Shown here piece by piece: positions 1 through 64,000 of a stretch of 64,000 nucleotides of DNA. The DNA is taken from contig JALHPO010000005.1 in the NCBI GenBank assembly GCA_022842445.1, forward strand, positions 214,908 to 278,907, read 5' to 3'. Under the pieces are notes generated by a model. The model was not told where the DNA came from, searched no databases, and saw only the letters and a program-made list of their open reading frames with translations. A program made the position numbers and the translations under genes. This stretch comes from Nitrospira sp. GTDB taxonomy: Bacteria > Nitrospirota > Nitrospiria > Nitrospirales > Nitrospiraceae. Numbering within the stretch: position 1 is the first letter of the stretch; each line of letters starts with the position of its first letter.

Positions 1-142
1 GAAGAATCATCCCGATCAGGTGGTACAAGGAAAGTCGTTCGATGATCTGCAATTGAAACTTCGCCATCTACAGCGCGACCTCTCCGGCCAAACGCGCCGC
101 CAAGAGCTGCCGCCGCCCCAAGCCCCACCGCGAGCAGCCTAA
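1..142 (+). CDS. C-terminal part of a small HicB-like protein (5' end outside window)
   Basis: The frame starting at base 2 is open to the TAA at 140-142 and gives 46 residues. The stretch with HPDQVVQGKSFDDLQ is almost the same as HPDQVEQGKSFEELQ in the next gene, so this is the 3' part of a tandem paralogue. The layout (short charged strand, then a GKSF(D/E)(D/E)L helix) resembles the small HicB-like fold, but the family name is an inference. The tail is Pro/Gln/Ala-rich and differs from the paralogue. The start lies upstream of the window, and no HicA-like toxin is visible. Confidence 0.6.
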   Translation, partial: KNHPDQVVQGKSFDDLQLKLRHLQRDLSGQTRRQELPPPQAPPRAA

Positions 143-267
143 CCCGCTGCGTGTCCTGCCTGCGCAGGAAGCCACAGCCGGCCCCTGCAATGGGCCGCGC
201 TGCGGAGAAGGGTGGATAAGGGCCTGTGGAGCTTGGGCAAGGGAAGAGTCCCGCTAATAATTCCGAT

Positions 268-552
268 ATGCACCAGACAAAATACATTCTATGGGAAGAA
301 CAAGGCCTGTGGCGCGGCTATTTGAAAGACCATCCCGACCAGGTGGAGCAAGGAAAGTCTTTCGAAGAGTTGCAGGCCAAGCTGCGTCGGCTGCAGCGTG
401 ATCTCAGCAGCCAAGAACATGATGTCGCAGGCCATGAGCATGACCGGCATGACGAGTATGCCATCGAGATTCCCTACCCCATGCCTCGCCGTATAAAGAC
501 CAATCCGCGTCTTGAAACACTCTTTGTATCGATGCTCGCCAACCTCGGATAA
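268..552 (+). CDS. Small HicB-like protein, tandem paralogue of the preceding gene
   Basis: This is a 94-residue protein if it starts at the ATG at 268; the track extends to a GTG at 226, but homology with the upstream paralogue fits the shorter form. The N-terminal half (ILWEEQGLWRGYLKDHPDQ, then GKSFEELQAKLRRLQ) has the strand-strand-helix layout of HicB-like antitoxin folds. The second half is His/Asp/Glu-rich (EHDVAGHEHDRHDEY) and has no counterpart in the paralogue. No adjacent HicA toxin is seen, so a toxin-antitoxin role is not supported. The function is unknown. Confidence 0.55.
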   Translation: MHQTKYILWEEQGLWRGYLKDHPDQVEQGKSFEELQAKLRRLQRDLSSQEHDVAGHEHDRHDEYAIEIPYPMPRRIKTNPRLETLFVSMLANLG

Positions 553-765
553 AAACCGCCGTCTTAACCGTTAATCCCCACACCAGAGCCTGGACGTTCA
601 TTTTCGTCCTGATATTTTCTCCCATCGCGTTATTGACATATCCCACCTGGTGTAAGGTTTCGGTCTGATGGCCGACATCTTCAGTGAACCCGGATTGACC
701 TGGCATGTGGAGGGTTGATAGATAACAGTCAGTTCACGACCCTGTCGAACCACCACGAGGCCGAC

Positions 766-1953
766 ATGTCCATTGATGAAATCACCCGGAAAGTCAGTGA
801 TCGTTACGCGAAGGCCGCCGCAACCGGCGAACAGATGTGCTGCCCGACCAATTACGACATGGCGCAGCTCAAGTCGTTTATTCCCGAAGAAGTACTCAAG
901 ATCTCGTACGGCTGCGGCACCCCGGCCGGACTGAAGACGGTGCGTGCCGGCGAAACGGTCTTGGATATCGGCTCAGGCGGGGGAATCGATTGCTTCGAAG
1001 CCTCCCGGCTCGTCGGGCCTACCGGACGTGTGATCGGCATCGACATGACCGACACAATGCTGGAGATTGCCCGGAAGAACGCGTCGGTCGTCGCGGAAAA
1101 TCTGGGATACCCGTCTTCCAATGTCGAGTTTCGAAAGGGCCTGGCCGATGCGATGCCGGTCGAGGATGGAACGATCGATCTGATTATCTCCAATTGCGTC
1201 ATCAATCTTGCCCCGGACAAGCGGAAGGTCTTTCGTGAAATGTTCCGGGTTGCCAAGCCCGGCGGCCGGTTTACTATATCCGATATCGTCGCAGACCAGA
1301 CCGTGCCTCAATACCTGGCCCATGATGCAGATAAATGGGGAGACTGTTTGTCCGGCGCACTTACCTTGACCGCATACATCGCGGGAATGGCCGAAGCGGG
1401 ATTTCTCGGCATTCATCTCGTGAAGTCTTCACCCTGGCAGGTGATCGACGGCATCCACTTCTTTTCCATCACCTTGACCGGCTACAAGGTGCCGCCGACC
1501 ACAATGCCCTCGCCGATTCGGTACGCGACACTCCGTGGGCCATTCAACCGGGTCGTCGATGAACGAGGGACGGCCTATCAGCGCGGCATCCCCCAACCGA
1601 TCACCCCGGATGACGTCATCTTGTTGAGTTGTCCCCCGCTGGCCGGCCACTTTGTTCTCACACCCCATCCGGTGTGGCTCGATCAAACCGACCCGCGCTG
1701 GACCGCCGTATTCCCAATAGAAACCCCCTGCACCTGGCAAGGCCATTATGCCTTGCTGGCCGGCCCCTTCCTTGAAGCAGCGGACGACGACCAGCATATC
1801 TATCGGCGGGGAGAGCCGTTGGAAATTTGCTCGAAGACTCTGGCCGTGCTGGAATCCGAGGGGTATGTGCCGCACTTCGCGATTCTCAATCGGGCCGGGC
1901 AACCGACAAGTGGAACGGCTGTCTCCTGCGCCCCGGATGGAGGCTGCTGTTAA
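766..1953 (+). CDS. arsM: Arsenite S-adenosylmethionine methyltransferase (ArsM)
   Basis: ArsM transfers methyl groups from S-adenosylmethionine to trivalent arsenic. The SAM site is seen as VLDIGSGGGID, followed by GIDMTDTMLEIARKN and the acidic/NCVINL region. Conserved cysteines for As(III) occur in GEQMCCP, in SYGCGTP and in the NCVINL strand. About 150 residues follow the methyltransferase domain and end in DGGCC, a vicinal cysteine pair that could bind arsenic (inference). I chose the ATG at 766, which has GAGG five bases upstream; the track's TTG at 715 would add 17 residues. The stop codon directly abuts arsS, so the two are probably co-transcribed. Confidence 0.9.
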   Translation: MSIDEITRKVSDRYAKAAATGEQMCCPTNYDMAQLKSFIPEEVLKISYGCGTPAGLKTVRAGETVLDIGSGGGIDCFEASRLVGPTGRVIGIDMTDTMLEIARKNASVVAENLGYPSSNVEFRKGLADAMPVEDGTIDLIISNCVINLAPDKRKVFREMFRVAKPGGRFTISDIVADQTVPQYLAHDADKWGDCLSGALTLTAYIAGMAEAGFLGIHLVKSSPWQVIDGIHFFSITLTGYKVPPTTMPSPIRYATLRGPFNRVVDERGTAYQRGIPQPITPDDVILLSCPPLAGHFVLTPHPVWLDQTDPRWTAVFPIETPCTWQGHYALLAGPFLEAADDDQHIYRRGEPLEICSKTLAVLESEGYVPHFAILNRAGQPTSGTAVSCAPDGGCC

Positions 1954-2991
1954 ATGGCTCTCACGTTGCTTGGCCGAAGCAACCCTCTGGCCTCATCGAC
2001 TGAACAGCTTCGGATTCTCGGACAACCGGCCTCTGCTCCACCGTTCGACTTTCGGCTGGATCAGGCCGGATTATTCCCGCTCCATGCAACCGGGATCTCG
2101 GTCCTGCAAGTCAACGTCGGCAAGCTCTGCAACCAGACCTGCCACCACTGTCACGTGGATGCGGGGCCGGACCGCATCGAAAGCATGTCGCGAGAGACCG
2201 CCGAACAATGTATAGCCGCGTTAGCCGCCACGGATATTCCCACGGTCGATCTCACGGGAGGGGCGCCGGAGCTGAATCCGAATTTCCGTTGGCTGGTCGA
2301 ACAGGCCCGGCAACTGAACCGGCAAGTACTGGATCGCTGCAACCTGACCGTGCTGCTCCTGCCCTCTCAGCAGGATCTTGCCGGGTTTCTTGCGGACCAT
2401 CAGGTCGAAATTGTCGCTTCCCTGCCCTATTATCGTGCATCGCAAACCGACGCTCAGCGGGGAGACGGTGTTTTCGACAAGTCGATCGAAGCCATCCGCA
2501 TCCTGAACCGTCTGGGGTACGGACAGGACGGAAGCGGGCTTACCCTGAACCTTGTCTACAATCCGGTCGGCGCATTCTTGCCGCCGAAACAGGAGCCGAC
2601 AGAAGCCCTGTTCAAACGGGAACTCTCCACCCGGTTCGGCATCATGTTCAACCGTCTTTATACGATCACCAATATGCCGATCAGCCGGTTCCTGGAATTT
2701 CTCGTCGAAAGCGGGAACTATGACGGATACATGGAACGTCTGGCCAATGCCTTCAACCCGGTGGCTGCAGCCGGTGTCATGTGCCGTTCGACCCTTTCGG
2801 TCGGATGGGACGGCACCCTCTACGATTGCGACTTCAACCAGATGCTCGATCTCCCGGTCGACCATGGCGCGCCGTCGCATATCCGCGACTTCGATCCGGC
2901 GCGGCTGCATCGGCGCCGGATCGTAACCAGAAACCATTGCTACGGCTGTACGGCCGGATCTGGATCGTCGTGCGGAGGCGCAGTCACATAA
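1954..2991 (+). CDS. arsS: Arsenosugar biosynthesis radical SAM protein (ArsS)
   Basis: This 345-residue radical SAM enzyme has the cluster motif CNQTCHHC near residue 54, and a C-terminal cysteine-rich end (HCYGCTAGSGSSCGG) as in the ArsS family, whose C-terminal part is DUF3641. ArsS is proposed to add a 5'-deoxyadenosyl group to dimethylated arsenic, the step after ArsM in arsenosugar formation. The ATG follows the arsM TAA without a gap, the arrangement expected for a two-gene pathway. No arsR operator or repressor gene is visible nearby. Confidence 0.9.
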   Translation: MALTLLGRSNPLASSTEQLRILGQPASAPPFDFRLDQAGLFPLHATGISVLQVNVGKLCNQTCHHCHVDAGPDRIESMSRETAEQCIAALAATDIPTVDLTGGAPELNPNFRWLVEQARQLNRQVLDRCNLTVLLLPSQQDLAGFLADHQVEIVASLPYYRASQTDAQRGDGVFDKSIEAIRILNRLGYGQDGSGLTLNLVYNPVGAFLPPKQEPTEALFKRELSTRFGIMFNRLYTITNMPISRFLEFLVESGNYDGYMERLANAFNPVAAAGVMCRSTLSVGWDGTLYDCDFNQMLDLPVDHGAPSHIRDFDPARLHRRRIVTRNHCYGCTAGSGSSCGGAVT

Positions 2992-3003
2992 AAAGAACGG
3001 GGT

Positions 3004-3067
3004 AGGTCGAGGCTAAGACTGAGTCCGACCTACACCTTGACCTCAGTCTGAGTCTCAACCTCGACTC
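3004..3067. repeat. Imperfect inverted repeat between arsS and the phosphate permease
   Basis: Left arm GTCGAGGCTAAGACTGAG pairs with the right part CTCAGTCTGAGTCTCAACCTCGAC with one small bulge, forming a long stem around a short loop. The right arm runs up to the permease start. It could act as an arsS terminator or an attenuator of the permease gene. No T-run follows, so its role is uncertain. Confidence 0.5.
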
Positions 3068-3071
3068 GATC

Positions 3072-4199
3072 ATGGAATTCCTGGCCTTCATCCTGGTTCT
3101 CGCTCTGGCCTACGCCAACGGCACCAATGATGTGTCGAAAGCGATCGCCACGCTTGTGGGAAGCGGAATCACCAACTATCGAGCCGCCATTCTGTGGGGA
3201 ACCTGCTGGACGATGATTGGGGCGGCCGCTGCCGCGTTCCTGGCCGGCGCGATGGTGAAGACATTCAGCCAAGGTCTGGTTCAAACCGGCACGGTGATCC
3301 CGCCCACCGTCACGATGGCTGTGTTGGCCGGAGCCATGGCATGGGTGCTCTTGGCCTCGCGCACCGGGTTCCCGGTCTCAACCACGCATGCGCTCACCGG
3401 AGCCATCGTCGGTACCGGCTTGGCTGCCTTCGCGGGAGAATCACTGCTCTGGCCCGCAGTCATCAAGAAGATCGCTCTGCCGTTACTCCTCAGCCCGTTC
3501 CTGGCCCTTGGACTTTCCTATCTTCTTTATCCATGCCTGCGACTGCTCGCCGCGCGATGGGAAGGAGCCTGCCTCTGCGTGATACCGGCCTCCCGCGCAT
3601 TGGTCGCCCTTGATGCGCAAGGCAGCACGAGAACACTGTTTCAAACTTCCACATTCGGCCGGCCGGTGCTGGCCGTCCCGTCGCAATGCGACCGCTCCGG
3701 ATTGCAGGGATTGTCGGTGGGGCTCCATACCGTGCATTGGCTGTCCAGCGGACTGGCCTCATTCGCCCGCGGAACCAACGATGCACCGAAAATCGTGGCC
3801 ATGCTGCTGCTCAGCAGTGCGACCGCGACGTGGCCAAGCGTTTCAATCCAGCTCGCTGTTTTTGGAGGCGTCACTCTTGCGATGGGGGTGGGAAGCTACG
3901 TCGGCGGACTGCGCGTGACACAGGTACTCGCCGAGAACGTCACGACGATGAATCATACAGAAGGGTTATCCGCCAATCTGGCAACGTCCTCGCTGGTCCT
4001 TCTTTCCGGTATATTGGGATTGCCGGTCTCGACCACGCATGTCAGTAGTTCGGCTATTATCGGCATTGGCCTGCGGAACGGCATACAAGCAGTCCGCTGG
4101 CCTACCGTTCAGAGCATGGTCCTCGCCTGGATCGTCACCCTGCCAGCGACAGCAGTCCTGGCGGGCCTTTTGTACTGGATACTCTCTCTGGTTTTTTAG
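3072..4199 (+). CDS. PiT-family inorganic phosphate permease
   Basis: This 375-residue integral membrane protein has the two inverted PiT signature segments: ANGTNDVSKAIATLVGS near the N-terminus and ARGTNDAPKIVAMLL in the second half, each followed by a (G)FPVSTTHA-type or GLPVSTTHVSSS segment. PiT transporters carry metal-phosphate with protons or sodium and also admit arsenate. The position just after arsM-arsS is suggestive, but a 3' inverted repeat lies between them, so co-transcription is not shown. The hydrophilic middle loop is short compared with eukaryotic relatives. Confidence 0.88.
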   Translation: MEFLAFILVLALAYANGTNDVSKAIATLVGSGITNYRAAILWGTCWTMIGAAAAAFLAGAMVKTFSQGLVQTGTVIPPTVTMAVLAGAMAWVLLASRTGFPVSTTHALTGAIVGTGLAAFAGESLLWPAVIKKIALPLLLSPFLALGLSYLLYPCLRLLAARWEGACLCVIPASRALVALDAQGSTRTLFQTSTFGRPVLAVPSQCDRSGLQGLSVGLHTVHWLSSGLASFARGTNDAPKIVAMLLLSSATATWPSVSIQLAVFGGVTLAMGVGSYVGGLRVTQVLAENVTTMNHTEGLSANLATSSLVLLSGILGLPVSTTHVSSSAIIGIGLRNGIQAVRWPTVQSMVLAWIVTLPATAVLAGLLYWILSLVF

Positions 4200-4276
4200 A
4201 CCTTGCCCCTTCTTCCTCCACTCTGCTAAGGTGACTGTTATCTGATTTCCACATAGGAAGACATCAAGCAACCCGT

Positions 4277-5341
4277 ATGGTCTGGGACCCCAAAGATCCT
4301 TGGAGTAAACGAAGCGACCCCCTTGAGGATGCCCTCAAGCAGGCTCAGTCTCAATTCAAGAATCTCTTTCCTCCCGGTGGATTGAACAACCTGCTTCCTT
4401 CCGGCGGGGCCAGGAACTTGATCCTGGCCGCTCTATTGATATTTCTTGCCTGGCAGAGCGTCTTTATCGTCGCGCCCGATGAAGAAGGTGTCGTGAAGCG
4501 ATTCGGAACTCCGGTCCGGACAGTCGAGCCCGGTCCCCATTTCAAAATCCCGGTCATCGAAAGCGTGCTTCAACCGAAAGTCGCCAAGCTCCACCGCGTG
4601 GAGATCGGGTTCCGGACCAGTCAGCAGGGCCGCCAGCAGATGGTGCCTCAGGAGGCCCTCATGCTGACCGGCGATATGAACATTCTCGCGATCGAGTTCA
4701 TCGTTCAGTACAAGATCAAAGAATCGAGCGAATATCTCTTCAATGTGGCGGACATTCATGAAACCATCGGGAAAGCCGCCGAGGCTTCGATGCGTGAAGT
4801 AGTCGGCAAGAGCAAAATCGATGAGGCGTTGACGACCGGCAAAGCCGACATCCAGCAAAGCATGATGGTCTTACTTCAAAGCATCCTCGATGACTACCAT
4901 GCCGGCGTGCAGGTGGCTGCGGTACAGCTCCAAGACGTCGATCCGCCCGAAGCCGTTGCCGCCGCCTTTAAAGACGTGACCAACGCGAAAGAAGATCGCG
5001 AAAAGCTGATCAATCAAGCCCAAGGGTATCGGAACGACATTATTCCCAGGGCAAAAGGCGAGGCTGCGGAATTGGTCAATCGAGCCAAGGGTTTCGCGCA
5101 GGCGCGGCTCAATCGCTCCCAAGGCGAGGCCAATCGGTTCCTGGCCACGCTGAAGGAGTACCAGCAAGCCAAAGACATCATCAGCAAGCGTATCTACATC
5201 GAAACGCTGGAGGAAATCCTTCCCAATGTGGAGAAGGTGATCATTGACGGAAAGGGCGGCGAGCGTCTCTTGCCCTATCTTCCTTTAGACCGCCTCGGAA
5301 AACCGGCTCCGAAACCGGCGCACGAGGAGCCCACACCATGA
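4277..5341 (+). CDS. hflK: FtsH protease modulator HflK
   Basis: This 354-residue stomatin/prohibitin-family protein has a Gly/Pro-rich N-terminal region, one membrane segment near residues 50-67 (LILAALLIFLAWQSVFIV), the SPFH domain (EEGVVKRFGTPVRTVEPGPHFKIP) and a long Ala/Glu coiled coil. HflK and HflC form a large membrane cage around the FtsH protease. The end overlaps the hflC start by four bases (ATGA), showing translational coupling. Its length and N-terminal layout fit HflK rather than other SPFH proteins. Confidence 0.92.
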   Translation: MVWDPKDPWSKRSDPLEDALKQAQSQFKNLFPPGGLNNLLPSGGARNLILAALLIFLAWQSVFIVAPDEEGVVKRFGTPVRTVEPGPHFKIPVIESVLQPKVAKLHRVEIGFRTSQQGRQQMVPQEALMLTGDMNILAIEFIVQYKIKESSEYLFNVADIHETIGKAAEASMREVVGKSKIDEALTTGKADIQQSMMVLLQSILDDYHAGVQVAAVQLQDVDPPEAVAAAFKDVTNAKEDREKLINQAQGYRNDIIPRAKGEAAELVNRAKGFAQARLNRSQGEANRFLATLKEYQQAKDIISKRIYIETLEEILPNVEKVIIDGKGGERLLPYLPLDRLGKPAPKPAHEEPTP

Positions 5342-6204
5342 CCAAGCAAGGCCTTGCGATTGCGCTGACTGCCGTGGTTGTGGGGTTGTTCGTACTGGGA
5401 GCCTCCCCCCTCTTTATCGTCGATGTGACGCAGAATGCCATCGTCGTGCAACTCGGCAAACCGGTGCGAAATATCACGGAGCCCGGATTGTTTGCAAAAG
5501 TGCCGTTCGTTCAGGAAGTCACCTACTTCGACAAACGGCTCCTGGATTACGACTCAAGCGCCCAGGACGTGATCACCCAGGATAAGAAGACCCTGCTGCT
5601 GGATAACTTCGCCAAGTGGCGGATTATCGACCCTCTCAAAGTTTACCAGAACTTCCAAAGCCAGCGGGGCGCTCTGCAGCGGCTGCACGACATTATCTAT
5701 TCCGAACTGCGCGTCGAACTGGGACGCCATGAACTCCTGGAAATTGTGTCGAGTTCGAGAGCCGACATCATGCGGGTGGTTTCCAAGCGCGCGAACGAGA
5801 AAGCATCTGTGTACGGCATCGAGATTCTGGACGTTCGGATCAAACGCGCCGACCTGCCCGAGCAAAACGAAAAAGCCGTGTTCGCCCGCATGCAGGCCGA
5901 GCGTGAACGGCAGGCCAAGCAGTACCGTGCCGAGGGAGCTGAAGAAGCGCAAAAGATCCGGTCCGAAGCCGAGAAGGATCGAGAAATCATCTTGGCCCAT
6001 GCCTACAAAGAGTCGGAAGAGCTTCGCGGAAGCGGCGACGCGAAGGCGTTTCGCATCTACGCCGACGCGTACCGGCAGGATCAGAAGTTCTTCGAATTCA
6101 CCCGCTCAATGGAAGCTTACAGGGCCACGTTTAAGGATAACAACAAGACGATGCTCATTCTGAGCCCTGATTCAGAGTTCCTTCGATACCTGAAGCAACG
6201 CTAA
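5338..6204 (+). CDS. hflC: FtsH protease modulator HflC
   Basis: This 288-residue SPFH protein has an N-terminal signal-anchor helix (IALTAVVVGLFVLGASPLFIV) and the band-7 domain starting VTQNAIVVQLGKPVRNITEPGLF. A charged coiled coil follows (MQAERERQAKQYRAEGAEEAQKIRS is typical of HflC). It is coupled to hflK by an ATGA overlap, and the two products should assemble as alternating subunits on the outer face of the inner membrane. Confidence 0.93.
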   Translation: MTKQGLAIALTAVVVGLFVLGASPLFIVDVTQNAIVVQLGKPVRNITEPGLFAKVPFVQEVTYFDKRLLDYDSSAQDVITQDKKTLLLDNFAKWRIIDPLKVYQNFQSQRGALQRLHDIIYSELRVELGRHELLEIVSSSRADIMRVVSKRANEKASVYGIEILDVRIKRADLPEQNEKAVFARMQAERERQAKQYRAEGAEEAQKIRSEAEKDREIILAHAYKESEELRGSGDAKAFRIYADAYRQDQKFFEFTRSMEAYRATFKDNNKTMLILSPDSEFLRYLKQR

Positions 6205-6245
6205 GTCGCCCCTGCAAACAGGTAACGCCCACCCGCCTCGCCATC

Positions 6246-7928
6246 TTACGATAACCCGACGATTTGTCCGCTCACCGGATCCAAACCAATCCGTTCACCG
6301 GCCGGCTTCTTGGGCAACCCTGGCATCAATTGGATCCCCGAACAGACCGCCGTCACAAAACCTGCCCCGGCCAGAATTCGTAGCTCCTTGATTGGAACAG
6401 TGAAGCCGGTAGGCCTTCCCTTGAGGGCCGGATCGTGAGACAGCGAGAGCGGTGTCTTGGCCATACAGACAGGCAGCCGGCCGAATCCCAGAGCTTCCGC
6501 CCGCTCCATCTGACGCTCTGCTTCCGGCTCGAATGTCACACTCCCTGCTCCGTACATCCTAGTGGCAATCGTCTCGATCTTTGTTCTGATCGGCCACGAT
6601 AGTTCATAGAGATGCGTGAACCGGGACGGCTGCTCACAGGCCTTAACCACGGCGGCTGCCAGCTGTTCGGCGCCCTTCCCGCCATCGGTCCAGTGGGTGG
6701 AGACCGCGGCATCGATCGCCCCCGCCTCCATCGATCGATCACACACCCAGTCCAATTCCGCCCGCGAATCGTCCTTGAATGCGTTCACTGCCACAACGAC
6801 CGGCACTCCGTGCGCCTTCGCATTGGCGATGTGCTGTTCCAAATTAGCGAATCCCTTCGATACGGCATCATGGTTGGGCCCCGTCAAGCCCGCAGGGAGC
6901 GGGGAGCCGACCTTGGCAAGACCTCCTCCCCCGTGAAGCTTCAGCGCCCGCAACGTTGCGACCACCACCACGGCGGCCGGTTTGAATCCCGACGTTCGGC
7001 ATTTGATATTGAAAAACTTCTCGGCCCCCAAATCGCTGCCGAAGCCCGCCTCAGTCACCACAATGTCGGCGCATCGAAGCGCAATGGCATCGGATAACAC
7101 GGAGCAATTTCCATGGGCAATGTTTCCGAACGGCCCTGTATGGACGAATGCGGGTGTCCCTTCCAGCGTTTGAACCAAATTGGGCAGTATCGCGTCTCGC
7201 AAGAGAACAGCCATCGACCCTGCGCACCCGAGCTCTTGTGCCGTCACCGGCCGTCCTGATTTCGTAAACCCAACCAACATCCGGCCAAGTCGGTCCCGAA
7301 GATCTTGCTGATTGAGCGCCAGCGCCAGCGATGCCATGACCTCGGACGCTTCGGTAATGACAAATTGGCCTATCCGGTTCCCTGTTTCATCTCCGAGCCG
7401 GACTTGACGAAGTGCTCGATCACTAACGCCCAAGGCCCTTGGCCATACGATACTGGACGGGTCGAGAGAAAGCGCATTCCCTTGAAACAGATGATTATCG
7501 AGAAACGCTGAGAGGAGATTATGGCTTGCTGCAACGGCATGCGCATCCCCGGTCAGATGGAGATTAATATCCTCCATCGGAATCACCTGAGCATGTCCGC
7601 CACCGGTACCGCCACCTTTGATGCCAAACACCGGACCAAGCGACGGTTGTCTCAATGTCACTGCGGTCCGATGACCCAAATTCGTGAGCCCCATGGCAAG
7701 CCCTATCGAGGTGGTGGTCTTCCCCTCCCCGAGTGGCGTTGGATTGATGGCTGTCACAAGTACATAGCGGCCCATCGGCCGGTCCTTGAGGCGATCCAGT
7801 AAACTGAGCGATACCTTGGCCTTATGCCTCCCGTACGGAATGAGCTCGTCAGGATCGATCCCGAGTTCTCTGCCGATATCAAGGATTGGGCGGGGCGTGA
7901 CAGAATGCGCAAGTTCCAGATCGGTCAA
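6246..7928 (-). CDS. fhs: Formate--tetrahydrofolate ligase
   Basis: This 560-residue enzyme makes 10-formyltetrahydrofolate from formate, tetrahydrofolate and ATP. The ATP loop is TPLGEGKTTTSIGLA near residue 65, followed by the family motifs QPSLGPVFGIKGGGTGGG and LHLTGDAHA. The start is a TTG at 7928, chosen because AGGAGG lies seven bases upstream and no earlier in-frame start is better. The gene stands alone on the reverse strand. In an autotroph or nitrite oxidiser it would supply one-carbon units; that context is inference. Confidence 0.95.
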   Translation of the reverse strand: MTDLELAHSVTPRPILDIGRELGIDPDELIPYGRHKAKVSLSLLDRLKDRPMGRYVLVTAINPTPLGEGKTTTSIGLAMGLTNLGHRTAVTLRQPSLGPVFGIKGGGTGGGHAQVIPMEDINLHLTGDAHAVAASHNLLSAFLDNHLFQGNALSLDPSSIVWPRALGVSDRALRQVRLGDETGNRIGQFVITEASEVMASLALALNQQDLRDRLGRMLVGFTKSGRPVTAQELGCAGSMAVLLRDAILPNLVQTLEGTPAFVHTGPFGNIAHGNCSVLSDAIALRCADIVVTEAGFGSDLGAEKFFNIKCRTSGFKPAAVVVVATLRALKLHGGGGLAKVGSPLPAGLTGPNHDAVSKGFANLEQHIANAKAHGVPVVVAVNAFKDDSRAELDWVCDRSMEAGAIDAAVSTHWTDGGKGAEQLAAAVVKACEQPSRFTHLYELSWPIRTKIETIATRMYGAGSVTFEPEAERQMERAEALGFGRLPVCMAKTPLSLSHDPALKGRPTGFTVPIKELRILAGAGFVTAVCSGIQLMPGLPKKPAGERIGLDPVSGQIVGLS

Positions 7929-8110
7929 GCTCTGTCCTCCTGACGTAAATGGGGTCTGCGGGAGCGGAGTATAGCACAGAGCCTTGGTGGGAACGGAACC
8001 TCTGGGGAGCCCACTGCGATAGGATGGAATCAGACTGAGGCGAGAACGATATGCCCGTTTAATTAGCGTACAGCCGAGAAAAACCTGAATACCTTAGCGC
8101 AGTATTGCGC
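7929..8110. other. Gap between the M23 peptidase and fhs
   Basis: These 182 bases hold the ribosome site of fhs and presumably its promoter on the reverse strand. No gene or strong hairpin is seen. Confidence 0.4.
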
Positions 8111-9139
8111 TTACTCAAGGATGTATTTGGTAGGATCGAGCGCTTGACCATTAACCTTGACCATATAATGCAAATGGGGGCCGGTCGAAAGCCCCGAACT
8201 CCCGACAAGCGCGATGACATCGCCGCGATTGACCCTCTGCCCTTCCTTGACCAACGACTTGGCCAGATGCCCATAAAGCGTCTCGATTCCGAACCCATGG
8301 TCTAATCGGACTATGTTACCGAGCTTGGGATCAAATCCCGTGGCTGTCACTCTACCTTGTGCCGGAGCTTGGATGGGGGAATTAGGAGCTGCACCAATAT
8401 CCAATCCATCATGCCAGGCCGGTTTTTCCGTGAAGGGAGACACACGAGGGCCAAATCCAGACGTCACCCAGCCCTTCACCGGCCAGATCGATGGAGTCGC
8501 AGCCCAGCGAGTCGACCGATGTTCCGCGGCCTGAGCTAAATCGTCCAAGATTCGCTCCTGAACCGTAGCTTCCTTTGAGAGCCACTCCAACCCCTCTTTT
8601 ATCGAAGCAACCTCCTGGAGCTCATTGCGAGATGAGTCATGGCCGGCCAAGGATGAATGTTCTTGATTGCCTTCAAGACCTTGCACGGCATTACCAGATT
8701 CCGTATCAGCGGTCTTATTCGAACTTCTGCCAGACATCTCAGAGGCTTCCGGAAGCGGCACATCTTCACCGCCACGGCCATTGACCATATCGCCCGGCTT
8801 GGGAACCTCAATGCCGAGCATGACCCGGAGACGCTGGTTCACCTCTTTCATTGACACAAGCCGCTTCTTCAAGTCATCGACTGCTGAAGAAAATGCAGCG
8901 GTCTGCTGCCGTGCACTCATCGCCTCCGTCCGGAACGCCGTCAATTCCCAAACTTCCTGTGTCCGAATGACATAGTGGGAAATCACGAGAAAATCAGCAA
9001 GCACAAGCACGCAAGCGCCAATGACAAAGTTGCGAACGAGTTTCCTTGAAAAGCTGAACCGGAGAGGCTTTGCGGTTGACCCTCGAAATACAACGATAGT
9101 GTAGGCATCACCGGCTTCTTGACTGTTCATCTGACCCAT
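8111..9139 (-). CDS. M23-family peptidoglycan endopeptidase with membrane anchor
   Basis: This 342-residue protein has a basic N-terminus, a membrane segment near residues 38-55 (FVIGACVLVLADFLVIS) and a predicted coiled coil (about 65-105). It also has a Ser/Glu-rich linker and a C-terminal LytM/M23 domain. The zinc motif is seen as WHDGLDIG (HxxxD) and GPHLHYMVK (HxH). Such proteins cut peptidoglycan cross-links or activate amidases in the periplasm. The ATG at 9139 has GAGGGGG nine bases upstream. All M23 zinc ligands appear present, so it should be active. Confidence 0.9.
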   Translation of the reverse strand: MGQMNSQEAGDAYTIVVFRGSTAKPLRFSFSRKLVRNFVIGACVLVLADFLVISHYVIRTQEVWELTAFRTEAMSARQQTAAFSSAVDDLKKRLVSMKEVNQRLRVMLGIEVPKPGDMVNGRGGEDVPLPEASEMSGRSSNKTADTESGNAVQGLEGNQEHSSLAGHDSSRNELQEVASIKEGLEWLSKEATVQERILDDLAQAAEHRSTRWAATPSIWPVKGWVTSGFGPRVSPFTEKPAWHDGLDIGAAPNSPIQAPAQGRVTATGFDPKLGNIVRLDHGFGIETLYGHLAKSLVKEGQRVNRGDVIALVGSSGLSTGPHLHYMVKVNGQALDPTKYILE

Positions 9140-9284
9140 AACATTTGCCCCCTCATGCTAGGGACTCCCCAAGAGATGCTGATGAGTTTACCCATCCAGC
9201 ACACTATGGTCAACCCTACTTTCACGGTATCCCGTTGAACAGACAAAATTATTACCGATTAAAATTACGCACATAACACATTTC

Positions 9285-9614
9285 CTAGTGGGTCTCTCCC
9301 CGTACCCACTCAAGATATTGAGGAAGCCCGGCCATCACCGGTAGTGCAATAATCTCAGGAACTTTATACGAATGTATCTTTTTGATGGTTTCCTGCAGAG
9401 CTTGAAATTTCTCGACCGTAGTCTTGAGAAGAACCATGATTTCCTGCTCTTTCACTAACTTTCCTTCCCACCAGTAGGTTGAATGCACCAGAGGAATCGT
9501 TGTCGCACAAGCAGCCTGGTGAGTGCCTACCGTCTGATCCACAATTTTATCGGCTTCTTCTTGATTAGGCACCGTGACCATAACGACCCAAATATCCTGC
9601 GAGTTAGTTCCCAT
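9285..9614 (-). CDS. cutA: Divalent-cation tolerance protein CutA
   Basis: This small trimeric CutA-family protein has the core IWVVMVTVPNQEEADKIV, then ACATTIPLVHSTYWWEGKL and EIMVLLKTT, and the terminal block VPEIIALPVMAGLPQYLEWV. CutA has been linked to copper tolerance, but its biochemical role is not settled. The track begins at a GTG (9644); I prefer the ATG at 9614 because CutA proteins begin just before the first strand. Neither start has a strong ribosome site. Confidence 0.9.
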   Translation of the reverse strand: MGTNSQDIWVVMVTVPNQEEADKIVDQTVGTHQAACATTIPLVHSTYWWEGKLVKEQEIMVLLKTTVEKFQALQETIKKIHSYKVPEIIALPVMAGLPQYLEWVRGETH

Positions 9615-9865
9615 GATAGCGGGAAACGATACCTGAGATATCACCCAATAGACAACTCCGCAGTCACATGAATTTCGGCCTCACAAGGAGGAGCAGCAAC
9701 ATCTGTGCCCTATAGCGATCGCCAATAAATTGACAGTCCCATTGTTTTCAAATGGTTATGTGATCCTATTTCCTGCTCATTCGTGCATTACTCAAATTCT
9801 GTCGCCGAAAGACTACAGAGGCTGCTGTTTGTCACAAAAATGTGCAAAAATCGGCACTCCTGGCT

Positions 9866-11272
9866 CTAGATACGCTTCTTTTGCAACCTTACCCTGCTCA
9901 AGTCCCCGTGTTTCCCCATTTTTGCTAATTCTGAAAAATACCGGGCAAAGGCTGTCATACCCCCGGATGCCTGGCCCCAATCGAAATACTCATTCGGGGC
10001 ATGATAGCCGTGCTCCGGCAAACTCAGCCCCATGAAGAGAATCGGAACCTTCCAGGCCTTCTGCATCGTCACCACCGCCCCGATCGAACCACCTTCCCTG
10101 ACAAAAGCAGGCTCTTTGCCGAATCCTTCTTTCACCGCCCGCGACACTGCCTCCACATAAGGTCCATCGAACAACCCCCTGAACGGCTGCAGCATCCCTT
10201 CCCGCTCTACCTTTACCTTCGGGTTCACCTTGGCAATATACTTTTTGAGAAGGGCAAACACCCGTTCCGGCTTCTGGTTCGGCACCAGGCGCATGCTCAC
10301 TTTGAGCTCGCCCTTGCTTGGCACCACGGTCTTTACCCCAGGACCGTGATACCCGCCGGTAAGACCATGAATTTCAAAGGTCGGCGAAGCCCAGATACGC
10401 CGCATCACATCGGCAGGATCCTCAGTTCGAAGGGCCTGCAATCCGTAGGCGCTCTTAAATCGATTCACTTGGAAACCAGATTTGAGGAAACTCTTGATCT
10501 CCGCCTTGGTCGGCTCAATCACCTCGTCGTAAAACCCAGGAATCTTGACAGTGCCGGTCTTGGCATCGAGACAGGCATTTGCCACCTCCATCAGCTCTGC
10601 TAATGGATTACGGGCAGCTCCGCCGGTGAGCCCAGAATGGGCATCCTTAGCCCCTGTCTGTAATGTCAACCGCACACCCAGCAAGCCACGCAGACCGTAG
10701 GGCATTGCAGGACGCCCACTTGCAATCCAGATCGTATCCGACACGACGACGGAATCCGGTCGCGGAATCGCCGCACGGTTTGTGAGTCCAGCCTCAAAAT
10801 GCGGGCTTCCAATCTCCTCTTCCAATTCCCATAAAAATCGGATGTTGATTGGCACCCCCTGCTCAATCGCAAACCGGGCTCCGAACAAGGCCGCGAGCGC
10901 CGGCCCCTTGTCGTCAGTCGCTCCACGCCCACGATAGATCCCCCCCTCGTTCCGAAACACAAACGGGTCCTGTTTCCACTCCGGCTCTTGTGCCGGCTGC
11001 ACATCCATATGGTTATAGATCGTGACGGTTGGATGCTGGGCACCGGTTGTCCATCCCCCCGAGACGAGAGGGTACCCGCCGGTTTCCACAATCTGCGCAT
11101 CGGCTCCCATATCCGTCAGATATTGCGCGGCAAGAGCCGCCATGCGCCGCATATCACCGGCACGGGCAGGGTCCATGCTGATCGACGGCACTTGCACCAT
11201 CTGCCCCAATAGATCTTCAAACCGCAGCCGTGCCCCGTTGATAAACGTCTGAAGTTGCCGATTATTCGTCAT
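9866..11272 (-). CDS. M20-family metallopeptidase (dipeptidase type)
   Basis: This 468-residue zinc peptidase has YNHMDVQPAQEP (zinc His and Asp), GATDDKGPALAALF (bridging Asp) and LWELEEEIGSPHF (catalytic and zinc Glu pair). A lid/dimerisation domain follows, and the C-terminal zinc His is in LPEHGYHAPNEYF. It should cleave small peptides in the cytoplasm. The ATG at 11272 has AGGAGG twelve bases upstream; the track's longer form adds 17 residues with no homology. The 221 bases downstream, towards cutA, contain no gene. Confidence 0.9.
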   Translation of the reverse strand: MTNNRQLQTFINGARLRFEDLLGQMVQVPSISMDPARAGDMRRMAALAAQYLTDMGADAQIVETGGYPLVSGGWTTGAQHPTVTIYNHMDVQPAQEPEWKQDPFVFRNEGGIYRGRGATDDKGPALAALFGARFAIEQGVPINIRFLWELEEEIGSPHFEAGLTNRAAIPRPDSVVVSDTIWIASGRPAMPYGLRGLLGVRLTLQTGAKDAHSGLTGGAARNPLAELMEVANACLDAKTGTVKIPGFYDEVIEPTKAEIKSFLKSGFQVNRFKSAYGLQALRTEDPADVMRRIWASPTFEIHGLTGGYHGPGVKTVVPSKGELKVSMRLVPNQKPERVFALLKKYIAKVNPKVKVEREGMLQPFRGLFDGPYVEAVSRAVKEGFGKEPAFVREGGSIGAVVTMQKAWKVPILFMGLSLPEHGYHAPNEYFDWGQASGGMTAFARYFSELAKMGKHGDLSRVRLQKKRI

Positions 11273-11403
11273 GATATGTCTTGTCCTCCTGGCCAATCGA
11301 AGTGGATTATAGCGACCGCCCACGGGAAGAGAAAGCAGCGGAGACGGTCCTGCGATGAAAGATGATAGAATGGCCGCATCATCTACCGGACCCGGCTCGC
11401 TTC

Positions 11404-11865
11404 ATGCTTCATCGGCTCAGTCTTCAAATCGGTCTCCCTCTGATCCTCTTTGGAATAACCTTGCCACACCCGCTGTGGGCTGCAGAACCGGCCGACATCC
11501 AGCACATTCTCGACGACCCTCGGGTCTATCACCTTCGGCATGTCACTCTACATGGCACCGTACGTGACGTGCACCCGCTCGCCCCATACAAGCTGCCAAA
11601 TGAAACGGTCTGTTACGGCGCCTACCTCTTTCGGCTGGAAAACGGCGATGCCACCATTCCCGTTGCAGTGCTGGGCATTTGCGGAAGCCCGGTGGTGCGC
11701 GACCCCGAAGTGGAAGACGGAGATCACGTCGAAGTGAGTGCCACCATCCAAGCACCCAGCCATGGAGGCCATTATCTGAGCTTTCGCGGCCCCCAGGCGG
11801 TCACGGAGCAGGAAGAAGGGATTGTCCAGGCGGTCGCCGATCGTATTCTCCCGATCGTAGAGTAG
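11404..11865 (+). CDS. Secreted small protein of unknown function, possibly OB-fold
   Basis: This 153-residue protein begins with a clear signal peptide (LQIGLPLILFGITLPHPLWA, then AEPAD). The mature part alternates short strands (VTLHGTVRDVHPL, CYGAYLFRLENGDATIPVAV, DGDHVEVSATIQ), a pattern like an OB-fold nucleic-acid or oligosaccharide-binding domain. Two cysteines in the mature part could pair. I took the ATG at 11404 because it places the signal peptide at the start; the track start at 11362 adds 14 residues. The exact function is unknown. Confidence 0.65.
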   Translation: MLHRLSLQIGLPLILFGITLPHPLWAAEPADIQHILDDPRVYHLRHVTLHGTVRDVHPLAPYKLPNETVCYGAYLFRLENGDATIPVAVLGICGSPVVRDPEVEDGDHVEVSATIQAPSHGGHYLSFRGPQAVTEQEEGIVQAVADRILPIVE

Positions 11866-12000
11866 TTGGAATGCCTAGGCGCCCGTTCAGCAGTTTCCGT
11901 CCTGTTGCTTTACAGTTTGTACCCTCGGGGGTATAGTCCGCGAAGGGTGTACGCGGAGAGGCCGTCACACTGATTGTGAGTGATACGCGGAGGAGCGCCT

Positions 12001-12564
12001 ATGGGCTGGATTCTGTTGGGCACGGTGGCCGTACTGGTGCTACTGGTCGTCGGCATATACAACAGCCTGGTTCGGCTGAAAGTCCAGTCGGAAAACGCCT
12101 GGGCCGACGTCGATGTGCAACTTAAACGCCGGCATGATCTCATTCCCAATTTGGTCGAAACGGTCAAAGGCTATGCCGGCCACGAGAAGCAAACCCTGGA
12201 AGATGTTGTTACGGCTCGCAATCGCGCTATGTCGGCGACCACTCCAGGAACCAAGGCAGAAGCCGAAGGCATTCTCGGTCAATCGCTGAAGTCACTGTTT
12301 GCCCTCGCGGAAGCCTACCCGCAACTGCGAGCCGTCGAAAGCTTCAATCAGCTGCAAGGCTCGCTGAACCAGATTGAAGAGGCCCTCCAGAACGCCCGCC
12401 GCTATTACAACGCCGTGGTCCGAGACCTGAACACTAAGATCCAGGAATTTCCGTCAAATTTTATCGCGAACTTCTTCAGCTTCAAGGCGCGAGAGTTTTT
12501 CGAGATCGCCGAAGCGGCGGAGCGGGCGGTGCCGAAAGTCAGCTTCGAACAGGCTTCTCGCTGA
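12001..12564 (+). CDS. LemA family protein
   Basis: This 187-residue protein has one N-terminal membrane helix (WILLGTVAVLVLLVVGIYNSLV) and the LemA core: NAWADVDVQLKRRHDLIPNLVETVKGYAGHE, then the long helical region with AYPQLRAVESFNQLQ and RRYYNAVVRDLNTKIQEFPSN. The ATG at 12001 has GGAGG seven bases upstream, so the track's earlier start is rejected. LemA genes often lie next to DUF2207/TPM membrane proteins, as here, suggesting a joint envelope role that remains undefined. Confidence 0.93.
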   Translation: MGWILLGTVAVLVLLVVGIYNSLVRLKVQSENAWADVDVQLKRRHDLIPNLVETVKGYAGHEKQTLEDVVTARNRAMSATTPGTKAEAEGILGQSLKSLFALAEAYPQLRAVESFNQLQGSLNQIEEALQNARRYYNAVVRDLNTKIQEFPSNFIANFFSFKAREFFEIAEAAERAVPKVSFEQASR

Positions 12565-12599
12565 TCTCACCCGATCAGCCGGCGCGGCATTCCTTCCCT

Positions 12600-14345
12600 A
12601 TGCATGCACCTCGCACCATCTACATTTTCATGCTCCTCTTGGGCTGGACTCTGGCAGTCGGGAGCCCAATTGCCCATGCCCGTTCAATAGCCATCGAGCA
12701 ATTTCACGCCGAACTCCAAGTGCTCCAAAACGGCGAACTCCTCGTCACCGAAACGATACGGCCTCGCTTCTCCGGATCGTGGAACGGGCTGATGCGCGAT
12801 ATCCCCGTCGAATACCGCACACCACAGGGGTTCAATTACACGTTGTTCCTGGATGTGGTGAGCATCACCGACGAACATCTGACACCTCTCACATACGACC
12901 GCTCTCGAAACCGACATTACCAAACGTTCAAGATCTGGCTGCCCGGGGCGCACGATACGACCAAAACGCTCATCCTGACGTACAAGATTTCGAACGGGCT
13001 CAAATACTTCGAGGACCATGACGAACTCTACTGGAACGTGACCGGTGACGAATGGGATATGCCGATCGAGTCTGTGTCGGCCAGAGTACTCTTACCGGCT
13101 GGAGCGACCGGCGTAAAGGCACTCGCGTTCAGCGGAGCCTATGGAGCGCGCGAACAACAGGCCGAGGTGCGGATCACAGGCCCTGAAATTCTCTATGCCA
13201 TGTCTCGCTCGCTCGGATTCCGAGAGGGGCTCACGGCTGTCATCGGATGGGACAAGGGGCTCGTCGCCGAACCCGGCTCGCTGCAGCAGTCTCAACTGTT
13301 TCTTCGCTCAAACTGGCCGCTGATCCTACCGATCGTCGTCTTCGGCGTCATGTGGTATCTCTGGCACACCCGTGGGCGCGACCCGCGTCTGCGCCCCATC
13401 ACCGTGGCCTATGAACCACCTGATCGGCTGACGCCGGCGGAACTCGGCACGCTCATCGATAATTCTCCAGACCTTCGCGATATCACCGCCACACTGGTCG
13501 ATCTCGCCGTACGCGGGTTTGTGCGGATCGAGGAACGGCAAGAGTCCCAGCTCCTCGGGCTATGGTCACACTCGGCTTTTTATCTGCACCGGCTCAAGCC
13601 TGCCCCGGAATGGACCGGGCTGAAGCCCCACGAGCTTGCGGTCCTCAAGGGAATCTTCACCGATGAGAATGCGACGACCGTCGCCCTCTCCGACTTGGAG
13701 AATCGTTTCTACACCCGTCTGGATGGAATCAAGTCCGATCTCTTCGAGCAACTCCTGGGCCGCGGCTATTACGCGCGACGACCGGACCGGGTGAAACGGA
13801 CCTACATGATCATCGGCATCTTTGTCATGTTCGCATCGATCGTTGCGGCGAATCTGCTCAGCGAACACTACGGCGTCGCGCTGCAAACCGGCATCGTCGC
13901 AAGCCTCCTCTCAGGGGTCATCATCGTCGGATTCGGATGGGTGATGCCGGCCAGGACGGTGCGCGGCGCACGAACATTGGAGAAAGTACTCGGGTTTGAG
14001 GAATTTCTTACCCGTGTGGAGTCCGACCGCTTCCAACGCGTCGTCAAGACGCCTGAGATGTTCGAAAAGTTCTTGCCGTTCGCAATGGCACTGGGCGTGG
14101 AGCAGAATTGGGCCCGCGCGTTCGACGGTATTTACACACAGCCGCCCGCCTGGTATCACGGAACCAACATGACAGACTTTCGCCCCCGGAATCTGACCGG
14201 AAACCTCTCACAGCTGTCCGCCGCCGCAGGCGCCGTCATGACCTCCGCGCCTCGGAGCACCGGCGGCTCAGGATTCAGCGGCGGCGGCTCGTCGGGGGGA
14301 TTTTCAGGCGGAGGGTTCGGTGGCGGCGGTGGAAGGGGATTTTAG
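12600..14345 (+). CDS. DUF2207 membrane protein, partner of LemA
   Basis: This 581-residue protein has a signal peptide (to about residue 27), an extracytoplasmic beta-rich DUF2207 domain (ETIRPRFSGSWNGLMRDIPVEYRT) and a membrane helix near residue 240 (PLILPIVVFGVMWYLW). A cytoplasmic segment follows, then two further helices around 400-445 and a Gly/Ser-rich tail (GGSGFSGGGSSGG). This is the usual partner of LemA. Its TAG stop is formed by the first bases of the repeat element that follows, so the tail may have been trimmed or redefined by the insertion. Confidence 0.88.
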   Translation: MHAPRTIYIFMLLLGWTLAVGSPIAHARSIAIEQFHAELQVLQNGELLVTETIRPRFSGSWNGLMRDIPVEYRTPQGFNYTLFLDVVSITDEHLTPLTYDRSRNRHYQTFKIWLPGAHDTTKTLILTYKISNGLKYFEDHDELYWNVTGDEWDMPIESVSARVLLPAGATGVKALAFSGAYGAREQQAEVRITGPEILYAMSRSLGFREGLTAVIGWDKGLVAEPGSLQQSQLFLRSNWPLILPIVVFGVMWYLWHTRGRDPRLRPITVAYEPPDRLTPAELGTLIDNSPDLRDITATLVDLAVRGFVRIEERQESQLLGLWSHSAFYLHRLKPAPEWTGLKPHELAVLKGIFTDENATTVALSDLENRFYTRLDGIKSDLFEQLLGRGYYARRPDRVKRTYMIIGIFVMFASIVAANLLSEHYGVALQTGIVASLLSGVIIVGFGWVMPARTVRGARTLEKVLGFEEFLTRVESDRFQRVVKTPEMFEKFLPFAMALGVEQNWARAFDGIYTQPPAWYHGTNMTDFRPRNLTGNLSQLSAAAGAVMTSAPRSTGGSGFSGGGSSGGFSGGGFGGGGGRGF

Positions 14346-14537
14346 CCCGCACTATTCATGAACACTTCTACTGCAATCGCCGATCCGCTGTTCCGACAAG
14401 CCTGCGGCCGGCGGGCTCGCCCCTCGGACCTTCGACGTACTGCACGAGTACGCCTCAGGTCCTCCAGGCTCCACGCGCCAGTCTCACGACACGGCTTGGC
14501 GATTTCGCGACGAACTGTCATGAATAATACGGGCTAA
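14343..14537 (-). mobile_element. MITE-like inverted-repeat element, copy 1
   Basis: This is a 195-base non-coding element with near-perfect ends: TAGCCCGC(A)CTATTCATGA at the left, and the reverse complement of TAGCCCGTATTATTCATGA at the right. Its reverse complement aligns along most of its length with copies 2 and 3, so it lies in the opposite orientation. TA at both outer ends looks like the two-base target duplication of Tc1/mariner-IS630 relatives. The left TAG is the stop codon of the DUF2207 gene. No transposase is present. Confidence 0.8.
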
Positions 14538-14558
14538 CAGATCGATAGGCTCTCACCT

Positions 14559-15482
14559 ATGAAACAACTTTCTCCTGCTCAGAGCCGCATCGGATGGATC
14601 GGGACCGGCGTCATGGGCGCATCGATGTGCGGGCACCTCCTCGATGCCGGGTATCCCGTCACGCTCCATACGCGCACGAAATCAAAAGCCCGGCCGCTGC
14701 TCGATCGTGGAGCCGCCTGGGCGGACAGTCCTGCCGCAGTCTGCGCCCTCTCAGACGCCACACTCACCATGGTGGGATTTCCTGCAGATGTCCGCGACGT
14801 CTACTTCGGCCCGCATGGACTGATCGCCTGTGCAAAACCAGGTTCAATTCTCATCGATATGACATCGACAGACCCGTCATTGAGCCGGAATATTGCCGCT
14901 GCTGCGTCAGCCAGAGGGCTTCAGGCCCTTGATGCGCCGGTGTCCGGCGGGGACCTTGGCGCCAGAAAGGCCGTGCTGTCGATCATGATCGGTGGCGAGG
15001 CGGCCGCCGTTGATCGGGCGCGTCCGTTGTTTGAACGGCTGGGAAAGACCATCGTGCACCAGGGAGGAGCAGGCGCCGGACAGCAGGCAAAACTCTGCAA
15101 CCAAATCGTCATCGCCGGCACGATGATCGGCGTCTGTGAAAGCCTGCTCTACGGCCACACGGCCGGGCTCGATCTGAACCATGTACTGACATCGATCGGG
15201 AGCGGAGCCGCCGCGTGCTGGACGCTGAACAACTTGGCGCCACAAATTCTCCAGCGCAACTTCGATCCAGGCTTCTTTGTCGAACATTTCGTCAAGGATA
15301 TGGGGATCGCTCTCGACGACGCACAACGGATAGGGCTCACCTTGCCGGGCCTTACACTGGCGCACGAGTTATACCGTACGGTCATCGCACTGGGACACGG
15401 ACGAAGCGGAACACACGCATTATTCTTAGCGCTGGAAACACTCTCGCACACACGTCTCGCCCCCCAAGGTCCCCCGCGATGA
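14559..15482 (+). CDS. NAD(P)-dependent 3-hydroxyisobutyrate dehydrogenase-family oxidoreductase
   Basis: This 307-residue beta-hydroxyacid dehydrogenase-type protein has the nucleotide fold IGWIGTGVMGASMCGHLL with HTRTKSKA after strand 2, where basic residues favour NADPH. The substrate motif is DAPVSGGDLGARK, and the catalytic lysine segment is GAGQQAKLCNQIV. Such enzymes reduce small aldehydes or semialdehydes (for example glyoxylate or succinic semialdehyde); the substrate cannot be told from sequence. It overlaps the next lipoprotein gene by ATGA, so the two are probably coupled. Confidence 0.88.
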   Translation: MKQLSPAQSRIGWIGTGVMGASMCGHLLDAGYPVTLHTRTKSKARPLLDRGAAWADSPAAVCALSDATLTMVGFPADVRDVYFGPHGLIACAKPGSILIDMTSTDPSLSRNIAAAASARGLQALDAPVSGGDLGARKAVLSIMIGGEAAAVDRARPLFERLGKTIVHQGGAGAGQQAKLCNQIVIAGTMIGVCESLLYGHTAGLDLNHVLTSIGSGAAACWTLNNLAPQILQRNFDPGFFVEHFVKDMGIALDDAQRIGLTLPGLTLAHELYRTVIALGHGRSGTHALFLALETLSHTRLAPQGPPR

Positions 15483-16204
15483 CACGCTACTGGACAGTGC
15501 TGCTCATACTGCTGGCCGGTGGTTGCGCCGGCAGCACAGAATTCGATCGTACCGCCATGCGCGCCACATTGGGCATCGCAGAGATTCCGGCTGCTCAGCA
15601 TGCGTCGACTGTTTCCCGCGCGGGCATGCCGAATTCACCCCACCCGCTTCGACTCGCCCTCTATTTCGTCGAGAGGGATCTGCCGAACCGGCACAAGATC
15701 CGGATGACCAAGTGGACGGACACGGACAAGGGGGCGCTGATGAAGGAGCTGAGGCCGCTACAGAATGAAGGAATTGTGGCAGACACCTTTCTCCTCGCGG
15801 ACTCGACCATCCACGGATACGATGTCCCAAAGATCCGACGGGCTGCCGCGCGCTATGACGCGGATGCCGTACTCATCGTGGAAGGGGTCGGGTCAGTCGA
15901 TCGCTACAACAATGGCTACGCCGCCTGGTATGTCACGCTGATTGGGGCATATGTCGCTCCAGGCACTGTGAGCGATGCATTGTTTATGATCCACAGCAGT
16001 CTGTGGGATGCACGAACCGAACGACTGTACGCGACACAGACTGCAGAGGGTCGTTCCACATTGACAGGATCGGCGGTGTTGTTGGAGGACGGCCAGGTGC
16101 TCGCTCAGGCAAAGACAGCAGCCCTGGCTGAATTCGGGAAGCGGACGGTCGATGAATGGCGCCGATCGCGAACTTCGCCGCCTGCGAGTGATCGCTCACG
16201 GTGA
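15479..16204 (+). CDS. Lipoprotein of unknown function
   Basis: The real start is the ATG at 15479, which overlaps the dehydrogenase stop. The translation begins with a lipoprotein signal (LLILLAGGC, with the lipidated Cys at about residue 16). The mature part has LALYFVERDLPNR, KIRMTKWTDTDKG and the segment RRAAARYDADAVLIVEGVGSV, suggesting an alpha/beta domain with a repeated strand-helix layout. I recognise no family. It ends convergently inside the 3' end of the reverse-strand barrel gene (9 bases shared). The long track ORF from 15215 is an artefact of reading into the upstream gene. Confidence 0.7.
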   Translation: MTRYWTVLLILLAGGCAGSTEFDRTAMRATLGIAEIPAAQHASTVSRAGMPNSPHPLRLALYFVERDLPNRHKIRMTKWTDTDKGALMKELRPLQNEGIVADTFLLADSTIHGYDVPKIRRAAARYDADAVLIVEGVGSVDRYNNGYAAWYVTLIGAYVAPGTVSDALFMIHSSLWDARTERLYATQTAEGRSTLTGSAVLLEDGQVLAQAKTAALAEFGKRTVDEWRRSRTSPPASDRSR

Positions 16205-17371
16205 ATCGAAAACACACAGCAGTCCGAATACCAAGAGATGTTGTGACGGAGCGAGCCCGAAGACGCCGGGACTGATCTCGCCCCTCCTGAAAAACCCGCC
16301 CCCGACACCGGTCGATTCGTCATAGCGATGTTCCACCCGCAGCATCGTGTTGGTCCACCGATACGGAAGCTTGTATTCAATCGTAGATGTAATGGCCTTC
16401 ACAAACTGTTCCGCTCCGGTCCAGCGCCCGTTCCGGTCCCAGTAGAACTCCGGGCGCAACGCCACGGACCAGGGACCGGCCACATGCCACTTCACCATCA
16501 GATTGCCGCCCATCACGAAAGCCCGCGGACTTCCCGGCTGATCGGCTATATTCTCGGTCCCGGCATCGTAGGAGGCAGCCACCGTGACCTCGTCGCCTTT
16601 CCACTCAAGAATATGATTCCCATAGAAGCGCCAGAATTCTAACGAGGCATCTGTTTGGTCCGGCCCCCAATAGAGAGTCTGCATTGCGGTCAATCGGGGA
16701 GTCAGCGCATAAGACCACTTCCCACCATAGGAGGGCTGTGCAACCGTGTAGGCCAGATGATAGTAGCGATTGATAACGAATGCCGTCACCGTCAAGCGGT
16801 CGTTCACCGGATAGGCGGCGTTCACTCCGAACATCATGTACGGCGTGTTATCGGCGATCCAGGAACGCGTATAATTCGTGTTGTCCTTGGCATAGAGCGA
16901 TTCATACCCCATCAGACTGTTGAACAAACCCGCCGTAACTGTCAGACCATTGCCTACCGGCGCCAGGTAGGAGGCATTGGCACGATGGAGATGCCTGAGC
17001 ACATCCGCGCCATCGACTTTCTTCTCTCCCAGCAGAAACGCAAAATCCACGGAGTCATAGCCACCCTGCACCCCCAGCTCCATTCCCCAGCGCGAGGCCT
17101 CCGTCGAGTCCTTGCGCACATAGGCCAGCACCATATTGGGAGCCGCTTGGTTGTGCCGAGACGCCGTGGTGCGGCTGCGCCAGAGATTGTTTTCCGGAAC
17201 GTTGAAATTGACGATGCCGCCGATGTCGAGATACGCGCCATAGCGCCAGCCTCCGGATGATATGGCCTGGTCTGTGGCTAGAGACGGTTCCTTCTCCGAC
17301 GCACCCAGCGCGTTTGCGGTCGGAGACACCAGCGCCACGAAAAACAGCAGATAGAACGACATCATGCTCAT
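16196..17371 (-). CDS. Outer-membrane beta-barrel protein (porin-2-like)
   Basis: This protein of about 391 residues begins with a signal peptide (MSFYLLFFVALVSPTANALG). It continues as alternating amphipathic strands with aromatic ends (WRYGAYLDIGGIVNF, GMELGVQGGYDS, YLAPVGNGLTVTAGLFNS, WSVALRPEFYWDRNG) and closes with a final strand rich in aromatics. This is the pattern of the putative beta-barrel porin-2 (OmpL-like) family. Starts at residues 1, 6 or 8 of the track ORF are all possible; 17371 is my choice. The substrate is unknown. Confidence 0.75.
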   Translation of the reverse strand: MSMMSFYLLFFVALVSPTANALGASEKEPSLATDQAISSGGWRYGAYLDIGGIVNFNVPENNLWRSRTTASRHNQAAPNMVLAYVRKDSTEASRWGMELGVQGGYDSVDFAFLLGEKKVDGADVLRHLHRANASYLAPVGNGLTVTAGLFNSLMGYESLYAKDNTNYTRSWIADNTPYMMFGVNAAYPVNDRLTVTAFVINRYYHLAYTVAQPSYGGKWSYALTPRLTAMQTLYWGPDQTDASLEFWRFYGNHILEWKGDEVTVAASYDAGTENIADQPGSPRAFVMGGNLMVKWHVAGPWSVALRPEFYWDRNGRWTGAEQFVKAITSTIEYKLPYRWTNTMLRVEHRYDESTGVGGGFFRRGEISPGVFGLAPSQHLLVFGLLCVFDSP

Positions 17372-17453
17372 GCACTCACTACGCAAGGCGATACCCGCCC
17401 CTCGGCGGGCCCATCGTAGAAGAGTTCTCGTACGCGCACAAGGAGGAAGGGAT

Positions 17454-17648
17454 TAGCCCGCATTATTCATGACGGTTCGTCGCGAAATCGCGCAGTCGCA
17501 TAGCGAGACGGGCACGCGGAGCCCCGAGGAACCGAGGCATACTTGAAACAGTATGTCGAGGTTGCGAGGGGTGAGCCTGCCCGCCGAAGGATCGTCGCAG
17601 CAGCGAATCCGCGATTGCAGCAGAAGCGTTCATGAACAATGCGGGCTA
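17454..17648 (+). mobile_element. MITE-like inverted-repeat element, copy 2
   Basis: This 195-base copy starts TAGCCCGCATTATTCATGA and ends with the inverted sequence GCGGGCTA. It has an internal hairpin (CATACT TGAAACAG TATG type). It aligns with the reverse complement of copy 1 and directly with copy 3. Its right-hand CTA is the stop codon (TAG) of the reverse-strand HEXXH protease. It therefore separates the 5' end of the barrel gene from the 3' end of the protease gene. Confidence 0.82.
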
Positions 17649-18398
17649 GGCAAGCCGGCGATAGTGACGGAGGAGAAGCCATCCGCCCCAGGCGAAGGAG
17701 AGCAGCATCAGCAGGATGCCGGCGTTGTACGCCAGATGAGCCAGACGATGGTCGTACTCCAGCCAGCCAAGCATGGAAAGAATGTTGTTCCAATCGTGCC
17801 CGTCCGTTTCTTTTCCCGTGACCCCGCCCAACAACATGAGATCCATATCCCGCGCATCGTTGATGTAGGGCGCGACGTCCATGATGCTCTCAGCCGTCCA
17901 CCACAAACATACCGACGCACCGAACGGATCACGGGTTTTGATGAGAAAGGTGCCGAGACAAATGAGCGGCATCAGCACCTGCCCTGCGCTCCCGCCGAGA
18001 AACATCATGAATCGTCCGAACGGCATGAAGATCAGGTGGCCCGCTTCGTGAAACGGGAGATTGATCAGATGCAGAAAAGATTCGCCGGTGTAGTTGCTCT
18101 CAAGCGGTGTGAGGATAAACGTACGCCCCCACCAGACAAGGAGCAGAAACACCATCGTCCGGCCGATGAGCGTCAGTGAATCGGTCGCCGTATCCGATTC
18201 AATCAACCAGTGTTTGGCCGGGACCAGCCACTCGGACTTCGCAAACGACCCCGCCGTCGAAACGACACCCGTTCGTAGCGGCAACGGTCTGTACTTGGCG
18301 AAAATGATTCCACACCGAAGACACTCCTCCCCCCCATCCTGTCGTTCAGCCTGACAGTTCGGGCAGTGGGACGTCGCTCTCTCAGTTGAAATCATCAT
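17646..18398 (-). CDS. Membrane protein with N-terminal zinc ribbon and HEXXH motif
   Basis: This 250-residue protein begins with a zinc-ribbon pattern (CPNCQAE, then CLRCGIIF). It has several membrane helices and carries FHEAGHLIFMPFG, an HEXXH zinc-protease signature within a helix as in site-2-type proteases. The last helix and basic end (WLLLRHYRR) close the protein. The second metal ligand (DG-type motif) of classical M50 proteases is not obvious, so the protease activity is inferred. The stop codon is provided by repeat copy 2, and repeat copy 3 lies just upstream of the start. Confidence 0.7.
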   Translation of the reverse strand: MMISTERATSHCPNCQAERQDGGEECLRCGIIFAKYRPLPLRTGVVSTAGSFAKSEWLVPAKHWLIESDTATDSLTLIGRTMVFLLLVWWGRTFILTPLESNYTGESFLHLINLPFHEAGHLIFMPFGRFMMFLGGSAGQVLMPLICLGTFLIKTRDPFGASVCLWWTAESIMDVAPYINDARDMDLMLLGGVTGKETDGHDWNNILSMLGWLEYDHRLAHLAYNAGILLMLLSFAWGGWLLLRHYRRLA

Positions 18399-18452
18399 CC
18401 TACTGTAGGGCTGTGTGCAAAATCGGGCAAGAAAATCCAGCGAATGTTCTGC

Positions 18453-18666
18453 TAGCCCGCATTATTCATGCCGATTCGTGACGAAACCGCTGAGACGCCA
18501 GGCGAGACGGGCGCGTGGAGTCCCGAGAGACCGAGGCATACTTGAAACAGCATGTCGAGGTTGCGAGGGGCGAGCCCGCCCGCTGGCCGCACGAAGCTCG
18601 CGGCCAAGCTTGTCGTAGCGGCGTATCGACGGTTGCAGTAGAAACGCTCATGAATAATGCGGGCTC
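18453..18666 (+). mobile_element. MITE-like inverted-repeat element, copy 3
   Basis: This 214-base copy has the same left end (TAGCCCGCATTATTCATG), the same core with the GCATACTTGAAACAGCATG hairpin, and the right end TCATGAATAATGCGGGCT. It carries a roughly 20-base GC-rich insertion relative to copy 2. The outer right TA has been lost (GGGCTC). It lies 16 bases after the stop of the M50 protease gene and before the HEXXH gene. Confidence 0.82.
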
Positions 18667-18681
18667 AGCCCGTTGGACAGT

Positions 18682-19665
18682 TTATGAATGGAAGGAGAAC
18701 GGAACCGGCGCAAAGGTCGAGACGAACACAGCCAGCGCAATCCAGCCGACGATCTTACGGTTACGTCCTAACGGAGCATGGGGATCGCTGACGGGCGGAT
18801 GACCAAGCCCCCAGAGCCCCGCCATGACCGCCCATAAAAACCAGCCCGGCCAGCCGGCAAATCCCAGGACGATTAGGATTGGAACCGCGATGAACGCCAT
18901 CGTCCGCTGTCTGCCTCCCCAAAGCGCATAGGCGACATGTCCGCCGTCAAGCTGGCCGATCGGAAGGAGATTGAGTGAGGTGACGAAGAAACCGAACCAG
19001 GCAGCAAAGGCAATCGGATGCAGCACGATATCCGATTCCGGTGAGATCGGCCCGATCACCAGCCATGCCAAAAACTGCAACAGCAACGGTTCCCCCAGGT
19101 GCAACCCAAACGCGGCAGTCCGCTCCACAACGGTCGAAAGATTCAGTCCTACGATCAGCACGACAACGGCAACAATAAACCCGGCCAGCGGGCCGGCGAC
19201 CCCGATGTCGAACAGGGCGCGGCGATCCATAATGGGTCCGCGCATGCGGATGATGGCGCCGAACGTTCCGATGAAATGGGGTGGCCCGGGAATGAATAAC
19301 GGCAGCGAGGCTGGCACTCCGTGAATCCTGGATAACAGATAGTGGCCGAATTCGTGCGTCGCCAGAATGAATAAAAGCGCCGCCGCAAAAGGAAGCCCTC
19401 GCCACAATGCCTCCGGATGTTCCAGCAGAAAATTCAGCGGCCCGCGGGCCGTCCCGCTGTACGATTGATAGGCGCCTGCCCATAAAGTTGTGAAGCAGGT
19501 CAGCAGAAACAGGCCGACGGGGAGCGCCCATGCTGAAAAAACAGACGGCGCTTCTTCATCGGCTTCGACCTCGCTGTCGATGGTCTGGGCGACGGCATCC
19601 GGTTCTTCCACAGTTTCCGCCTCACTCCGGATGCGTCGTTGATCGTCCTCCCCTAATCCATCCAT
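18682..19665 (-). CDS. Site-2 protease family (M50) membrane metalloprotease
   Basis: This 327-residue multi-pass protein has ATHEFGHYLLSR (HEXXH) near residue 105, and NLLPIGQLDGGHVAYALW, the second metal-ligand segment, near residue 225. This is the complete zinc site of intramembrane M50 proteases. A Glu/Asp-rich cytoplasmic N-terminus precedes the first helix. No PDZ domain is seen, so it resembles the short archaeal/plant EGY-type group rather than RseP. The substrate is unknown. Confidence 0.88.
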   Translation of the reverse strand: MDGLGEDDQRRIRSEAETVEEPDAVAQTIDSEVEADEEAPSVFSAWALPVGLFLLTCFTTLWAGAYQSYSGTARGPLNFLLEHPEALWRGLPFAAALLFILATHEFGHYLLSRIHGVPASLPLFIPGPPHFIGTFGAIIRMRGPIMDRRALFDIGVAGPLAGFIVAVVVLIVGLNLSTVVERTAAFGLHLGEPLLLQFLAWLVIGPISPESDIVLHPIAFAAWFGFFVTSLNLLPIGQLDGGHVAYALWGGRQRTMAFIAVPILIVLGFAGWPGWFLWAVMAGLWGLGHPPVSDPHAPLGRNRKIVGWIALAVFVSTFAPVPFSFHS

Positions 19666-19692
19666 GAAGTCCCTGATTGTTTGTCGGGTTTG

Positions 19693-20541
19693 TTATTCGA
19701 CGGTCACGAACGAGTTATGCTCCAGTTCCTCGGCCACAGTCGTGGCAGGACCGTGGCCCGGCAAAAGGCGATAGTTCGGCGGAAGTGCGAACAGACGTCT
19801 GCGCACCGAATCAAGGTGCGTGGCGTACAGATGGCTCGGATTGGATCGACCGATCGATCCGGCAAAGAGTGTGTCGCCGACAAAGCAGACCGGCTGCTTG
19901 GGGTCATCTATCCGATAACAGATTCCGCCTGGTGTATGGCCTGGAGTCGTGAGGCAGTGAACCCTCCGGCGGCCGACCTTGATGGCGCAGCCGTCCGCAG
20001 GCACAACCAGCAGCTCCGCCCGTGGTTTCCAATTCAACAGGTCAGTATCGTCCGGCCCCAAATAGACCGGAACTTCCCGATACGTGAGAATGCGATCGAT
20101 TCCCTCGGCATGATCGGCATGCCCGTGCGTCAGACAAATCCCCACAAGACGCAGGTCGCGTTTGTTCAGCACCTCGATCATGACAGACGCATTGTAGGCC
20201 GTATCGATCAGCAGGGCCTCACCCTCGTCATGAACGATGTAGCCCTGTACACCATAGCCGCCGATCGAGCCGTGCACCGTCTCGATCCAGTCCGGTTGGC
20301 GTTGCGCGACCGGCTCCCATTTGTCGATCGCAATCTGCGCAAGCGGCTCACTCCGCAAACCCAGCGCATTGGCAAGCGCGAGGAGTTCCGCTCGATCACG
20401 CGCCTGCTCTCCCCGTTCCAGCGCCGCGATTACTCCATCGGACAACCCGGCCCTGCGCGAGACATCGCCGGCCGAAAGCCCCAGACCTGTACGGGCTTTT
20501 TTCAGAATGTCACAGCAATCGTCTTCAAGCGGCACGATCAC
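19693..20541 (-). CDS. HTH (XRE-like) - metallo-beta-lactamase-fold hydrolase fusion
   Basis: The N-terminal 65 residues form a lambda-repressor-like helix-turn-helix (LGLSAGDVSRRAGLSDGVIAALERGE). The rest is a metallo-beta-lactamase domain with THGHADHAEG (HxHxDH), TTPGHTPGG, FVGDTLFAGSIG and PGHGP, the full two-metal site of the glyoxalase II/hydroxyacylglutathione hydrolase group. The DNA-binding domain on such an enzyme is unusual. The track start at 20589 runs through a dispersed repeat, so I prefer one of the in-frame GTG codons (20541 or 20535). Start certainty is low. Confidence 0.8.
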   Translation of the reverse strand: MIVPLEDDCCDILKKARTGLGLSAGDVSRRAGLSDGVIAALERGEQARDRAELLALANALGLRSEPLAQIAIDKWEPVAQRQPDWIETVHGSIGGYGVQGYIVHDEGEALLIDTAYNASVMIEVLNKRDLRLVGICLTHGHADHAEGIDRILTYREVPVYLGPDDTDLLNWKPRAELLVVPADGCAIKVGRRRVHCLTTPGHTPGGICYRIDDPKQPVCFVGDTLFAGSIGRSNPSHLYATHLDSVRRRLFALPPNYRLLPGHGPATTVAEELEHNSFVTVE

Positions 20542-20549
20542 CCCAGAGC

Positions 20550-20765
20550 TTATGGCTGATGGCGTATGGCACGGACATGGCGCCACCAATTCTGGCCCGG
20601 AAAGCTATTGTGTTCTCGCCGGCTGGAAGCGACGGGCACGGAGGCGTTCGCCATAGCGTCGCGGCGGTCCAACAGCTGCAATCGATAGCGCGCGACGGCA
20701 TTGCGACGTTGCGTCGCAGCCTCAGAGGAGTGCGCGGCCAAATAAGAAATCACTTCAGTCGCCAT
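20550..20765 (-). CDS. Possible small protein upstream of the HTH-hydrolase gene
   Basis: This 71-codon ORF has an ATG start and a GGGG run four bases upstream, and it ends nine bases before the neighbouring gene. The first 40 residues (SYLAAHSSEAATQRRNAVARY) could form an amphipathic helix. The end runs through the dispersed 'GCCATCAGCCATAAGCT' repeat, which argues against conservation. I recognise no family, and it may be spurious. Confidence 0.25.
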   Translation of the reverse strand: MATEVISYLAAHSSEAATQRRNAVARYRLQLLDRRDAMANASVPVASSRREHNSFPGQNWWRHVRAIRHQP

Positions 20766-20826
20766 ACAACCCCATCGTATTATGGCGATGCCGGAGCTGC
20801 CTCGCTTCGTCAGGCGAGAAATCTCT

Positions 20827-22344
20827 TCACCCCTCCGGAACCAGCTTGATCTCTTTCACCTCGCCGAAAGTCGAGAGCGCGGCCGGCAGGGTCTTGCCCG
20901 ATCCGACGGCGACGATTTTCAGACGATCCGGATAGAGATGCTTCTTGGCAGCCGCCAGGATCTCCTCTTTGGTCAGCTTCACGACCTTGTCGCGCAGCTG
21001 TTGCAGAAAGTCCTTCGGCAGCCCGTCGTACTCCAGCTCGATCAGGCGGTTCACAATCGCCGAGGGGCTGGAGAACGAAAAGATGAACGAATTCACGTAC
21101 GCGTCTTTCGCCTCCGCCAGCTCCGTATCGCTCACGAGTTCCGTGCGCATGCGCTCGATATTCGCCAGAAACCGCTCGATGACTTCCTGCGTGGAGACCG
21201 ATTTGGTCTCGGCCCGCACCAGCCAGATCCCCTGATCATGCACCCCGGTATTGAGCCGGCTGCCGACGGAATACGCCAGGCCGCGTTTGGTTCGGACATC
21301 GTTGAAAATGCGGCTGCGGAAGGAGCTGCCGCCCAAGATGTCGTTTGCAATCGCCAATGAGACATAATCGGGGTCGTGCTCTTTGATCGACAAATGGCCC
21401 ACGCGCAGATGAGTCTGCGTCGTGTCTTTGTCGATGAACCAGACCTCCGGCTTCCCCGCATCGCTCTCCGGCACGTCGGCGATCTTCAACTCCGGAACCG
21501 CGCCTTTCTTCCAATCGCCGAACGCGTCTCGCAACGCCGCAAGCATCGCCTCTTTCTTGAAGTCGCCGGTCACACCCAGAATGATGCCGTTGGGATGAAT
21601 CGTGCTACGGTGAAACGCGACCAGATCCTCTCTGGTAATGCGCCGTACTGAATCGATCGTACTCTCCCGCGCGGTCGGATGTTCCGCGCCGTAGAGCAGC
21701 TTGATGAATTCTCGGCCCACAATGGAACCGGGATTATCCTGGCGGCGGCGGATCCCTTCGATCGCCTGTAATTTGGCCAATTCGAGGCGCGCCGGCTCGA
21801 ACGCCGGAGTCCGGATGAGCGCGGCGAAGATCTGCAACCCCCGCTTCAGATCTTTGCTTAACACGTCGAGCGAGGCAGACCCCGATTGTCTGCCGATACC
21901 GATGCTGACATCGCCCGCAAACTGTTCCAGTGCTTCATCGACTTCTTCCGCCGAGAAGCCCCCGCCCCCTCCGGTGCGCATCACCGATCCGGTCAAGGCC
22001 GCAAGACCGACCTTATCGGCCGGATCAAGCCAACTTCCTGTTCGCATCGTGGCCGTCATGGTAATCAACGGGAGTTCGTGGTCTTCCAACAAATACACGA
22101 CCATGCCATTGTCGAGCACGATCCGTTCCGGGTCAGGCGGCAAGAACTCAACGGGTTTGAAGGTCATCGTCCGAGGATCGCCGAGCGCCACCCCCCCCGC
22201 GCAACCCGCCACAACCGATGCCAAAAGGACAATTGCCATCCCAAGAAAACTCAGCGTTCCGACACCCCTCCCCCCTACCCCCTCACGCCTCACCTGAGTC
22301 CCATCGCCCCTTACCCCTAACCCCTTACCCCTTACCATCCTCAC
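20827..22344 (-). CDS. M16-family peptidase-like lipoprotein, inactive-type partner subunit
   Basis: This M16 (insulinase/processing peptidase) homologue has two repeated domains (DNGMVVYLLEDHELPLI at the first strand, VGHLSIKEHDPDY in the second half). The inverse zinc motif HXXEH is missing: the site reads GLAALTGSVMRTGG. It is probably the non-catalytic half of a heterodimer with the upstream M16 gene. A lipobox-like LLASVVAGC occurs near residue 48. The start is uncertain: a GTG at 22344 overlaps the upstream stop as GTGA, an ATG lies at 22338 and another at 22239. The first 35 codons are low-complexity. Confidence 0.85.
   Translation of the reverse strand: MRMVRGKGLGVRGDGTQVRREGVGGRGVGTLSFLGMAIVLLASVVAGCAGGVALGDPRTMTFKPVEFLPPDPERIVLDNGMVVYLLEDHELPLITMTATMRTGSWLDPADKVGLAALTGSVMRTGGGGGFSAEEVDEALEQFAGDVSIGIGRQSGSASLDVLSKDLKRGLQIFAALIRTPAFEPARLELAKLQAIEGIRRRQDNPGSIVGREFIKLLYGAEHPTARESTIDSVRRITREDLVAFHRSTIHPNGIILGVTGDFKKEAMLAALRDAFGDWKKGAVPELKIADVPESDAGKPEVWFIDKDTTQTHLRVGHLSIKEHDPDYVSLAIANDILGGSSFRSRIFNDVRTKRGLAYSVGSRLNTGVHDQGIWLVRAETKSVSTQEVIERFLANIERMRTELVSDTELAEAKDAYVNSFIFSFSSPSAIVNRLIELEYDGLPKDFLQQLRDKVVKLTKEEILAAAKKHLYPDRLKIVAVGSGKTLPAALSTFGEVKEIKLVPEG
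22255..22340. repeat. Purine-rich low-complexity tract (GGGGTAAGGGGTTAGG type)
   Basis: On the reverse strand this tract is an irregular run of GGGGTAAGG, GGTTAGGGG and GTGAGG units. It lies at the 5' end of the second M16 gene and translates as a Gly/Arg/Val-rich stretch. Its low complexity makes the gene start hard to place. It may be intergenic sequence that only happens to be open. Confidence 0.6.
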
Positions 22345-24032
22345 TGTGCCACCCCATTGTTCTGCGTTGCGGCTAGGGCTTTGCCGTTGCTCTTTTTAAC
22401 CAGCATTCCAACCGTCCGATTCGACTTCGTAAAATACTGGGCCGCGACACGCTGTACATCGGCGGGGGTCACCGCGGCAACCCTGTCACGAGACCTCAGG
22501 ATGTCGCGCCAATCGCCGGCCACCGCTTGATACATCGCCAGCTGGGACGCCAGACCGCTGTTGGACCGCAGTGCACGCACCATATCGGCATCCAGATTAT
22601 TGATCACCCGCTCAAGTTCCTTGGGTGAAACCGGCTCTCGCTTCAGCCGTTCCAACTCCTCATAGATCGCCGCTTCCAGTTCGGCCGTCGTATGGGGCGC
22701 CAGCGGCGTCGCCATAATGATGAACAGATTGGGTGCGCGCACACCCGGATGGCTCGCATCTGAACGGACCGAGGCCGCCAGCCTCTGTTCCCGTACCAGT
22801 CTCCGATGAAGGCGGGAGGTGAGCCCATCGGAGAGCACCGCATCGATGACATCGAACACATCATCATCCGGATGTCCCAACCCCGGCTTATGATATCCGA
22901 TGACCATTGACGGCTCCGCGTCGAACTCCACCTCCACCCGCCGCTCACCTCGCTGATCCGGCTCCACTGCCACCCGTGCCGACGACTGGGGCGCCGCGGG
23001 GATCTTCCCGAACGTGCGTTCGATCAAGGCAATCGTTTCTTCGGGATTGAGATCGCCGACCAGTGAGATCGTGGCACGATTCGGCCCATAGTGGGTTTTG
23101 AAAAAGGCTTCGGTTTCGTCCGGCGTCAACGACAAGATATCCGATCCCCAGCCGATCGTCGGCACCCCATAGCCGTGCGCGCGGAACGCCGCCGAAGTGA
23201 ATGTTTCAAACAACAACCCATTCGGACTGTCCTCGTTGCGCAACCGCCGTTCTTCCATGACTACGCCGCGTTCTTTATAGAATTCCCGCAACACAGGACT
23301 GGCCATACGGTCGGATTCCACTGCGGCCCACAATGGGAGACGATTGGCCGGCAGGCTGATCGTGTAGCGGGTGAGGTCTTTGCCGGTGGACGCATTGAAT
23401 CCCACCCCTCCATGCCGTTGATAGAGCAGCGCCACTTCATTGCCGACGACGTATTGGGACGCCTGCGCTTGCAGATCCGTAAACCGCTTCTGTAGAACAT
23501 CGACCGCGGCCTGCTCTTCGGCCGTCGCCCCGCCGGTCTTCTTGACGATCTCGCGCTGACGTTGTTCCAGTTCAGTGCCGACGCGAGCCAATTCATCGAG
23601 AATCGGCTTCTCCTTCTCATAATCCTTGGTGCCGACTATTCTGGTGCCCTTGAACGCCATGTGCTCATACAAGTGGGCGAGCCCCGTCTGTCCCACCTGC
23701 TCATTGATCCCGCCGACAGCGAAGGTGATGTTGATCGACACCACCGGCGTCTGATGACGCTCGACCATCAGTACCGTCAAACCATTGGCCAGCTTGTGTT
23801 CAATCACACGTTCCGCCAGACTGGGCGACGCGGCAGACAGCACGTGGGCATTGAAGACAAGACTAAGGGCCATGGCAAAAGCGCAGATTGTGAAGCGTGC
23901 GGTGTGAAGCCCGGCAAGGACGCAGGATAGATTTCTCATGCAGGAGGCGGGACTTGCTTCATCAACCCTCTCTTGTTTCGGCGGCTTTGCGAGATACACT
24001 TCACGAAATACGAGCGACGATCGAACGATCAT
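22341..24032 (-). CDS. M16-family zinc peptidase (active subunit)
   Basis: This 563-residue protein has the inverse zinc motif HLYEHMAFKGT (HXXEH) near residue 120 and the downstream Glu region. A C-terminal M16 domain has the arginine/tyrosine motif region. A hydrophobic export segment (FTICAFAMALSLVFNAHVLSA) begins near residue 48 behind a long N-region. The ATG at 24032 is supported by GGAG eight bases upstream and an ATGA overlap with the phosphatase gene, so the long N-region looks genuine. It probably pairs with the downstream M16 homologue in the periplasm. Confidence 0.9.
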   Translation of the reverse strand: MIVRSSLVFREVYLAKPPKQERVDEASPASCMRNLSCVLAGLHTARFTICAFAMALSLVFNAHVLSAASPSLAERVIEHKLANGLTVLMVERHQTPVVSINITFAVGGINEQVGQTGLAHLYEHMAFKGTRIVGTKDYEKEKPILDELARVGTELEQRQREIVKKTGGATAEEQAAVDVLQKRFTDLQAQASQYVVGNEVALLYQRHGGVGFNASTGKDLTRYTISLPANRLPLWAAVESDRMASPVLREFYKERGVVMEERRLRNEDSPNGLLFETFTSAAFRAHGYGVPTIGWGSDILSLTPDETEAFFKTHYGPNRATISLVGDLNPEETIALIERTFGKIPAAPQSSARVAVEPDQRGERRVEVEFDAEPSMVIGYHKPGLGHPDDDVFDVIDAVLSDGLTSRLHRRLVREQRLAASVRSDASHPGVRAPNLFIIMATPLAPHTTAELEAAIYEELERLKREPVSPKELERVINNLDADMVRALRSNSGLASQLAMYQAVAGDWRDILRSRDRVAAVTPADVQRVAAQYFTKSNRTVGMLVKKSNGKALAATQNNGVAQ

Positions 24033-24676
24033 ATAAAGATCTCCATCAGTTCCTCCGGCCGTTCAATGAACCAATCAGGCTGACAGGCCGCCATCTTGTC
24101 CCGATTTCCCATCCCGTAGCCGACTGCACAGACGCGGATGCCGGCATTGTGGCCGCCGTTGATGTCGTTGGTGCTGTCTCCCACCAGAACGGCCTGATCT
24201 TTCGAGACATTCAACTGTTCCATGACATGCAGCAACATGCCCGGTTCCGGCTTGAGCCCGAACCCGTTGTCACCGCCGACGAGATACGTGAAATGCTGTG
24301 CGCCTAACCCGTTCAAGATGACACGCGTATATTCGATCGACTTGTTGGTGGCGACGGCCTTCTGTTTATGCGCGAAGTGGCGCAGCATGGGTTCAATACC
24401 AGGGAAAAAAGTCGTCCGATCCAGGCAATGGGCGAGGTAATGGCCGCGGAACACCTTGAGAGCATCTTCGAAGCTGGTTCGGCCCTCCTCCCCTACTGCG
24501 AGACGCAGCAACTTCTTCACGCCATCGCCGACGAATCCGAAAATCTCTTCCAACGGGCGTTCCGGCAAACCCAACTCGGCCAAGGTCAAATTCACGGACT
24601 TTGCGATATCCCACTTGGACTCGATCAGTGTGCCGTCAAGATCGAAGATGAGCAACTGTACGGACGTCTTCCCCAT
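24029..24676 (-). CDS. gph: HAD-family phosphatase, phosphoglycolate phosphatase type
   Basis: This 215-residue haloacid dehalogenase-fold protein has motif I FDLDGTLIESKW, motif II VATNKS, motif III region LKPEPGM and motif IV VLVGDSTNDINGG. The cap domain contains GVKKLLRLAVGEE. It would dephosphorylate 2-phosphoglycolate or a related small phosphate; members of this group vary in substrate, so the symbol is provisional. It overlaps the M16 gene (ATGA) and abuts the upstream orphan, forming a four-gene reverse-strand operon. Confidence 0.82.
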   Translation of the reverse strand: MGKTSVQLLIFDLDGTLIESKWDIAKSVNLTLAELGLPERPLEEIFGFVGDGVKKLLRLAVGEEGRTSFEDALKVFRGHYLAHCLDRTTFFPGIEPMLRHFAHKQKAVATNKSIEYTRVILNGLGAQHFTYLVGGDNGFGLKPEPGMLLHVMEQLNVSKDQAVLVGDSTNDINGGHNAGIRVCAVGYGMGNRDKMAACQPDWFIERPEELMEIFI

Positions 24677-25306
24677 TTATCTCGCCTTTCGTAAGGAACC
24701 TTCAAGCGCCGCCAGGACACCGCGCTGTGCCGCATCCTGCTCATGGAGCGCAGCTTCGCGCGCAAAGTTCACCATCCGCGGCACTCCGATATGAGGAGGA
24801 ATCACCGGCTCGACGATACGCCAGCTGTTTCGCACGGCCTTCACATGGAACCGCACTTCTTCCGTCTTATCCTCAGGCACAAAGACCGCAGACTTGAAAT
24901 TGACAGACCCCCGAACCCGAAAGGTGACGGGTATGATAATGTCCATATTGTCGATGATGGTCCACTGCCGGTAATCCTCCGGCACCGTGGCCTCCTGAAT
25001 CACCACGACATGGTCCCACGACGGCTCTTCTTTCCAATCGACATACGGGGCGAGCACATCGAATCCCATAGCCTCCAGGCGGGCGCCTTTCTGATCCAAA
25101 CGCACGTACCGCTTAACGATCTCGGCGGGAGACCGTTTCAGCGAGCCGCTCTGGGTGAACCCGGTCTGGGCTTGTCCATCACCGGCAGTCGCAACCAGGC
25201 CGAGGACGACACACACCACAACGGCATAACCCACATACCTGACGACTGAATCGGGCACATTCCGGCGGACCGGATCAATCACAGGGGCAAGGCGTGAACT
25301 CCGCAC
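24677..25306 (-). CDS. Exported or membrane-anchored protein of unknown function
   Basis: This 209-residue protein has a signal-anchor/signal segment near residues 25-45 (VGYAVVVCVVLGLVATAG). The mature region has alternating strands (VVVIQEATVPEDYRQW, IIPVTFRVRGSVNFKSAVF, EEVRFHVKAVRNSWRIVEPV), resembling a small NTF2- or SnoaL-like layout. I recognise no named family. It is the first gene of the operon gph-M16-M16; its stop directly abuts the gph start. It may help the exported peptidases. Confidence 0.65.
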   Translation of the reverse strand: MRSSRLAPVIDPVRRNVPDSVVRYVGYAVVVCVVLGLVATAGDGQAQTGFTQSGSLKRSPAEIVKRYVRLDQKGARLEAMGFDVLAPYVDWKEEPSWDHVVVIQEATVPEDYRQWTIIDNMDIIIPVTFRVRGSVNFKSAVFVPEDKTEEVRFHVKAVRNSWRIVEPVIPPHIGVPRMVNFAREAALHEQDAAQRGVLAALEGSLRKAR

Positions 25307-25686
25307 AATAGATACCCTTCGTTCTCTCGTTCAATCCGGGAATCTCAGAATGGCCGTATGATATGAAATGTATCGCACGGTCGACGGCGAGTGTCAGCCG
25401 AGTCGAGACGTATTCTAGCAAACAGCCACCGAGACATCCAGGCAGGCTTGCCATCCATACAGATCGCTGTGTATCTGCCACCGGGACACACAGGATGGCC
25501 ACACATCTGTGTCATCTTTGTGTGCAGGTCCGGTTCACCTGGCTGAGCGTTTTGAACAAAAGCGACGGGTGAGAGATCCCGCACGCGGTCAAGATTGCCT
25601 GGGGGTCTGTCGGCGGAGGCAGGAACAGTCTTTGTGAATAGACCAGGTTAGAAGTCTGAAGCGGAGTAGCCGACGATGCCGTCGGC
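25307..25686. other. 380-base gap without a convincing gene
   Basis: Several short ORFs cross here, but none has a ribosome site plus protein-like composition. The reverse-strand part near 25310-25400 should hold the promoter of the gph operon. No clear hairpin or repeat was recognised. Confidence 0.35.
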
Positions 25687-25911
25687 CTATATGGCTTTCT
25701 TCCGGATGATCTGCTTCTTCAGGCCAGGAGACCCCTTCCGCCGCTCTCTTTTCTGCTCCAGTACATACACGCCGTCCCTCCATCGGGCTTGTACCGTGAT
25801 CTGGTGAGCCTTGCAGATACTGTGCGTCTCACGGAAGTCTTCCAGCGGCGCCTTTTCCCCGATCAATCCGATGTCCCCTTCTCGGCGGCACCAGGAACAG
25901 ATGATTCTCAT
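25687..25911 (-). CDS. Small Cys-containing protein of unknown function
   Basis: This 74-residue protein starts at the ATG at 25911, which follows AAAGGAG by about 13 bases; the track's longer start has no support. It begins MRIICSWCRREGD and later has HSICKAHQITVQARW, giving a CXXC plus C/H set that could bind zinc. The C-terminal half is very basic (EQKRERRKGSPGLKKQIIRKK). The function is unknown; a small nucleic-acid or regulatory protein is possible. Confidence 0.6.
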   Translation of the reverse strand: MRIICSWCRREGDIGLIGEKAPLEDFRETHSICKAHQITVQARWRDGVYVLEQKRERRKGSPGLKKQIIRKKAI

Positions 25912-26156
25912 GGCTGACTCGTATCTCCTTTGAAGCTTATCTAAAAAAAGCAAAAATCGCGCCCAAATGAGAATCGCGTGGCGACAGAGAACGCCTTTGG
26001 AAACTGCGGGTTCTGAGACATTATCTCCACACAGCAAGGACGGAGAGACCTCTCATGACAGTTTTTGGCATCAGGGTGAGCAGATGTGAGCAGTAGAGGT
26101 TCGGAACGGATTTCTTGACCGGTTCTCGTCCTGCATGATAGGGTGCGCCCCCTGTT
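25912..26156. other. Divergent intergenic region upstream of hemL
   Basis: This 245-base region lies between a reverse-strand small gene and forward hemL and should hold both promoters. No operator or riboswitch pattern was recognised. Confidence 0.4.
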
Positions 26157-27440
26157 ATGAAAACAACTCGGTCCGCCAAACTCTTCAGTGAAGCCCAACA
26201 ACTCATTCCCGGCGGTGTGAACAGCCCGGTACGCGCCTTCCGATCGGTCGGAGGCCAGCCGCGGTTCATTCAACGAGCCAAGGGGTCTCGTCTGTACGAC
26301 GTGGACCGAAACGTCTATATCGACTACGTGCTGTCCTGGGGCCCCATGATCCTCGGGCATGCCGCGCCTTCGGTCGTCAGCGCCATCAAGAAAGCGGCGG
26401 GTAACGGCACCAGCTACGGCGCCCCGACGGAATTGGAAGTTGCGCTGGCGAAAGAGATTCACGCAGCTTACCCCTCCATGGAAAAGATCCGCCTGGTCAG
26501 CTCCGGAACCGAAGCGGTCATGAGCGCGATTCGCGTGGCGCGAGGCTTCACCAAACGCGACGGCATCCTCAAATTCGAGGGCTGCTACCATGGCCACAGC
26601 GACTATCTGCTGGCCAAGGCCGGATCGGGCTTGGCCACGCTGGGGATTCCGGATTCACCCGGTGTCCCGGCTGATTTTGTGAAACATACTCTGACCGCCC
26701 CCTATAACGACATTCGCACGGTCCAACAGCTGATCAAAGAACACCGGAACCAGCTCGCCTGCATCATCCTCGAACCGATCGCCGGCAACATGGGCGTCGT
26801 GCCACCGGCTCCGGACTTCCTCGCTGCACTCCGCCGGTTGACGGCCGAGAATGATATCCTGTTGATTTTCGACGAAGTCATCTCAGGGTTTCGCGTGAGC
26901 TACGGAGGAGCGCAAGCGCTCTATGACATCAAGCCGGACCTCACTGTGCTGGGGAAAATCATCGGAGGGGGATTACCCGTCGGCGCCTACGGCGGACGAC
27001 AAGAGATCATGGATCTCATCGCGCCGGTCGGGCCGGTCTATCAAGCCGGCACGTTATCGGGAAATCCGCTTGCCGTGACTGCGGGACTGGCGACACTCAA
27101 GCAATTGCGAACAAAAGGACTCTATAAGAAGCTGGAAGCCTCTTCAGCAGCCTTGGCCAAAGGCATCGGCGAAGCGGCCAAGAAAGCGGGCGTCCCGCTC
27201 ACGCAAACCAGAGTGGGGTCGATGCTGACGTCGTTCTTTACACCGGGTCCTGTTGTGGATTGGAATACAGCCAAGCAATCCGACACGAAGCGGTACGGTC
27301 AGTTCTTTCATCACATGCTGGAACAAGGCGTCTATCTCGCCCCGTCCCAGTTTGAAGCAGCCTTCCTCTCCACCGCCCACAGCGCGCAGGATATCGAGAA
27401 GACGATCCGCGCCGCGCACGTTGCATTCAAGAGCTTATAG
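26157..27440 (+). CDS. hemL: Glutamate-1-semialdehyde 2,1-aminomutase
   Basis: This 427-residue class-III PLP enzyme makes 5-aminolevulinate by the C5 pathway of haem and sirohaem synthesis. Signatures are [16 protein letters not shown] at the N-terminus, [24 protein letters not shown] and [16 protein letters not shown], which carries the PLP lysine. [13 protein letters not shown] is the phosphate-binding part of the partner subunit. Length is normal for the family. No ribosome site is obvious before the ATG. Confidence 0.96.
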
Positions 27441-27690
27441 CGTATAGCCGATGGCTTATGGCCGGAGGCCTGAGAGCCTATGGCGAATAACGCATGGCAC
27501 AGGTTTCCCTCTGTCTGATTTCGTGCTATTAACGATATGCCATATGCTCTTCGCGGCTAATTAAGATACAGCCGTATCAGTTTAGGTACACACTGAAAGC
27601 CTTGGGGCTATCAAAAATCCGGTGAGGGTTGCACGAGTTGTCGGCCTTCAATCCGACCATACGCTATAGGCCATTCGCTATCAGCTCTTC
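27440..27690. repeat. Inverted pair of short dispersed repeats after hemL
   Basis: The sequence GCGTATAGCCGATGGCTTATGGC (from about 27443) and its inverted relative CCATACGCTATAGGCC, running on to GCTATCAGCT (27657-27688), lie about 200 bases apart. They separate the convergent genes hemL and the 76-residue orphan. The same family occurs at about 20546 and 27959-28064. It could form a large stem at the convergence point. Confidence 0.6.
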
Positions 27691-27692
27691 TC

Positions 27693-27923
27693 CTATTCGT
27701 CGTCCTCGTCATCCGCATCCATCGCCTCCTGCCGCTTCTGTTCTTCCATCGCATTATGGAGCAGCATGCGGATAAACATCGAATAGAGCGACCCTTTTTC
27801 CAAGGTTCCGCCGGGAGGAATGGCGATTCTCCCCTCCTTAATCATGCGATCCATCCAGGCTTTCTGATCAGGGGCGATCAATACAGGAATCTCGACCAGC
27901 CCCACCCGTCCCATCATATCCAT
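27693..27923 (-). CDS. Small acidic protein of unknown function
   Basis: This 76-residue ORF starts MDMMGRVGLVEIPVLI. The central segment (WMDRMIKEGRIAIPPGGTLEKGSLYSMFIRMLL) looks like a folded helix-strand unit, and the end is very acidic (DADDEDDE). Codon use looks like that of its neighbours. It is bracketed on both sides by inverted copies of the dispersed 'AGCTGATAGCGTATGGC' repeat. I recognise no family. Confidence 0.55.
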   Translation of the reverse strand: MDMMGRVGLVEIPVLIAPDQKAWMDRMIKEGRIAIPPGGTLEKGSLYSMFIRMLLHNAMEEQKRQEAMDADDEDDE

Positions 27924-27957
27924 GTCGTAAACCTCCGTGAACTCTAGAACAATCCAA

Positions 27958-28064
27958 GAGCTGATAGCGTATGGCTAATGGCACAAACCCGACAGCATAA
28001 AGAGGGAGCAGCCAACTCCTCTTCGTCAGGACCATACGCTATACGCCATCAGCTATATGCTCCT
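27958..28064. repeat. Second inverted pair of the short dispersed repeat
   Basis: AGCTGATAGCGTATGGCTAA (27959) faces CCATACGCTATACGCCATCA (28032) across about 50 bases. This can fold into a hairpin of about 20 paired bases with mismatches. It lies upstream of both the reverse-strand orphan and the forward nuclease gene. Confidence 0.6.
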
Positions 28065-28127
28065 CATTCGCCGCATTGCAGCACGCCATTTTCCTCATTG
28101 TCAACCAACCTGATTGTGGCACGGCCT

Positions 28128-28736
28128 ATGCTGACACAGGTGACCATGCAAATCTCCCGAACCGCCATTGTCATGCTGCTCGTCACCTTCGCCGGAACTG
28201 GTCCGCTGGAGCCTTGGGCGAACGCTGAGCGCCTGTCGAAATCCGATCTTGAATCGACCCTGCAACCCCAATGTGACCTCTGCTGGTACCCGACCCCGGA
28301 TGAACCCGATTCAAATCGCCTGCCGACCTACAAACAGCAGCGCCCCCGCCGTCCGCCGGACAGCCGCCCCCAACGGTTTCCAAAAGGCAGCTACAAATTG
28401 GGACCCAAGCAGAAACAATCCCGCATCTCGGCACTTCGTGCGCGGTCCCTCCGAAACTCCAGACTGTTGAGCACGTTGCAAATATCCGCCGTCGACGGAG
28501 ACACCATTCGTGCCGGGCCAGACCGCATCAGGCTCCGCGGCATCGACACACCGGAGCTGAGCGAGCCGGAAGGCCAGGCAGCCAAGCAACGGCTGGCCGA
28601 GCTGCTCCGCACCGGCATCGTGCGCATTGTCCCGCGAGGCCGCGATGTCTACGACCGCCTGATCGCCGACGTGTTCGTGGACGGACAGAACGTGGCGGAG
28701 AGGCTGGAGAGTGAAGGATTTACGAAGACAAAATAG
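28128..28736 (+). CDS. Exported thermonuclease-like (SNase) protein
   Basis: The start is at 28128 or 28146; both put a signal peptide (ISRTAIVMLLVTFAGTGPLEPWANA) at the N-terminus, whereas the longer track ORF runs through the dispersed repeat. A basic Pro/Gln/Arg-rich linker of about 90 residues follows. A short SNase domain then has VDGDTIRAGPDRIRLRGIDTPE, with the catalytic Arg/Asp cluster, and GRDVYDRLIADVFVDGQNVAE. It should cut nucleic acids outside the cytoplasm. The domain is compact compared with staphylococcal nuclease. Confidence 0.83.
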   Translation: MLTQVTMQISRTAIVMLLVTFAGTGPLEPWANAERLSKSDLESTLQPQCDLCWYPTPDEPDSNRLPTYKQQRPRRPPDSRPQRFPKGSYKLGPKQKQSRISALRARSLRNSRLLSTLQISAVDGDTIRAGPDRIRLRGIDTPELSEPEGQAAKQRLAELLRTGIVRIVPRGRDVYDRLIADVFVDGQNVAERLESEGFTKTK

Positions 28737-28832
28737 TCGGCGATCCCCCCGGCACCGGCTTTCTGGAATCTTGACTGTGCGGCAATCCGCTGTCATCCTG
28801 TTGTTGAAATATTCAACAAATGGAGTCCCGTT

Positions 28833-29066
28833 ATGGCCACCGTGAACTTCAGTGTGCCGTCCGACGTCAAAGAAGCATTCGACAAGGCCTTCAGCCGGCA
28901 GAACAAAAGTGCGGTGCTGACGGAATTGATGCGGCAGGCTGTCGAGGAACGGCGGCGGCGACGACGACGGGCCACAGTCGTCGAGAAATTGCTGGCATTA
29001 CGAAAACGTACGCGACGCGTCACGAGTAAAGCCGTTCGAACAGCGAGAACACGCGGACGAGCATGA
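28833..29066 (+). CDS. Ribbon-helix-helix antitoxin-like protein (VapB type)
   Basis: This 77-residue protein begins with a ribbon-helix-helix pattern (ATVNFSVPSDVKEAFDKAF, then KSAVLTELMRQAVEE) and ends in a very basic Arg-rich tail. The ATG has GGAG seven bases upstream. It overlaps the following PIN-domain gene by four bases (ATGA), the classic antitoxin-toxin order. It should bind the promoter and neutralise the toxin; the Arg-rich tail is longer and more basic than usual. Confidence 0.8.
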   Translation: MATVNFSVPSDVKEAFDKAFSRQNKSAVLTELMRQAVEERRRRRRRATVVEKLLALRKRTRRVTSKAVRTARTRGRA

Positions 29067-29497
29067 CAACGGTCGTCCTCGATGCCAGCGTGATCGTGAA
29101 GTGGATCTTCGCCGACCGGTCCGAGGAACTACACTCTCTCCAGGCTCTTCAGATTCTACAACTCGTCAAAGAATCGCGCGTGACCGTGCTGCAGCCGCCG
29201 CACTGGCTGGCCGAGACAGCAGCGGTGATCGCACGGCTCGATCCTGGCCGTGCTCGTCAAGCCGTGTCCCTTCTGCACGCTCTTGAATTTCCTGTCGTCA
29301 CAAGCGTAGAGGCCTACCACAAAGCCTGCGATCTTTCGACATCGCTGAAACAGCATTTGTTCGATACCTTCTATCACGCCGTCGCGCTGACTGAATCCAG
29401 TGCCACGTTAGTGACAGCCGACGACCAGTACTATCGAAAAGCTCACAGGGCCGGTCGGATTGTCAGACTAAGGGACTTCAACCTCACAGCGATCTGA
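29063..29497 (+). CDS. PIN-domain ribonuclease toxin (VapC-like)
   Basis: This 144-residue PIN domain has the four acidic positions: LDASVIVKW (first Asp), LAETAAVI (Glu), HLFDTFYHAVA (Asp) and LVTADDQYYRKA (Asp). It is coupled to the RHH gene by ATGA, making a VapBC-like module. The target RNA is unknown; tRNA or rRNA are the usual targets. It sits at the left end of the accessory stretch 28.8-33.5 kb. Confidence 0.85.
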   Translation: MTTVVLDASVIVKWIFADRSEELHSLQALQILQLVKESRVTVLQPPHWLAETAAVIARLDPGRARQAVSLLHALEFPVVTSVEAYHKACDLSTSLKQHLFDTFYHAVALTESSATLVTADDQYYRKAHRAGRIVRLRDFNLTAI

Positions 29498-29558
29498 TAT
29501 GGCGGACAATCAGCCGCATCGTGAATCCACGGGAATCCGGTGATGCACAAGACAAGAG

Positions 29559-29575
29559 TTGACCCCGCATTTTGC
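29559..29575 (+). repeat. Direct-repeat partner TTGACCCCGCATTTTGC
   Basis: TTGACCCCGCATTTTGC resembles TTGACCCCGATTTTC at 30202. The two copies lie in the same orientation on either side of the DUF1398-like gene. They may mark the ends of a former insertion. Confidence 0.45.
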
Positions 29576-29697
29576 GCTCTTTCAGCTGAGAAGTGTTGGA
29601 GATGGAGCACGATATACCGTGAGCGAATCACGGGCCGCTCGGCGGTTACTTAATAGTTTTGGGTCTCAGAAAGTTCGCGTGGTAATCGAAGGGAAGA

Positions 29698-30111
29698 ATG
29701 TCCATGAACGCTGATGTGATTAGGAAAATGGCGGATGTGACCCTTTCGGGGACAATGCCATTCCCGGAAATTGTTGGAAATCTGATAAGGGAAGGCGTGG
29801 AGTACTACCACGCAGACTACGTATCACTTTCGTTTTCCTTCTACAGCGAAAGCGGAGGAGTCGTGGTCGCTCCCTTGGCGCTTGAAGGCCTGCCAGAGGT
29901 GGCAGGTGAGTTGAATATCGCTGAGCTCCGTGCGGCTATCCTGGACAGTCAGCAGAACGGTCAAAAATATCGGCAGTTCTGTTTCAGGGCAATACGCTCT
30001 GGGGTTCAATCGTACTTTGCATTTCTCCGAGGTCAGCGCGTCCTGTATATCGGGCGTCAGGGTGACCAGCACGTTGAGTGGTTTCCCGACGCAATGCGCG
30101 TGGACACATAA
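29698..30111 (+). CDS. DUF1398-like small protein
   Basis: This 137-residue protein has helices at the N-terminus (DVIRKMADVTLSGTMPFPEIVGNL), a strand YYHADYVSLSFSFYS, and a C-terminal pair VQSYFAFLRGQRVLYIGRQG and DQHVEWFP. The repeated layout matches my memory of the DUF1398 (YbcV-like) family at moderate certainty. The start has AAGGGA a few bases upstream. It is flanked by TTGACCCCG repeats and the codon choice is less GC-rich than its neighbours, consistent with acquisition. Confidence 0.5.
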   Translation: MSMNADVIRKMADVTLSGTMPFPEIVGNLIREGVEYYHADYVSLSFSFYSESGGVVVAPLALEGLPEVAGELNIAELRAAILDSQQNGQKYRQFCFRAIRSGVQSYFAFLRGQRVLYIGRQGDQHVEWFPDAMRVDT

Positions 30112-30130
30112 CCATTCGCTGAGTGGGAGA

Positions 30131-30213
30131 AATCAGGGTCAGAGTATTATTGTGTTGGCGTACAACCAACCGACGTGACCCCTTCTCTCGAAATTGTACT
30201 CTTGACCCCGATT
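30131..30213. repeat. Inverted-repeat remnant with GGGTCAGAGTA / TACTCTTGACCCC arms
   Basis: The left arm AATCAGGGTCAGAGTA (30131) is the inverse of TACTCTTGACCCCGATT (30198-30214) with one mismatch and one extra base. The spacer is about 50 bases. Motifs of this GGGGTCAGAGTACAAT type are widespread as short mobile repeats in bacterial genomes (established, from memory). No transposase is present. Confidence 0.6.
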
Positions 30214-30298
30214 TTCACTGACAGCTTATCGGCGCGATATCTTGATAAGTGTCGGATTTCATTTTAGACTCGCCATCCAGTGAGCTGCGTAGATCCTC

Positions 30299-30853
30299 GT
30301 GCAATGCTACGCGGGTAGCCTGCAGCATGTGAAGACACAGGGGTCCTTTCTCGACGGCTCATGGGCAATTGAGACTCCCGCCCTCTCTGTTGAACGCGTG
30401 ACTGAGGCAAGAGCACCGTTGCATACCCCTCGACGACTTCGGGCCCTTGTGGCTCCGTTTGTGTGGTTGCTCTTCTTGTGCTGCGCCACCGGCATGGCAT
30501 GGGTGCCTTCCGCCATCGCGGCACACCTCGGCGAGAGCCCCTCTCTCGGAACCACGCTCAGCCCTCCGGCAGAGACAGACGATAATACGCGGGCCATCAC
30601 ACCTCCGCAGAAAGCCCGAGACCTGCTCGCGCTGCTGCAGGAGCGTGGAGGCGCGCCACTTCCAGGCTACATCGGAGGGCGCGACTTTCAGAACCGGGAA
30701 CGGCGCTTACCACAAGGCCGCTATCGGGAGTATGATGTGAATCCCAAGATACGAGGCCGCTCGCGCGATGCCGAGAGGATCGTGATTGAGCGACGGACCG
30801 GGAAAGCCTATTACACGGGGGACCATTACCGGACTTTTATCCCCCTCAACTGA
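30299..30853 (+). CDS. Secreted guanyl-specific ribonuclease (RNase Sa/barnase family)
   Basis: The last 75 residues match the microbial N1/T1 ribonuclease fold: LPGYIGGRDFQNRERRLPQG, then YREYDVNPKIRGRSRDAERIV (catalytic Glu/Arg region) and the end YYTGDHYRTF with the catalytic His. A hydrophobic export segment (LVAPFVWLLFLCCATGMAW) near residue 55 precedes it. The start is unsure: a GTG at 30299 (track) or a GTG at 30398, which would give a more normal signal peptide. The next gene is a barstar homologue, so this is a toxin-inhibitor pair. Confidence 0.85.
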   Translation: MQCYAGSLQHVKTQGSFLDGSWAIETPALSVERVTEARAPLHTPRRLRALVAPFVWLLFLCCATGMAWVPSAIAAHLGESPSLGTTLSPPAETDDNTRAITPPQKARDLLALLQERGGAPLPGYIGGRDFQNRERRLPQGRYREYDVNPKIRGRSRDAERIVIERRTGKAYYTGDHYRTFIPLN

Positions 30854-30879
30854 CTTTCAACATTGAATTGAGCCCTCAC

Positions 30880-31440
30880 ATGGCCACAAAACAGACCGTA
30901 CAGACCCATCTTCAGAATGCCACACCCCCCTGGTCATCCCTCCTTGTGACACCTCCAGGGACAGCCGTCACGTCCCTGGTCAAACCGCCGAGGGGATATG
31001 CGCTCCGGATCGTTCAAGGAAAGAAATGCAACACTCCGGCGGGTGTCTTCGAGGAGTTTGCCCGCGCCCTCGAATTTCCCGACTACTTCGGACACAACTG
31101 GGACGCGCTGGAAGAATGCCTGGCCGATTTGGGATGGCTTCCCGCAAAGGGCTACGTCGTACTCATTACCGAGGCACAGTCAGTCATTCCCGGCGATGAG
31201 GAGGAGTACGAAACGCTGCTGGAGGTCCTCAACGATGCAGGTGAGGCCTGGAGCAAGGGGCAGACGGCTGATGAACGGCGCGCTCCGTTCCATGTGTTCT
31301 TTGTGGTCTCTGAGCAGAACAAGTCGAAGCGGAAACATTGGGGGCTAGAGGAACTTCCGTCTCTCGAGCGAGAGACACCGGGTCCAAAAAGCGGCACAAG
31401 AAGTTCGATCAAACAATCGACACGAAGAAGGACCTCATGA
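30880..31440 (+). CDS. Barstar-family ribonuclease inhibitor
   Basis: This 186-residue protein has the barstar core NTPAGVFEEFARALEFPDYF, then GHNWDALEECLADL and GYVVLITEAQ, including the acidic helix that plugs the ribonuclease active site. It is extended at both ends compared with the 90-residue Bacillus barstar: about 50 residues before the core and a Lys/Arg/Ser-rich tail after it. The ATG at 30880 is preferred to the track's TTG. It follows the ribonuclease by 26 bases and overlaps the YidB-like remnant by ATGA. Confidence 0.88.
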   Translation: MATKQTVQTHLQNATPPWSSLLVTPPGTAVTSLVKPPRGYALRIVQGKKCNTPAGVFEEFARALEFPDYFGHNWDALEECLADLGWLPAKGYVVLITEAQSVIPGDEEEYETLLEVLNDAGEAWSKGQTADERRAPFHVFFVVSEQNKSKRKHWGLEELPSLERETPGPKSGTRSSIKQSTRRRTS

Positions 31441-31837
31441 GTCTCTTTGATCAACCAGGCCAGGCAGCCGGTGGAATGCTGGGCGGAGGCGGAAGTCAAA
31501 ACCCCTTGCTTCACGCCGTGACCAGTCTACTGGGGCAGAACAGTTCGCTCGGTGGTCTGGCAGGGCTGGTTCAGGCGTTTCAGAAAAATGGATTGGCCGA
31601 CATTGTGAATCCATGGGTCAGCACGGGTGAGCATCTTCCGGTTTCTGCCCAGCAGATCAAGCAGGGGCTCGGCGGCGACCTGCTGAGCCAGGTGGCGTCC
31701 AAAGCCGGCTCTCACCAGATGCGGCAGGCTCCCAATTGGCTGGGCTGCTCCCCGATCTGATCGACAAACTCACGCCGAATGGAAAGATTGAAGCAGGGGG
31801 ACTTGATCAACTGATGAAGATGGTTCAGGGGAAATAA
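31437..31837 (+). pseudogene. YidB/DUF937-like gene with a one-base frameshift
   Basis: The first 90 codons read as a YidB-like protein (LLHAVTSLLGQNSSLGGLAGL, WVSTGEHLPVSAQQI). Near 31708 the reading frame then breaks. The other frame continues with the expected ending (LSPDAAGSQLAGLLPDLIDK, LTPNGKIEAGGLDQLMKM) to a TAA at 31835. Restoring one base (GGCTC to GGCCTC) rejoins both parts, so this is a recent single-base deletion or a sequencing error. The start overlaps the barstar stop (ATGA). Confidence 0.8.
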
Positions 31838-32040
31838 CGGCAAAGACGCCCTGGTGGCCCGGTAACCCACATGTTTTCTCAGGCGACAACCGCTCCTATA
31901 GGAAGCTTGTTGCGCCCCATGTTGAAAAGCAAGCCAACGCGATTTCGCCCCTTGCGTTCGAATGCGCGCTCGCGCCACGCACCCATCGCAGGCATTACCC
32001 CGCACCTGATTAAGTCACCTCAAGATTGTGAGGGCGGCCT

Positions 32041-32850
32041 ATGACCACTGCTTTCGGAGCATTACTCAAGAGCGATCTGGAGGATTTTCGTCATGACCTG
32101 CTGCAGGAAGCGAAGGAAGGGCGTCTCGCTTCAACTGACGTTCAAGACATCTTGTCGCGCTGCTCTAATCTGCACTTCCCCGGCCTGATCACCCTGCTCG
32201 CGCTGGGTGCCCGGACAACCAACCACGACTCACAGACACAGACATTTCCGCTCACTCACGAGCATATTACCGATGCCCTCAGCCGCCTGTCCGCCCACAA
32301 TCCGCCGGAAGTCGAGACTGCTAAACGCGCCGCCCAACTGCTCCTATCCGGCCAATTCGTAGGCAACCTGGCCGAGGCCTTTGCCGTGGTCGCCCATACT
32401 GTTCCCGGCTTGCCTCTCGCTATCGCTGACGATGTTCGCTCGATGCCTCATGTCTCAATACCATTAGTCCCGGCCATCGCACGAGATCTCGGTCAGATTC
32501 CAGCGGCGATTGATGCGGTCATACAGGAACTTCGGCGCGATGGAACAATTACGTCTCAGCCCGCTGTGATGACCCATACCATGCGTGCAATCTATGAACA
32601 GGCCACCGCCCGGCAAATTTCCGCCACCATTCACACGCTCCTGGGGAATGAATCGGTCAGGTTGGCCATCATCCTCTTTGCCCGATCGAAAGGCGTCACG
32701 ATTTCGCAGCAAGATTTGGACCGGGTGCGCAAGGCGATCGATCCGAGTGCGCCCAACCTTGGGGAGCTCTTAGCGCCGGGCTACCGACAGCTGAACAAGA
32801 GATATGGGAAAGCCCAGGCGCTGGAGATACTCAAGCAGTTCGTCGTGTAG
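32041..32850 (+). CDS. Cytoplasmic helical protein of unknown function
   Basis: This 269-residue protein is predominantly helical, without signal peptide or membrane segment. Its ATG follows GAGGGCGG at good spacing. It has repeated Leu/Ala-rich helices (GLITLLALGART, AAQLLLSGQFVGNLAEAFAVV, SVRLAIILFARSKGVTISQQ). I recognise no family. It lies between the frameshifted YidB-like gene and the protoglobin remnant, within the accessory stretch. Confidence 0.6.
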   Translation: MTTAFGALLKSDLEDFRHDLLQEAKEGRLASTDVQDILSRCSNLHFPGLITLLALGARTTNHDSQTQTFPLTHEHITDALSRLSAHNPPEVETAKRAAQLLLSGQFVGNLAEAFAVVAHTVPGLPLAIADDVRSMPHVSIPLVPAIARDLGQIPAAIDAVIQELRRDGTITSQPAVMTHTMRAIYEQATARQISATIHTLLGNESVRLAIILFARSKGVTISQQDLDRVRKAIDPSAPNLGELLAPGYRQLNKRYGKAQALEILKQFVV

Positions 32851-32906
32851 TCGGAACGAAGCAGCATCTGTGGATTTCGGCATCGCCGAAGCCCACAGAA
32901 GGCAGG

Positions 32907-33311
32907 TTAGAAGTCGCCGGTTTTCACGTACGGATGGCTCCACAGCGTGAGCTGGAGGAGGCAGGACTTCACCCAGGTGTTGTACATCTTGTCGACCTCC
33001 TCGGCCTTGTGCCCTTTCTTGGCGAGGAACGGCTTCAAGGTGAACGTCACCGGAAAAATGAGCGCGAACAGATCGCGGAACGGCACAATCGCGCTCGCAT
33101 CTACGCCATCGGTCTTGTTCTTCTTCGTGCGGTGGTGGTGCAGCCCGATCTCATGCTGATAGTCGAGCAACTTCTGGTCGTACTCGGCGCGGGCAGTATC
33201 GAGAATCCACTGACCGAAGCGTTTGCGCACACCGCCCAGATAGTCCCCCAGCGGCTTGCCGTCGCTCTCGCCGAGGAAGGACTGGAGCAGCTGCGGCTGA
33301 GAACCGACGAA
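32907..33311 (-). pseudogene. Protoglobin remnant, 5' part missing
   Basis: The reading frame gives the C-terminal half of a short protoglobin (FGQWILDTARAEYDQKLLD, YQHEIGLHHHRTKKNKTDG, VTFTLKPFLAKKGHKAEEV, LWSHPYVKTGDF). Upstream of the track's GTG the same frame continues with recognisable protoglobin sequence (FVGSQPQLLQSFLGES) up to a TAA at 33312-33314. The heme-binding distal part is missing. About 30 bases further upstream another frame shows TSIVPSTDKV, possibly the true N-terminus, so an internal deletion is likely. Confidence 0.75.
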
Positions 33312-33409
33312 TTACCTTGTCGGTGGACGGAACGATTGACGTCCGCACTTTATTTGCAGTCAACAGGACTTGGCCGGTAGCAAGTCTCCCCCCTACCCAC
33401 TATCAGAAA

Positions 33410-33435
33410 CGGCATGTGTGTATCCGCACATGCCG
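33410..33435. promoter_or_regulatory. Perfect hairpin CGGCATGTG / CACATGCCG
   Basis: Nine paired bases enclose an eight-base loop, about 190 bases before the SulP-like gene. No T-run follows, so an operator or RNA hairpin is more likely than a terminator for the protoglobin remnant. Confidence 0.45.
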
Positions 33436-33457
33436 TGCGCCAGCACACAGGCAACCG

Positions 33458-33476
33458 GTGTGATCAACGATCACAC
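33458..33476. promoter_or_regulatory. Palindrome GTGTGATCAACGATCACAC
   Basis: This 8+3+8 perfect inverted repeat lies about 150 bases upstream of the SulP-like gene start. TGTGA and TCACA half-sites resemble CRP/FNR-family sites, but the seven-base gap is one longer than the classical CRP spacing. It is probably a transcription-factor site for the transporter gene. Confidence 0.5.
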
Positions 33477-33625
33477 GTCTAAATATCGAGAGAGATCATA
33501 AATGTTTGCTCGATTTTGTAAACACTTAGCACGCGCAGAGCCTGGGTCTGTTTCTTGCTGATGCTCACGACCAGGATGAGATTCTCATCCGCAAATGAAC
33601 GGTGAAATCCTTGGAGGTTAGTGCC

Positions 33626-34984
33626 ATGGACGGCGCGCCAGTTGTGACTTCATCCGGATCGCTTTCAGCAAACCGCGATACTGCCTATGGCGAAGGGCTG
33701 CTCAAAATGGCGGCCTTCGAGCCTGCGGCTTTTCAAGCTCAGTATGTGGGCCGCGATATCGCAGCCGGATTGATTACCGGAGTGATGGCCATCCCGCTGT
33801 CGGTGGGGATCGCCATGATGTCCGATTATCCCATTAAAGTGGGGCTCGCCACCGTGGCATTTGCCTGCATGATTGGCTGGATTAACGCATGGATCAGGCC
33901 GGGCAACTTTATCGGATGCCCCGGGATTGCCGCAGGATTAGCGCCTGTCCTGGCGATAGGGGTTGCCAGCTTCGGCATGGAAAACATGGCCTTTGTAATT
34001 TTCCTCACGGCCGTCATGCAGGCCATCATTTGGAAGTTCAACTGGCAACGCTATATCTTGCTCGTCGTCCCGGCTTACCTGGTTGAGGGGTTGCTGGCGG
34101 GAATCGGTTTAAAGATTGCGCTGAAATTCTTGGGCTTCACGTACGAGCTCCCAGCCGAATTGGTAGCCGCAGATACGTTCTTTAACGAGGCCCGCATTCA
34201 ATTGTTACTCATTTCCCTGACCGGACTTGGGCTGTTTGTCTATCTCTTTACAAAATTCCGGTACATACAGCCGGCCGTTCCATACTTCGTCATCATAGCA
34301 GCCGGCGTAACCCTGGCCCAGTTCGTTCATGTACCCATGTTACATGTGGAAGATGTGCCGCTATCACTGGCGCTTCCCATTCCCCATTTCGACAATGCAC
34401 TCACATGGGCGTATGTGTTCGGATTTGCGGCCATGCTCGCGGTGATCGACGTGATCGAACAAGTCATGAGCAATGCGGCCATCCAGAAAATCGATCCTCT
34501 CAAGAGAACGTGCAATAGCAATAACAGCTTGTTGGCGATCTGGATCGCCAACATGGGATCGAGTTTCTTTGGCGGCATGACCAATCTGGACGGCCTGGCT
34601 AAGAGCACGACCAACCGGCTGGCAGGCGCCTACACCAAATTCTCCGTCTTGATCATCGGCTGCGTGGTAACCTTCTTTGTCATCAATCCCCAATATCTGG
34701 AACTGCTGCCCAAGTTTGCTGTGGCCATCGTCATGATATTCACAGGCTGGAAAATGATTGCCGGACTGATGCACGTGACCCACCACGGCCCCTATGCCCT
34801 GGTCCTCGCCTTTCTGACCGGAGCCCTCGTGTACAAGGTGGGAATATTCGAAGGTCTGCTTGTGGCGATGGCTATACACGGCGCTGTGCACTACCTGGTG
34901 GATACCCAGGCCAACAAACGGCCGGTGAAAGCCATTGTCGGTGACTATTTTTCGAATCTGAGGAAGATCAGCAGCGAATCCTGA
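33626..34984 (+). CDS. SulP-like inorganic anion transporter, paralogue A
   Basis: This 452-residue integral membrane protein has about 12 helices. The first repeat has GRDIAAGLITGVMAIPLSVGIAMM and GCPGIAAGLAPVLAIG, and the middle is highly conserved (NSNNSLLAIWIANMGSSFF, GGMTNLDGLAKSTTNRLAG). No STAS domain follows, unlike typical SulP sulfate or bicarbonate carriers. GGAGG lies eight bases before the ATG at 33626, so the track's start at 33602 is rejected. A close paralogue lies at 42.5 kb. The substrate (sulfate, bicarbonate or another anion) is not determined. Confidence 0.8.
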   Translation: MDGAPVVTSSGSLSANRDTAYGEGLLKMAAFEPAAFQAQYVGRDIAAGLITGVMAIPLSVGIAMMSDYPIKVGLATVAFACMIGWINAWIRPGNFIGCPGIAAGLAPVLAIGVASFGMENMAFVIFLTAVMQAIIWKFNWQRYILLVVPAYLVEGLLAGIGLKIALKFLGFTYELPAELVAADTFFNEARIQLLLISLTGLGLFVYLFTKFRYIQPAVPYFVIIAAGVTLAQFVHVPMLHVEDVPLSLALPIPHFDNALTWAYVFGFAAMLAVIDVIEQVMSNAAIQKIDPLKRTCNSNNSLLAIWIANMGSSFFGGMTNLDGLAKSTTNRLAGAYTKFSVLIIGCVVTFFVINPQYLELLPKFAVAIVMIFTGWKMIAGLMHVTHHGPYALVLAFLTGALVYKVGIFEGLLVAMAIHGAVHYLVDTQANKRPVKAIVGDYFSNLRKISSES

Positions 34985-35140
34985 TTCGGATCGTCCAGAC
35001 CGGCTTCACCTGTCCCTGGAAGGTCGTTTTTCAATGACGCAACAGGATCTCGACGACCTTCAGGGAAAACCGCTATACTGCTTGCTAGGGGCACTGGGTC
35101 TCCGGATCCCGCTCGAATCTTATCACCGGCGAGTTTTGCT

Positions 35141-37138
35141 ATGCCCTCCCTCAGACGCGCCCGTTCGAAGCCACCGATCCCGGCCCGATCTGAGGTGGCC
35201 GCAGCGGAAGTCCTCGCCTGGCTGAGCGACTGTATCGAAGGCGGCTTATGTTTTGTGTCCAAAGGCATCCTGATTTTCGAAAATGCCCAATTCGGAGAAC
35301 TGAGCGAAGCTGCCTCAGGCGCCGGCACTGAGCACCCGGCCCACACCGTCCAAGACAGAGAGTCCTCGCTCCGCACCAGATTGTTCGCCGATGCCACGGC
35401 CTGGGAGGCCCAACGACTGGGCGCCCATGAGACGCAAACCTACAGGCTCACCGATCGACAGGGGCACCCGCTGATCTACGAGTGCCGCTTCAACGTCGTG
35501 CCCTATCACGGCGCCACCGGGGTTCTGCTTGTTTTGCAGGATGTCACCGATCGCATGCTTCTCGCACAGGAGGCCTCACAGGTCGCCAGGTTCCAATCCG
35601 TTCTCGCCCGTATCGGCACCCTGGCCGTCAGTGATGCGCCGGCTCAGGAATTGATGAACGAAGCCGTCCGCCATACGGCCCGGGCACTGGAAGTGGAACT
35701 GTGCAAGATTCTGATCGCGCGGGATAATGACGATCATCTCGCCGTTGTCGCGGGCATTGGAATCGAGGAGGATTTGATCGGCAAGCTGACGATCGAAGGA
35801 GGCACACATTCCCAAGCCGGTTTCGCCATTCGTGAACGGGTACCGGTGGCCGTGCGTGATTTGAGGAAAGAAACCCGCTTTACCCCGTCGAAACTCCTGA
35901 CCGAACATGGCGGCATTGCCGGCATGTGCGTCCCGATGCTCGTCGAAGACCGGGTCTACGGCGTCATGACGGCCCATTCCAAACAGGTCCGCGACTTTAC
36001 GGAAAAGGAACAGGAATTTCTCTGCACGGTTGCGAACACGATCGCGACGGTTCTGGAGCGGCGCAGGCGCGCCGATACACAACGGGACTTCTACCACCGG
36101 CTTTTCATGTCGGCCCAGGACGGCATCATGCTGACCGATACCGATGGCCGGATCCTGGAATGGAACCCCGCTCTCGAACGGATGACCGGGTGGACCCGCG
36201 ACGAAGCCCTGGGGCAACGTCCCACCATCTTGAAGTCGGGGAAGCACGGTCCTGAATTCTACGGGCGATTGTGGCAGGCAATCCGATCGGGCCAGCCGTT
36301 CGTCGACCGGTTTGTAAACCGGAGAAAAGACGGATCAGAAGTTCTTGTGTGGGAAAGCGTGAATCCGGTGAAGGACCGCGACGGAACAACGCAATACTAT
36401 ATGGCGATCCTCACGGATTTGAGCGAACGGGAACAGATGTTGGAAGCCTTGCGGCATGCGGAACAAGTCAAATTGGTCGGGCAACTCGCGGGTGGGATTC
36501 TCCACGAAGTCCGAAATCCCTTGATCGGGCTTGGCAGCCTTGCCACGCATCTGGCCGCACAGGAGGAATTGCCGCAGGCGGCCAGGGACCGCTGCCGGCT
36601 CATCGCGCGAGAGGCGGCGCGCATCGACGACTTGCTGGAGTCCCACCTCGGCCAGCTCCGCCCGCAGCCATTCGATCTTCAGCCCTGCGACCTCCCCTCG
36701 CTCATCGACGACACCCTGATCCTGCTAAGACCAAATTTGACCAAACAGCATGTCCGTGTGACGAAGACCATCGCGACGGACCTGCCCATGGTCGAGGCCT
36801 CCCGTGCCCATCTTCAACAAGTCTGCCTCAACATCACGATGAACGCGATCGACGCCATGGCCGGCGGAGGGGATCTGACGGTTGACCTACGACCCGAAAC
36901 TCGACGAACCCCCGGAGTGCTGATGACATTTTCCGACAGCGGCAAGGGCATTCCACCCGACGACCTGCAGCGTATCTTTGAGCCGTTTTTCACCAACGGC
37001 AAAGCGAAGGGCGTGGGGCTTGGCTTGACGATCACACACGACATCATCGAACGGCACGGCGGGCAGCTCATGATCAGCAGCCCCGCCAGCAAGGGTGCCA
37101 TCGTAGAAGTGTGGCTGCCGGTAAAGCGAGAAGGCTGA
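35141..37138 (+). CDS. Hybrid sensor histidine kinase (PAS-GAF-PAS-HisKA)
   Basis: This 665-residue cytoplasmic kinase has no membrane helix. In order: a PAS-like region (about 20-130), a GAF domain (about 150-305), a PAS domain (AQDGIMLTDTDGRILEWNPA, about 325-435) and the dimerisation helix with the phosphorylated His in AGGILHEVRNPLIGL. An HATPase domain follows (NAIDAMAGGGDLTVD, FSDSGKGIPPDD and GVGLGLTITHDI boxes). It probably senses an internal redox or metabolite signal and acts on the next gene, whose start lies one base downstream. Confidence 0.92.
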   Translation: MPSLRRARSKPPIPARSEVAAAEVLAWLSDCIEGGLCFVSKGILIFENAQFGELSEAASGAGTEHPAHTVQDRESSLRTRLFADATAWEAQRLGAHETQTYRLTDRQGHPLIYECRFNVVPYHGATGVLLVLQDVTDRMLLAQEASQVARFQSVLARIGTLAVSDAPAQELMNEAVRHTARALEVELCKILIARDNDDHLAVVAGIGIEEDLIGKLTIEGGTHSQAGFAIRERVPVAVRDLRKETRFTPSKLLTEHGGIAGMCVPMLVEDRVYGVMTAHSKQVRDFTEKEQEFLCTVANTIATVLERRRRADTQRDFYHRLFMSAQDGIMLTDTDGRILEWNPALERMTGWTRDEALGQRPTILKSGKHGPEFYGRLWQAIRSGQPFVDRFVNRRKDGSEVLVWESVNPVKDRDGTTQYYMAILTDLSEREQMLEALRHAEQVKLVGQLAGGILHEVRNPLIGLGSLATHLAAQEELPQAARDRCRLIAREAARIDDLLESHLGQLRPQPFDLQPCDLPSLIDDTLILLRPNLTKQHVRVTKTIATDLPMVEASRAHLQQVCLNITMNAIDAMAGGGDLTVDLRPETRRTPGVLMTFSDSGKGIPPDDLQRIFEPFFTNGKAKGVGLGLTITHDIIERHGGQLMISSPASKGAIVEVWLPVKREG

Positions 37139-37139
37139 G

Positions 37140-38543
37140 ATGCCCTGGCAACTGTTACTCGTTGAAGACGAAGAATCCGTCCGCGAGGCCTTTGCATTAC
37201 GGCTCAGCGACCAAGGCTACCTCGTCCAGACCGCAGGCTCAGGAGCAGAAGCGCTGTCGTTGCTCCGTTCGTTCGAGCCGGACATTCTTGTCCTTGATCT
37301 CGTTATGCCGAATTTGTCCGGCCTCGACGTGCTCGCCAGAGTGAAGCAGACGTCCCCCAATCTCCTCGCCATTCTCTTAACAGCGCGCGGGACCGTCAAA
37401 GATGCCGTGGAGGCTACCAAACTCGGGGCTTTCGACTTCGTAGCCAAGTCCATCGACATGGAAGACCTGCTGCATGCGCTGCACCGCGCAACGGAATTGC
37501 TCACGCTACAGCGTCAAGTCCGCTTACAAAGCGGGCAGGAAGTGGAACGGTATGCCCTCGATCGTGTCATCGCCAAAAGCCCCGTCACTCAAGCGTTCCT
37601 CGCACAGGTCCGCGAGTTGGCGAAAAACGACCGTGTCACAGTGCTGTTGCAGGGCGAAACCGGAACGGGAAAGCAATACACCGGCCGTGTGATGCATTTT
37701 AACGGTGCCCGGGGCGATAAACCCTGCATCGAAGTCGACTGTCCGTCGATCCCCCGTGAATTGTTCGAAAGCGAGCTATTCGGGCACGAAAGGGGTTCCT
37801 TTACAGGCGCAGCAGGCAGAAAGACGGGTTTGATCGAGATGGCGGACGGTGGGACGGTGCTGTTCGACGAGATCGCTGATCTCCCGCTGGCGCTCCAGGC
37901 CAAACTACTCCGGGTGATTGAGGAACGGACCTTGCGCCGTGTCGGGGGGGCAGCCACAATCCCCGTTGATGTTCGCTTCATGGCCGCAACGAATCGCAAT
38001 CTGAAAGACGCGGTAGCCAAAGGCGAGTTTCGCGAGGATCTCTATTTCCGGCTGAACGTCGTGACCTTGACCGTTCCTCCGCTACGAGAACGTCAGGAGG
38101 ACATCATCCCCCTGGCAGAGCGATTCCTGACCCGCTCGGCCCTTTCACTGAGAAAACCGGTCCGCCGTTTGGGAGACAGCGCACAAGCCCTCCTGCGCCG
38201 ATACAACTTTCCGGGCAATGTGCGGGAGCTCAGCAATCTCTTGGAACGTGCGGTACTCTTCTGTTCAGGAGATACTCTTGAATCGATGCATTTCCCGTCA
38301 GATGTGCAAGGCAATCTTTCACGACCGTTTGCAGAGGCGGCCCATCCTTCATCCACTTCCTCAGGCATATTGGACCCCTCTCAAATCCACTTATCGTTTC
38401 ACCTCGGCGAATCCTTGGCCAATCTCGAGGACCGCATCATCAACGAAGTCTTGAAGCACGCCGATGGAAACAAATCCCTTGCAGCCAAGCACCTCGGCAT
38501 TACCCGCTGGATGCTCGATCGCCGGCGCAAATCCAAGCCGTAA
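37140..38543 (+). CDS. NtrC-family sigma-54-dependent response regulator
   Basis: This 467-residue protein has an N-terminal receiver (LVEDEESVREAFALRL, phospho-Asp in ILVLDLVMPNLSG, Lys in FVAKS). The AAA+ domain has Walker A GETGTGKQ, FDEIADLPL, the GAFTGA loop written as GSFTGA, and arginine-finger sequences. A Fis-type helix-turn-helix ends the protein (NKSLAAKHLGITRWMLDRR). It should activate sigma-54 promoters when phosphorylated by the adjacent kinase. The GSFTGA change is conservative, but that loop contacts sigma-54, so it is worth noting. Confidence 0.93.
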   Translation: MPWQLLLVEDEESVREAFALRLSDQGYLVQTAGSGAEALSLLRSFEPDILVLDLVMPNLSGLDVLARVKQTSPNLLAILLTARGTVKDAVEATKLGAFDFVAKSIDMEDLLHALHRATELLTLQRQVRLQSGQEVERYALDRVIAKSPVTQAFLAQVRELAKNDRVTVLLQGETGTGKQYTGRVMHFNGARGDKPCIEVDCPSIPRELFESELFGHERGSFTGAAGRKTGLIEMADGGTVLFDEIADLPLALQAKLLRVIEERTLRRVGGAATIPVDVRFMAATNRNLKDAVAKGEFREDLYFRLNVVTLTVPPLRERQEDIIPLAERFLTRSALSLRKPVRRLGDSAQALLRRYNFPGNVRELSNLLERAVLFCSGDTLESMHFPSDVQGNLSRPFAEAAHPSSTSSGILDPSQIHLSFHLGESLANLEDRIINEVLKHADGNKSLAAKHLGITRWMLDRRRKSKP

Positions 38544-38799
38544 CTGAGCGCCGACGCACCTCCGCACCGCCTGCCGTGCACCGACACACACTCAGCGATG
38601 TCATCAATGTAGAAAGTGCCGGACCGTATTTTGATGATCTCGATTTTCTTCGAAATCCGATCACTCTCCAGAATTTTCCTGAGGCGCAACTCGGGACTGC
38701 CGATTGCATCGGTGTGGGTGTCGCATATATTCAAGGTGGACCGTGGAGTCTCGATCCGGGCACTGTTCTTTGCTCGCTCACTTGTTGGGAACAGGCACC

Positions 38800-41172
38800 A
38801 TGTCAGTGCAAACGCTCAAACTGGTAGTCCTCATGGTGGGACTAGTCTGGATTTCCTGCCCGCTCGTTGTCTACGCCTCATCCTCCCGGACAAAATCCGG
38901 CGACGATGCCGCCCGCTTCGTACTGGAGTACGTCGAGGCATTGGCCCATTCACAGACCGACAGATGGGCCATGGCGGACCTGGGCTGCCTCAGCCGCGCC
39001 CGAACAACCTCCGGAAGCGGATCTCCGAAGTTAACCCAGGATGTTGCCCGTCGTTGCTGGGACGACACATTGCGAGGCCATGCCAATATGGTGGCGCAGC
39101 AGGCTGAATCCGGCGTATTCAGTGCTACCGGGCGCGGGATCGGTCTCGGCCTATTACATGATCGGCACCGGGCCACGGAGAATTGGAAAGAATACCCGCC
39201 TGCGGTCTTTCTTTCCCCACCCATCATTCGGAAGGACCACGCCCCGATTCCTCAGACGACAGCCGTGCGGACGAGTCCGTTGCGGCCAATCGCCCTGTCG
39301 CAGATCAACGGCGCCGATCTTGTCTCGGTCGGCGGTCAGGCCGTGGATATCAAGATCGTCTACCCTGACCCTCTCACCGCACCGCTTGCCCTCAGGCCCG
39401 AAGAAATATGGTGGGTGAACGGAGCTCAGCGACAGTTCGGGCCTGTTCGCGAGGTCGCGGTTCGGTTTGTCGTGGTGACCGGCCTGCGCAAGTTCGGCTT
39501 CAGCGCAGATCGCGCCGTCATGAACGAAGTGCTTCCGGGCGTTCCACTGATTCCAACGACCTACTACGGCTTGCGGCCGGACAACGGCCGGAAGTTCGAC
39601 CAGGCCGACCCTACCGAGGCTCTCTTGAAGGGCGGACTCATCGCAGGATCAGCGCGCTGGTGGGAGCGCGGAGACGCGGAGCCTGTCATGCAGGCTGCCT
39701 TGGACCGGGCCATCCATCTCACGGCTGCAGAACGTGCAGGATTGCTGACCCGGCTACTGTTAATCGATCCGAACCATGCAGGCACCCACATACTCCGTGG
39801 TGACGACAGCTACCAGGACTTTCTGAAGCAGGGCGTGGTGAAGGGGGGATTGGCGGCTCGCGACGAGCCGGCGCTGCAGCGCATCACCGAACTCTACTGG
39901 ACCATCCAAGCGCAAACCTGGCGCCAGGAATTGACCGCCGTATCGGAAGGGTATGAGCCAGCCGCCGATGCGCTGTATCGGGCCATTGCTTCCTACGAGT
40001 CAATCGTTCAACAGAATCGCGCAACGCCGGAGCAGCGCCGCCGCCTTGGCACGTTGACCCGATGGAACAACGATCCGACCGGCGCCCTCAGTATCCATGA
40101 GGCGTTGCTACGCGACACCGCCGCAGGCACAGCCGAGTACGGCCGGATCCTGACTGAGATCGCCTGGGATCGCATCCAGTTGGTGTCGTGGGAACGGCGC
40201 TACGACCATCCCTGGCTGCAACGAGCCAATGACGAAGCCGGACAGGCTGTCGGGTTGCTGACTCAGCCCTACGACACAATCCATGCGCACTATGCGCAGG
40301 TCGCGGTCGAATCGCTCCTGGTGCCACGTAATCCGGACCGCTTTCAGCAAGGGATGCAGCGGAGCAAGCAGGATTTGGATCGGATTTCCGGGATAAAGGG
40401 GCTGCAAGGGCATCTGGTTGCCAACGATCTCGTCAAGTCACTGATGCCGGATGCTGCCGCCATCGTCCTGCCGAGTCCACCGCGATTGCTTGAAGTGCTC
40501 GACGTGTCGGTGCATGCCAATCCGCCCAAGCAGGACATCCTTTGGAAATGGAATTTCGATCAAGACGAGCCAGGACAGGTCCCCACCGGTTTCGTGCGGC
40601 TGGGCCTGACTGATGAGGACCCAGCTGCCTGGCAAGTCCAGGACGATCAGGAGGCGCCAAGCGGGAGGCAACGGCTGCTCCGCTCTTCTGCCTGCCCGAC
40701 ACCAGACTGCGTGCGACTCCTTGTCGCAGATGGGATCAGGACTACCTATCCCGACGTGACCGTCCATGTGCGCTCGCCCAGCATGAAGGACCGGAGTGAA
40801 GGCGGCATCGCCATCGCTGTGACGGACGGCAACAACTATTATGCGATCACGCTGCAGACTACGGCCGGTCTTGTCACAACACGTCGTATCACGGATGGCG
40901 TGGCAACCGTGTTGGGGCAAGTCAGCACCAAACTTGCCGCCAAGCCCTGGCACACCATTCGTGTCCAACGTATCAATTTCCTCCATCTCGACAAGGGCCG
41001 GCTCGCCGTCTATATCGACGGCGCCCAGGTTGCAGCCGTCGACGATGCCGTCCTCCCGCAGGAAGGCCAGGTGGGACTGATCGCACTGGGCTCGTCGGGT
41101 ACCCAGTTCGACAACCTCCATATACTGGATCTCGTTTCGAACCGGACCTTCTCGAAACCGGCTGCCTACTGA
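38800..41172 (+). CDS. Large exported protein with a lectin-like C-terminal domain
   Basis: The ATG at 38800 gives a signal peptide ([21 protein letters not shown]) and about 790 residues; the track's start adds an unlikely N-terminus. The N-terminal part (to about residue 230) is of unknown type, and the middle is helical with TPR-like helices. The last 200 residues ([57 protein letters not shown]) look like a concanavalin/LamG-type jelly roll. No catalytic motif is seen. It ends 20 bases before the CysD-like gene. Confidence 0.7.
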
Positions 41173-41191
41173 ATGGGCTCTGAAGGAAACG

Positions 41192-41989
41192 ATGAAGCAT
41201 TTACGCGCCCTTGAGGATCAAAGCGTCTACATCCTACGCGAAGCGTACAAGCATTTCGACGACCTCGCTATGCTCTGGTCGATGGGTAAAGACTCGACGG
41301 TGCTATTGTGGCTGGCCAGAAAGGCCTTCTTTGGTCATGTGCCGTTTCCGCTCGTACACATCGATACCGGCTACGAAATGCCTGAATTGATCGAATATCG
41401 TGATCGCCTCGCCAAGGAGTGGCACCTCGATCTCGTCGTCGGCCAGAACCGCGAGGCACTGGCCGGCGGCATGGGCCCTGATCAGGGTCGCGTCACCTGT
41501 TGCACGGCGATGAAGATCGAGGCGCTCAAGCAGACGATTGCGAGGCACAAGTGGACGGCCGTGATTCTTGGTATTCGCGCCGATGAGGAAGGAACACGCG
41601 CAAAAGAACGTTATTTCTCATTGCGCGATAAGCATGGCGAGTGGAATTTCCGGGACCAGCCACCCGAACTATGGGACCAATTTAATACCACGTTCCCGGC
41701 TGGTGCTCATATCCGCGTCCATCCTCTGCTCGATTGGACGGAATTGAATATCTGGGAGTATCTTGAACTCGAACAGGTTCCCCTTCCAAAACTGTATTTC
41801 GATCAAGGCAATAGCGTGCGGTATCGGAGTTTGGGATGCGTGCCTTGCACCGGCACCGTGAATTCCTGCGCCTCAACCGTTCCGCAGATCATCACGGAGT
41901 TGCGGACCACGACAAGCGCTGAACGAGCCGGACGGGCGCAGGATGAAGGTCGCGGAATGGAAACACTCCGCAAGCTCGGACATATGTAA
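41192..41989 (+). CDS. CysD/PAPS-reductase superfamily protein with APS-reductase-like cysteines
   Basis: This 265-residue N-type ATP pyrophosphatase has the PP-loop SMGKDST (residues 30-36) and strong CysD features: [35 protein letters not shown] and [14 protein letters not shown]. It lacks an adjacent cysN. Unlike CysD it carries VTCCTAMK (CC at 103-104) and [13 protein letters not shown] (C216, C219, C226). CC plus CXXC is the iron-sulfur ligand set of APS reductases. It could be an ATP sulfurylase subunit, a reductase or a sulfur-transfer enzyme; only the superfamily is certain. Confidence 0.8.
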
Positions 41990-42457
41990 ACCGCCTCCGT
42001 TTCGTACCCCTAGCCTCCTGACCCGCGACATTGCTCGCACGACAGGCTGTGGGGGCGGGGGCCACGTGCAGGCGTGCACAGGGCGTGTGTGGCCGCACTG
42101 GTTCCTTGGAATATGGAGGCATTCTCGTTGGTAGCGTAATTGGGCGGGCGCGTGACTTCTCCTTGTTTACGAGGTGCTTACGATTCGCTATTGAAGGAGT
42201 ACTCGGTCTCGGCCTTTTTCTTGCTCTATTCTTGCTCTCACGGTCGGTAGCGACATACTCGAAAGAGCATCTATGAGCGAGACGATTTAGATGGGCAGAT
42301 CTTCTCCGACGGTCTATCGGAATCTTGAAGCTGTGAGCATGACAAGGATCGAGCAGAACGTCTTAGATCAAGGACTGCTCGCGTAAAGACCTAGGACACT
42401 TCACGTCGGATTCTATCGGTCAGTTCAACCTGTTCTTCGCATGCTGGATTACTACCG
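41990..42457. other. 468-base gap between the CysD-like gene and SulP paralogue B
   Basis: A 30-residue hydrophobic run (GVLGLGLFLALFLLSRS) is encoded at about 42190-42250 in an ORF lacking a convincing start or ribosome site. It could be a very small membrane protein or chance. The part nearest the transporter should hold its promoter. No hairpin resembling the sites before paralogue A was found. Confidence 0.35.
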
Positions 42458-43831
42458 ATGACACCTTATGAAGCAGAACCAGCCATGACGACACCAAGAA
42501 ACGAAGTTGCAGAGACTGGAAGTGCCCCGCCTGTTGATACGGGGCCAGTCGCCATGCCTGCCTCAGCCGCTTTCCAAGCGCAATATGCCGGGCGTGATAT
42601 CGCCGCCGGCCTGATCGCCGGGTCAATGGCGATACCATTGTCGGTGGGTATTGCCATGATGTCCGAGTATCCCATTAAAGTGGGACTGGCCACCGTCGCG
42701 TTTGCCTGCCTTGTCGGTTGGATCAATGCCTGGTTCAAGCCCGGCAACTATATCGGGTGTCCTGGCATCGCGGCGGGTCTGGCGCCGGTGTTGGCCGTGG
42801 GAGTGGCCACCTTCGGCCTGGACAATATGGCTTTCGCCATTCTCCTGACCGCTACCATTCAAGCCGTCATCTGGTTCTTTAACTGGCAACGGTATATTTT
42901 GGTCGCTGTGCCGGTCTACCTCGTCGAAGGGCTGTTGGCAGGCGTCGGTCTGAAGATCGCCTTGAAGTTTTTGGCCTTCACCTATGAGCTGCCTCCAGGT
43001 ATGGAAGCCGCCGACTCGTTCTTGAACGGTGCGCGTATCCAGATGATCCTCATCTCCATGGCGGGATACGGTCTCTTTGTCTATCTCTTTCTAAAATTCA
43101 AGAACACGCAACCGGCTGTTCCCTATTTCGTCATCATCGTAGCAGGCATCACCCTCGCTCAGTTCGTGACGGTGCCCATGCTGTCCATGGAAGATACGGA
43201 ACTCAAGCTCGCGCTGCCGGTCCCGCATTTTGACAGTGCGTTGACATTTCTCTACATGCTGGGATTCGCGGTGATGCTGGCGCTGATCGACGTCATCGAA
43301 CAGGTCATGAGTAATGCCGCGATTGAAAAGATCGACCCGCTCAAGCGCAAATGCAACAGCAATAACAGCCTGTTGGCCATCTGGATCGCCAATATGGGGT
43401 CGAGCTTCTTCGGCGGCATGACCAACCTGGACGGTTTGGCAAAGAGCACCACCAATCGCCTGGCTGGAGCCTATACGAAGTTTTCTGTCCTGATCATCGG
43501 TTGCGTGGTGACCTTCTTTACCTTCAACACACACTCACTCGAATATCTCCCGAAGTTTGCGTTAGCGGTCATCATGATCTTCTCCGGCTGGAAGATGATC
43601 GAGGGACTCGTGCATGTGACCCATCACGGTCCCTATGCCATGATCCTCGCCATTTTATGCGGCGTGCTGGTCTTCAAGGTGGGGATTTTCGAGGGATTGC
43701 TGATTGCCATGGCCGTGCACGGGATCGTGCACTATATGGTCTATGCCAATCTTGACAAGATGCCGGGACGCGCGATCGTCAAGCGATACATCGATGATCT
43801 CAAAAAGAGCGACGCCGGCGATATCACCTAA
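42458..43831 (+). CDS. SulP-like inorganic anion transporter, paralogue B
   Basis: This 457-residue protein is nearly identical along its membrane core to paralogue A at 33.6 kb. It has the same GRDIAAGLIAGSMAIPLSVG and GCPGIAAGLAPVLAVG segments and the same NSNNSLLAIWIANMGSSFF and GGMTNLDGLAKSTTNRLAG blocks. It differs mainly at both ends and around residues 180-260. Again no STAS domain. The start is 42458 or the ATG at 42485; neither has a strong ribosome site. It is followed by a UspA protein. Confidence 0.8.
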   Translation: MTPYEAEPAMTTPRNEVAETGSAPPVDTGPVAMPASAAFQAQYAGRDIAAGLIAGSMAIPLSVGIAMMSEYPIKVGLATVAFACLVGWINAWFKPGNYIGCPGIAAGLAPVLAVGVATFGLDNMAFAILLTATIQAVIWFFNWQRYILVAVPVYLVEGLLAGVGLKIALKFLAFTYELPPGMEAADSFLNGARIQMILISMAGYGLFVYLFLKFKNTQPAVPYFVIIVAGITLAQFVTVPMLSMEDTELKLALPVPHFDSALTFLYMLGFAVMLALIDVIEQVMSNAAIEKIDPLKRKCNSNNSLLAIWIANMGSSFFGGMTNLDGLAKSTTNRLAGAYTKFSVLIIGCVVTFFTFNTHSLEYLPKFALAVIMIFSGWKMIEGLVHVTHHGPYAMILAILCGVLVFKVGIFEGLLIAMAVHGIVHYMVYANLDKMPGRAIVKRYIDDLKKSDAGDIT

Positions 43832-43933
43832 CCAATCTGTCTCACACTGATTGCGCGGTATCGTGTTGAGGAGAGGGCGATAGAAATCCCTGTCCTTCAG
43901 GAAGGCCTCACATTCGTAAGAAGGCGTATCGTT

Positions 43934-44341
43934 ATGTTCAAGAAAATTATGGTGGCGATCGACGGCAGTGAGATTTCCATGGAGGCGTTGAGGGAATCGG
44001 AGCGCATGGCCGTCTCCCATCATGCGACCCTGCGCATTGTCTACGCCGTGGCCGATTCAGACGAGGCTGATCAGCAGACCGGCCTCAAGTTGTTGGAGCA
44101 GGCCAAGTCCGCTGTCGGCAACGGCCTGGACGTGGAAACCTGCATACTGCACGCCGAAGCCCAATATGGCCTGAACGGTATTGCAGAAGCCATCGCCGGT
44201 GCGGCGAATGAATGGGACGCCGACCTCGTGGTGGTGGGAACGGCGAATCGTCGCGGGTTAGAACGTTTCGTGATCGGTTCAGTAGCGGAACAGTTGATCG
44301 CCAAGATTGACGCATCTGTTCTCGTGGTTCGTCCATCGTAA
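43934..44341 (+). CDS. Universal stress protein (UspA family)
   Basis: This 135-residue single-domain protein begins FKKIMVAIDGSEISMEALRE (ATP-binding Asp). It ends with the nucleotide-binding loop VVVGTANRRGLERFVIGSVAEQLI and SVLVVRPS, where GTANRRGLERF takes the place of the usual G2XG9XGS motif. It follows SulP paralogue B by about 100 bases, so it may act as a regulator or partner of that transporter, as USP domains do for other carriers (inference). Confidence 0.92.
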   Translation: MFKKIMVAIDGSEISMEALRESERMAVSHHATLRIVYAVADSDEADQQTGLKLLEQAKSAVGNGLDVETCILHAEAQYGLNGIAEAIAGAANEWDADLVVVGTANRRGLERFVIGSVAEQLIAKIDASVLVVRPS

Positions 44342-44429
44342 GCAGTCGAGTGACGAACCTCCACTGGTGCAGGGATAACAGCTAGAAACCATATTCTGAT
44401 TCTTTATGCGCTGGCCGACAGCAGGCGGC

Positions 44430-45848
44430 ATGTATCTGGTTATGGCCCCGAGCGAACCACAAACTGAATCGTTGACCACACCGTTCCAATCGCTAGCGGA
44501 CGTCCAGAGCCTGCTGGACAGTCGGATCAACTATGAGAACGACCGGAAGGTCCCGACCGAACGGGTCTTTGTGCTCGACCGGATGGTCCGTTGCGTCGAG
44601 GCGCTCGGACGGCCGGACCGGGCGTTTCGCACGATCCATGTGACGGGAACCAAGGGCAAGGGCAGTGTGAGCCGAATCCTGGCTGCGTTGCTGGGAGCGA
44701 CCGGTGCCCGCGTTGGCCTCTATACAAGCCCGCATGTCGAACATCTGCGTGAACGGGTCTCGGTGGACGGGATGCCGGTCAGTGAGCGGACATTCGTGGC
44801 AGCCTTCAACGAGCTTCAGCCGCATCTTGAAGGAACAGGGAAAGAACTGACCTATTTTGAGTTGCTCACAGCCGCCGCCTTCTGCGCGTTTCGGACCGAA
44901 CAGGTTGACTGGGCCGTGATTGAAGTCGGTATCGGGGGCCGTCTCGATGCGACCAACGTGATCCTGCCGGAGGTCTGTGTCATCACCACCGTAGACTATG
45001 ACCACATGGACCTGCTCGGGGATACCTTGGAACAGATTGCCTTCGAAAAGGCCGGCATCGTCAAGCCGAACGTGCCGGTCGTAGTCGGCGCGATGGGGGA
45101 TGGACCTCTCGCGGTGATTCGCTCGCGCTCCGCTGCACTCCGCGCACCTGTTTTCCTGCTCGGAGATGAGTACGAGTGCCAGGGGTTTACCCGCACCGGA
45201 TACCGCGGCTTTTGTACGGTGCGGGTCGGCGAGACCATCTGGCGGAACATGACGCTTAACTGCCCGGCTGCCTTCATGGCAACAAACGCCGCCCATGCGA
45301 TGGCTGCCTTTCAGACGTTGTGTCAACGGAGATTTGTTCCTGGGCTGACGGAAGACCACGTCCGCCGGACGCTGGAGGCGGTCCGTCTGCCTGCCTGTTG
45401 CGAGGTGTTTCCCGGTCGCCCGACTGTCGTGATCGATGGATCGCACAATGCTATGGCGGCGTCCAGTCTGGCGACCATCATCCGCACTCTGTTCGAAGGC
45501 CGTGACCGGGTGCTCGTCGTGGGGATTCCGCGAGATAAAGAAGTGGAGAAACTGATCGCTCACTTCGCCGGCGCTGGCGCCAGACACGCGATGTTCACGC
45601 GCTATCCAGGAATGCGTGCGACCGCACAGGAGGAATTGGCAACGCTCTGGCAGCGACGGAGCGCGGCGCCGGCGGAGGTGTTCGAGGAGCCGGACGAGGC
45701 CTTTGCGCAAGCGCTGGCAATCGCAGGAGGAGAGGGCGTGGTAATTGTGACCGGCTCGATCCATTTGGCAGGCGTGCTCCGGCCACTGGCCCGCGCGCGC
45801 CACGACATGATCGACCACAACGGGGCGACTCCGGGGGAGTTTTCATGA
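44430..45848 (+). CDS. folC: Folylpolyglutamate synthase / dihydrofolate synthase
   Basis: This Mur-ligase-family enzyme has the P-loop VTGTKGKGSVSRILAALL, the segment LYTSPHVEHLRERVSVDG, IGGRLDATNVI and DYDHMDLLGDTLEQIA. The C-terminal domain has VVIDGSHNAMA. It adds glutamates to dihydropteroate/folate. Starts at 44406, 44430 and 44442 are possible; 44430 has AGGCGG close upstream. It overlaps the following receiver remnant by ATGA, so that remnant was once translationally coupled to folC. Confidence 0.93.
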   Translation: MYLVMAPSEPQTESLTTPFQSLADVQSLLDSRINYENDRKVPTERVFVLDRMVRCVEALGRPDRAFRTIHVTGTKGKGSVSRILAALLGATGARVGLYTSPHVEHLRERVSVDGMPVSERTFVAAFNELQPHLEGTGKELTYFELLTAAAFCAFRTEQVDWAVIEVGIGGRLDATNVILPEVCVITTVDYDHMDLLGDTLEQIAFEKAGIVKPNVPVVVGAMGDGPLAVIRSRSAALRAPVFLLGDEYECQGFTRTGYRGFCTVRVGETIWRNMTLNCPAAFMATNAAHAMAAFQTLCQRRFVPGLTEDHVRRTLEAVRLPACCEVFPGRPTVVIDGSHNAMAASSLATIIRTLFEGRDRVLVVGIPRDKEVEKLIAHFAGAGARHAMFTRYPGMRATAQEELATLWQRRSAAPAEVFEEPDEAFAQALAIAGGEGVVIVTGSIHLAGVLRPLARARHDMIDHNGATPGEFS

Positions 45849-46267
45849 CGCCTCAGCGGCAGATGGCCCCAGGTCAGACGTGGAGGCGCACGCAGCGAGT
45901 GCTCATTGTCGATGATGCTCCAACCTGTCGAGAGACGCTCACCGCCTTGTTTACGGACTGGCAGTGGGATGTTTTCGAAGCCTCATCAGGCCGATAAGCG
46001 CTGGACATCCTGGATCGCCACGCGATTGACCTCGTGTTCCTGGATGTGGCCTCGCAGGGAGTGACGTGCCTCGATCTCCTCGCTGTCATCCGGTCTCAAG
46101 TGCGGGAGCTGACGATTATCGCGATGGGTACAATGATGACAGAGGAATTGCGCTGTGACTGGCGCAGCCACGGAGTCGTGGAATGTCTGACCAAGCCGGT
46201 TACGCCACAGATTCTGTCTGCTCTACTGGGTGCGCTCGCGCCGCCGTCAGGGTTTGCGGATAGTTGA
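45845..46267 (+). pseudogene. Response-regulator receiver domain interrupted by an in-frame stop
   Basis: Read from the ATG at 45845, which overlaps the folC stop, the frame gives RVLIVDDAPTCRETLTALFT and then a TAA at 45995-45997 within FEASSGR*ALDILDRH. It continues with DLVFLDVASQGVTCLDLLAV and VVECLTKPVTPQIL to a stop at 46265. All receiver landmarks (acidic DD, phospho-Asp in FLDV, Lys in TKP) remain. The TAA probably replaces GAA or CAA. With readthrough the product would be 140 residues; otherwise only 50. Confidence 0.8.
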
Positions 46268-46309
46268 CCGCCGGAGGGACGACGGGTGCTGGCTGGAAAG
46301 GGGAGAAAG

Positions 46310-48076
46310 ATGAGTTACGGCACGCAACACTATCGAGGGATCGCTGCGAGTCGGTTGATGAGCCTGTTCCGGAACCTGTGGGGATTGTCGGTACTATTCA
46401 TCACGCTCGGGCTTGTCGGAGCCCCTCAGGACGTTGGCGCTTCCGCTCAATACGTCATACTCCAACCGGATCATGCGACGCCCGGAGCGACGATCGTGGT
46501 GAGCGGCAAGGGGTTCGGGCAATTCAAATCCGTTCGGTTCAATAGGGTGACCTTCGCGGGGGTGCCGGCGCTGATCCAGCGTTGGGAGTCCGACCTGGTC
46601 GAGGTGAAAGTTCCGTTTAAAGCTATGACCGGTCCGGTTGAGCTGCTGATCGGGACTAAGAAATTGTCGGCCGGTATGTTCGTGGTGGTGAAGCCGCGTA
46701 TCGAGTTTATCACGCCGATGGAGGCCGAGCGCGGCACGATGGTCACGATTGCCGGCGAGCATTTCGGCATCACCGCCGGTGCTCGCGATCCTAATACCAT
46801 GTTCGGTGTCAACGACGTGGTGATCGGTGGCGTGATCGTGCGGCCGCGCCGTTGGGGAGATGACAAGATCGACGTAGAGATTCCTCCGAATGCGACGTCC
46901 GGCGACGTCGTCGTGCGGTTGGCGTCGTCCGATCCGCTGCCGGATGGTTCCTGCTGCGCGCCGGTTAAATATGTGACGAGCAATGCAATGCCGCTCACAC
47001 TGGTTCCGAGCGTGCGGGTCGATCCGATGACCGGACCGGTCGGGACAAAGGTCGTGTTGTTCGGCCAGGGTTTTGGGACCAAGGGGGCAGATGATGCCGT
47101 CTTGATCGGGAGCAACCTTGCAACGATCGCACAATGGAAGGACGATGTCATTGTCGCGCATGTACCGCTTGGAGCGGAGACCGGACCATTGGTGCTGAAA
47201 CGGCAGGGGCGTGAACAACCGCTCGGCACATTTACTGTGCATGTGCCCAGGGCCATGGCGGTCACGCCGGCGAGTGCCCCGATCGGGACCTTGCTCCGGA
47301 TCAATGGCGAGCACTTTGGGTCCTATTCCGAAAGCGGCTCCACTCCCTACAGTTTCATGGATTTCAATAAGGGTGAGAATCGCATCGAGATCGGCGGAGT
47401 TCCGGCGGTGGTCTACCGGTGGCACGACGACCGTATCGATGTCTGGGTGCCGTTCAGTGTGAAGAGCGGCCCCGTGCGTATCTATCGCAGCGCTACGAAA
47501 CCGAAGACAGACGGATCCTGCTGTCAGGAGCGCGGGGAGCTGGTCACCGAAGCCGGTATCTTTACGCTGGTGACGCCGGTCGTTGAATCCTATGAGCCGA
47601 AGGCAGCCGGGTTAGACGATCTCGTGACGATCAAGGGCAAAGGGTTCGGCACATTCCTGAAGACGGCGGAGCATACCGGGCTGGAATTGAGTCAGAAGGC
47701 GTATAAGCGTCGGCTGGATATGGAGATCAACGAACCGGATTCCGGCAGCACGGTCATTTCCAACGTGTCGCGGACGGAAGTGCTGTTCAACGGCGCGGCG
47801 GCTCTGGTGCAATCCTGGACGGACACGGAGATTGTTGTGAAGGTGCCTCATCGCAATTTGTACGGCATCGGTCGGCGCGGGGCGTTCTTCGATGACCTCT
47901 CAACCGGACCGCTGGTGGTGCGGAGAGGGTCATGGGATGTTCTGCCGGACGGGGGCTGCTGCACGCAGAAGCAGTGGCTGACCATTGAGGTCGGCCAGTT
48001 TACGATCGCAGCGAAGGGACTGCCAGACACCGGCTATTGGAATAACAACCGTCCTGATGCCAACACAAGCCAATAG
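46310..48076 (+). CDS. Exported protein with five IPT/TIG repeats and CC motifs
   Basis: The ATG at 46310 has GGAG five bases upstream and gives a signal peptide (FRNLWGLSVLFITLGLVGA). The rest is an array of immunoglobulin-like TIG domains, each beginning with the pattern GATIVVSGKGFGQF, GTMVTIAGEHFGI, GTKVVLFGQGFGT, GTLLRINGEHFGS or DLVTIKGKGFGTF. Three interdomain segments carry LPDGSCC, TDGSCC or LPDGGCC. No anchoring signal was seen at the C-terminus. A surface-adhesive or ligand-binding role is likely; the CC pairs may bind metal or form vicinal disulfides. Confidence 0.85.
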   Translation: MSYGTQHYRGIAASRLMSLFRNLWGLSVLFITLGLVGAPQDVGASAQYVILQPDHATPGATIVVSGKGFGQFKSVRFNRVTFAGVPALIQRWESDLVEVKVPFKAMTGPVELLIGTKKLSAGMFVVVKPRIEFITPMEAERGTMVTIAGEHFGITAGARDPNTMFGVNDVVIGGVIVRPRRWGDDKIDVEIPPNATSGDVVVRLASSDPLPDGSCCAPVKYVTSNAMPLTLVPSVRVDPMTGPVGTKVVLFGQGFGTKGADDAVLIGSNLATIAQWKDDVIVAHVPLGAETGPLVLKRQGREQPLGTFTVHVPRAMAVTPASAPIGTLLRINGEHFGSYSESGSTPYSFMDFNKGENRIEIGGVPAVVYRWHDDRIDVWVPFSVKSGPVRIYRSATKPKTDGSCCQERGELVTEAGIFTLVTPVVESYEPKAAGLDDLVTIKGKGFGTFLKTAEHTGLELSQKAYKRRLDMEINEPDSGSTVISNVSRTEVLFNGAAALVQSWTDTEIVVKVPHRNLYGIGRRGAFFDDLSTGPLVVRRGSWDVLPDGGCCTQKQWLTIEVGQFTIAAKGLPDTGYWNNNRPDANTSQ

Positions 48077-48192
48077 CAACGGAGGGAGAGGCCAGTGAGG
48101 AAGCCTAGCGAGAAATGCAGTTATTAGATGCTACGACGAACGCACTGTGGCGTCATCGCATGTCAGCCCCTTAAGGAAAGGAACAGAGTAAT

Positions 48193-49866
<1,674 letters not shown>

Positions 49867-49911
49867 CTCGATGCGGAGACACAGATCGCCGACCGGAGAA
49901 TCCCATGACCA

Positions 49912-50691
49912 ATGAAAGCCCACACACGAATGGATAGATTGCAATTGCAGAATCTCCTTGAACGTGTCCGTGCCGGTGGCATGAGTCTCGATGACGCGTT
50001 GCGCGAGTTGAAGGATCTCCCGTTTGCCGATCTCGGCTATGCCATGGTCGACCACCATCGCGCACTGCGACAAGGGACTCCTGAGGTTATCTTCGGGTTA
50101 GGGAAGAGCGCGGAGCAGATCGTGGGGATCGCAGAGGAACTCGCGCGGACAGGCCAGAATGTGCTGGTCACGCGGCTTGATCGGAAAAAGGCGGTCGCGG
50201 TGACACAAACGCTGCCCTTGCTGAACTACCATGAACTCGCACGCACGGCGACCTGGGAGCAGGCTCCAATTGCACCGCTCGGCAAGCTCCCCATCGCGCT
50301 CGTCTGCGCAGGCACGGCCGATATTCCGGTGGCCGAAGAATGCGCCGAGACGTTGCGCCTGCTGGGCATTCGCATCGAACGCCTCTACGACGTGGGGGTC
50401 GCGGGTATTCACCGGCTTCTCAGCCGCCGCGAGCTCTTTGACAAGACTGCCCTGGCGATTGTGGTAGCGGGCATGGAAGGGGCACTGCCCAGCGCCGTCG
50501 GTGGGCTGGTCTCGATCCCGGTGATCGCGGTTCCAACGTCGACCGGATATGGGGCCGCATTCGGCGGGGTGACGGCACTGGCCTGTATGCTTACGAGCTG
50601 TGCCTCCGGGATCATGGTCTGCAACATCGACAACGGTTTCGGCGCCGCTTTCGCCGCGGCGCGGATTCTGCGCACAGCCGATCGGTTCTAA
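49912..50691 (+). CDS. larB: Nickel-pincer cofactor biosynthesis protein LarB
   Basis: This 259-residue protein has the PurE-like carboxylase domain at the C-terminal half (VCAGTADIPVAEECAETL, RLYDVGVAGIHRLL, VVAGMEGALPSAVGGL, VIAVPTSTGYGAAFGGVTAL) and the LarB N-terminal helix segment (DALRELKDLPFADLGYAMVDHHR). LarB carboxylates nicotinic acid adenine dinucleotide to start the Ni-pincer cofactor of lactate racemase-type enzymes. LarC and LarE are not in this window. The TAA stop is at the edge of a possible degenerate repeat element. Confidence 0.9.
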   Translation: MKAHTRMDRLQLQNLLERVRAGGMSLDDALRELKDLPFADLGYAMVDHHRALRQGTPEVIFGLGKSAEQIVGIAEELARTGQNVLVTRLDRKKAVAVTQTLPLLNYHELARTATWEQAPIAPLGKLPIALVCAGTADIPVAEECAETLRLLGIRIERLYDVGVAGIHRLLSRRELFDKTALAIVVAGMEGALPSAVGGLVSIPVIAVPTSTGYGAAFGGVTALACMLTSCASGIMVCNIDNGFGAAFAAARILRTADRF

Positions 50692-51109
50692 CCCGCATGA
50701 CTCATGAATGCTTCTGGTTCGCCGGTTCCTCTTTGTTCGTCGCGCGTTGTTCGTGAATCGTCAACGAGACCAGCGAGGCGTGCACGACAGGCGCGTGCTC
50801 GCACAGGTACCACTTCGGACTCGTCCCGCTTTTCTCGCAAGACTCGCGACTCCGGTAAGATTCGCTTACACGGAATGCTGTGCCGTGCGGCCTTGCACGA
50901 TCACAGGGCGCTCCGTGCAGGCGCACACGGTTTCATCGGCGGCACAGGAGATCGCTCCTCTATTCTCTTTTTAGTGGGGGAAAGGCAGACGGACAGATTC
51001 GTGAGTGGCGGTGCGGAGTTACTCCCTTCTCCGCATGAAAAATCCTCGCGCAGAGGCGCGGAACTCTATTTGCAGTGGCTTCAGGAGACAACTAGGGAGA
51101 GAGTGATCC
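50689..51109. other. Gap after larB with a possible half-copy of the repeat element
   Basis: The first 27 bases (TAACCCGCATGACTCATGA and onwards) resemble the right-hand end of the MITE-like element (TAGCCCGCACTATTCATGA in copy 1), again starting in a stop codon. No matching second end was found within about 250 bases, so it may be a decayed copy. The rest contains only overlapping ORFs with no ribosome site and appears non-coding. The final 30 bases hold the start signals of the next gene. Confidence 0.45.
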
Positions 51110-52099
51110 ATGAAGACGATGTCCTTCGTCATCGCCGTGCTTCTGATTAGTGCGTCTATCTGGGCGGCAATGACTCAACCCGTTCCCGCGGTAAGTTCAA
51201 CTTCATCGGAGCAGACTGCGCCTGATCATGTGATTCTGTTTGTACTGGAAGGAGTCGATCAACCGGCGCTTAAGACGGGGCCCATGCCGGTCCTGGGGCG
51301 CCTTGTCAAGGCTGGGGCCGTGACATGGTCAGCCAAGACTGTCGTACCCACTCTCCGGCTGCCAGCGATGGCGTCCCTGCTCACCGGGCTGTCGGTCGAG
51401 AAGCACGGCGTCACCTGGAATACCTTCGAGTTCAGCCGAGGCTATCCCAGGCCTCCCACGCTATTCGATTATCTTGACCTCGGCGGCGGGCGGGACAGCG
51501 CCATTTTCTTCATGGACGAATCGTTGTATCAGCTCGCGAAACCTGAGCCCTATACGGATTACCAGATGTGCGGGCCGTTGAAACCAGAGTGCAGTCCGGC
51601 GCGGCTCGTCTCGTATATCAGGCAATACTTTCAAAAAGCGTCGAGCGGCCATGGATATGGCCATGCCGTTCTGTCATTGCCGCATCTCCTGATCGTGCAC
51701 TTGCCGGATGGAGGGCGCGCCGGAGCCGCCCACGGCTGGAGCTCGAAGGACTATCACGCAGCGCTCCGATCGGTGGATCAGGCCATCGGGGCGGTGCTGG
51801 AGATCTTCGAAGAACAAGGGCTCCTCGCGCGCACCACAGTGTTCGTCACGTCCTTGAGTGGGGCCGGCGCGGTACAGGGGCAATCCACAACGGTCTCATC
51901 ACTCGTCCCATGGATTGCCTTCGGTGCCGGGATCAAGACAGGTCACACTATCCATCAGCCGGTTTCCATTATCGATATGGGCGCGACGGTGATGCGGACC
52001 CTCGGGCTCAAAACCCATATGGAATGGGACAGCCGTGCGGTCGAGGAGATCTTTCGCGACACCGACGCCATCTCCGCGATTCCAACGAAGGGACGGTGA
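51110..52099 (+). CDS. Exported alkaline-phosphatase-fold protein, catalytic residues missing
   Basis: This 329-residue protein has a signal peptide (SFVIAVLLISASIWAAM). It resembles the nucleotide pyrophosphatase/phosphodiesterase group (VVPTLRLPAMASLLTGLSVE, KHGVTWN, SSKDYHAALRSVDQAIGAVL). Key positions are changed: the metal Asp of the first strand reads LEGV, the nucleophile Thr of PTxT is Arg (PTLRLP), and the DHG metal ligands read SLSGAG. It is therefore probably a pseudoenzyme that binds something rather than cleaving it. It precedes an anchored orphan by seven bases. Confidence 0.78.
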   Translation: MKTMSFVIAVLLISASIWAAMTQPVPAVSSTSSEQTAPDHVILFVLEGVDQPALKTGPMPVLGRLVKAGAVTWSAKTVVPTLRLPAMASLLTGLSVEKHGVTWNTFEFSRGYPRPPTLFDYLDLGGGRDSAIFFMDESLYQLAKPEPYTDYQMCGPLKPECSPARLVSYIRQYFQKASSGHGYGHAVLSLPHLLIVHLPDGGRAGAAHGWSSKDYHAALRSVDQAIGAVLEIFEEQGLLARTTVFVTSLSGAGAVQGQSTTVSSLVPWIAFGAGIKTGHTIHQPVSIIDMGATVMRTLGLKTHMEWDSRAVEEIFRDTDAISAIPTKGR

Positions 52100-52105
52100 T
52101 CACTC

Positions 52106-52567
52106 ATGACTGCTCCCGAATACAGGCCGTATCTCGCTCCGCAAATCACGCGCCTGATCCTAGGGTGCGCCGTCGCCGCATGGGCTGCCTGGATGGGAAC
52201 CATCGCCATCGCCGGATCGCCGGAGACATCGGCGACCCGTTATCCCATCACGATCGATGCAACGTCGATAGTGCCCCAGAGCTGGTGGCAAGTGCCGGGT
52301 ATCACGCCTTCGATTTGGTCCTCCGATCCGGAAACCTCCGACGCCTATCGAACGACCGAGCCTCGCATGCTTCACTTACAACCAGGCCGGTACAACTTCA
52401 TCAGCTTCACCTTCGACTTTCCGTTTGAGGTCACCGCGGATGGAACCGTGGCTTATGCATCGTCTCTCAATCAATGTGTGGAAGGACGGGGTATGCCAAC
52501 CTTGATTGTCCGATGCAAACGGACCTATCCCCACGGGGGTCAACCAGAATATTCACAGAATCCATGA
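52106..52567 (+). CDS. Membrane-anchored or exported protein of unknown function
   Basis: This 153-residue protein has one hydrophobic segment near residues 15-37 (ITRLILGCAVAAWAAWMGTIAI), followed by an extracytoplasmic beta-rich domain (YPITIDATSIVPQSWW, HLQPGRYNFISFTFDFPFEV, ADGTVAYASSLNQCVEG). It starts seven bases after the phosphatase-like gene, so the two form an operon and may work together at the envelope. I recognise no family. Confidence 0.65.
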   Translation: MTAPEYRPYLAPQITRLILGCAVAAWAAWMGTIAIAGSPETSATRYPITIDATSIVPQSWWQVPGITPSIWSSDPETSDAYRTTEPRMLHLQPGRYNFISFTFDFPFEVTADGTVAYASSLNQCVEGRGMPTLIVRCKRTYPHGGQPEYSQNP

Positions 52568-52748
52568 CCGCGGAAGGAGAGGACACTATCTCTAGGGGAA
52601 GGGAATCAGCAACCCTATTCCGTTTCCCTCTGCGCAACCTCCTGCAAACCGGTTCGATCGGTGGGTGGACGCCTTCCGCCCGTCGGCACGATGATGTCCA
52701 GCCATGCCGGGTCCCGCCCACACGACCGCCGGGGTGAAGGAGTGATCG

Positions 52749-53735
52749 ATGAAACGCACGCAGCGGCTGTCCGCTTCAGATCCTGCCTCCATCCGGTTCG
52801 CCGCGGATATTATCCGTGCCGGCGGCCTCGTCGCTTTCCCGACGGAAACAGTGTACGGGCTCGGGTGCAATGCCCTCAATCACGACGCAGTAGCTCGTGT
52901 CTTCGAGGCCAAGCAACGCCCGCGCTTCGACCCGCTCATCGTCCACCTGGCCGACCGATCGATGTTGGAGGCTATCGTGGAATCCATGCCTCCAACGGCT
53001 TATCGGCTCATGGATGTATTCTGGCCTGGCCCGCTGACGCTCGTGTTGCCGAAACGCGCGCACGTTCCCGATCTTGTGACAGCAGGACTTCCCACCGTTG
53101 CAGTCCGAATGCCGGCTCATCCGGCGGCACAGGCACTCATCCGGGAAGCGGGCGTCCCGATCGCAGCCCCAAGCGCCAACCCGTTTGGCTACGTCAGTCC
53201 GACCTGCGCGCAACATGTAGTGGATGGACTGGGCGATCGCGTCGACGTAATTCTCGACGGGGGGCCGTGCCTCCTTGGGGTGGAATCCACCATTGTCGCA
53301 ATGACCGGTACCTGGCCGGAACTTCTTCGGCCGGGAAGCGTCACGCTTTTCGAGATCCGGAACGTCATCGGACCGGCAACGTACACACCGGCTACGCAGA
53401 ACATAGCCGTACCAGGCCAACTCCCCCGCCATTACGCAACCCGCACTCCGATGACTATTCTGGCGGCTCCAGGAATCAGACCCGTGGTGCATGACCATGA
53501 GCGTGCCGGGCTGCTGGCCATGTCACAGCCGAATCACAGAGACAACCAGATCTGTGCAATGGAAATTCTCTCCGCATCCGGCGATCTACGGGAGGCGGCT
53601 CGACATTTATTTGCGGCGCTACGGCGGCTGGATGAGCGGGGTCTCGATCGCATTTACGCCGAGCCCTGTGCGGAATCCGGAATCGGACTTGCGATCATGG
53701 ACCGGCTCCGGCGTTGCGCAACGCCTTGTCATTAG
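52749..53735 (+). CDS. L-threonylcarbamoyladenylate synthase (Sua5 type)
   Basis: This 328-residue protein has an N-terminal YrdC domain with AFPTETVYGLGCNAL, KQRPRFDPLIVHL, AVRMPAHPAAQALI and AAPSANPFGYVSPTCAQHV. It also has the C-terminal Sua5 domain with PGQLPRHYATRTPM. It makes the threonylcarbamoyl-AMP intermediate for the t6A modification of tRNAs reading ANN codons. The two-domain length fits Sua5 rather than the short TsaC. The symbol is left blank because tsaC and sua5 are both in use. Confidence 0.92.
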   Translation: MKRTQRLSASDPASIRFAADIIRAGGLVAFPTETVYGLGCNALNHDAVARVFEAKQRPRFDPLIVHLADRSMLEAIVESMPPTAYRLMDVFWPGPLTLVLPKRAHVPDLVTAGLPTVAVRMPAHPAAQALIREAGVPIAAPSANPFGYVSPTCAQHVVDGLGDRVDVILDGGPCLLGVESTIVAMTGTWPELLRPGSVTLFEIRNVIGPATYTPATQNIAVPGQLPRHYATRTPMTILAAPGIRPVVHDHERAGLLAMSQPNHRDNQICAMEILSASGDLREAARHLFAALRRLDERGLDRIYAEPCAESGIGLAIMDRLRRCATPCH

Positions 53736-54008
53736 TTAGTTCAAACCCAAAGTGCTGACTTTCTGCGAGCAGTGACGCACAGTACGACGTGCGGCCCGTG
53801 CGCCCATGCACCTACATTATCCTGCAGTCAGAACAACACCAAGGCACCGCGAACTCGCAATTATCAGGAGCCCTGTATTTGCTGAGTAATTGCGATTGTC
53901 TGTTCACAATACAGCCCTCGATCAATCTGGAACCTACTTTGCAATGGCGAGAGAGGAGAAGGGGAGCGGATGGTCCGATCGCCCTTGCTGCTTAAGGGAG
54001 GTTGTTCA
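53736..54008. other. Gap upstream of the isocitrate dehydrogenase gene
   Basis: These 273 bases contain no gene-like ORF. The last 20 bases hold GGGAGG, seven bases before the ATG at 54009. The promoter region is AT-richer than its surroundings (around 53870-53950). Confidence 0.4.
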
Positions 54009-55025
54009 ATGGGTACACAGCATGTCGTGACGATGTTACCGGGAGAGGGCACCGGCCCGGAGATCTGCGAAGCGGTGCGGTTGGTGATCGATGCGAGCGG
54101 GGTCAATATCAAATGGGAGTACGAAGATATTGGACTCGATTGTCTTGAAAAGTACGGCACCCTTCTGCCCGACAAGACGATTCAGAACATTGCCAAGAAC
54201 AAGGTGGCCCTCAAGGGCCCGACGACGACTCCGATCGGCACCGGACACAAAAGCGCCAATGTGACTCTCCGCAAGGTCTTCGATCTTTACGCAAATGTTC
54301 GGCCGGCAAAACTCATCCCGGTGCTTAAACGGCCCTGGGACAAGATCGACATCATCAATTTCCGCGAGAACACCGAAGACTCCTACGCCGCCATCGAGCA
54401 TATGGTTTCTGATGAAGTCGCGCAATGTTTGAAAGTCATTACCTGGCCGGGCTCCTACCGTATCGCCGATTTTGCCTTCAAGTGGGCCAAAGCCAACGGG
54501 CGCAAGAAGATCTACTGCGTCCACAAGGCCAATATCATGAAGATGACCGACGGCCTCTTTCTGGATGCCTTCCGGGAAGTCGCCAAGCAACATCCCGACA
54601 TCGAGTCCGGCGACATCATCGTGGACAATTGCTGTATGCAGCTGGTGAGAAATCCGGCGCAGTTCGACTGCCTGGTCCTCCCGAATCTGTACGGCGACAT
54701 TCTGACAGACCTCTGTGCCGGACTGGTGGGAGGCTTGGGCTTCGCGCCGGGCGCCAATGTCGGCGACGGATGCGCGATTTTCGAAGCCGTTCACGGCTCT
54801 GCGCCGAAGTACGCCGGCATGAAGAAGGTCAATCCTTCGGCCGTGCTGGTCTCCGGCATCATGATGCTCCGCTGGTTGAAGGAGGAGGCCGCCGCCGCGC
54901 GCATCGAGAAGGCCATGTTCGCCGTGCTCGACGAACGCAAACATGTGACGTACGACGTCGGAGGAACAGCCAAAACAGACGAGTATGCACAAGCCATCGT
55001 GGACAAGATGCACGCGAAGGCCTGA
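54009..55025 (+). CDS. Isocitrate dehydrogenase, catalytic part (isocitrate/isopropylmalate family)
   Basis: This 338-residue decarboxylating dehydrogenase has MLPGEGTGPEICEAVRLV, KGPTTTPIGTGHKSANVTLR, NFRENTEDSYAAIEH, VHKANIMKMTDGLF, PNLYGDILTDLCAGLVGG and AVHGSAPKYAG. The substrate arginine region matches isocitrate enzymes better than 3-isopropylmalate ones. I took the ATG at 54009 because GGGAGG lies seven bases upstream. The next gene encodes what is a C-terminal domain in long-form isocitrate dehydrogenases, so the enzyme appears split here. Cofactor preference is not evident. Confidence 0.88.
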   Translation: MGTQHVVTMLPGEGTGPEICEAVRLVIDASGVNIKWEYEDIGLDCLEKYGTLLPDKTIQNIAKNKVALKGPTTTPIGTGHKSANVTLRKVFDLYANVRPAKLIPVLKRPWDKIDIINFRENTEDSYAAIEHMVSDEVAQCLKVITWPGSYRIADFAFKWAKANGRKKIYCVHKANIMKMTDGLFLDAFREVAKQHPDIESGDIIVDNCCMQLVRNPAQFDCLVLPNLYGDILTDLCAGLVGGLGFAPGANVGDGCAIFEAVHGSAPKYAGMKKVNPSAVLVSGIMMLRWLKEEAAAARIEKAMFAVLDERKHVTYDVGGTAKTDEYAQAIVDKMHAKA

Positions 55026-55059
55026 GCTTGAGCGCACAGACTGAACAAGGAGAAATCCC

Positions 55060-55410
55060 ATGCCCACATTTACAGAAATCGCCAAAGCGACAAAAAAGAA
55101 AAGAGAGATCAAACTCGTCGGAGTCGATATGTATATCATCACTGAGAAGGGCACCCCGAAGTTCGACGACATCGGAGCCTTCAAATGTGAATTCATTTCG
55201 AACCGAGGCACGAAGGTTTGGCCTGGCTTCGTGAGCCCCGATCTCCTTCAAGTAAACTGGTACCGCTGCCGGTTCATGGCGACCAAAGACGTGCAGGATG
55301 CCGATATCAATGCATTTCTGGACGCTCTGACCAAGAAAGGCTGGTGGTGGTCAGCGGCCCAGAAGTTGTGGACCTACGATGGAGAGCCAGGGTTCAGTAA
55401 GGCCTACTGA
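55060..55410 (+). CDS. Detached C-terminal domain of long-form isocitrate dehydrogenase
   Basis: This 116-residue protein has VGVDMYIITEKG, EFISNRGTKVWPGFV, VNWYRCRFMATKDV and the end TYDGEPGFSKAY. These segments match my memory of the extra C-terminal domain of the about 480-500-residue isocitrate dehydrogenases of Thermus and Rickettsia (ISNRGTKVYP, RCRF and DGEPGF). Here it is a separate gene, 34 bases after the catalytic gene and with AAGGAG before its ATG, so it probably binds the enzyme. I am confident of the similarity, less so of the function. Confidence 0.75.
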   Translation: MPTFTEIAKATKKKREIKLVGVDMYIITEKGTPKFDDIGAFKCEFISNRGTKVWPGFVSPDLLQVNWYRCRFMATKDVQDADINAFLDALTKKGWWWSAAQKLWTYDGEPGFSKAY

Positions 55411-55528
55411 CGATCGAGCACAGACGGTGGGCGCTTGTGCGCCCACCGTCCTCCTGATCCTGGGCCGAGAAATACAGGCGCATAACGGCAACACAACCGG
55501 CTCTCAGCCGGCTCGGTGGGGAGAACTC

Positions 55529-55921
55529 GTGATCGGCACCGGCGTCAACAAAGCAGAGGTCGAATATGCCGTGATGCTGGCTGTCTTGGAATTTCAGACA
55601 GAGTTCATGAAGTCCAACTATTCGCGTGTCCAGGTTCAGGTATTTGACGAACTCATCGAGGTAACTCTGACCCGGAACGCTCCGATTCCTGCCGAGGAGG
55701 AACTTGCGAAATCTCCCGGAGGACAAACGCTTCTTCGTCAATTTCATCAGGCGCTGTTCGATTCTTGCCGGGAGCTACTGCGGGCAAAGATTGAACGCGC
55801 TATCGGGGCTAAGGTCGAAAGCATCATCAGTGACCTCGACCTCACGGCGGGGAAAAGCACGCTCCTCATCCGGCTGCAAGAACGTCTTACCACTTCCACT
55901 GCATGTCATTCGAACAGCTAG
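55529..55921 (+). CDS. DUF2294-family protein
   Basis: This 130-residue protein starts at a GTG (55529) with GGGGAGA six bases upstream; the track's longer start overlaps the previous gene. The family pattern is clear: VQVQVFDELIEVTLTRNAPI, AEEELAKSPGGQTLLRQF, ELLRAKIERAIGAKVESIISD and a final strand. DUF2294 proteins occur near Na+/proton or ion-related genes in many bacteria, but their function is unknown. The cluster position after icd may be coincidence. Confidence 0.75.
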   Translation: MIGTGVNKAEVEYAVMLAVLEFQTEFMKSNYSRVQVQVFDELIEVTLTRNAPIPAEEELAKSPGGQTLLRQFHQALFDSCRELLRAKIERAIGAKVESIISDLDLTAGKSTLLIRLQERLTTSTACHSNS

Positions 55922-56169
55922 ACAAATTGGCTATCCCTTAAATTCGGATCGTTGCGTTTTTCATCCCTGGAACTTTGCAGCGAGAGAACGCTGTCATGGT
56001 GACCACGCCGATGCAAATCACACCGAACGAGCATTCGCCGGTTCATAGATACTAGGCCTTCCGCTTTTTCGGAATAACCTACCCCTCTTCAATAAGATCT
56101 GGCACCGGTGCTTTCTGACACATTAGGCATATCCCAAGTCATTCTCTTTATAAATGTAAATCTACTCCA

Positions 56170-56187
56170 TTATCTATTTGCCTATGA
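56170..56187 (+). promoter_or_regulatory. Shared upstream motif TTATCTATTTGCCTATGA, copy 1
   Basis: This 18-base sequence lies 86 bases before the ATG at 56256. It is identical at all but one position to TTATCTATTTGTCTATGA, 78 bases before the last gene of the window. Both genes also share AAGGAGGGCGTCATGAA at the start, so the motif is probably a common promoter or operator. Confidence 0.55.
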
Positions 56188-56214
56188 GTTGAGCGATCTT
56201 ATAAAAATGACCAT

Positions 56215-56231
56215 GTGAACATATTGTTCAC
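56215..56231. promoter_or_regulatory. Palindrome GTGAACATATTGTTCAC
   Basis: Seven-base arms GTGAACA and TGTTCAC surround TAT, 24 bases before the ATG at 56256. The position downstream of the shared motif suggests a repressor site. Confidence 0.5.
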
Positions 56232-56255
56232 CCCATAACCCACAAGGAGGGCGTC

Positions 56256-56582
56256 ATGAATGCTCAAGGTCTATCGAGAGCCGGCACCCTATCCATCGTC
56301 GCTGCGACGATGATGTTTGCGGCATCGACAGTCTTCGCAGGTGATAAGCCGTCCATGATCGGCAGCAGCGTAGAACTGAAGCCCAAGGCCGTTCCGCAAG
56401 CGAAGGTGGACGTAAAGGATCTGGACGAGCAGGTGTCCCATTTGGAGGTGGTCGATTCGATGGGGAATGCCTATCTCCTCATCCCCCTAAAGACGGCCCA
56501 GGGAAAGAGCCCAGCGGTGGCACAAGATGGAAAGATCATCGTGGAGTACGTACACCCGTATATGGAGCCGCTGAACCGCTGA
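56256..56582 (+). CDS. Small exported protein of unknown function
   Basis: This 108-residue protein has a signal peptide (LSIVAATMMFAASTVFAG, then DKPSM). The mature part is short and charged (SVELKPKAVPQAKVDVKDLD, QVSHLEVVDSMGNAYLLIPL, KIIVEYVHPYMEPL). Strong ribosome site AAGGAGG lies six bases before the ATG. The promoter region carries a 17-base palindrome and an 18-base motif shared with the gene at 63925. I recognise no family; a small periplasmic regulated protein is likely. Confidence 0.7.
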   Translation: MNAQGLSRAGTLSIVAATMMFAASTVFAGDKPSMIGSSVELKPKAVPQAKVDVKDLDEQVSHLEVVDSMGNAYLLIPLKTAQGKSPAVAQDGKIIVEYVHPYMEPLNR

Positions 56583-56675
56583 TAGGTCATGGAATCTGAC
56601 GAGAGCGGCACCAGGTTTCTCCTCGGGAATAGCTGATGTGGTGGGGGCTTTCGTAGCAAGCGAAAGGAAGGAGCC

Positions 56676-56867
56676 ATGAAGCAGGAACGGCAAAAGGAAG
56701 AGAAGAAGGTGAACGGAGTGGCACCAGAAGAAGACGTCTTGTCGATTCAGAAAAGTATCGCCTTGCGTGCGTGCGAACTCTATCTCCAACGTGGTGGAGT
56801 GGATGGTTATGCCGAGGATGATTGGTTGCAGGCAGAACGGGAGATCCTCAAGGAAGTGCAACACTAA
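56676..56867 (+). CDS. DUF2934 protein
   Basis: This 63-residue protein has IALRACELYLQRGG, YAEDDWLQAEREI, the DUF2934 pattern (ELYLERGG...DW..AERE). A Lys/Glu-rich N-terminal stretch precedes it. The ATG is well spaced after GAAAGGAAGGAGCC. DUF2934 proteins are small, soluble and of unknown function, often in several copies per genome. Confidence 0.85.
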   Translation: MKQERQKEEKKVNGVAPEEDVLSIQKSIALRACELYLQRGGVDGYAEDDWLQAEREILKEVQH

Positions 56868-57251
56868 ATGGTGACAGCGGCGGCTTACCTGAGTGCGAAC
56901 GGGTCTGCCGCCGCAATTTCACCTTCGTTAGCGATCGATGCCTGTCGAGCGTGCAGAATTACTGGACCGGTCCTGAGTAGTGGCGACGCGTCGCAGCGCA
57001 CAGAGCAGCCGCCATGGAATTGGTTCAACCTGCCCCAGACCGATCCGCATCACCTTCCAGGCATCGAGCCGCATCATCCTGCTCCTTACCGGAGTTTCCA
57101 ATCATCGGGCGGTGCAGCGTTGATGTCTGGGCGGACATTCAACACGCCATGACGGCCGTCAAGATGATGCCAGGCTGAGGGGAACAGGAGGAACGCTGCG
57201 TGAAGCTGTGACGCGACGAACGAGACAACATGCATAGCATTGATCAATCCA
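56868..57251. other. Gap of 384 bases before sthA, with one doubtful ORF
   Basis: A 94-codon ORF (56868-57152) starts immediately at the DUF2934 stop. It has a Pro/His/Ser-rich, low-complexity product with no recognised domain or ribosome site and is probably not a gene. The last 60 bases should contain the sthA leader. No hairpin was seen. Confidence 0.35.
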
Positions 57252-58646
57252 ATGAAACTATTTGATTACGACCTGCTGTGCATCGGGAGCGGCCCGGCCG
57301 GGCAGCGGGCGGCCGTACAAGCTGCCAAACTTGGGAAACGTACCGCCTTGGTCGAGCGAGGCCGCCTCATCGGAGGTGTCTGTGTCGACACAGGAACCAT
57401 TCCCAGTAAGACGTTTCGAGAAGCCGTTCTTCTGGAAACGGGCAGAGCCTTGTTTGACCGGAAGTTTCGACCTCTGGCATCCGGCCATCGTCCAAACGCA
57501 CAGATTCTCTTGGCCAGAGTCGCCGAGGTGGAACAGGAACAAGTCGAGATAATTCATGATCAACTGCAACGCAACGACGTCACTGTGCTCGCGGGCGAAG
57601 CATGCTTTCAGGATCCCCACACGGTCGATGTGGTCAAGGACGGCCGATCAAAGGTTGTGACCGCAGACAATATTCTCATTGCGGTCGGCACGATACCGGC
57701 GCCGCCGCCCGGCATGCGCGCTGAACCGAGTCTGGTCGTCACGAGCGATGAGCTGCTCCAAATAACGACGCTCCCGCGACGATTCACGGTGGTCGGAGCC
57801 GGCGTCATCGGAATCGAATATGCTTCGATGTTCGCCACCCTCGGCATCGAGGTAACCGTCGTCGACAAGCGGGAACGTTTGCTGGAATTCCTCGATGCCG
57901 AGTTGGTTGACGAGTTGCTCCATCAAATGCGGAATATAGGCGTCACATTTCGACTCGGCGAAGCGGTCGAGCGGCTGGACGTCGCCGAGGGGTCGCCTCG
58001 GCATGTCGTAATCTACCTAGAATCAGGCAAACGACTCGTCTCCGAATTGGTGCTGTTCAGCGCAGGACGGCAGGGGGCGACCGATCGATTGAACCTCTCA
58101 GCAGCGGGACTCAAGGCGGATGATCGTGGGCGATTGACGGTCGATCGAGAGTACCGTACGAGCGTCCCGCACATCTTCGCCGCCGGGGATGTCATCGGGT
58201 TTCCGAGCTTGGCGACCACTTCGGCGGAGCAGGGACGCCTGGCTGCTTGCGCGGCTTTTAGTATCGATACGAAGCCAATGACGCCCCATTACCCTATCGG
58301 GATCTACGCGATCCCCGAAGTGTCGGCCGTCGGAGAGCCTGAGCATGTATTAACAGCAAAGAAGGTTCCATATGAGAGCGGTGTCGCCCGCTATCGAGAG
58401 ATTGCGCGCGGCCACATCATGGGTGATAATAGTGGATTCCTCAAGATGCTGTTTCATCGGGAGGACCGTCGTCTCTTGGGAGTGCACGCGGTCGGAACTG
58501 GTGCGACAGAGCTGATCCACATCGGCCAAGCTGTGTTGGGGTTGGGGGGCGGGCTCGATTATTTTCTGTCCACTGCTTTCAACTACCCGACCTTGGCTGA
58601 ATGCTACAAGGTCGCCGCATTGGACGCATTCAACAAGCTTGCATAA
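57252..58646 (+). CDS. sthA: Soluble pyridine nucleotide transhydrogenase (SthA)
   Basis: This 464-residue flavoprotein disulfide-reductase relative has FDYDLLCIGSGPAGQRAA (FAD), VVGAGVIGIEYASMFATLG (NAD(P)H) and a C-terminal dimerisation domain (TGATELIHIGQAVLGLGGG). The redox-disulfide site reads GGVCVDTGTIPSKT: only Cys44 remains and Thr49 replaces the second Cys. This is expected for SthA rather than lipoamide dehydrogenase. It should interconvert NADPH and NAD+ with NADP+ and NADH. I chose the ATG at 57252 rather than the upstream TTG. Confidence 0.88.
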   Translation: MKLFDYDLLCIGSGPAGQRAAVQAAKLGKRTALVERGRLIGGVCVDTGTIPSKTFREAVLLETGRALFDRKFRPLASGHRPNAQILLARVAEVEQEQVEIIHDQLQRNDVTVLAGEACFQDPHTVDVVKDGRSKVVTADNILIAVGTIPAPPPGMRAEPSLVVTSDELLQITTLPRRFTVVGAGVIGIEYASMFATLGIEVTVVDKRERLLEFLDAELVDELLHQMRNIGVTFRLGEAVERLDVAEGSPRHVVIYLESGKRLVSELVLFSAGRQGATDRLNLSAAGLKADDRGRLTVDREYRTSVPHIFAAGDVIGFPSLATTSAEQGRLAACAAFSIDTKPMTPHYPIGIYAIPEVSAVGEPEHVLTAKKVPYESGVARYREIARGHIMGDNSGFLKMLFHREDRRLLGVHAVGTGATELIHIGQAVLGLGGGLDYFLSTAFNYPTLAECYKVAALDAFNKLA

Positions 58647-58790
58647 GAAAAAAAGACGGGATTACGAACGACGCCCTAGCACCTGTATCTATGCTCTTCG
58701 ATCAAAACCTTCCTGATCAGACCGTTACGGCACGCTCCTGTTCGAAGCTCCATTCAAACCGGACTTGCCTAAAGTAAAAGGAGTCTCCTC

Positions 58791-60260
58791 ATGAGAGTCT
58801 TATCGTTCATTCTCGGCTGGCTACTCCTGCTACCGGCAGTCGGCTATTCAGGTCAGGTCGGAGAAGTACCGGCGGCCGAATCCCTCCCGCCCATTCCATT
58901 CAGTCTGGACGAACTTCATGCAAGGATCGATCGGACTCATCCGCTCCTCAAGGGAGCCGGAGCTGAAAAAACGATCGCCCGCGGCAAGATGCTGAAGGCT
59001 CTTGGCGCGTTCGAACCGACTCTCGTGAATGACACAGAGCTTGAACGTTTTATTTCAAGCACCGACCCCAGCAAGGGGACACAGACGGTGGGATATAACG
59101 ACACGCTGGTTGAAGCGCTGCATCCATCCGGATTTAAAGGCAGCGCCGGGTTCCGCCAAGCGATCGGCGATGCGAGAATTCCAGACCTGTCGTTCGGCAA
59201 CGGGAATCAACAAGTGATTCTGGGCGGGTACCTTCCTCTGCTACGGGGTCTGATGATCAACCCGGAACGTGCAGAACTCCAGCGATCAGAACTGGCCAAC
59301 CCCCTTGCAGACATCAAGATCGCTCAAACCAGGCAAGGTCTCTTCTTGGCAGCGGCCCATCAATTCTGGGAGTGGGTGTCAGCTGCCAAACTGTTCGACG
59401 TTCAGAAGCGAGCGGTCGCCGTGGCGGAAGCACGCTACAAGCAGGTGGAAGAGCGCGCCAAGGCTGGTGTGATCGCTCCAATCGACGTGACGGAAGCCGG
59501 CCAGGAGGTGCATCGCCGGCGGGAAGTTGCCATCGCTGCCCGGCGACTGCTCGAGCAGGAGCAGTTCAAGCTGTCCATGTTTCTGTGGGACAATGGCTCT
59601 CCGACGATCCCGCCAATCGATCGCGTTCCGGAATTTCCGCCGGCGGGACGGCTGCCGACTCCGGAAGACATCATGGCGCATAAGCTGGCCGCGATGGAAG
59701 AACGGCCTGAGGTCAAGGAACTGGACGTGGAGGCAAAAATCAACAACATCGATCTCGCGTTGGCGAAAAATAACCTGCTCCCAAGCCTTGACCTCGAGGC
59801 AGCGCCGGCCCGTTCTCCTGAAAAATTCGTTCTGGGGTTGGGATACCGATTCGGCGTGGAGCTGAGGATTCCTCTGATGCAACGCCGCGGCCGAGGCGAA
59901 GTGCTGCAGGCCCAAGGCCAGGCCGAGCGGCTCGTGATGGCGCAGCAGTATCGGGAAAACCAAGTCCTGGTCGATGTCGATAATGCCTTCTCCGCGATCG
60001 AGCGAGCGAGGGAACGAATAGAGGAGGCGGTACAGGCGCTCCGCCTGGTTGAAATCGTTGAAGAGGGCGAGCGGTACCGCTTCAGCGTCGGGGCAAGCAG
60101 CGTGTTGTTCGTCAATATGCGAGAGCGCAACACTATCGATTCGGAAAATCAGGTCATCCGAGCGAAGGCCGAGTACTACAAGGCCCTGGCGCAATATCAA
60201 TGGGCCATCGGAGCTTGGGCCAAGGGCCCGAATGAAATCATGCGGGCGAGTTATCGTTGA
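58791..60260 (+). CDS. TolC-family outer-membrane efflux protein
   Basis: This 489-residue protein has a signal peptide (LSFILGWLLLLPAVGYSG). Two repeats of long amphipathic helices follow (HARIDRTHPLLKGAGAEKTI; RELVDVDNAFSAIERARERIE-type helix near 400), typical of TolC trimers. It is followed by an ABC exporter and a reverse-strand HlyD protein, forming a type-I-like tripartite set. Its ATG has AAAGGAG a short distance upstream. The exported substrate is not identified in the window. Confidence 0.88.
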   Translation: MRVLSFILGWLLLLPAVGYSGQVGEVPAAESLPPIPFSLDELHARIDRTHPLLKGAGAEKTIARGKMLKALGAFEPTLVNDTELERFISSTDPSKGTQTVGYNDTLVEALHPSGFKGSAGFRQAIGDARIPDLSFGNGNQQVILGGYLPLLRGLMINPERAELQRSELANPLADIKIAQTRQGLFLAAAHQFWEWVSAAKLFDVQKRAVAVAEARYKQVEERAKAGVIAPIDVTEAGQEVHRRREVAIAARRLLEQEQFKLSMFLWDNGSPTIPPIDRVPEFPPAGRLPTPEDIMAHKLAAMEERPEVKELDVEAKINNIDLALAKNNLLPSLDLEAAPARSPEKFVLGLGYRFGVELRIPLMQRRGRGEVLQAQGQAERLVMAQQYRENQVLVDVDNAFSAIERARERIEEAVQALRLVEIVEEGERYRFSVGASSVLFVNMRERNTIDSENQVIRAKAEYYKALAQYQWAIGAWAKGPNEIMRASYR

Positions 60261-60391
60261 GGTGACGAGCCGGCGAGAGCGTGGTAGGGTCTACGTGAGT
60301 TCATGGCGGGCTGGTTGAATTACCCGTGAGTCGCGGGTTTACAACCACGTGTTATGTCCTCGCGACCGCAATAATCATGGAACGCTGACGC

Positions 60392-62092
60392 ATGGAGCCA
60401 TCACTCGGCACCCATCAGCCTCCCCTGTTTCACGTGCTGAGGCTTTTGGGGCGTTTCTTCCAGCTTGAGCGTAGGGTCTTGGCTCTCGTGGTTTCCTATG
60501 CCCTGGTGATCGGACTCTTCTCCCTCATCGTCCCCTTGACTGTTCAAGAATTGGTCAACACGTTCTCCCTTGCCATCCAACCAGTCATGATCGCCACGCT
60601 GGCCATTATCATGGTCGTGGTGCTGACGGTCGTCGGCGTATTTAAAGCGTTGCAATACTACGCGGTCGAGGTGCTCCAGCGACGGCTCTTTGTCAGGACT
60701 GCTTTCGCGATGGCCCAGAAGCTTCCCCTTATTCGATTTCAAGGATTCAAACCGAGAGTCTCAAATTGCTTCATGGAAACAGCGTTCATGCAGCGCGCGC
60801 TGGCGGTCTTACTTGTGGATCTGATCCATGTGGTCGTCGGCGGCGTCATCGGGATGCTGATCTTGGTGTTCTACCATCCCTACTTTATTCTCTTTAACCT
60901 CGTCCTGCTCATCGGATCAGCCTTCATTTTCTTTGTCCTGTCTCGTGGAGGACTGCGGACCACCGTCGACATGTCTCATGCCAAGTATGACGTGCTGCAC
61001 TGGATCCAGGAAATCTCCCAGAACTTGCTGCACATCAAGGCAACCGACAGCCGCTCGTTGCTCATGGAGAAAACCGATCAACTCGCGAAGAAGTATATCG
61101 AGTGTCGACGAGCGCGGTTCGCCGTTTTGCTGCGCCAATTTATCGCCTCGGTTGGAGGGCAAGCCCTTGCGCACAGCGGTACCCTGGCTCTAGCCGGCTG
61201 GCTCTTGTCGATCGGGCAATTGACCCTCGGCCAACTCGTCGCCGTTGAGGTGGTTGTCGGCAGCCTTCTGATCAACTTTGATGCGGTGGTCAAGAGTATG
61301 GGGCAGGTGTTTTTCTTCTTCACTGCCCTAGTGGAGCTAGATGCCTTCTTCTCACTGCCGAAAGACCAGCTCCACCCTCCTCCGACGTCATCGGTGATCC
61401 TCCCTGACCCGAAGATTCATGGCATCCGCGTGACGTGTAAAGGACTCAGTCTGATTCACAACGGTGCGTCTGCGTTCGACCATCTCGATTTGGACGTTGC
61501 CTCCGGCGAGAAAGTCGCGATCTACGCCAAGACAACGACGGCGAGAATAGCATTGGCAAAAGTGCTGGCCGGACTTCAAGCGCCGACCAGCGGTGTCATT
61601 TCCTATAACGATATTGAACTTCGGCATCTCGATCTGAGCGTCGTCAATCAATGTCGTGGCTTCATGATCGATTCGCAGCTGTCCCTGATAGACGGAACGA
61701 TCGCGGACAATATCGTGTGGCGCCGCTCCTACATCTCTTACGAGGATGTCCGTTGGGCCCTCTGGTTGACTCAGCTGCAGGAAGAAGTGGCCGCCCTCCC
61801 GCTCGGTCTCAACTCCGACATCAGCGCGCTTGGAGAGATTCCCGCCCCGACACATATATTGCGCATCTTGCTGGCGCGGGCCATCATCGGACGGCCGAAA
61901 CTTCTAATCTTCGACGGCATGATCCATGACATGCAGCCGGCTATCCGCGATGCCATCCTGCGGCGAATCTGCTCGAAAGAGGAGTCCTGGACCGTCATCT
62001 TCGTCTCGAACGATCCTGACCTCACCCCCCACGTTGATCGCCGCATCACTCTGGGTGATGCGGGCGCCACGATGCCGCTATTACCTGCTTGA
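60392..62092 (+). CDS. ABC exporter subunit with degenerate ATPase motifs
   Basis: This 566-residue fused permease/ATPase has six membrane helices in the first 330 residues. The nucleotide domain keeps the overall order, but the catalytic motifs are lost. Walker A reads AIYAKTTTARIALAKVLAG (no GK[ST]), the signature region is GEIPAPTHILRILLARAI, Walker B ends LLIFDGMI (no catalytic Glu) and the switch position is FVSNDP (His replaced). It therefore probably does not hydrolyse ATP. It lies between TolC and HlyD homologues. Confidence 0.88.
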   Translation: MEPSLGTHQPPLFHVLRLLGRFFQLERRVLALVVSYALVIGLFSLIVPLTVQELVNTFSLAIQPVMIATLAIIMVVVLTVVGVFKALQYYAVEVLQRRLFVRTAFAMAQKLPLIRFQGFKPRVSNCFMETAFMQRALAVLLVDLIHVVVGGVIGMLILVFYHPYFILFNLVLLIGSAFIFFVLSRGGLRTTVDMSHAKYDVLHWIQEISQNLLHIKATDSRSLLMEKTDQLAKKYIECRRARFAVLLRQFIASVGGQALAHSGTLALAGWLLSIGQLTLGQLVAVEVVVGSLLINFDAVVKSMGQVFFFFTALVELDAFFSLPKDQLHPPPTSSVILPDPKIHGIRVTCKGLSLIHNGASAFDHLDLDVASGEKVAIYAKTTTARIALAKVLAGLQAPTSGVISYNDIELRHLDLSVVNQCRGFMIDSQLSLIDGTIADNIVWRRSYISYEDVRWALWLTQLQEEVAALPLGLNSDISALGEIPAPTHILRILLARAIIGRPKLLIFDGMIHDMQPAIRDAILRRICSKEESWTVIFVSNDPDLTPHVDRRITLGDAGATMPLLPA

Positions 62093-62134
62093 AAAGTATT
62101 TGGCGAAAACGTCGGCGCGGTGGGAAGAACAGGA

Positions 62135-63592
62135 TTACTTTGAGCCTCGTCCTGCCTTGGGGAGAAGGGTGTCCATCACCGTGTGCGAGCGTTCCTCATA
62201 ATCCGGCGGGAACAGGTTGAAGCGACGCCACAGCTCATACCAGAGGGGCACACGGTTCAAGATGACCCACCCCATCGTCTTCGTCCCCTGCCGCACGTGA
62301 GACTGTTCCGGCCAGACGCGATCGTCCGGGTCAGGAACAACCCAAAACCGGTAGTTCCCTTTTCCGTCGTCGACTTGATCGATGACCTTAATCACGCCGG
62401 AATAGGTACCGGCCATCAATTCAGGCCATGCCGGCAGAGGGATAGCGGGGATGCCGTAGAAGAGGATTTTAACCTTTCGACCCACATTCAACAGCGGGGC
62501 GTCCAGCCCGTCCGCTATCATCTCAATCGCCTTGTCCGTACTGGTAGGAGACAGTCGGACCAACGTATCACCTGGGCGCACGGTCTCACCAGCACCAGCT
62601 TTGGCCATCTTGACAACGGTGCCGTCGATTGGAGCTAAGATCTTACCGGCCAGACGTCGTTGCTCGGCATTTGACAGTCGGAGTGACACATCGGCCAGCT
62701 GCTCGCCGACTCTGGCTGCTTCGGCCACGGACGAATCCCGGCCAGCCTCCGCATCGAGCAGCCGCTGCAACATCTCCGCGCTGACTTGATCTCGTCCGAA
62801 GCCGAGTGATTTCATGGCCTGCTCGGCTGCTTGCAGATTCGCCCGGGCTCCCTCAAGATCGGCTTGACCGGCGGTATCTGTTTGGATCGCCAATTCCAGT
62901 TCTCGCTGAGAAGCCAACCCCCTCTTAGCCAGTTGTTTGTGCCGCTCTACGTTAAGGGCTGCAGTAATCGCGGCGATTTTGGCGGCTTCTACCTTCTGAT
63001 GCGCTTCGCGCACCTTATTTCCGGCTTCGACCACACGGGCCTCAGCCGACGGCACGGCGGTTTTCACTAGATTCCGCATCTCAATGATGCGCTTGTCCAG
63101 CTGCTCGACTCTGGCCAATGCCGCATGTTGGGTCTTCTCCATCGCTTTTTTTCGTTGATCCAGAAAGGCCAGCAGGTCTGGTGACATGAAATTGGGATCA
63201 TTATCCTCCAGTTCAAGAATGAGGTCTCCCTCCTTAACCTGGTCACCTTCGAATACGTGCCATTTCTTGATACGGCCGGCAATTTGGGCCTCAATGTCTT
63301 GAGGTCGTTCGAATGGAGTATAGGCCGACATCTGGCCGGTCACGGTCACTGTCTGAGTCCAAGGGACGAAGAAGATGAATAGAAAGAAGAGCAGGAACAG
63401 GGCAATCGGCAGACGCGAGGAAAACCTCCATCCCTTCGGAAGCTGAGCTTCTTCCCAGGATTGAAGCTTGGTGGAAGCGGCCAGCTCGTCGACGGAGATT
63501 TCTTCCGAACCTGATTCACCGTGAACAAGGGACCGGACCGTCTTCCCAAGATCGAGAGCGCGACTTCCCACGGAACCGTTTTTGTTGCGCAT
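62135..63592 (-). CDS. HlyD-family membrane fusion protein
   Basis: This 485-residue periplasmic adaptor has a membrane helix near residue 70 (LPIALFLLFFLFIFFVPW). A lipoyl half-domain precedes (IAGRIKKWHVFEGDQVKEGD) and a long coiled coil follows (residues about 140-300). The second lipoyl half is KILAPIDGTVVKMAKAGAGE. It pairs functionally with the TolC and ABC genes although it is encoded convergently. The track starts at 63745; I chose the ATG at 63592 (MRNKNG), but the ATGs at 63652/63649 are alternatives. Confidence 0.85.
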   Translation of the reverse strand: MRNKNGSVGSRALDLGKTVRSLVHGESGSEEISVDELAASTKLQSWEEAQLPKGWRFSSRLPIALFLLFFLFIFFVPWTQTVTVTGQMSAYTPFERPQDIEAQIAGRIKKWHVFEGDQVKEGDLILELEDNDPNFMSPDLLAFLDQRKKAMEKTQHAALARVEQLDKRIIEMRNLVKTAVPSAEARVVEAGNKVREAHQKVEAAKIAAITAALNVERHKQLAKRGLASQRELELAIQTDTAGQADLEGARANLQAAEQAMKSLGFGRDQVSAEMLQRLLDAEAGRDSSVAEAARVGEQLADVSLRLSNAEQRRLAGKILAPIDGTVVKMAKAGAGETVRPGDTLVRLSPTSTDKAIEMIADGLDAPLLNVGRKVKILFYGIPAIPLPAWPELMAGTYSGVIKVIDQVDDGKGNYRFWVVPDPDDRVWPEQSHVRQGTKTMGWVILNRVPLWYELWRRFNLFPPDYEERSHTVMDTLLPKAGRGSK

Positions 63593-63924
63593 ACTAGTCC
63601 AATCAACGACCAGGAACCATTGAAAGTCTGAAAGACCTCGTGCCGGCATCATAAGAAGAACCTGCGGTTGAGTCAATTCAGTCCGCTCATCACGCTGCCT
63701 CAACGGATTGTTCCTGGCCCGATCACAGTTGCGACAGCGAATCATAAGAGTAGGGCTTGACCGGGAAAATCTGGCTCGGCGTGATAGGGGAAATCGAAGA
63801 CATGCGGTGCCGACTCATTTACTTTTCAAGATGGTTGTAATGCGAGTTATCTATTTGTCTATGAACCGTGCGCCAGGTACATTTCATCGTGACGGCATTC
63901 ATAGCAACCTGGAAGGAGGGCGTC
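63593..63924. other. Gap before the window-end gene
   Basis: Between the HlyD start and the next ATG lie about 330 bases. They hold the divergent promoters and the shared motif TTATCTATTTGTCTATGA at 63847. The HlyD start is uncertain, so the first 150 bases may be coding. Confidence 0.4.
63847..63864 (+). promoter_or_regulatory. Shared upstream motif TTATCTATTTGTCTATGA, copy 2
   Basis: It differs from copy 1 (56170) at one base, lies 78 bases before the ATG at 63925 and precedes a closely similar ribosome site. Confidence 0.55.
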
Positions 63925-64000
63925 ATGAAAGCACGAACCATAACCAAAGCGGCCGGCCGAGGAACGACAGAAGTTGCGCTGAGCGTCGGGATAGCCATGT
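63925..64000 (+). CDS. Start of a small exported protein (3' end outside window)
   Basis: Only 25 codons are visible. The ATG has GGAAGGAGGGCGTC before it, the same ribosome site as the gene at 56256. The first residues (MKARTITKAAGRGTTEV, then ALSVGIAM) look like the beginning of a signal peptide, so this is likely a relative or co-regulated partner of the 56256 protein. Confidence 0.6.
   Translation, partial: MKARTITKAAGRGTTEVALSVGIAM

Follow-up and report, generated by a model that had tools for sequence, protein, structure and literature searches.

A paralogous CysD of Nitrospira belongs to a widespread four-cysteine type of ATP-sulfurylase subunit with a predicted iron-sulfur site

The window, i.e. 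the whole stretch of 64,000 nucleotides of Nitrospira DNA analysed here, contains a gene for a protein that resembles CysD of the heterodimeric ATP sulfurylase CysDN, carries the cysteines of a [4Fe-4S] APS reductase and stands without a cysN. To our knowledge, descriptions of CysDN present it as an enzyme of ATP and GTP that has no metal cluster. Is this protein a new hybrid that couples ATP use with sulfur chemistry, as the initial annotation proposed, or a CysD, and if so, of what kind? The gene and the parts of its product referred to below are the following:

41192..41989, + strand: cysD-like paralogue (P0001), 265 aa, PAPS_reduct fold, CysD subfamily
41279..41296, + strand: PP-loop SMGKDS, residues 30-35, ATP site; K33, D34 and S35 identical in 187/187 aligned CysDs
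41498..41503, + strand: C103-C104, predicted tandem ligands of an iron-sulfur cluster; aligned to the CC of 2goy and to that of the CysH of this genome, and never found without C219 or missing where C219 is found
41513..41515, + strand: K108, in a CC-x3-K spacing common with CysH (CCQLRK); aligned to the CysH lysine and invariant in 187/187 aligned CysDs, with or without the cysteines
41837..41848, + strand: C216-x-x-C219, predicted cluster ligands; aligned to the CxxC of 2goy and of the own CysH, C216 alone being left in canonical CysD
41867..41869, + strand: C226, an extra cysteine of the window-type clade only (18/20 window-type sequences; T, E, D, N and others elsewhere)
41915..41986, + strand: CysD C-terminal tail, residues 242-265; 97% identical inside the window clade and 81% to canonical CysD, with low pLDDT in the monomer model

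The open frame of 265 codons at 41192-41989 on the + strand was confirmed, and the cysteines of its product are those at 103, 104, 216, 219 and 226 only, as initially annotated; the PP-loop (SMGKDS, 30-35) and the CysD-type C-terminus (ERxGRxxD, 244-251) were likewise found. Pfam assigns the protein to PF01507; no other protein of the window has this PAPS_reduct domain, and the genome encodes four such proteins in all. The fourth match of the genome (L004:1222-2205, genome C2) looked by eye like a PP-loop tRNA thiolase of the TtuA/TtcA type and lies beside dnaJ. The broad CysD model PRK05253 of NCBIfam was matched with 356 bits (cut-off 195), and the scores against two narrower CysD models, TIGR02039 (265 vs 396.6) and PRK12563 (272 vs 413), both of which seem to represent the long canonical CysD type, were under the cut-offs. 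All PAPS/APS reductase models scored far under theirs (cysH, 55.5 vs 165.1; APS_reductase, 55.2 vs 235.3). The best match among solved structures by sequence was CysD from the P. syringae CysDN heterodimer (1zun_A, 2e-63), followed by the APS reductase 2goy (7e-6). The active-site motifs are the same as those of the family (SMGKDS, K108, DEE..Rx[11 protein letters not shown]), the PP-loop, K108, DEE/RxKE and HPLLDWTE all being kept. By these family-level features the sequence places the protein among the CysDs of the four-cysteine type, and it was not classed as an APS reductase, of which it lacks two defining features, the catalytic cysteine tail and a score above the reductase model cut-offs.

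In the P. aeruginosa APS reductase, the ligands of the cluster are a tandem cysteine pair and a CxxC, a lysine beside the tandem pair connects the cluster to the substrate, and the redox state of the cluster is unchanged during catalysis. In the alignment with 2goy, the four cysteines CC and CxxC of the window CysD are in register with the four [4Fe-4S] ligands, and its CC-x3-K and SLGCxPCT align with the CC-x3-K and SIGCxHCT of the genome's own CysH, so that the APS-reductase ligand layout claimed at the outset is borne out. One [4Fe-4S] cluster per monomer is present in the solved APS reductase of P. aeruginosa (PMC10322725). When the protein sequence was shuffled with its five cysteines kept, CC and CxxC occurred together in 99 of 20,000 cases; the main argument against a chance layout, over this test, is conservation, as all four cysteines are found in 146 of 188 distinct relatives. 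A single-sequence structure model was of no use (pLDDT 34). AlphaFold2 used with the alignment gave a model with pLDDT 78 and pTM 0.78, reaching pLDDT 83 around C103-C104 and 79 around C216-C219, and a fold search with this model returned 1zun_A (E 3e-18, TM 0.85 on the target), APS reductases with TM about 0.7 and the [4Fe-4S] PP-loop enzyme TtuA.

The cluster ligands in common with APS reductase, together with C226 as a possible extra thiol, are what could be said for a true hybrid with APS/PAPS reductase activity. The C-terminal catalytic cysteine of APS reductases (ECG[IL]H) is absent from the window CysD, which has no cysteine after 226, C226 itself is missing in the rest of the four-cysteine family, and the genome has a complete CysH of the APS-reductase type with CCQLRK, GCTHCT and ECGLH. 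The missing catalytic tail and the CysH in the genome led us to reject the hybrid, which we regard as scarcely credible; redox chemistry like that of APS reductase is, for want of the catalytic cysteine, not supported.

The absence of cysN was true of the window and not of the genome. Neither adjacent to the window cysD nor elsewhere in the window was a cysN found, but the search of the genome (3.46 Mb, 32 contigs, 90% complete) gave a single CysN that passes the family cut-off. It is encoded on another contig, at C3:329490-330674, within a CysNC fusion of 614 aa that comprises GTPase and APS-kinase domains. At the level of genes, a conventional cysN is thus present, a finding that the initial annotation had itself named as refuting its hybrid reading, and it belongs to an operon with the order sir-cysH-PRT-cysD-cysNC, in which a sulfite-reductase-like protein, CysH, an anthranilate-phosphoribosyltransferase-like gene and a 265-aa CysD are encoded upstream of CysNC. 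The lone CysNC of the genome adjoins its own CysD and not the window copy. This canonical CysD (C3:330810-331604) is 74% identical to the window CysD and has the same CC and CxxC. In other genomes of the host order, cysD adjoins cysNC in 14/14 fetched loci, with the anthranilate-phosphoribosyltransferase-like gene near all of them and cysH and sir near most. CysD of this order thus ordinarily has the four cysteines, and the window gene is an additional copy.

The same four cysteines reach far beyond the order. A scan of one genome per species with a short-CysD alignment gave 80 loci from more than 15 phyla, including Omnitrophota, Gemmatimonadota, Planctomycetota, Lentisphaerota, Spirochaetota, Bacillota, Chlorobiota, Chloroflexota, Bacteroidota, Thermodesulfobacteriota and Cloacimonadota, and CC and GCxxCT were present in 80/80. 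Because these loci had been picked by similarity to a four-cysteine sequence, a wider sampling of 299 genomes around a Pseudomonadota record and 200 around a Bacillota record was added, and cysteine states were scored on the 187 of 188 distinct CysD sequences that were long enough. Only three states were found: all four cysteines (146 sequences, more than 15 phyla), C216 only (35) and none (6). The C216-only sequences are the canonical long CysDs with H/Y-T at 103-104 and L at 219, and those without cysteines are short CysDs of alphaproteobacteria, e.g. Skermanella and Roseomonas. No other combination of C103, C104 and C219 was seen in the 187 scored CysDs, the three never being found apart; such conservation and loss of CC and CxxC as a block is a prediction of a shared metal site. 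On a quick tree, the cysteine labels need three changes in all, its branches being long and its deep order not reliable.

CysN or CysNC was encoded within about 5 kb of 72/80 four-cysteine loci in named genomes, mostly directly downstream, with CysH upstream in many. Two of the remaining eight loci stop at a contig end just after cysD, and six are from rumen bacteria with CysN elsewhere in the genome (L102, L104, L107, L108, L115 and L159). Taken together, these loci indicate that the four-cysteine type is the working CysD of CysDN. The cysteine-less short CysDs of the alphaproteobacterial type were found at L081, L082, L083, L181, L182 and L198; the annotated ones lie by cysN/cysC-type genes, which argues that a cluster is not essential to the CysD fold or its pairing, and they are near sulfotransferase or peptide-synthetase genes. 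At L080:1993-6734 and L165 upstream of 4983 (Ilyobacter, Clostridium), a four-cysteine CysD is clustered with an AprA-like adenylylsulfate reductase subunit, a ferredoxin and a CysN-like GTPase, with cysC near; no CysH was seen in these two stretches.

From ligand homology and block conservation we infer a [4Fe-4S] cluster in the window CysD, although it is possible that the paralogue has lost it. CC and CxxC for zinc and for an iron-sulfur cluster are indistinguishable by sequence alone, and the site might instead be a zinc site or a redox disulfide switch. We hold this to be improbable: the cysteines occupy sites homologous to those of the known [4Fe-4S] ligands in APS reductase, down to the unusual tandem CC and the CC-x3-K, and a [4Fe-4S] PP-loop enzyme, TtuA, is among the fold-search matches. 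The best reading of the sequences is that the four-cysteine CysD represents a widespread, apparently undescribed iron-sulfur type of the catalytic subunit of ATP sulfurylase. The open-access PMC literature, to which the search was confined, yielded no description of a cluster or a cysteine motif for CysD, and the novelty is for this reason provisional. It belongs in any case to a large CysD branch, nearly all of whose members lie by CysN, and not to the window gene, where it had been wrongly placed as a singular hybrid.

The window copy is surrounded by the following genes:

35141..37138, + strand: GAF/PAS sensor histidine kinase (Pfam), kept near the paralogue in relatives
37140..38543, + strand: NtrC-type response regulator, a sigma-54 activator (Pfam), kept near the paralogue in relatives
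38704..41172, + strand: large secreted protein of about 800 aa, start codon uncertain; 19 bp upstream of cysD, directly upstream in many relatives
42458..43831, + strand: SulP-family anion transporter (Pfam PF00916), next gene downstream; adjoins the paralogue in several relatives
43934..44341, + strand: universal stress protein after the SulP gene (Pfam PF00582; synteny)

The order conserved in relatives is GAF/PAS kinase, NtrC, large secreted protein and cysD, followed either by SulP and the universal stress protein or by DabA and FolC. The secreted protein (38704..41172) had no Pfam or NCBIfam match, and the 19-base gap makes co-transcription of its gene with cysD likely. A simple -24/-12 pattern scan from 33 to 50.5 kb gave no sigma-54 site just upstream of the window cysD, so that its control by NtrC is only a guess. 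The SulP protein at 42458-43831, which has no recognised STAS domain, is replaced at the same place by the inorganic-carbon protein DabA in L059:10147-13410, L062:14311-17562 and L063:9530-12793, a swap that hints that the SulP beside the paralogue may carry bicarbonate and not sulfate; G000 has its own DabA on contig C7. Two similar SulP transporters (33602-34984 and 42458-43831) flank the block of kinase, NtrC, secreted protein and cysD. Further downstream, the window encodes a LarB/AIRC-like protein (49912-50691) and a secreted protein of the phosphodiesterase/sulfatase fold (51110-52099), and related genes lie close to the paralogue in L057, L058, L059 and L068 (Pfam, run on the relatives only). 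The whole stretch from 33 to 54 kb looks like one reshuffled conserved block. At 715-2991 of the window, an arsenite-methyltransferase-like gene followed by a radical-SAM gene was recognised by eye.

Intact window-type copies (>=86% identical) are present in 18 genomes of the genus, among them that of the window, and those of these genomes whose second matches are listed have the canonical copy as well. Together with two more distant copies they form one clade (99% SH-aLRT), and the sister group of this clade is the order's canonical CysD; the window paralogue is a duplication in the host order and confined to it. The paralogue is under strong purifying selection (dN/dS about 0.03), with pairwise medians of 0.026 for the window clade and 0.036 for the canonical copy at a dS near saturation. 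Internal stops interrupt the window-type copies of at least two further genomes, and the copy of one genome is partial; from the two relatives with stop-broken copies, the paralogue is dispensable. In L066:6739-7101, a truncated second start of the paralogue precedes the full copy with IS-like sequence near, i.e. a broken tandem duplicate. A decaying duplicate was ruled out for most genomes by the dN/dS of 0.026, the two relatives with broken copies aside. An origin from phages or plasmids was also rejected, the phage matches being at most 45% and the plasmid matches at most 58% identical and none of them window-like.

Within the clade, sites that are near-invariant in other four-cysteine CysDs have changed (K62E, I63M, M66L, L107M, P144L and Y264H), which may reflect an altered reaction or partner. 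These fixed changes and the clade-specific C226, the stable surroundings of two-component system, secreted protein and SulP gene (or DabA instead), and the fact that the window-type copy was never beside cysN in the loci surveyed would fit a neofunctionalised paralogue that kept the fold, the ATP site and the iron-sulfur site, has given up APS formation with CysNC and, in the SulP/secreted-protein locus, either adenylates a different oxyanion or a carboxylate or has a regulatory role. We consider this rather unlikely, though worth weighing: there is strong conservation, with no sign of damage, in the ATP motifs, K108, DEE/Rx[10 protein letters not shown] and the CysD tail, identity to the canonical CysD is 74%, several of the changes are conservative, and gene location tells little, as the six rumen genomes also have cysD away from cysN. 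A bolder proposal, to which we give little credence, is that the window-type paralogue is a CysD-derived iron-sulfur adenylating enzyme that works without CysN, with a substrate or signal tied to the SulP/DabA and two-component surroundings and with C226 as a functional thiol.

Our preferred interpretation, which we regard as probable, is that the window protein is the CysD of a heterodimeric ATP sulfurylase from the four-cysteine [4Fe-4S] branch, an order-level paralogue that most likely pairs with CysNC and produces APS under separate control. As catalytic subunit it would form APS from ATP and sulfate at the PP-loop site. By analogy with APS reductase, the predicted cluster would be a non-redox one that CC and CxxC hold close to the adenylyl-sulfate pocket, where it would stabilise the loop bearing K108 and tune the charge around APS. 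As APS is the substrate of the one enzyme and the product of the other, a role of the cluster in holding APS is an economical guess. Sulfate activation would then perhaps respond to oxygen or to the supply of iron. The window copy probably draws in trans on the one CysNC of the genome, which it would share with the canonical CysD, and its separate control is possibly exerted by the upstream kinase/NtrC pair.

Should a [4Fe-4S] cluster indeed be present in the commonest CysD sampled outside the proteobacteria, sulfate assimilation would rely on iron-sulfur biogenesis for its first step. This step may in that case be sensitive to oxygen in the host order and in many anaerobes, and the cluster would appear to be ancient in the CysD/CysH family and to have been lost in canonical CysD, with C216 as a relic. 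The window paralogue offers a natural test of whether a four-cysteine CysD can serve a second pathway.

Compared with known systems, the window CysD agrees with canonical CysD (P. syringae 1ZUN; E. coli) in sequence, fold, PP-loop, K108, RxKE, WTE and C-terminal tail and in the family's genomic link to CysN, whereas in canonical CysD H/Y-T stands where the window CysD has CC, and LGCYPL, preceded by an insert of about 30 residues, where it has GCxxC. With the assimilatory APS reductases (CysH with [4Fe-4S]; 2GOY, 7LHR) it shares the fold and, in register, CC, CC-x3-K and GCxxCT, but it has the CysD tail and the QPPELW and ERxGRxxD motifs instead of ECGLH. TtuA and DndC, both [4Fe-4S] enzymes with a PP-loop, likewise combine this ATP site with iron-sulfur cysteines and differ in cysteine layout, in substrates and in having no link to CysN; in DndC, the cluster is held by three cysteines (PMC10853773). 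The closest counterpart is the genome's other four-cysteine CysD (C3:330810-331604), of the same length and with the same four cysteines, which differs in its place in the sulfate operon, in lacking C226 and in keeping K62, I63, M66, P144 and Y264.
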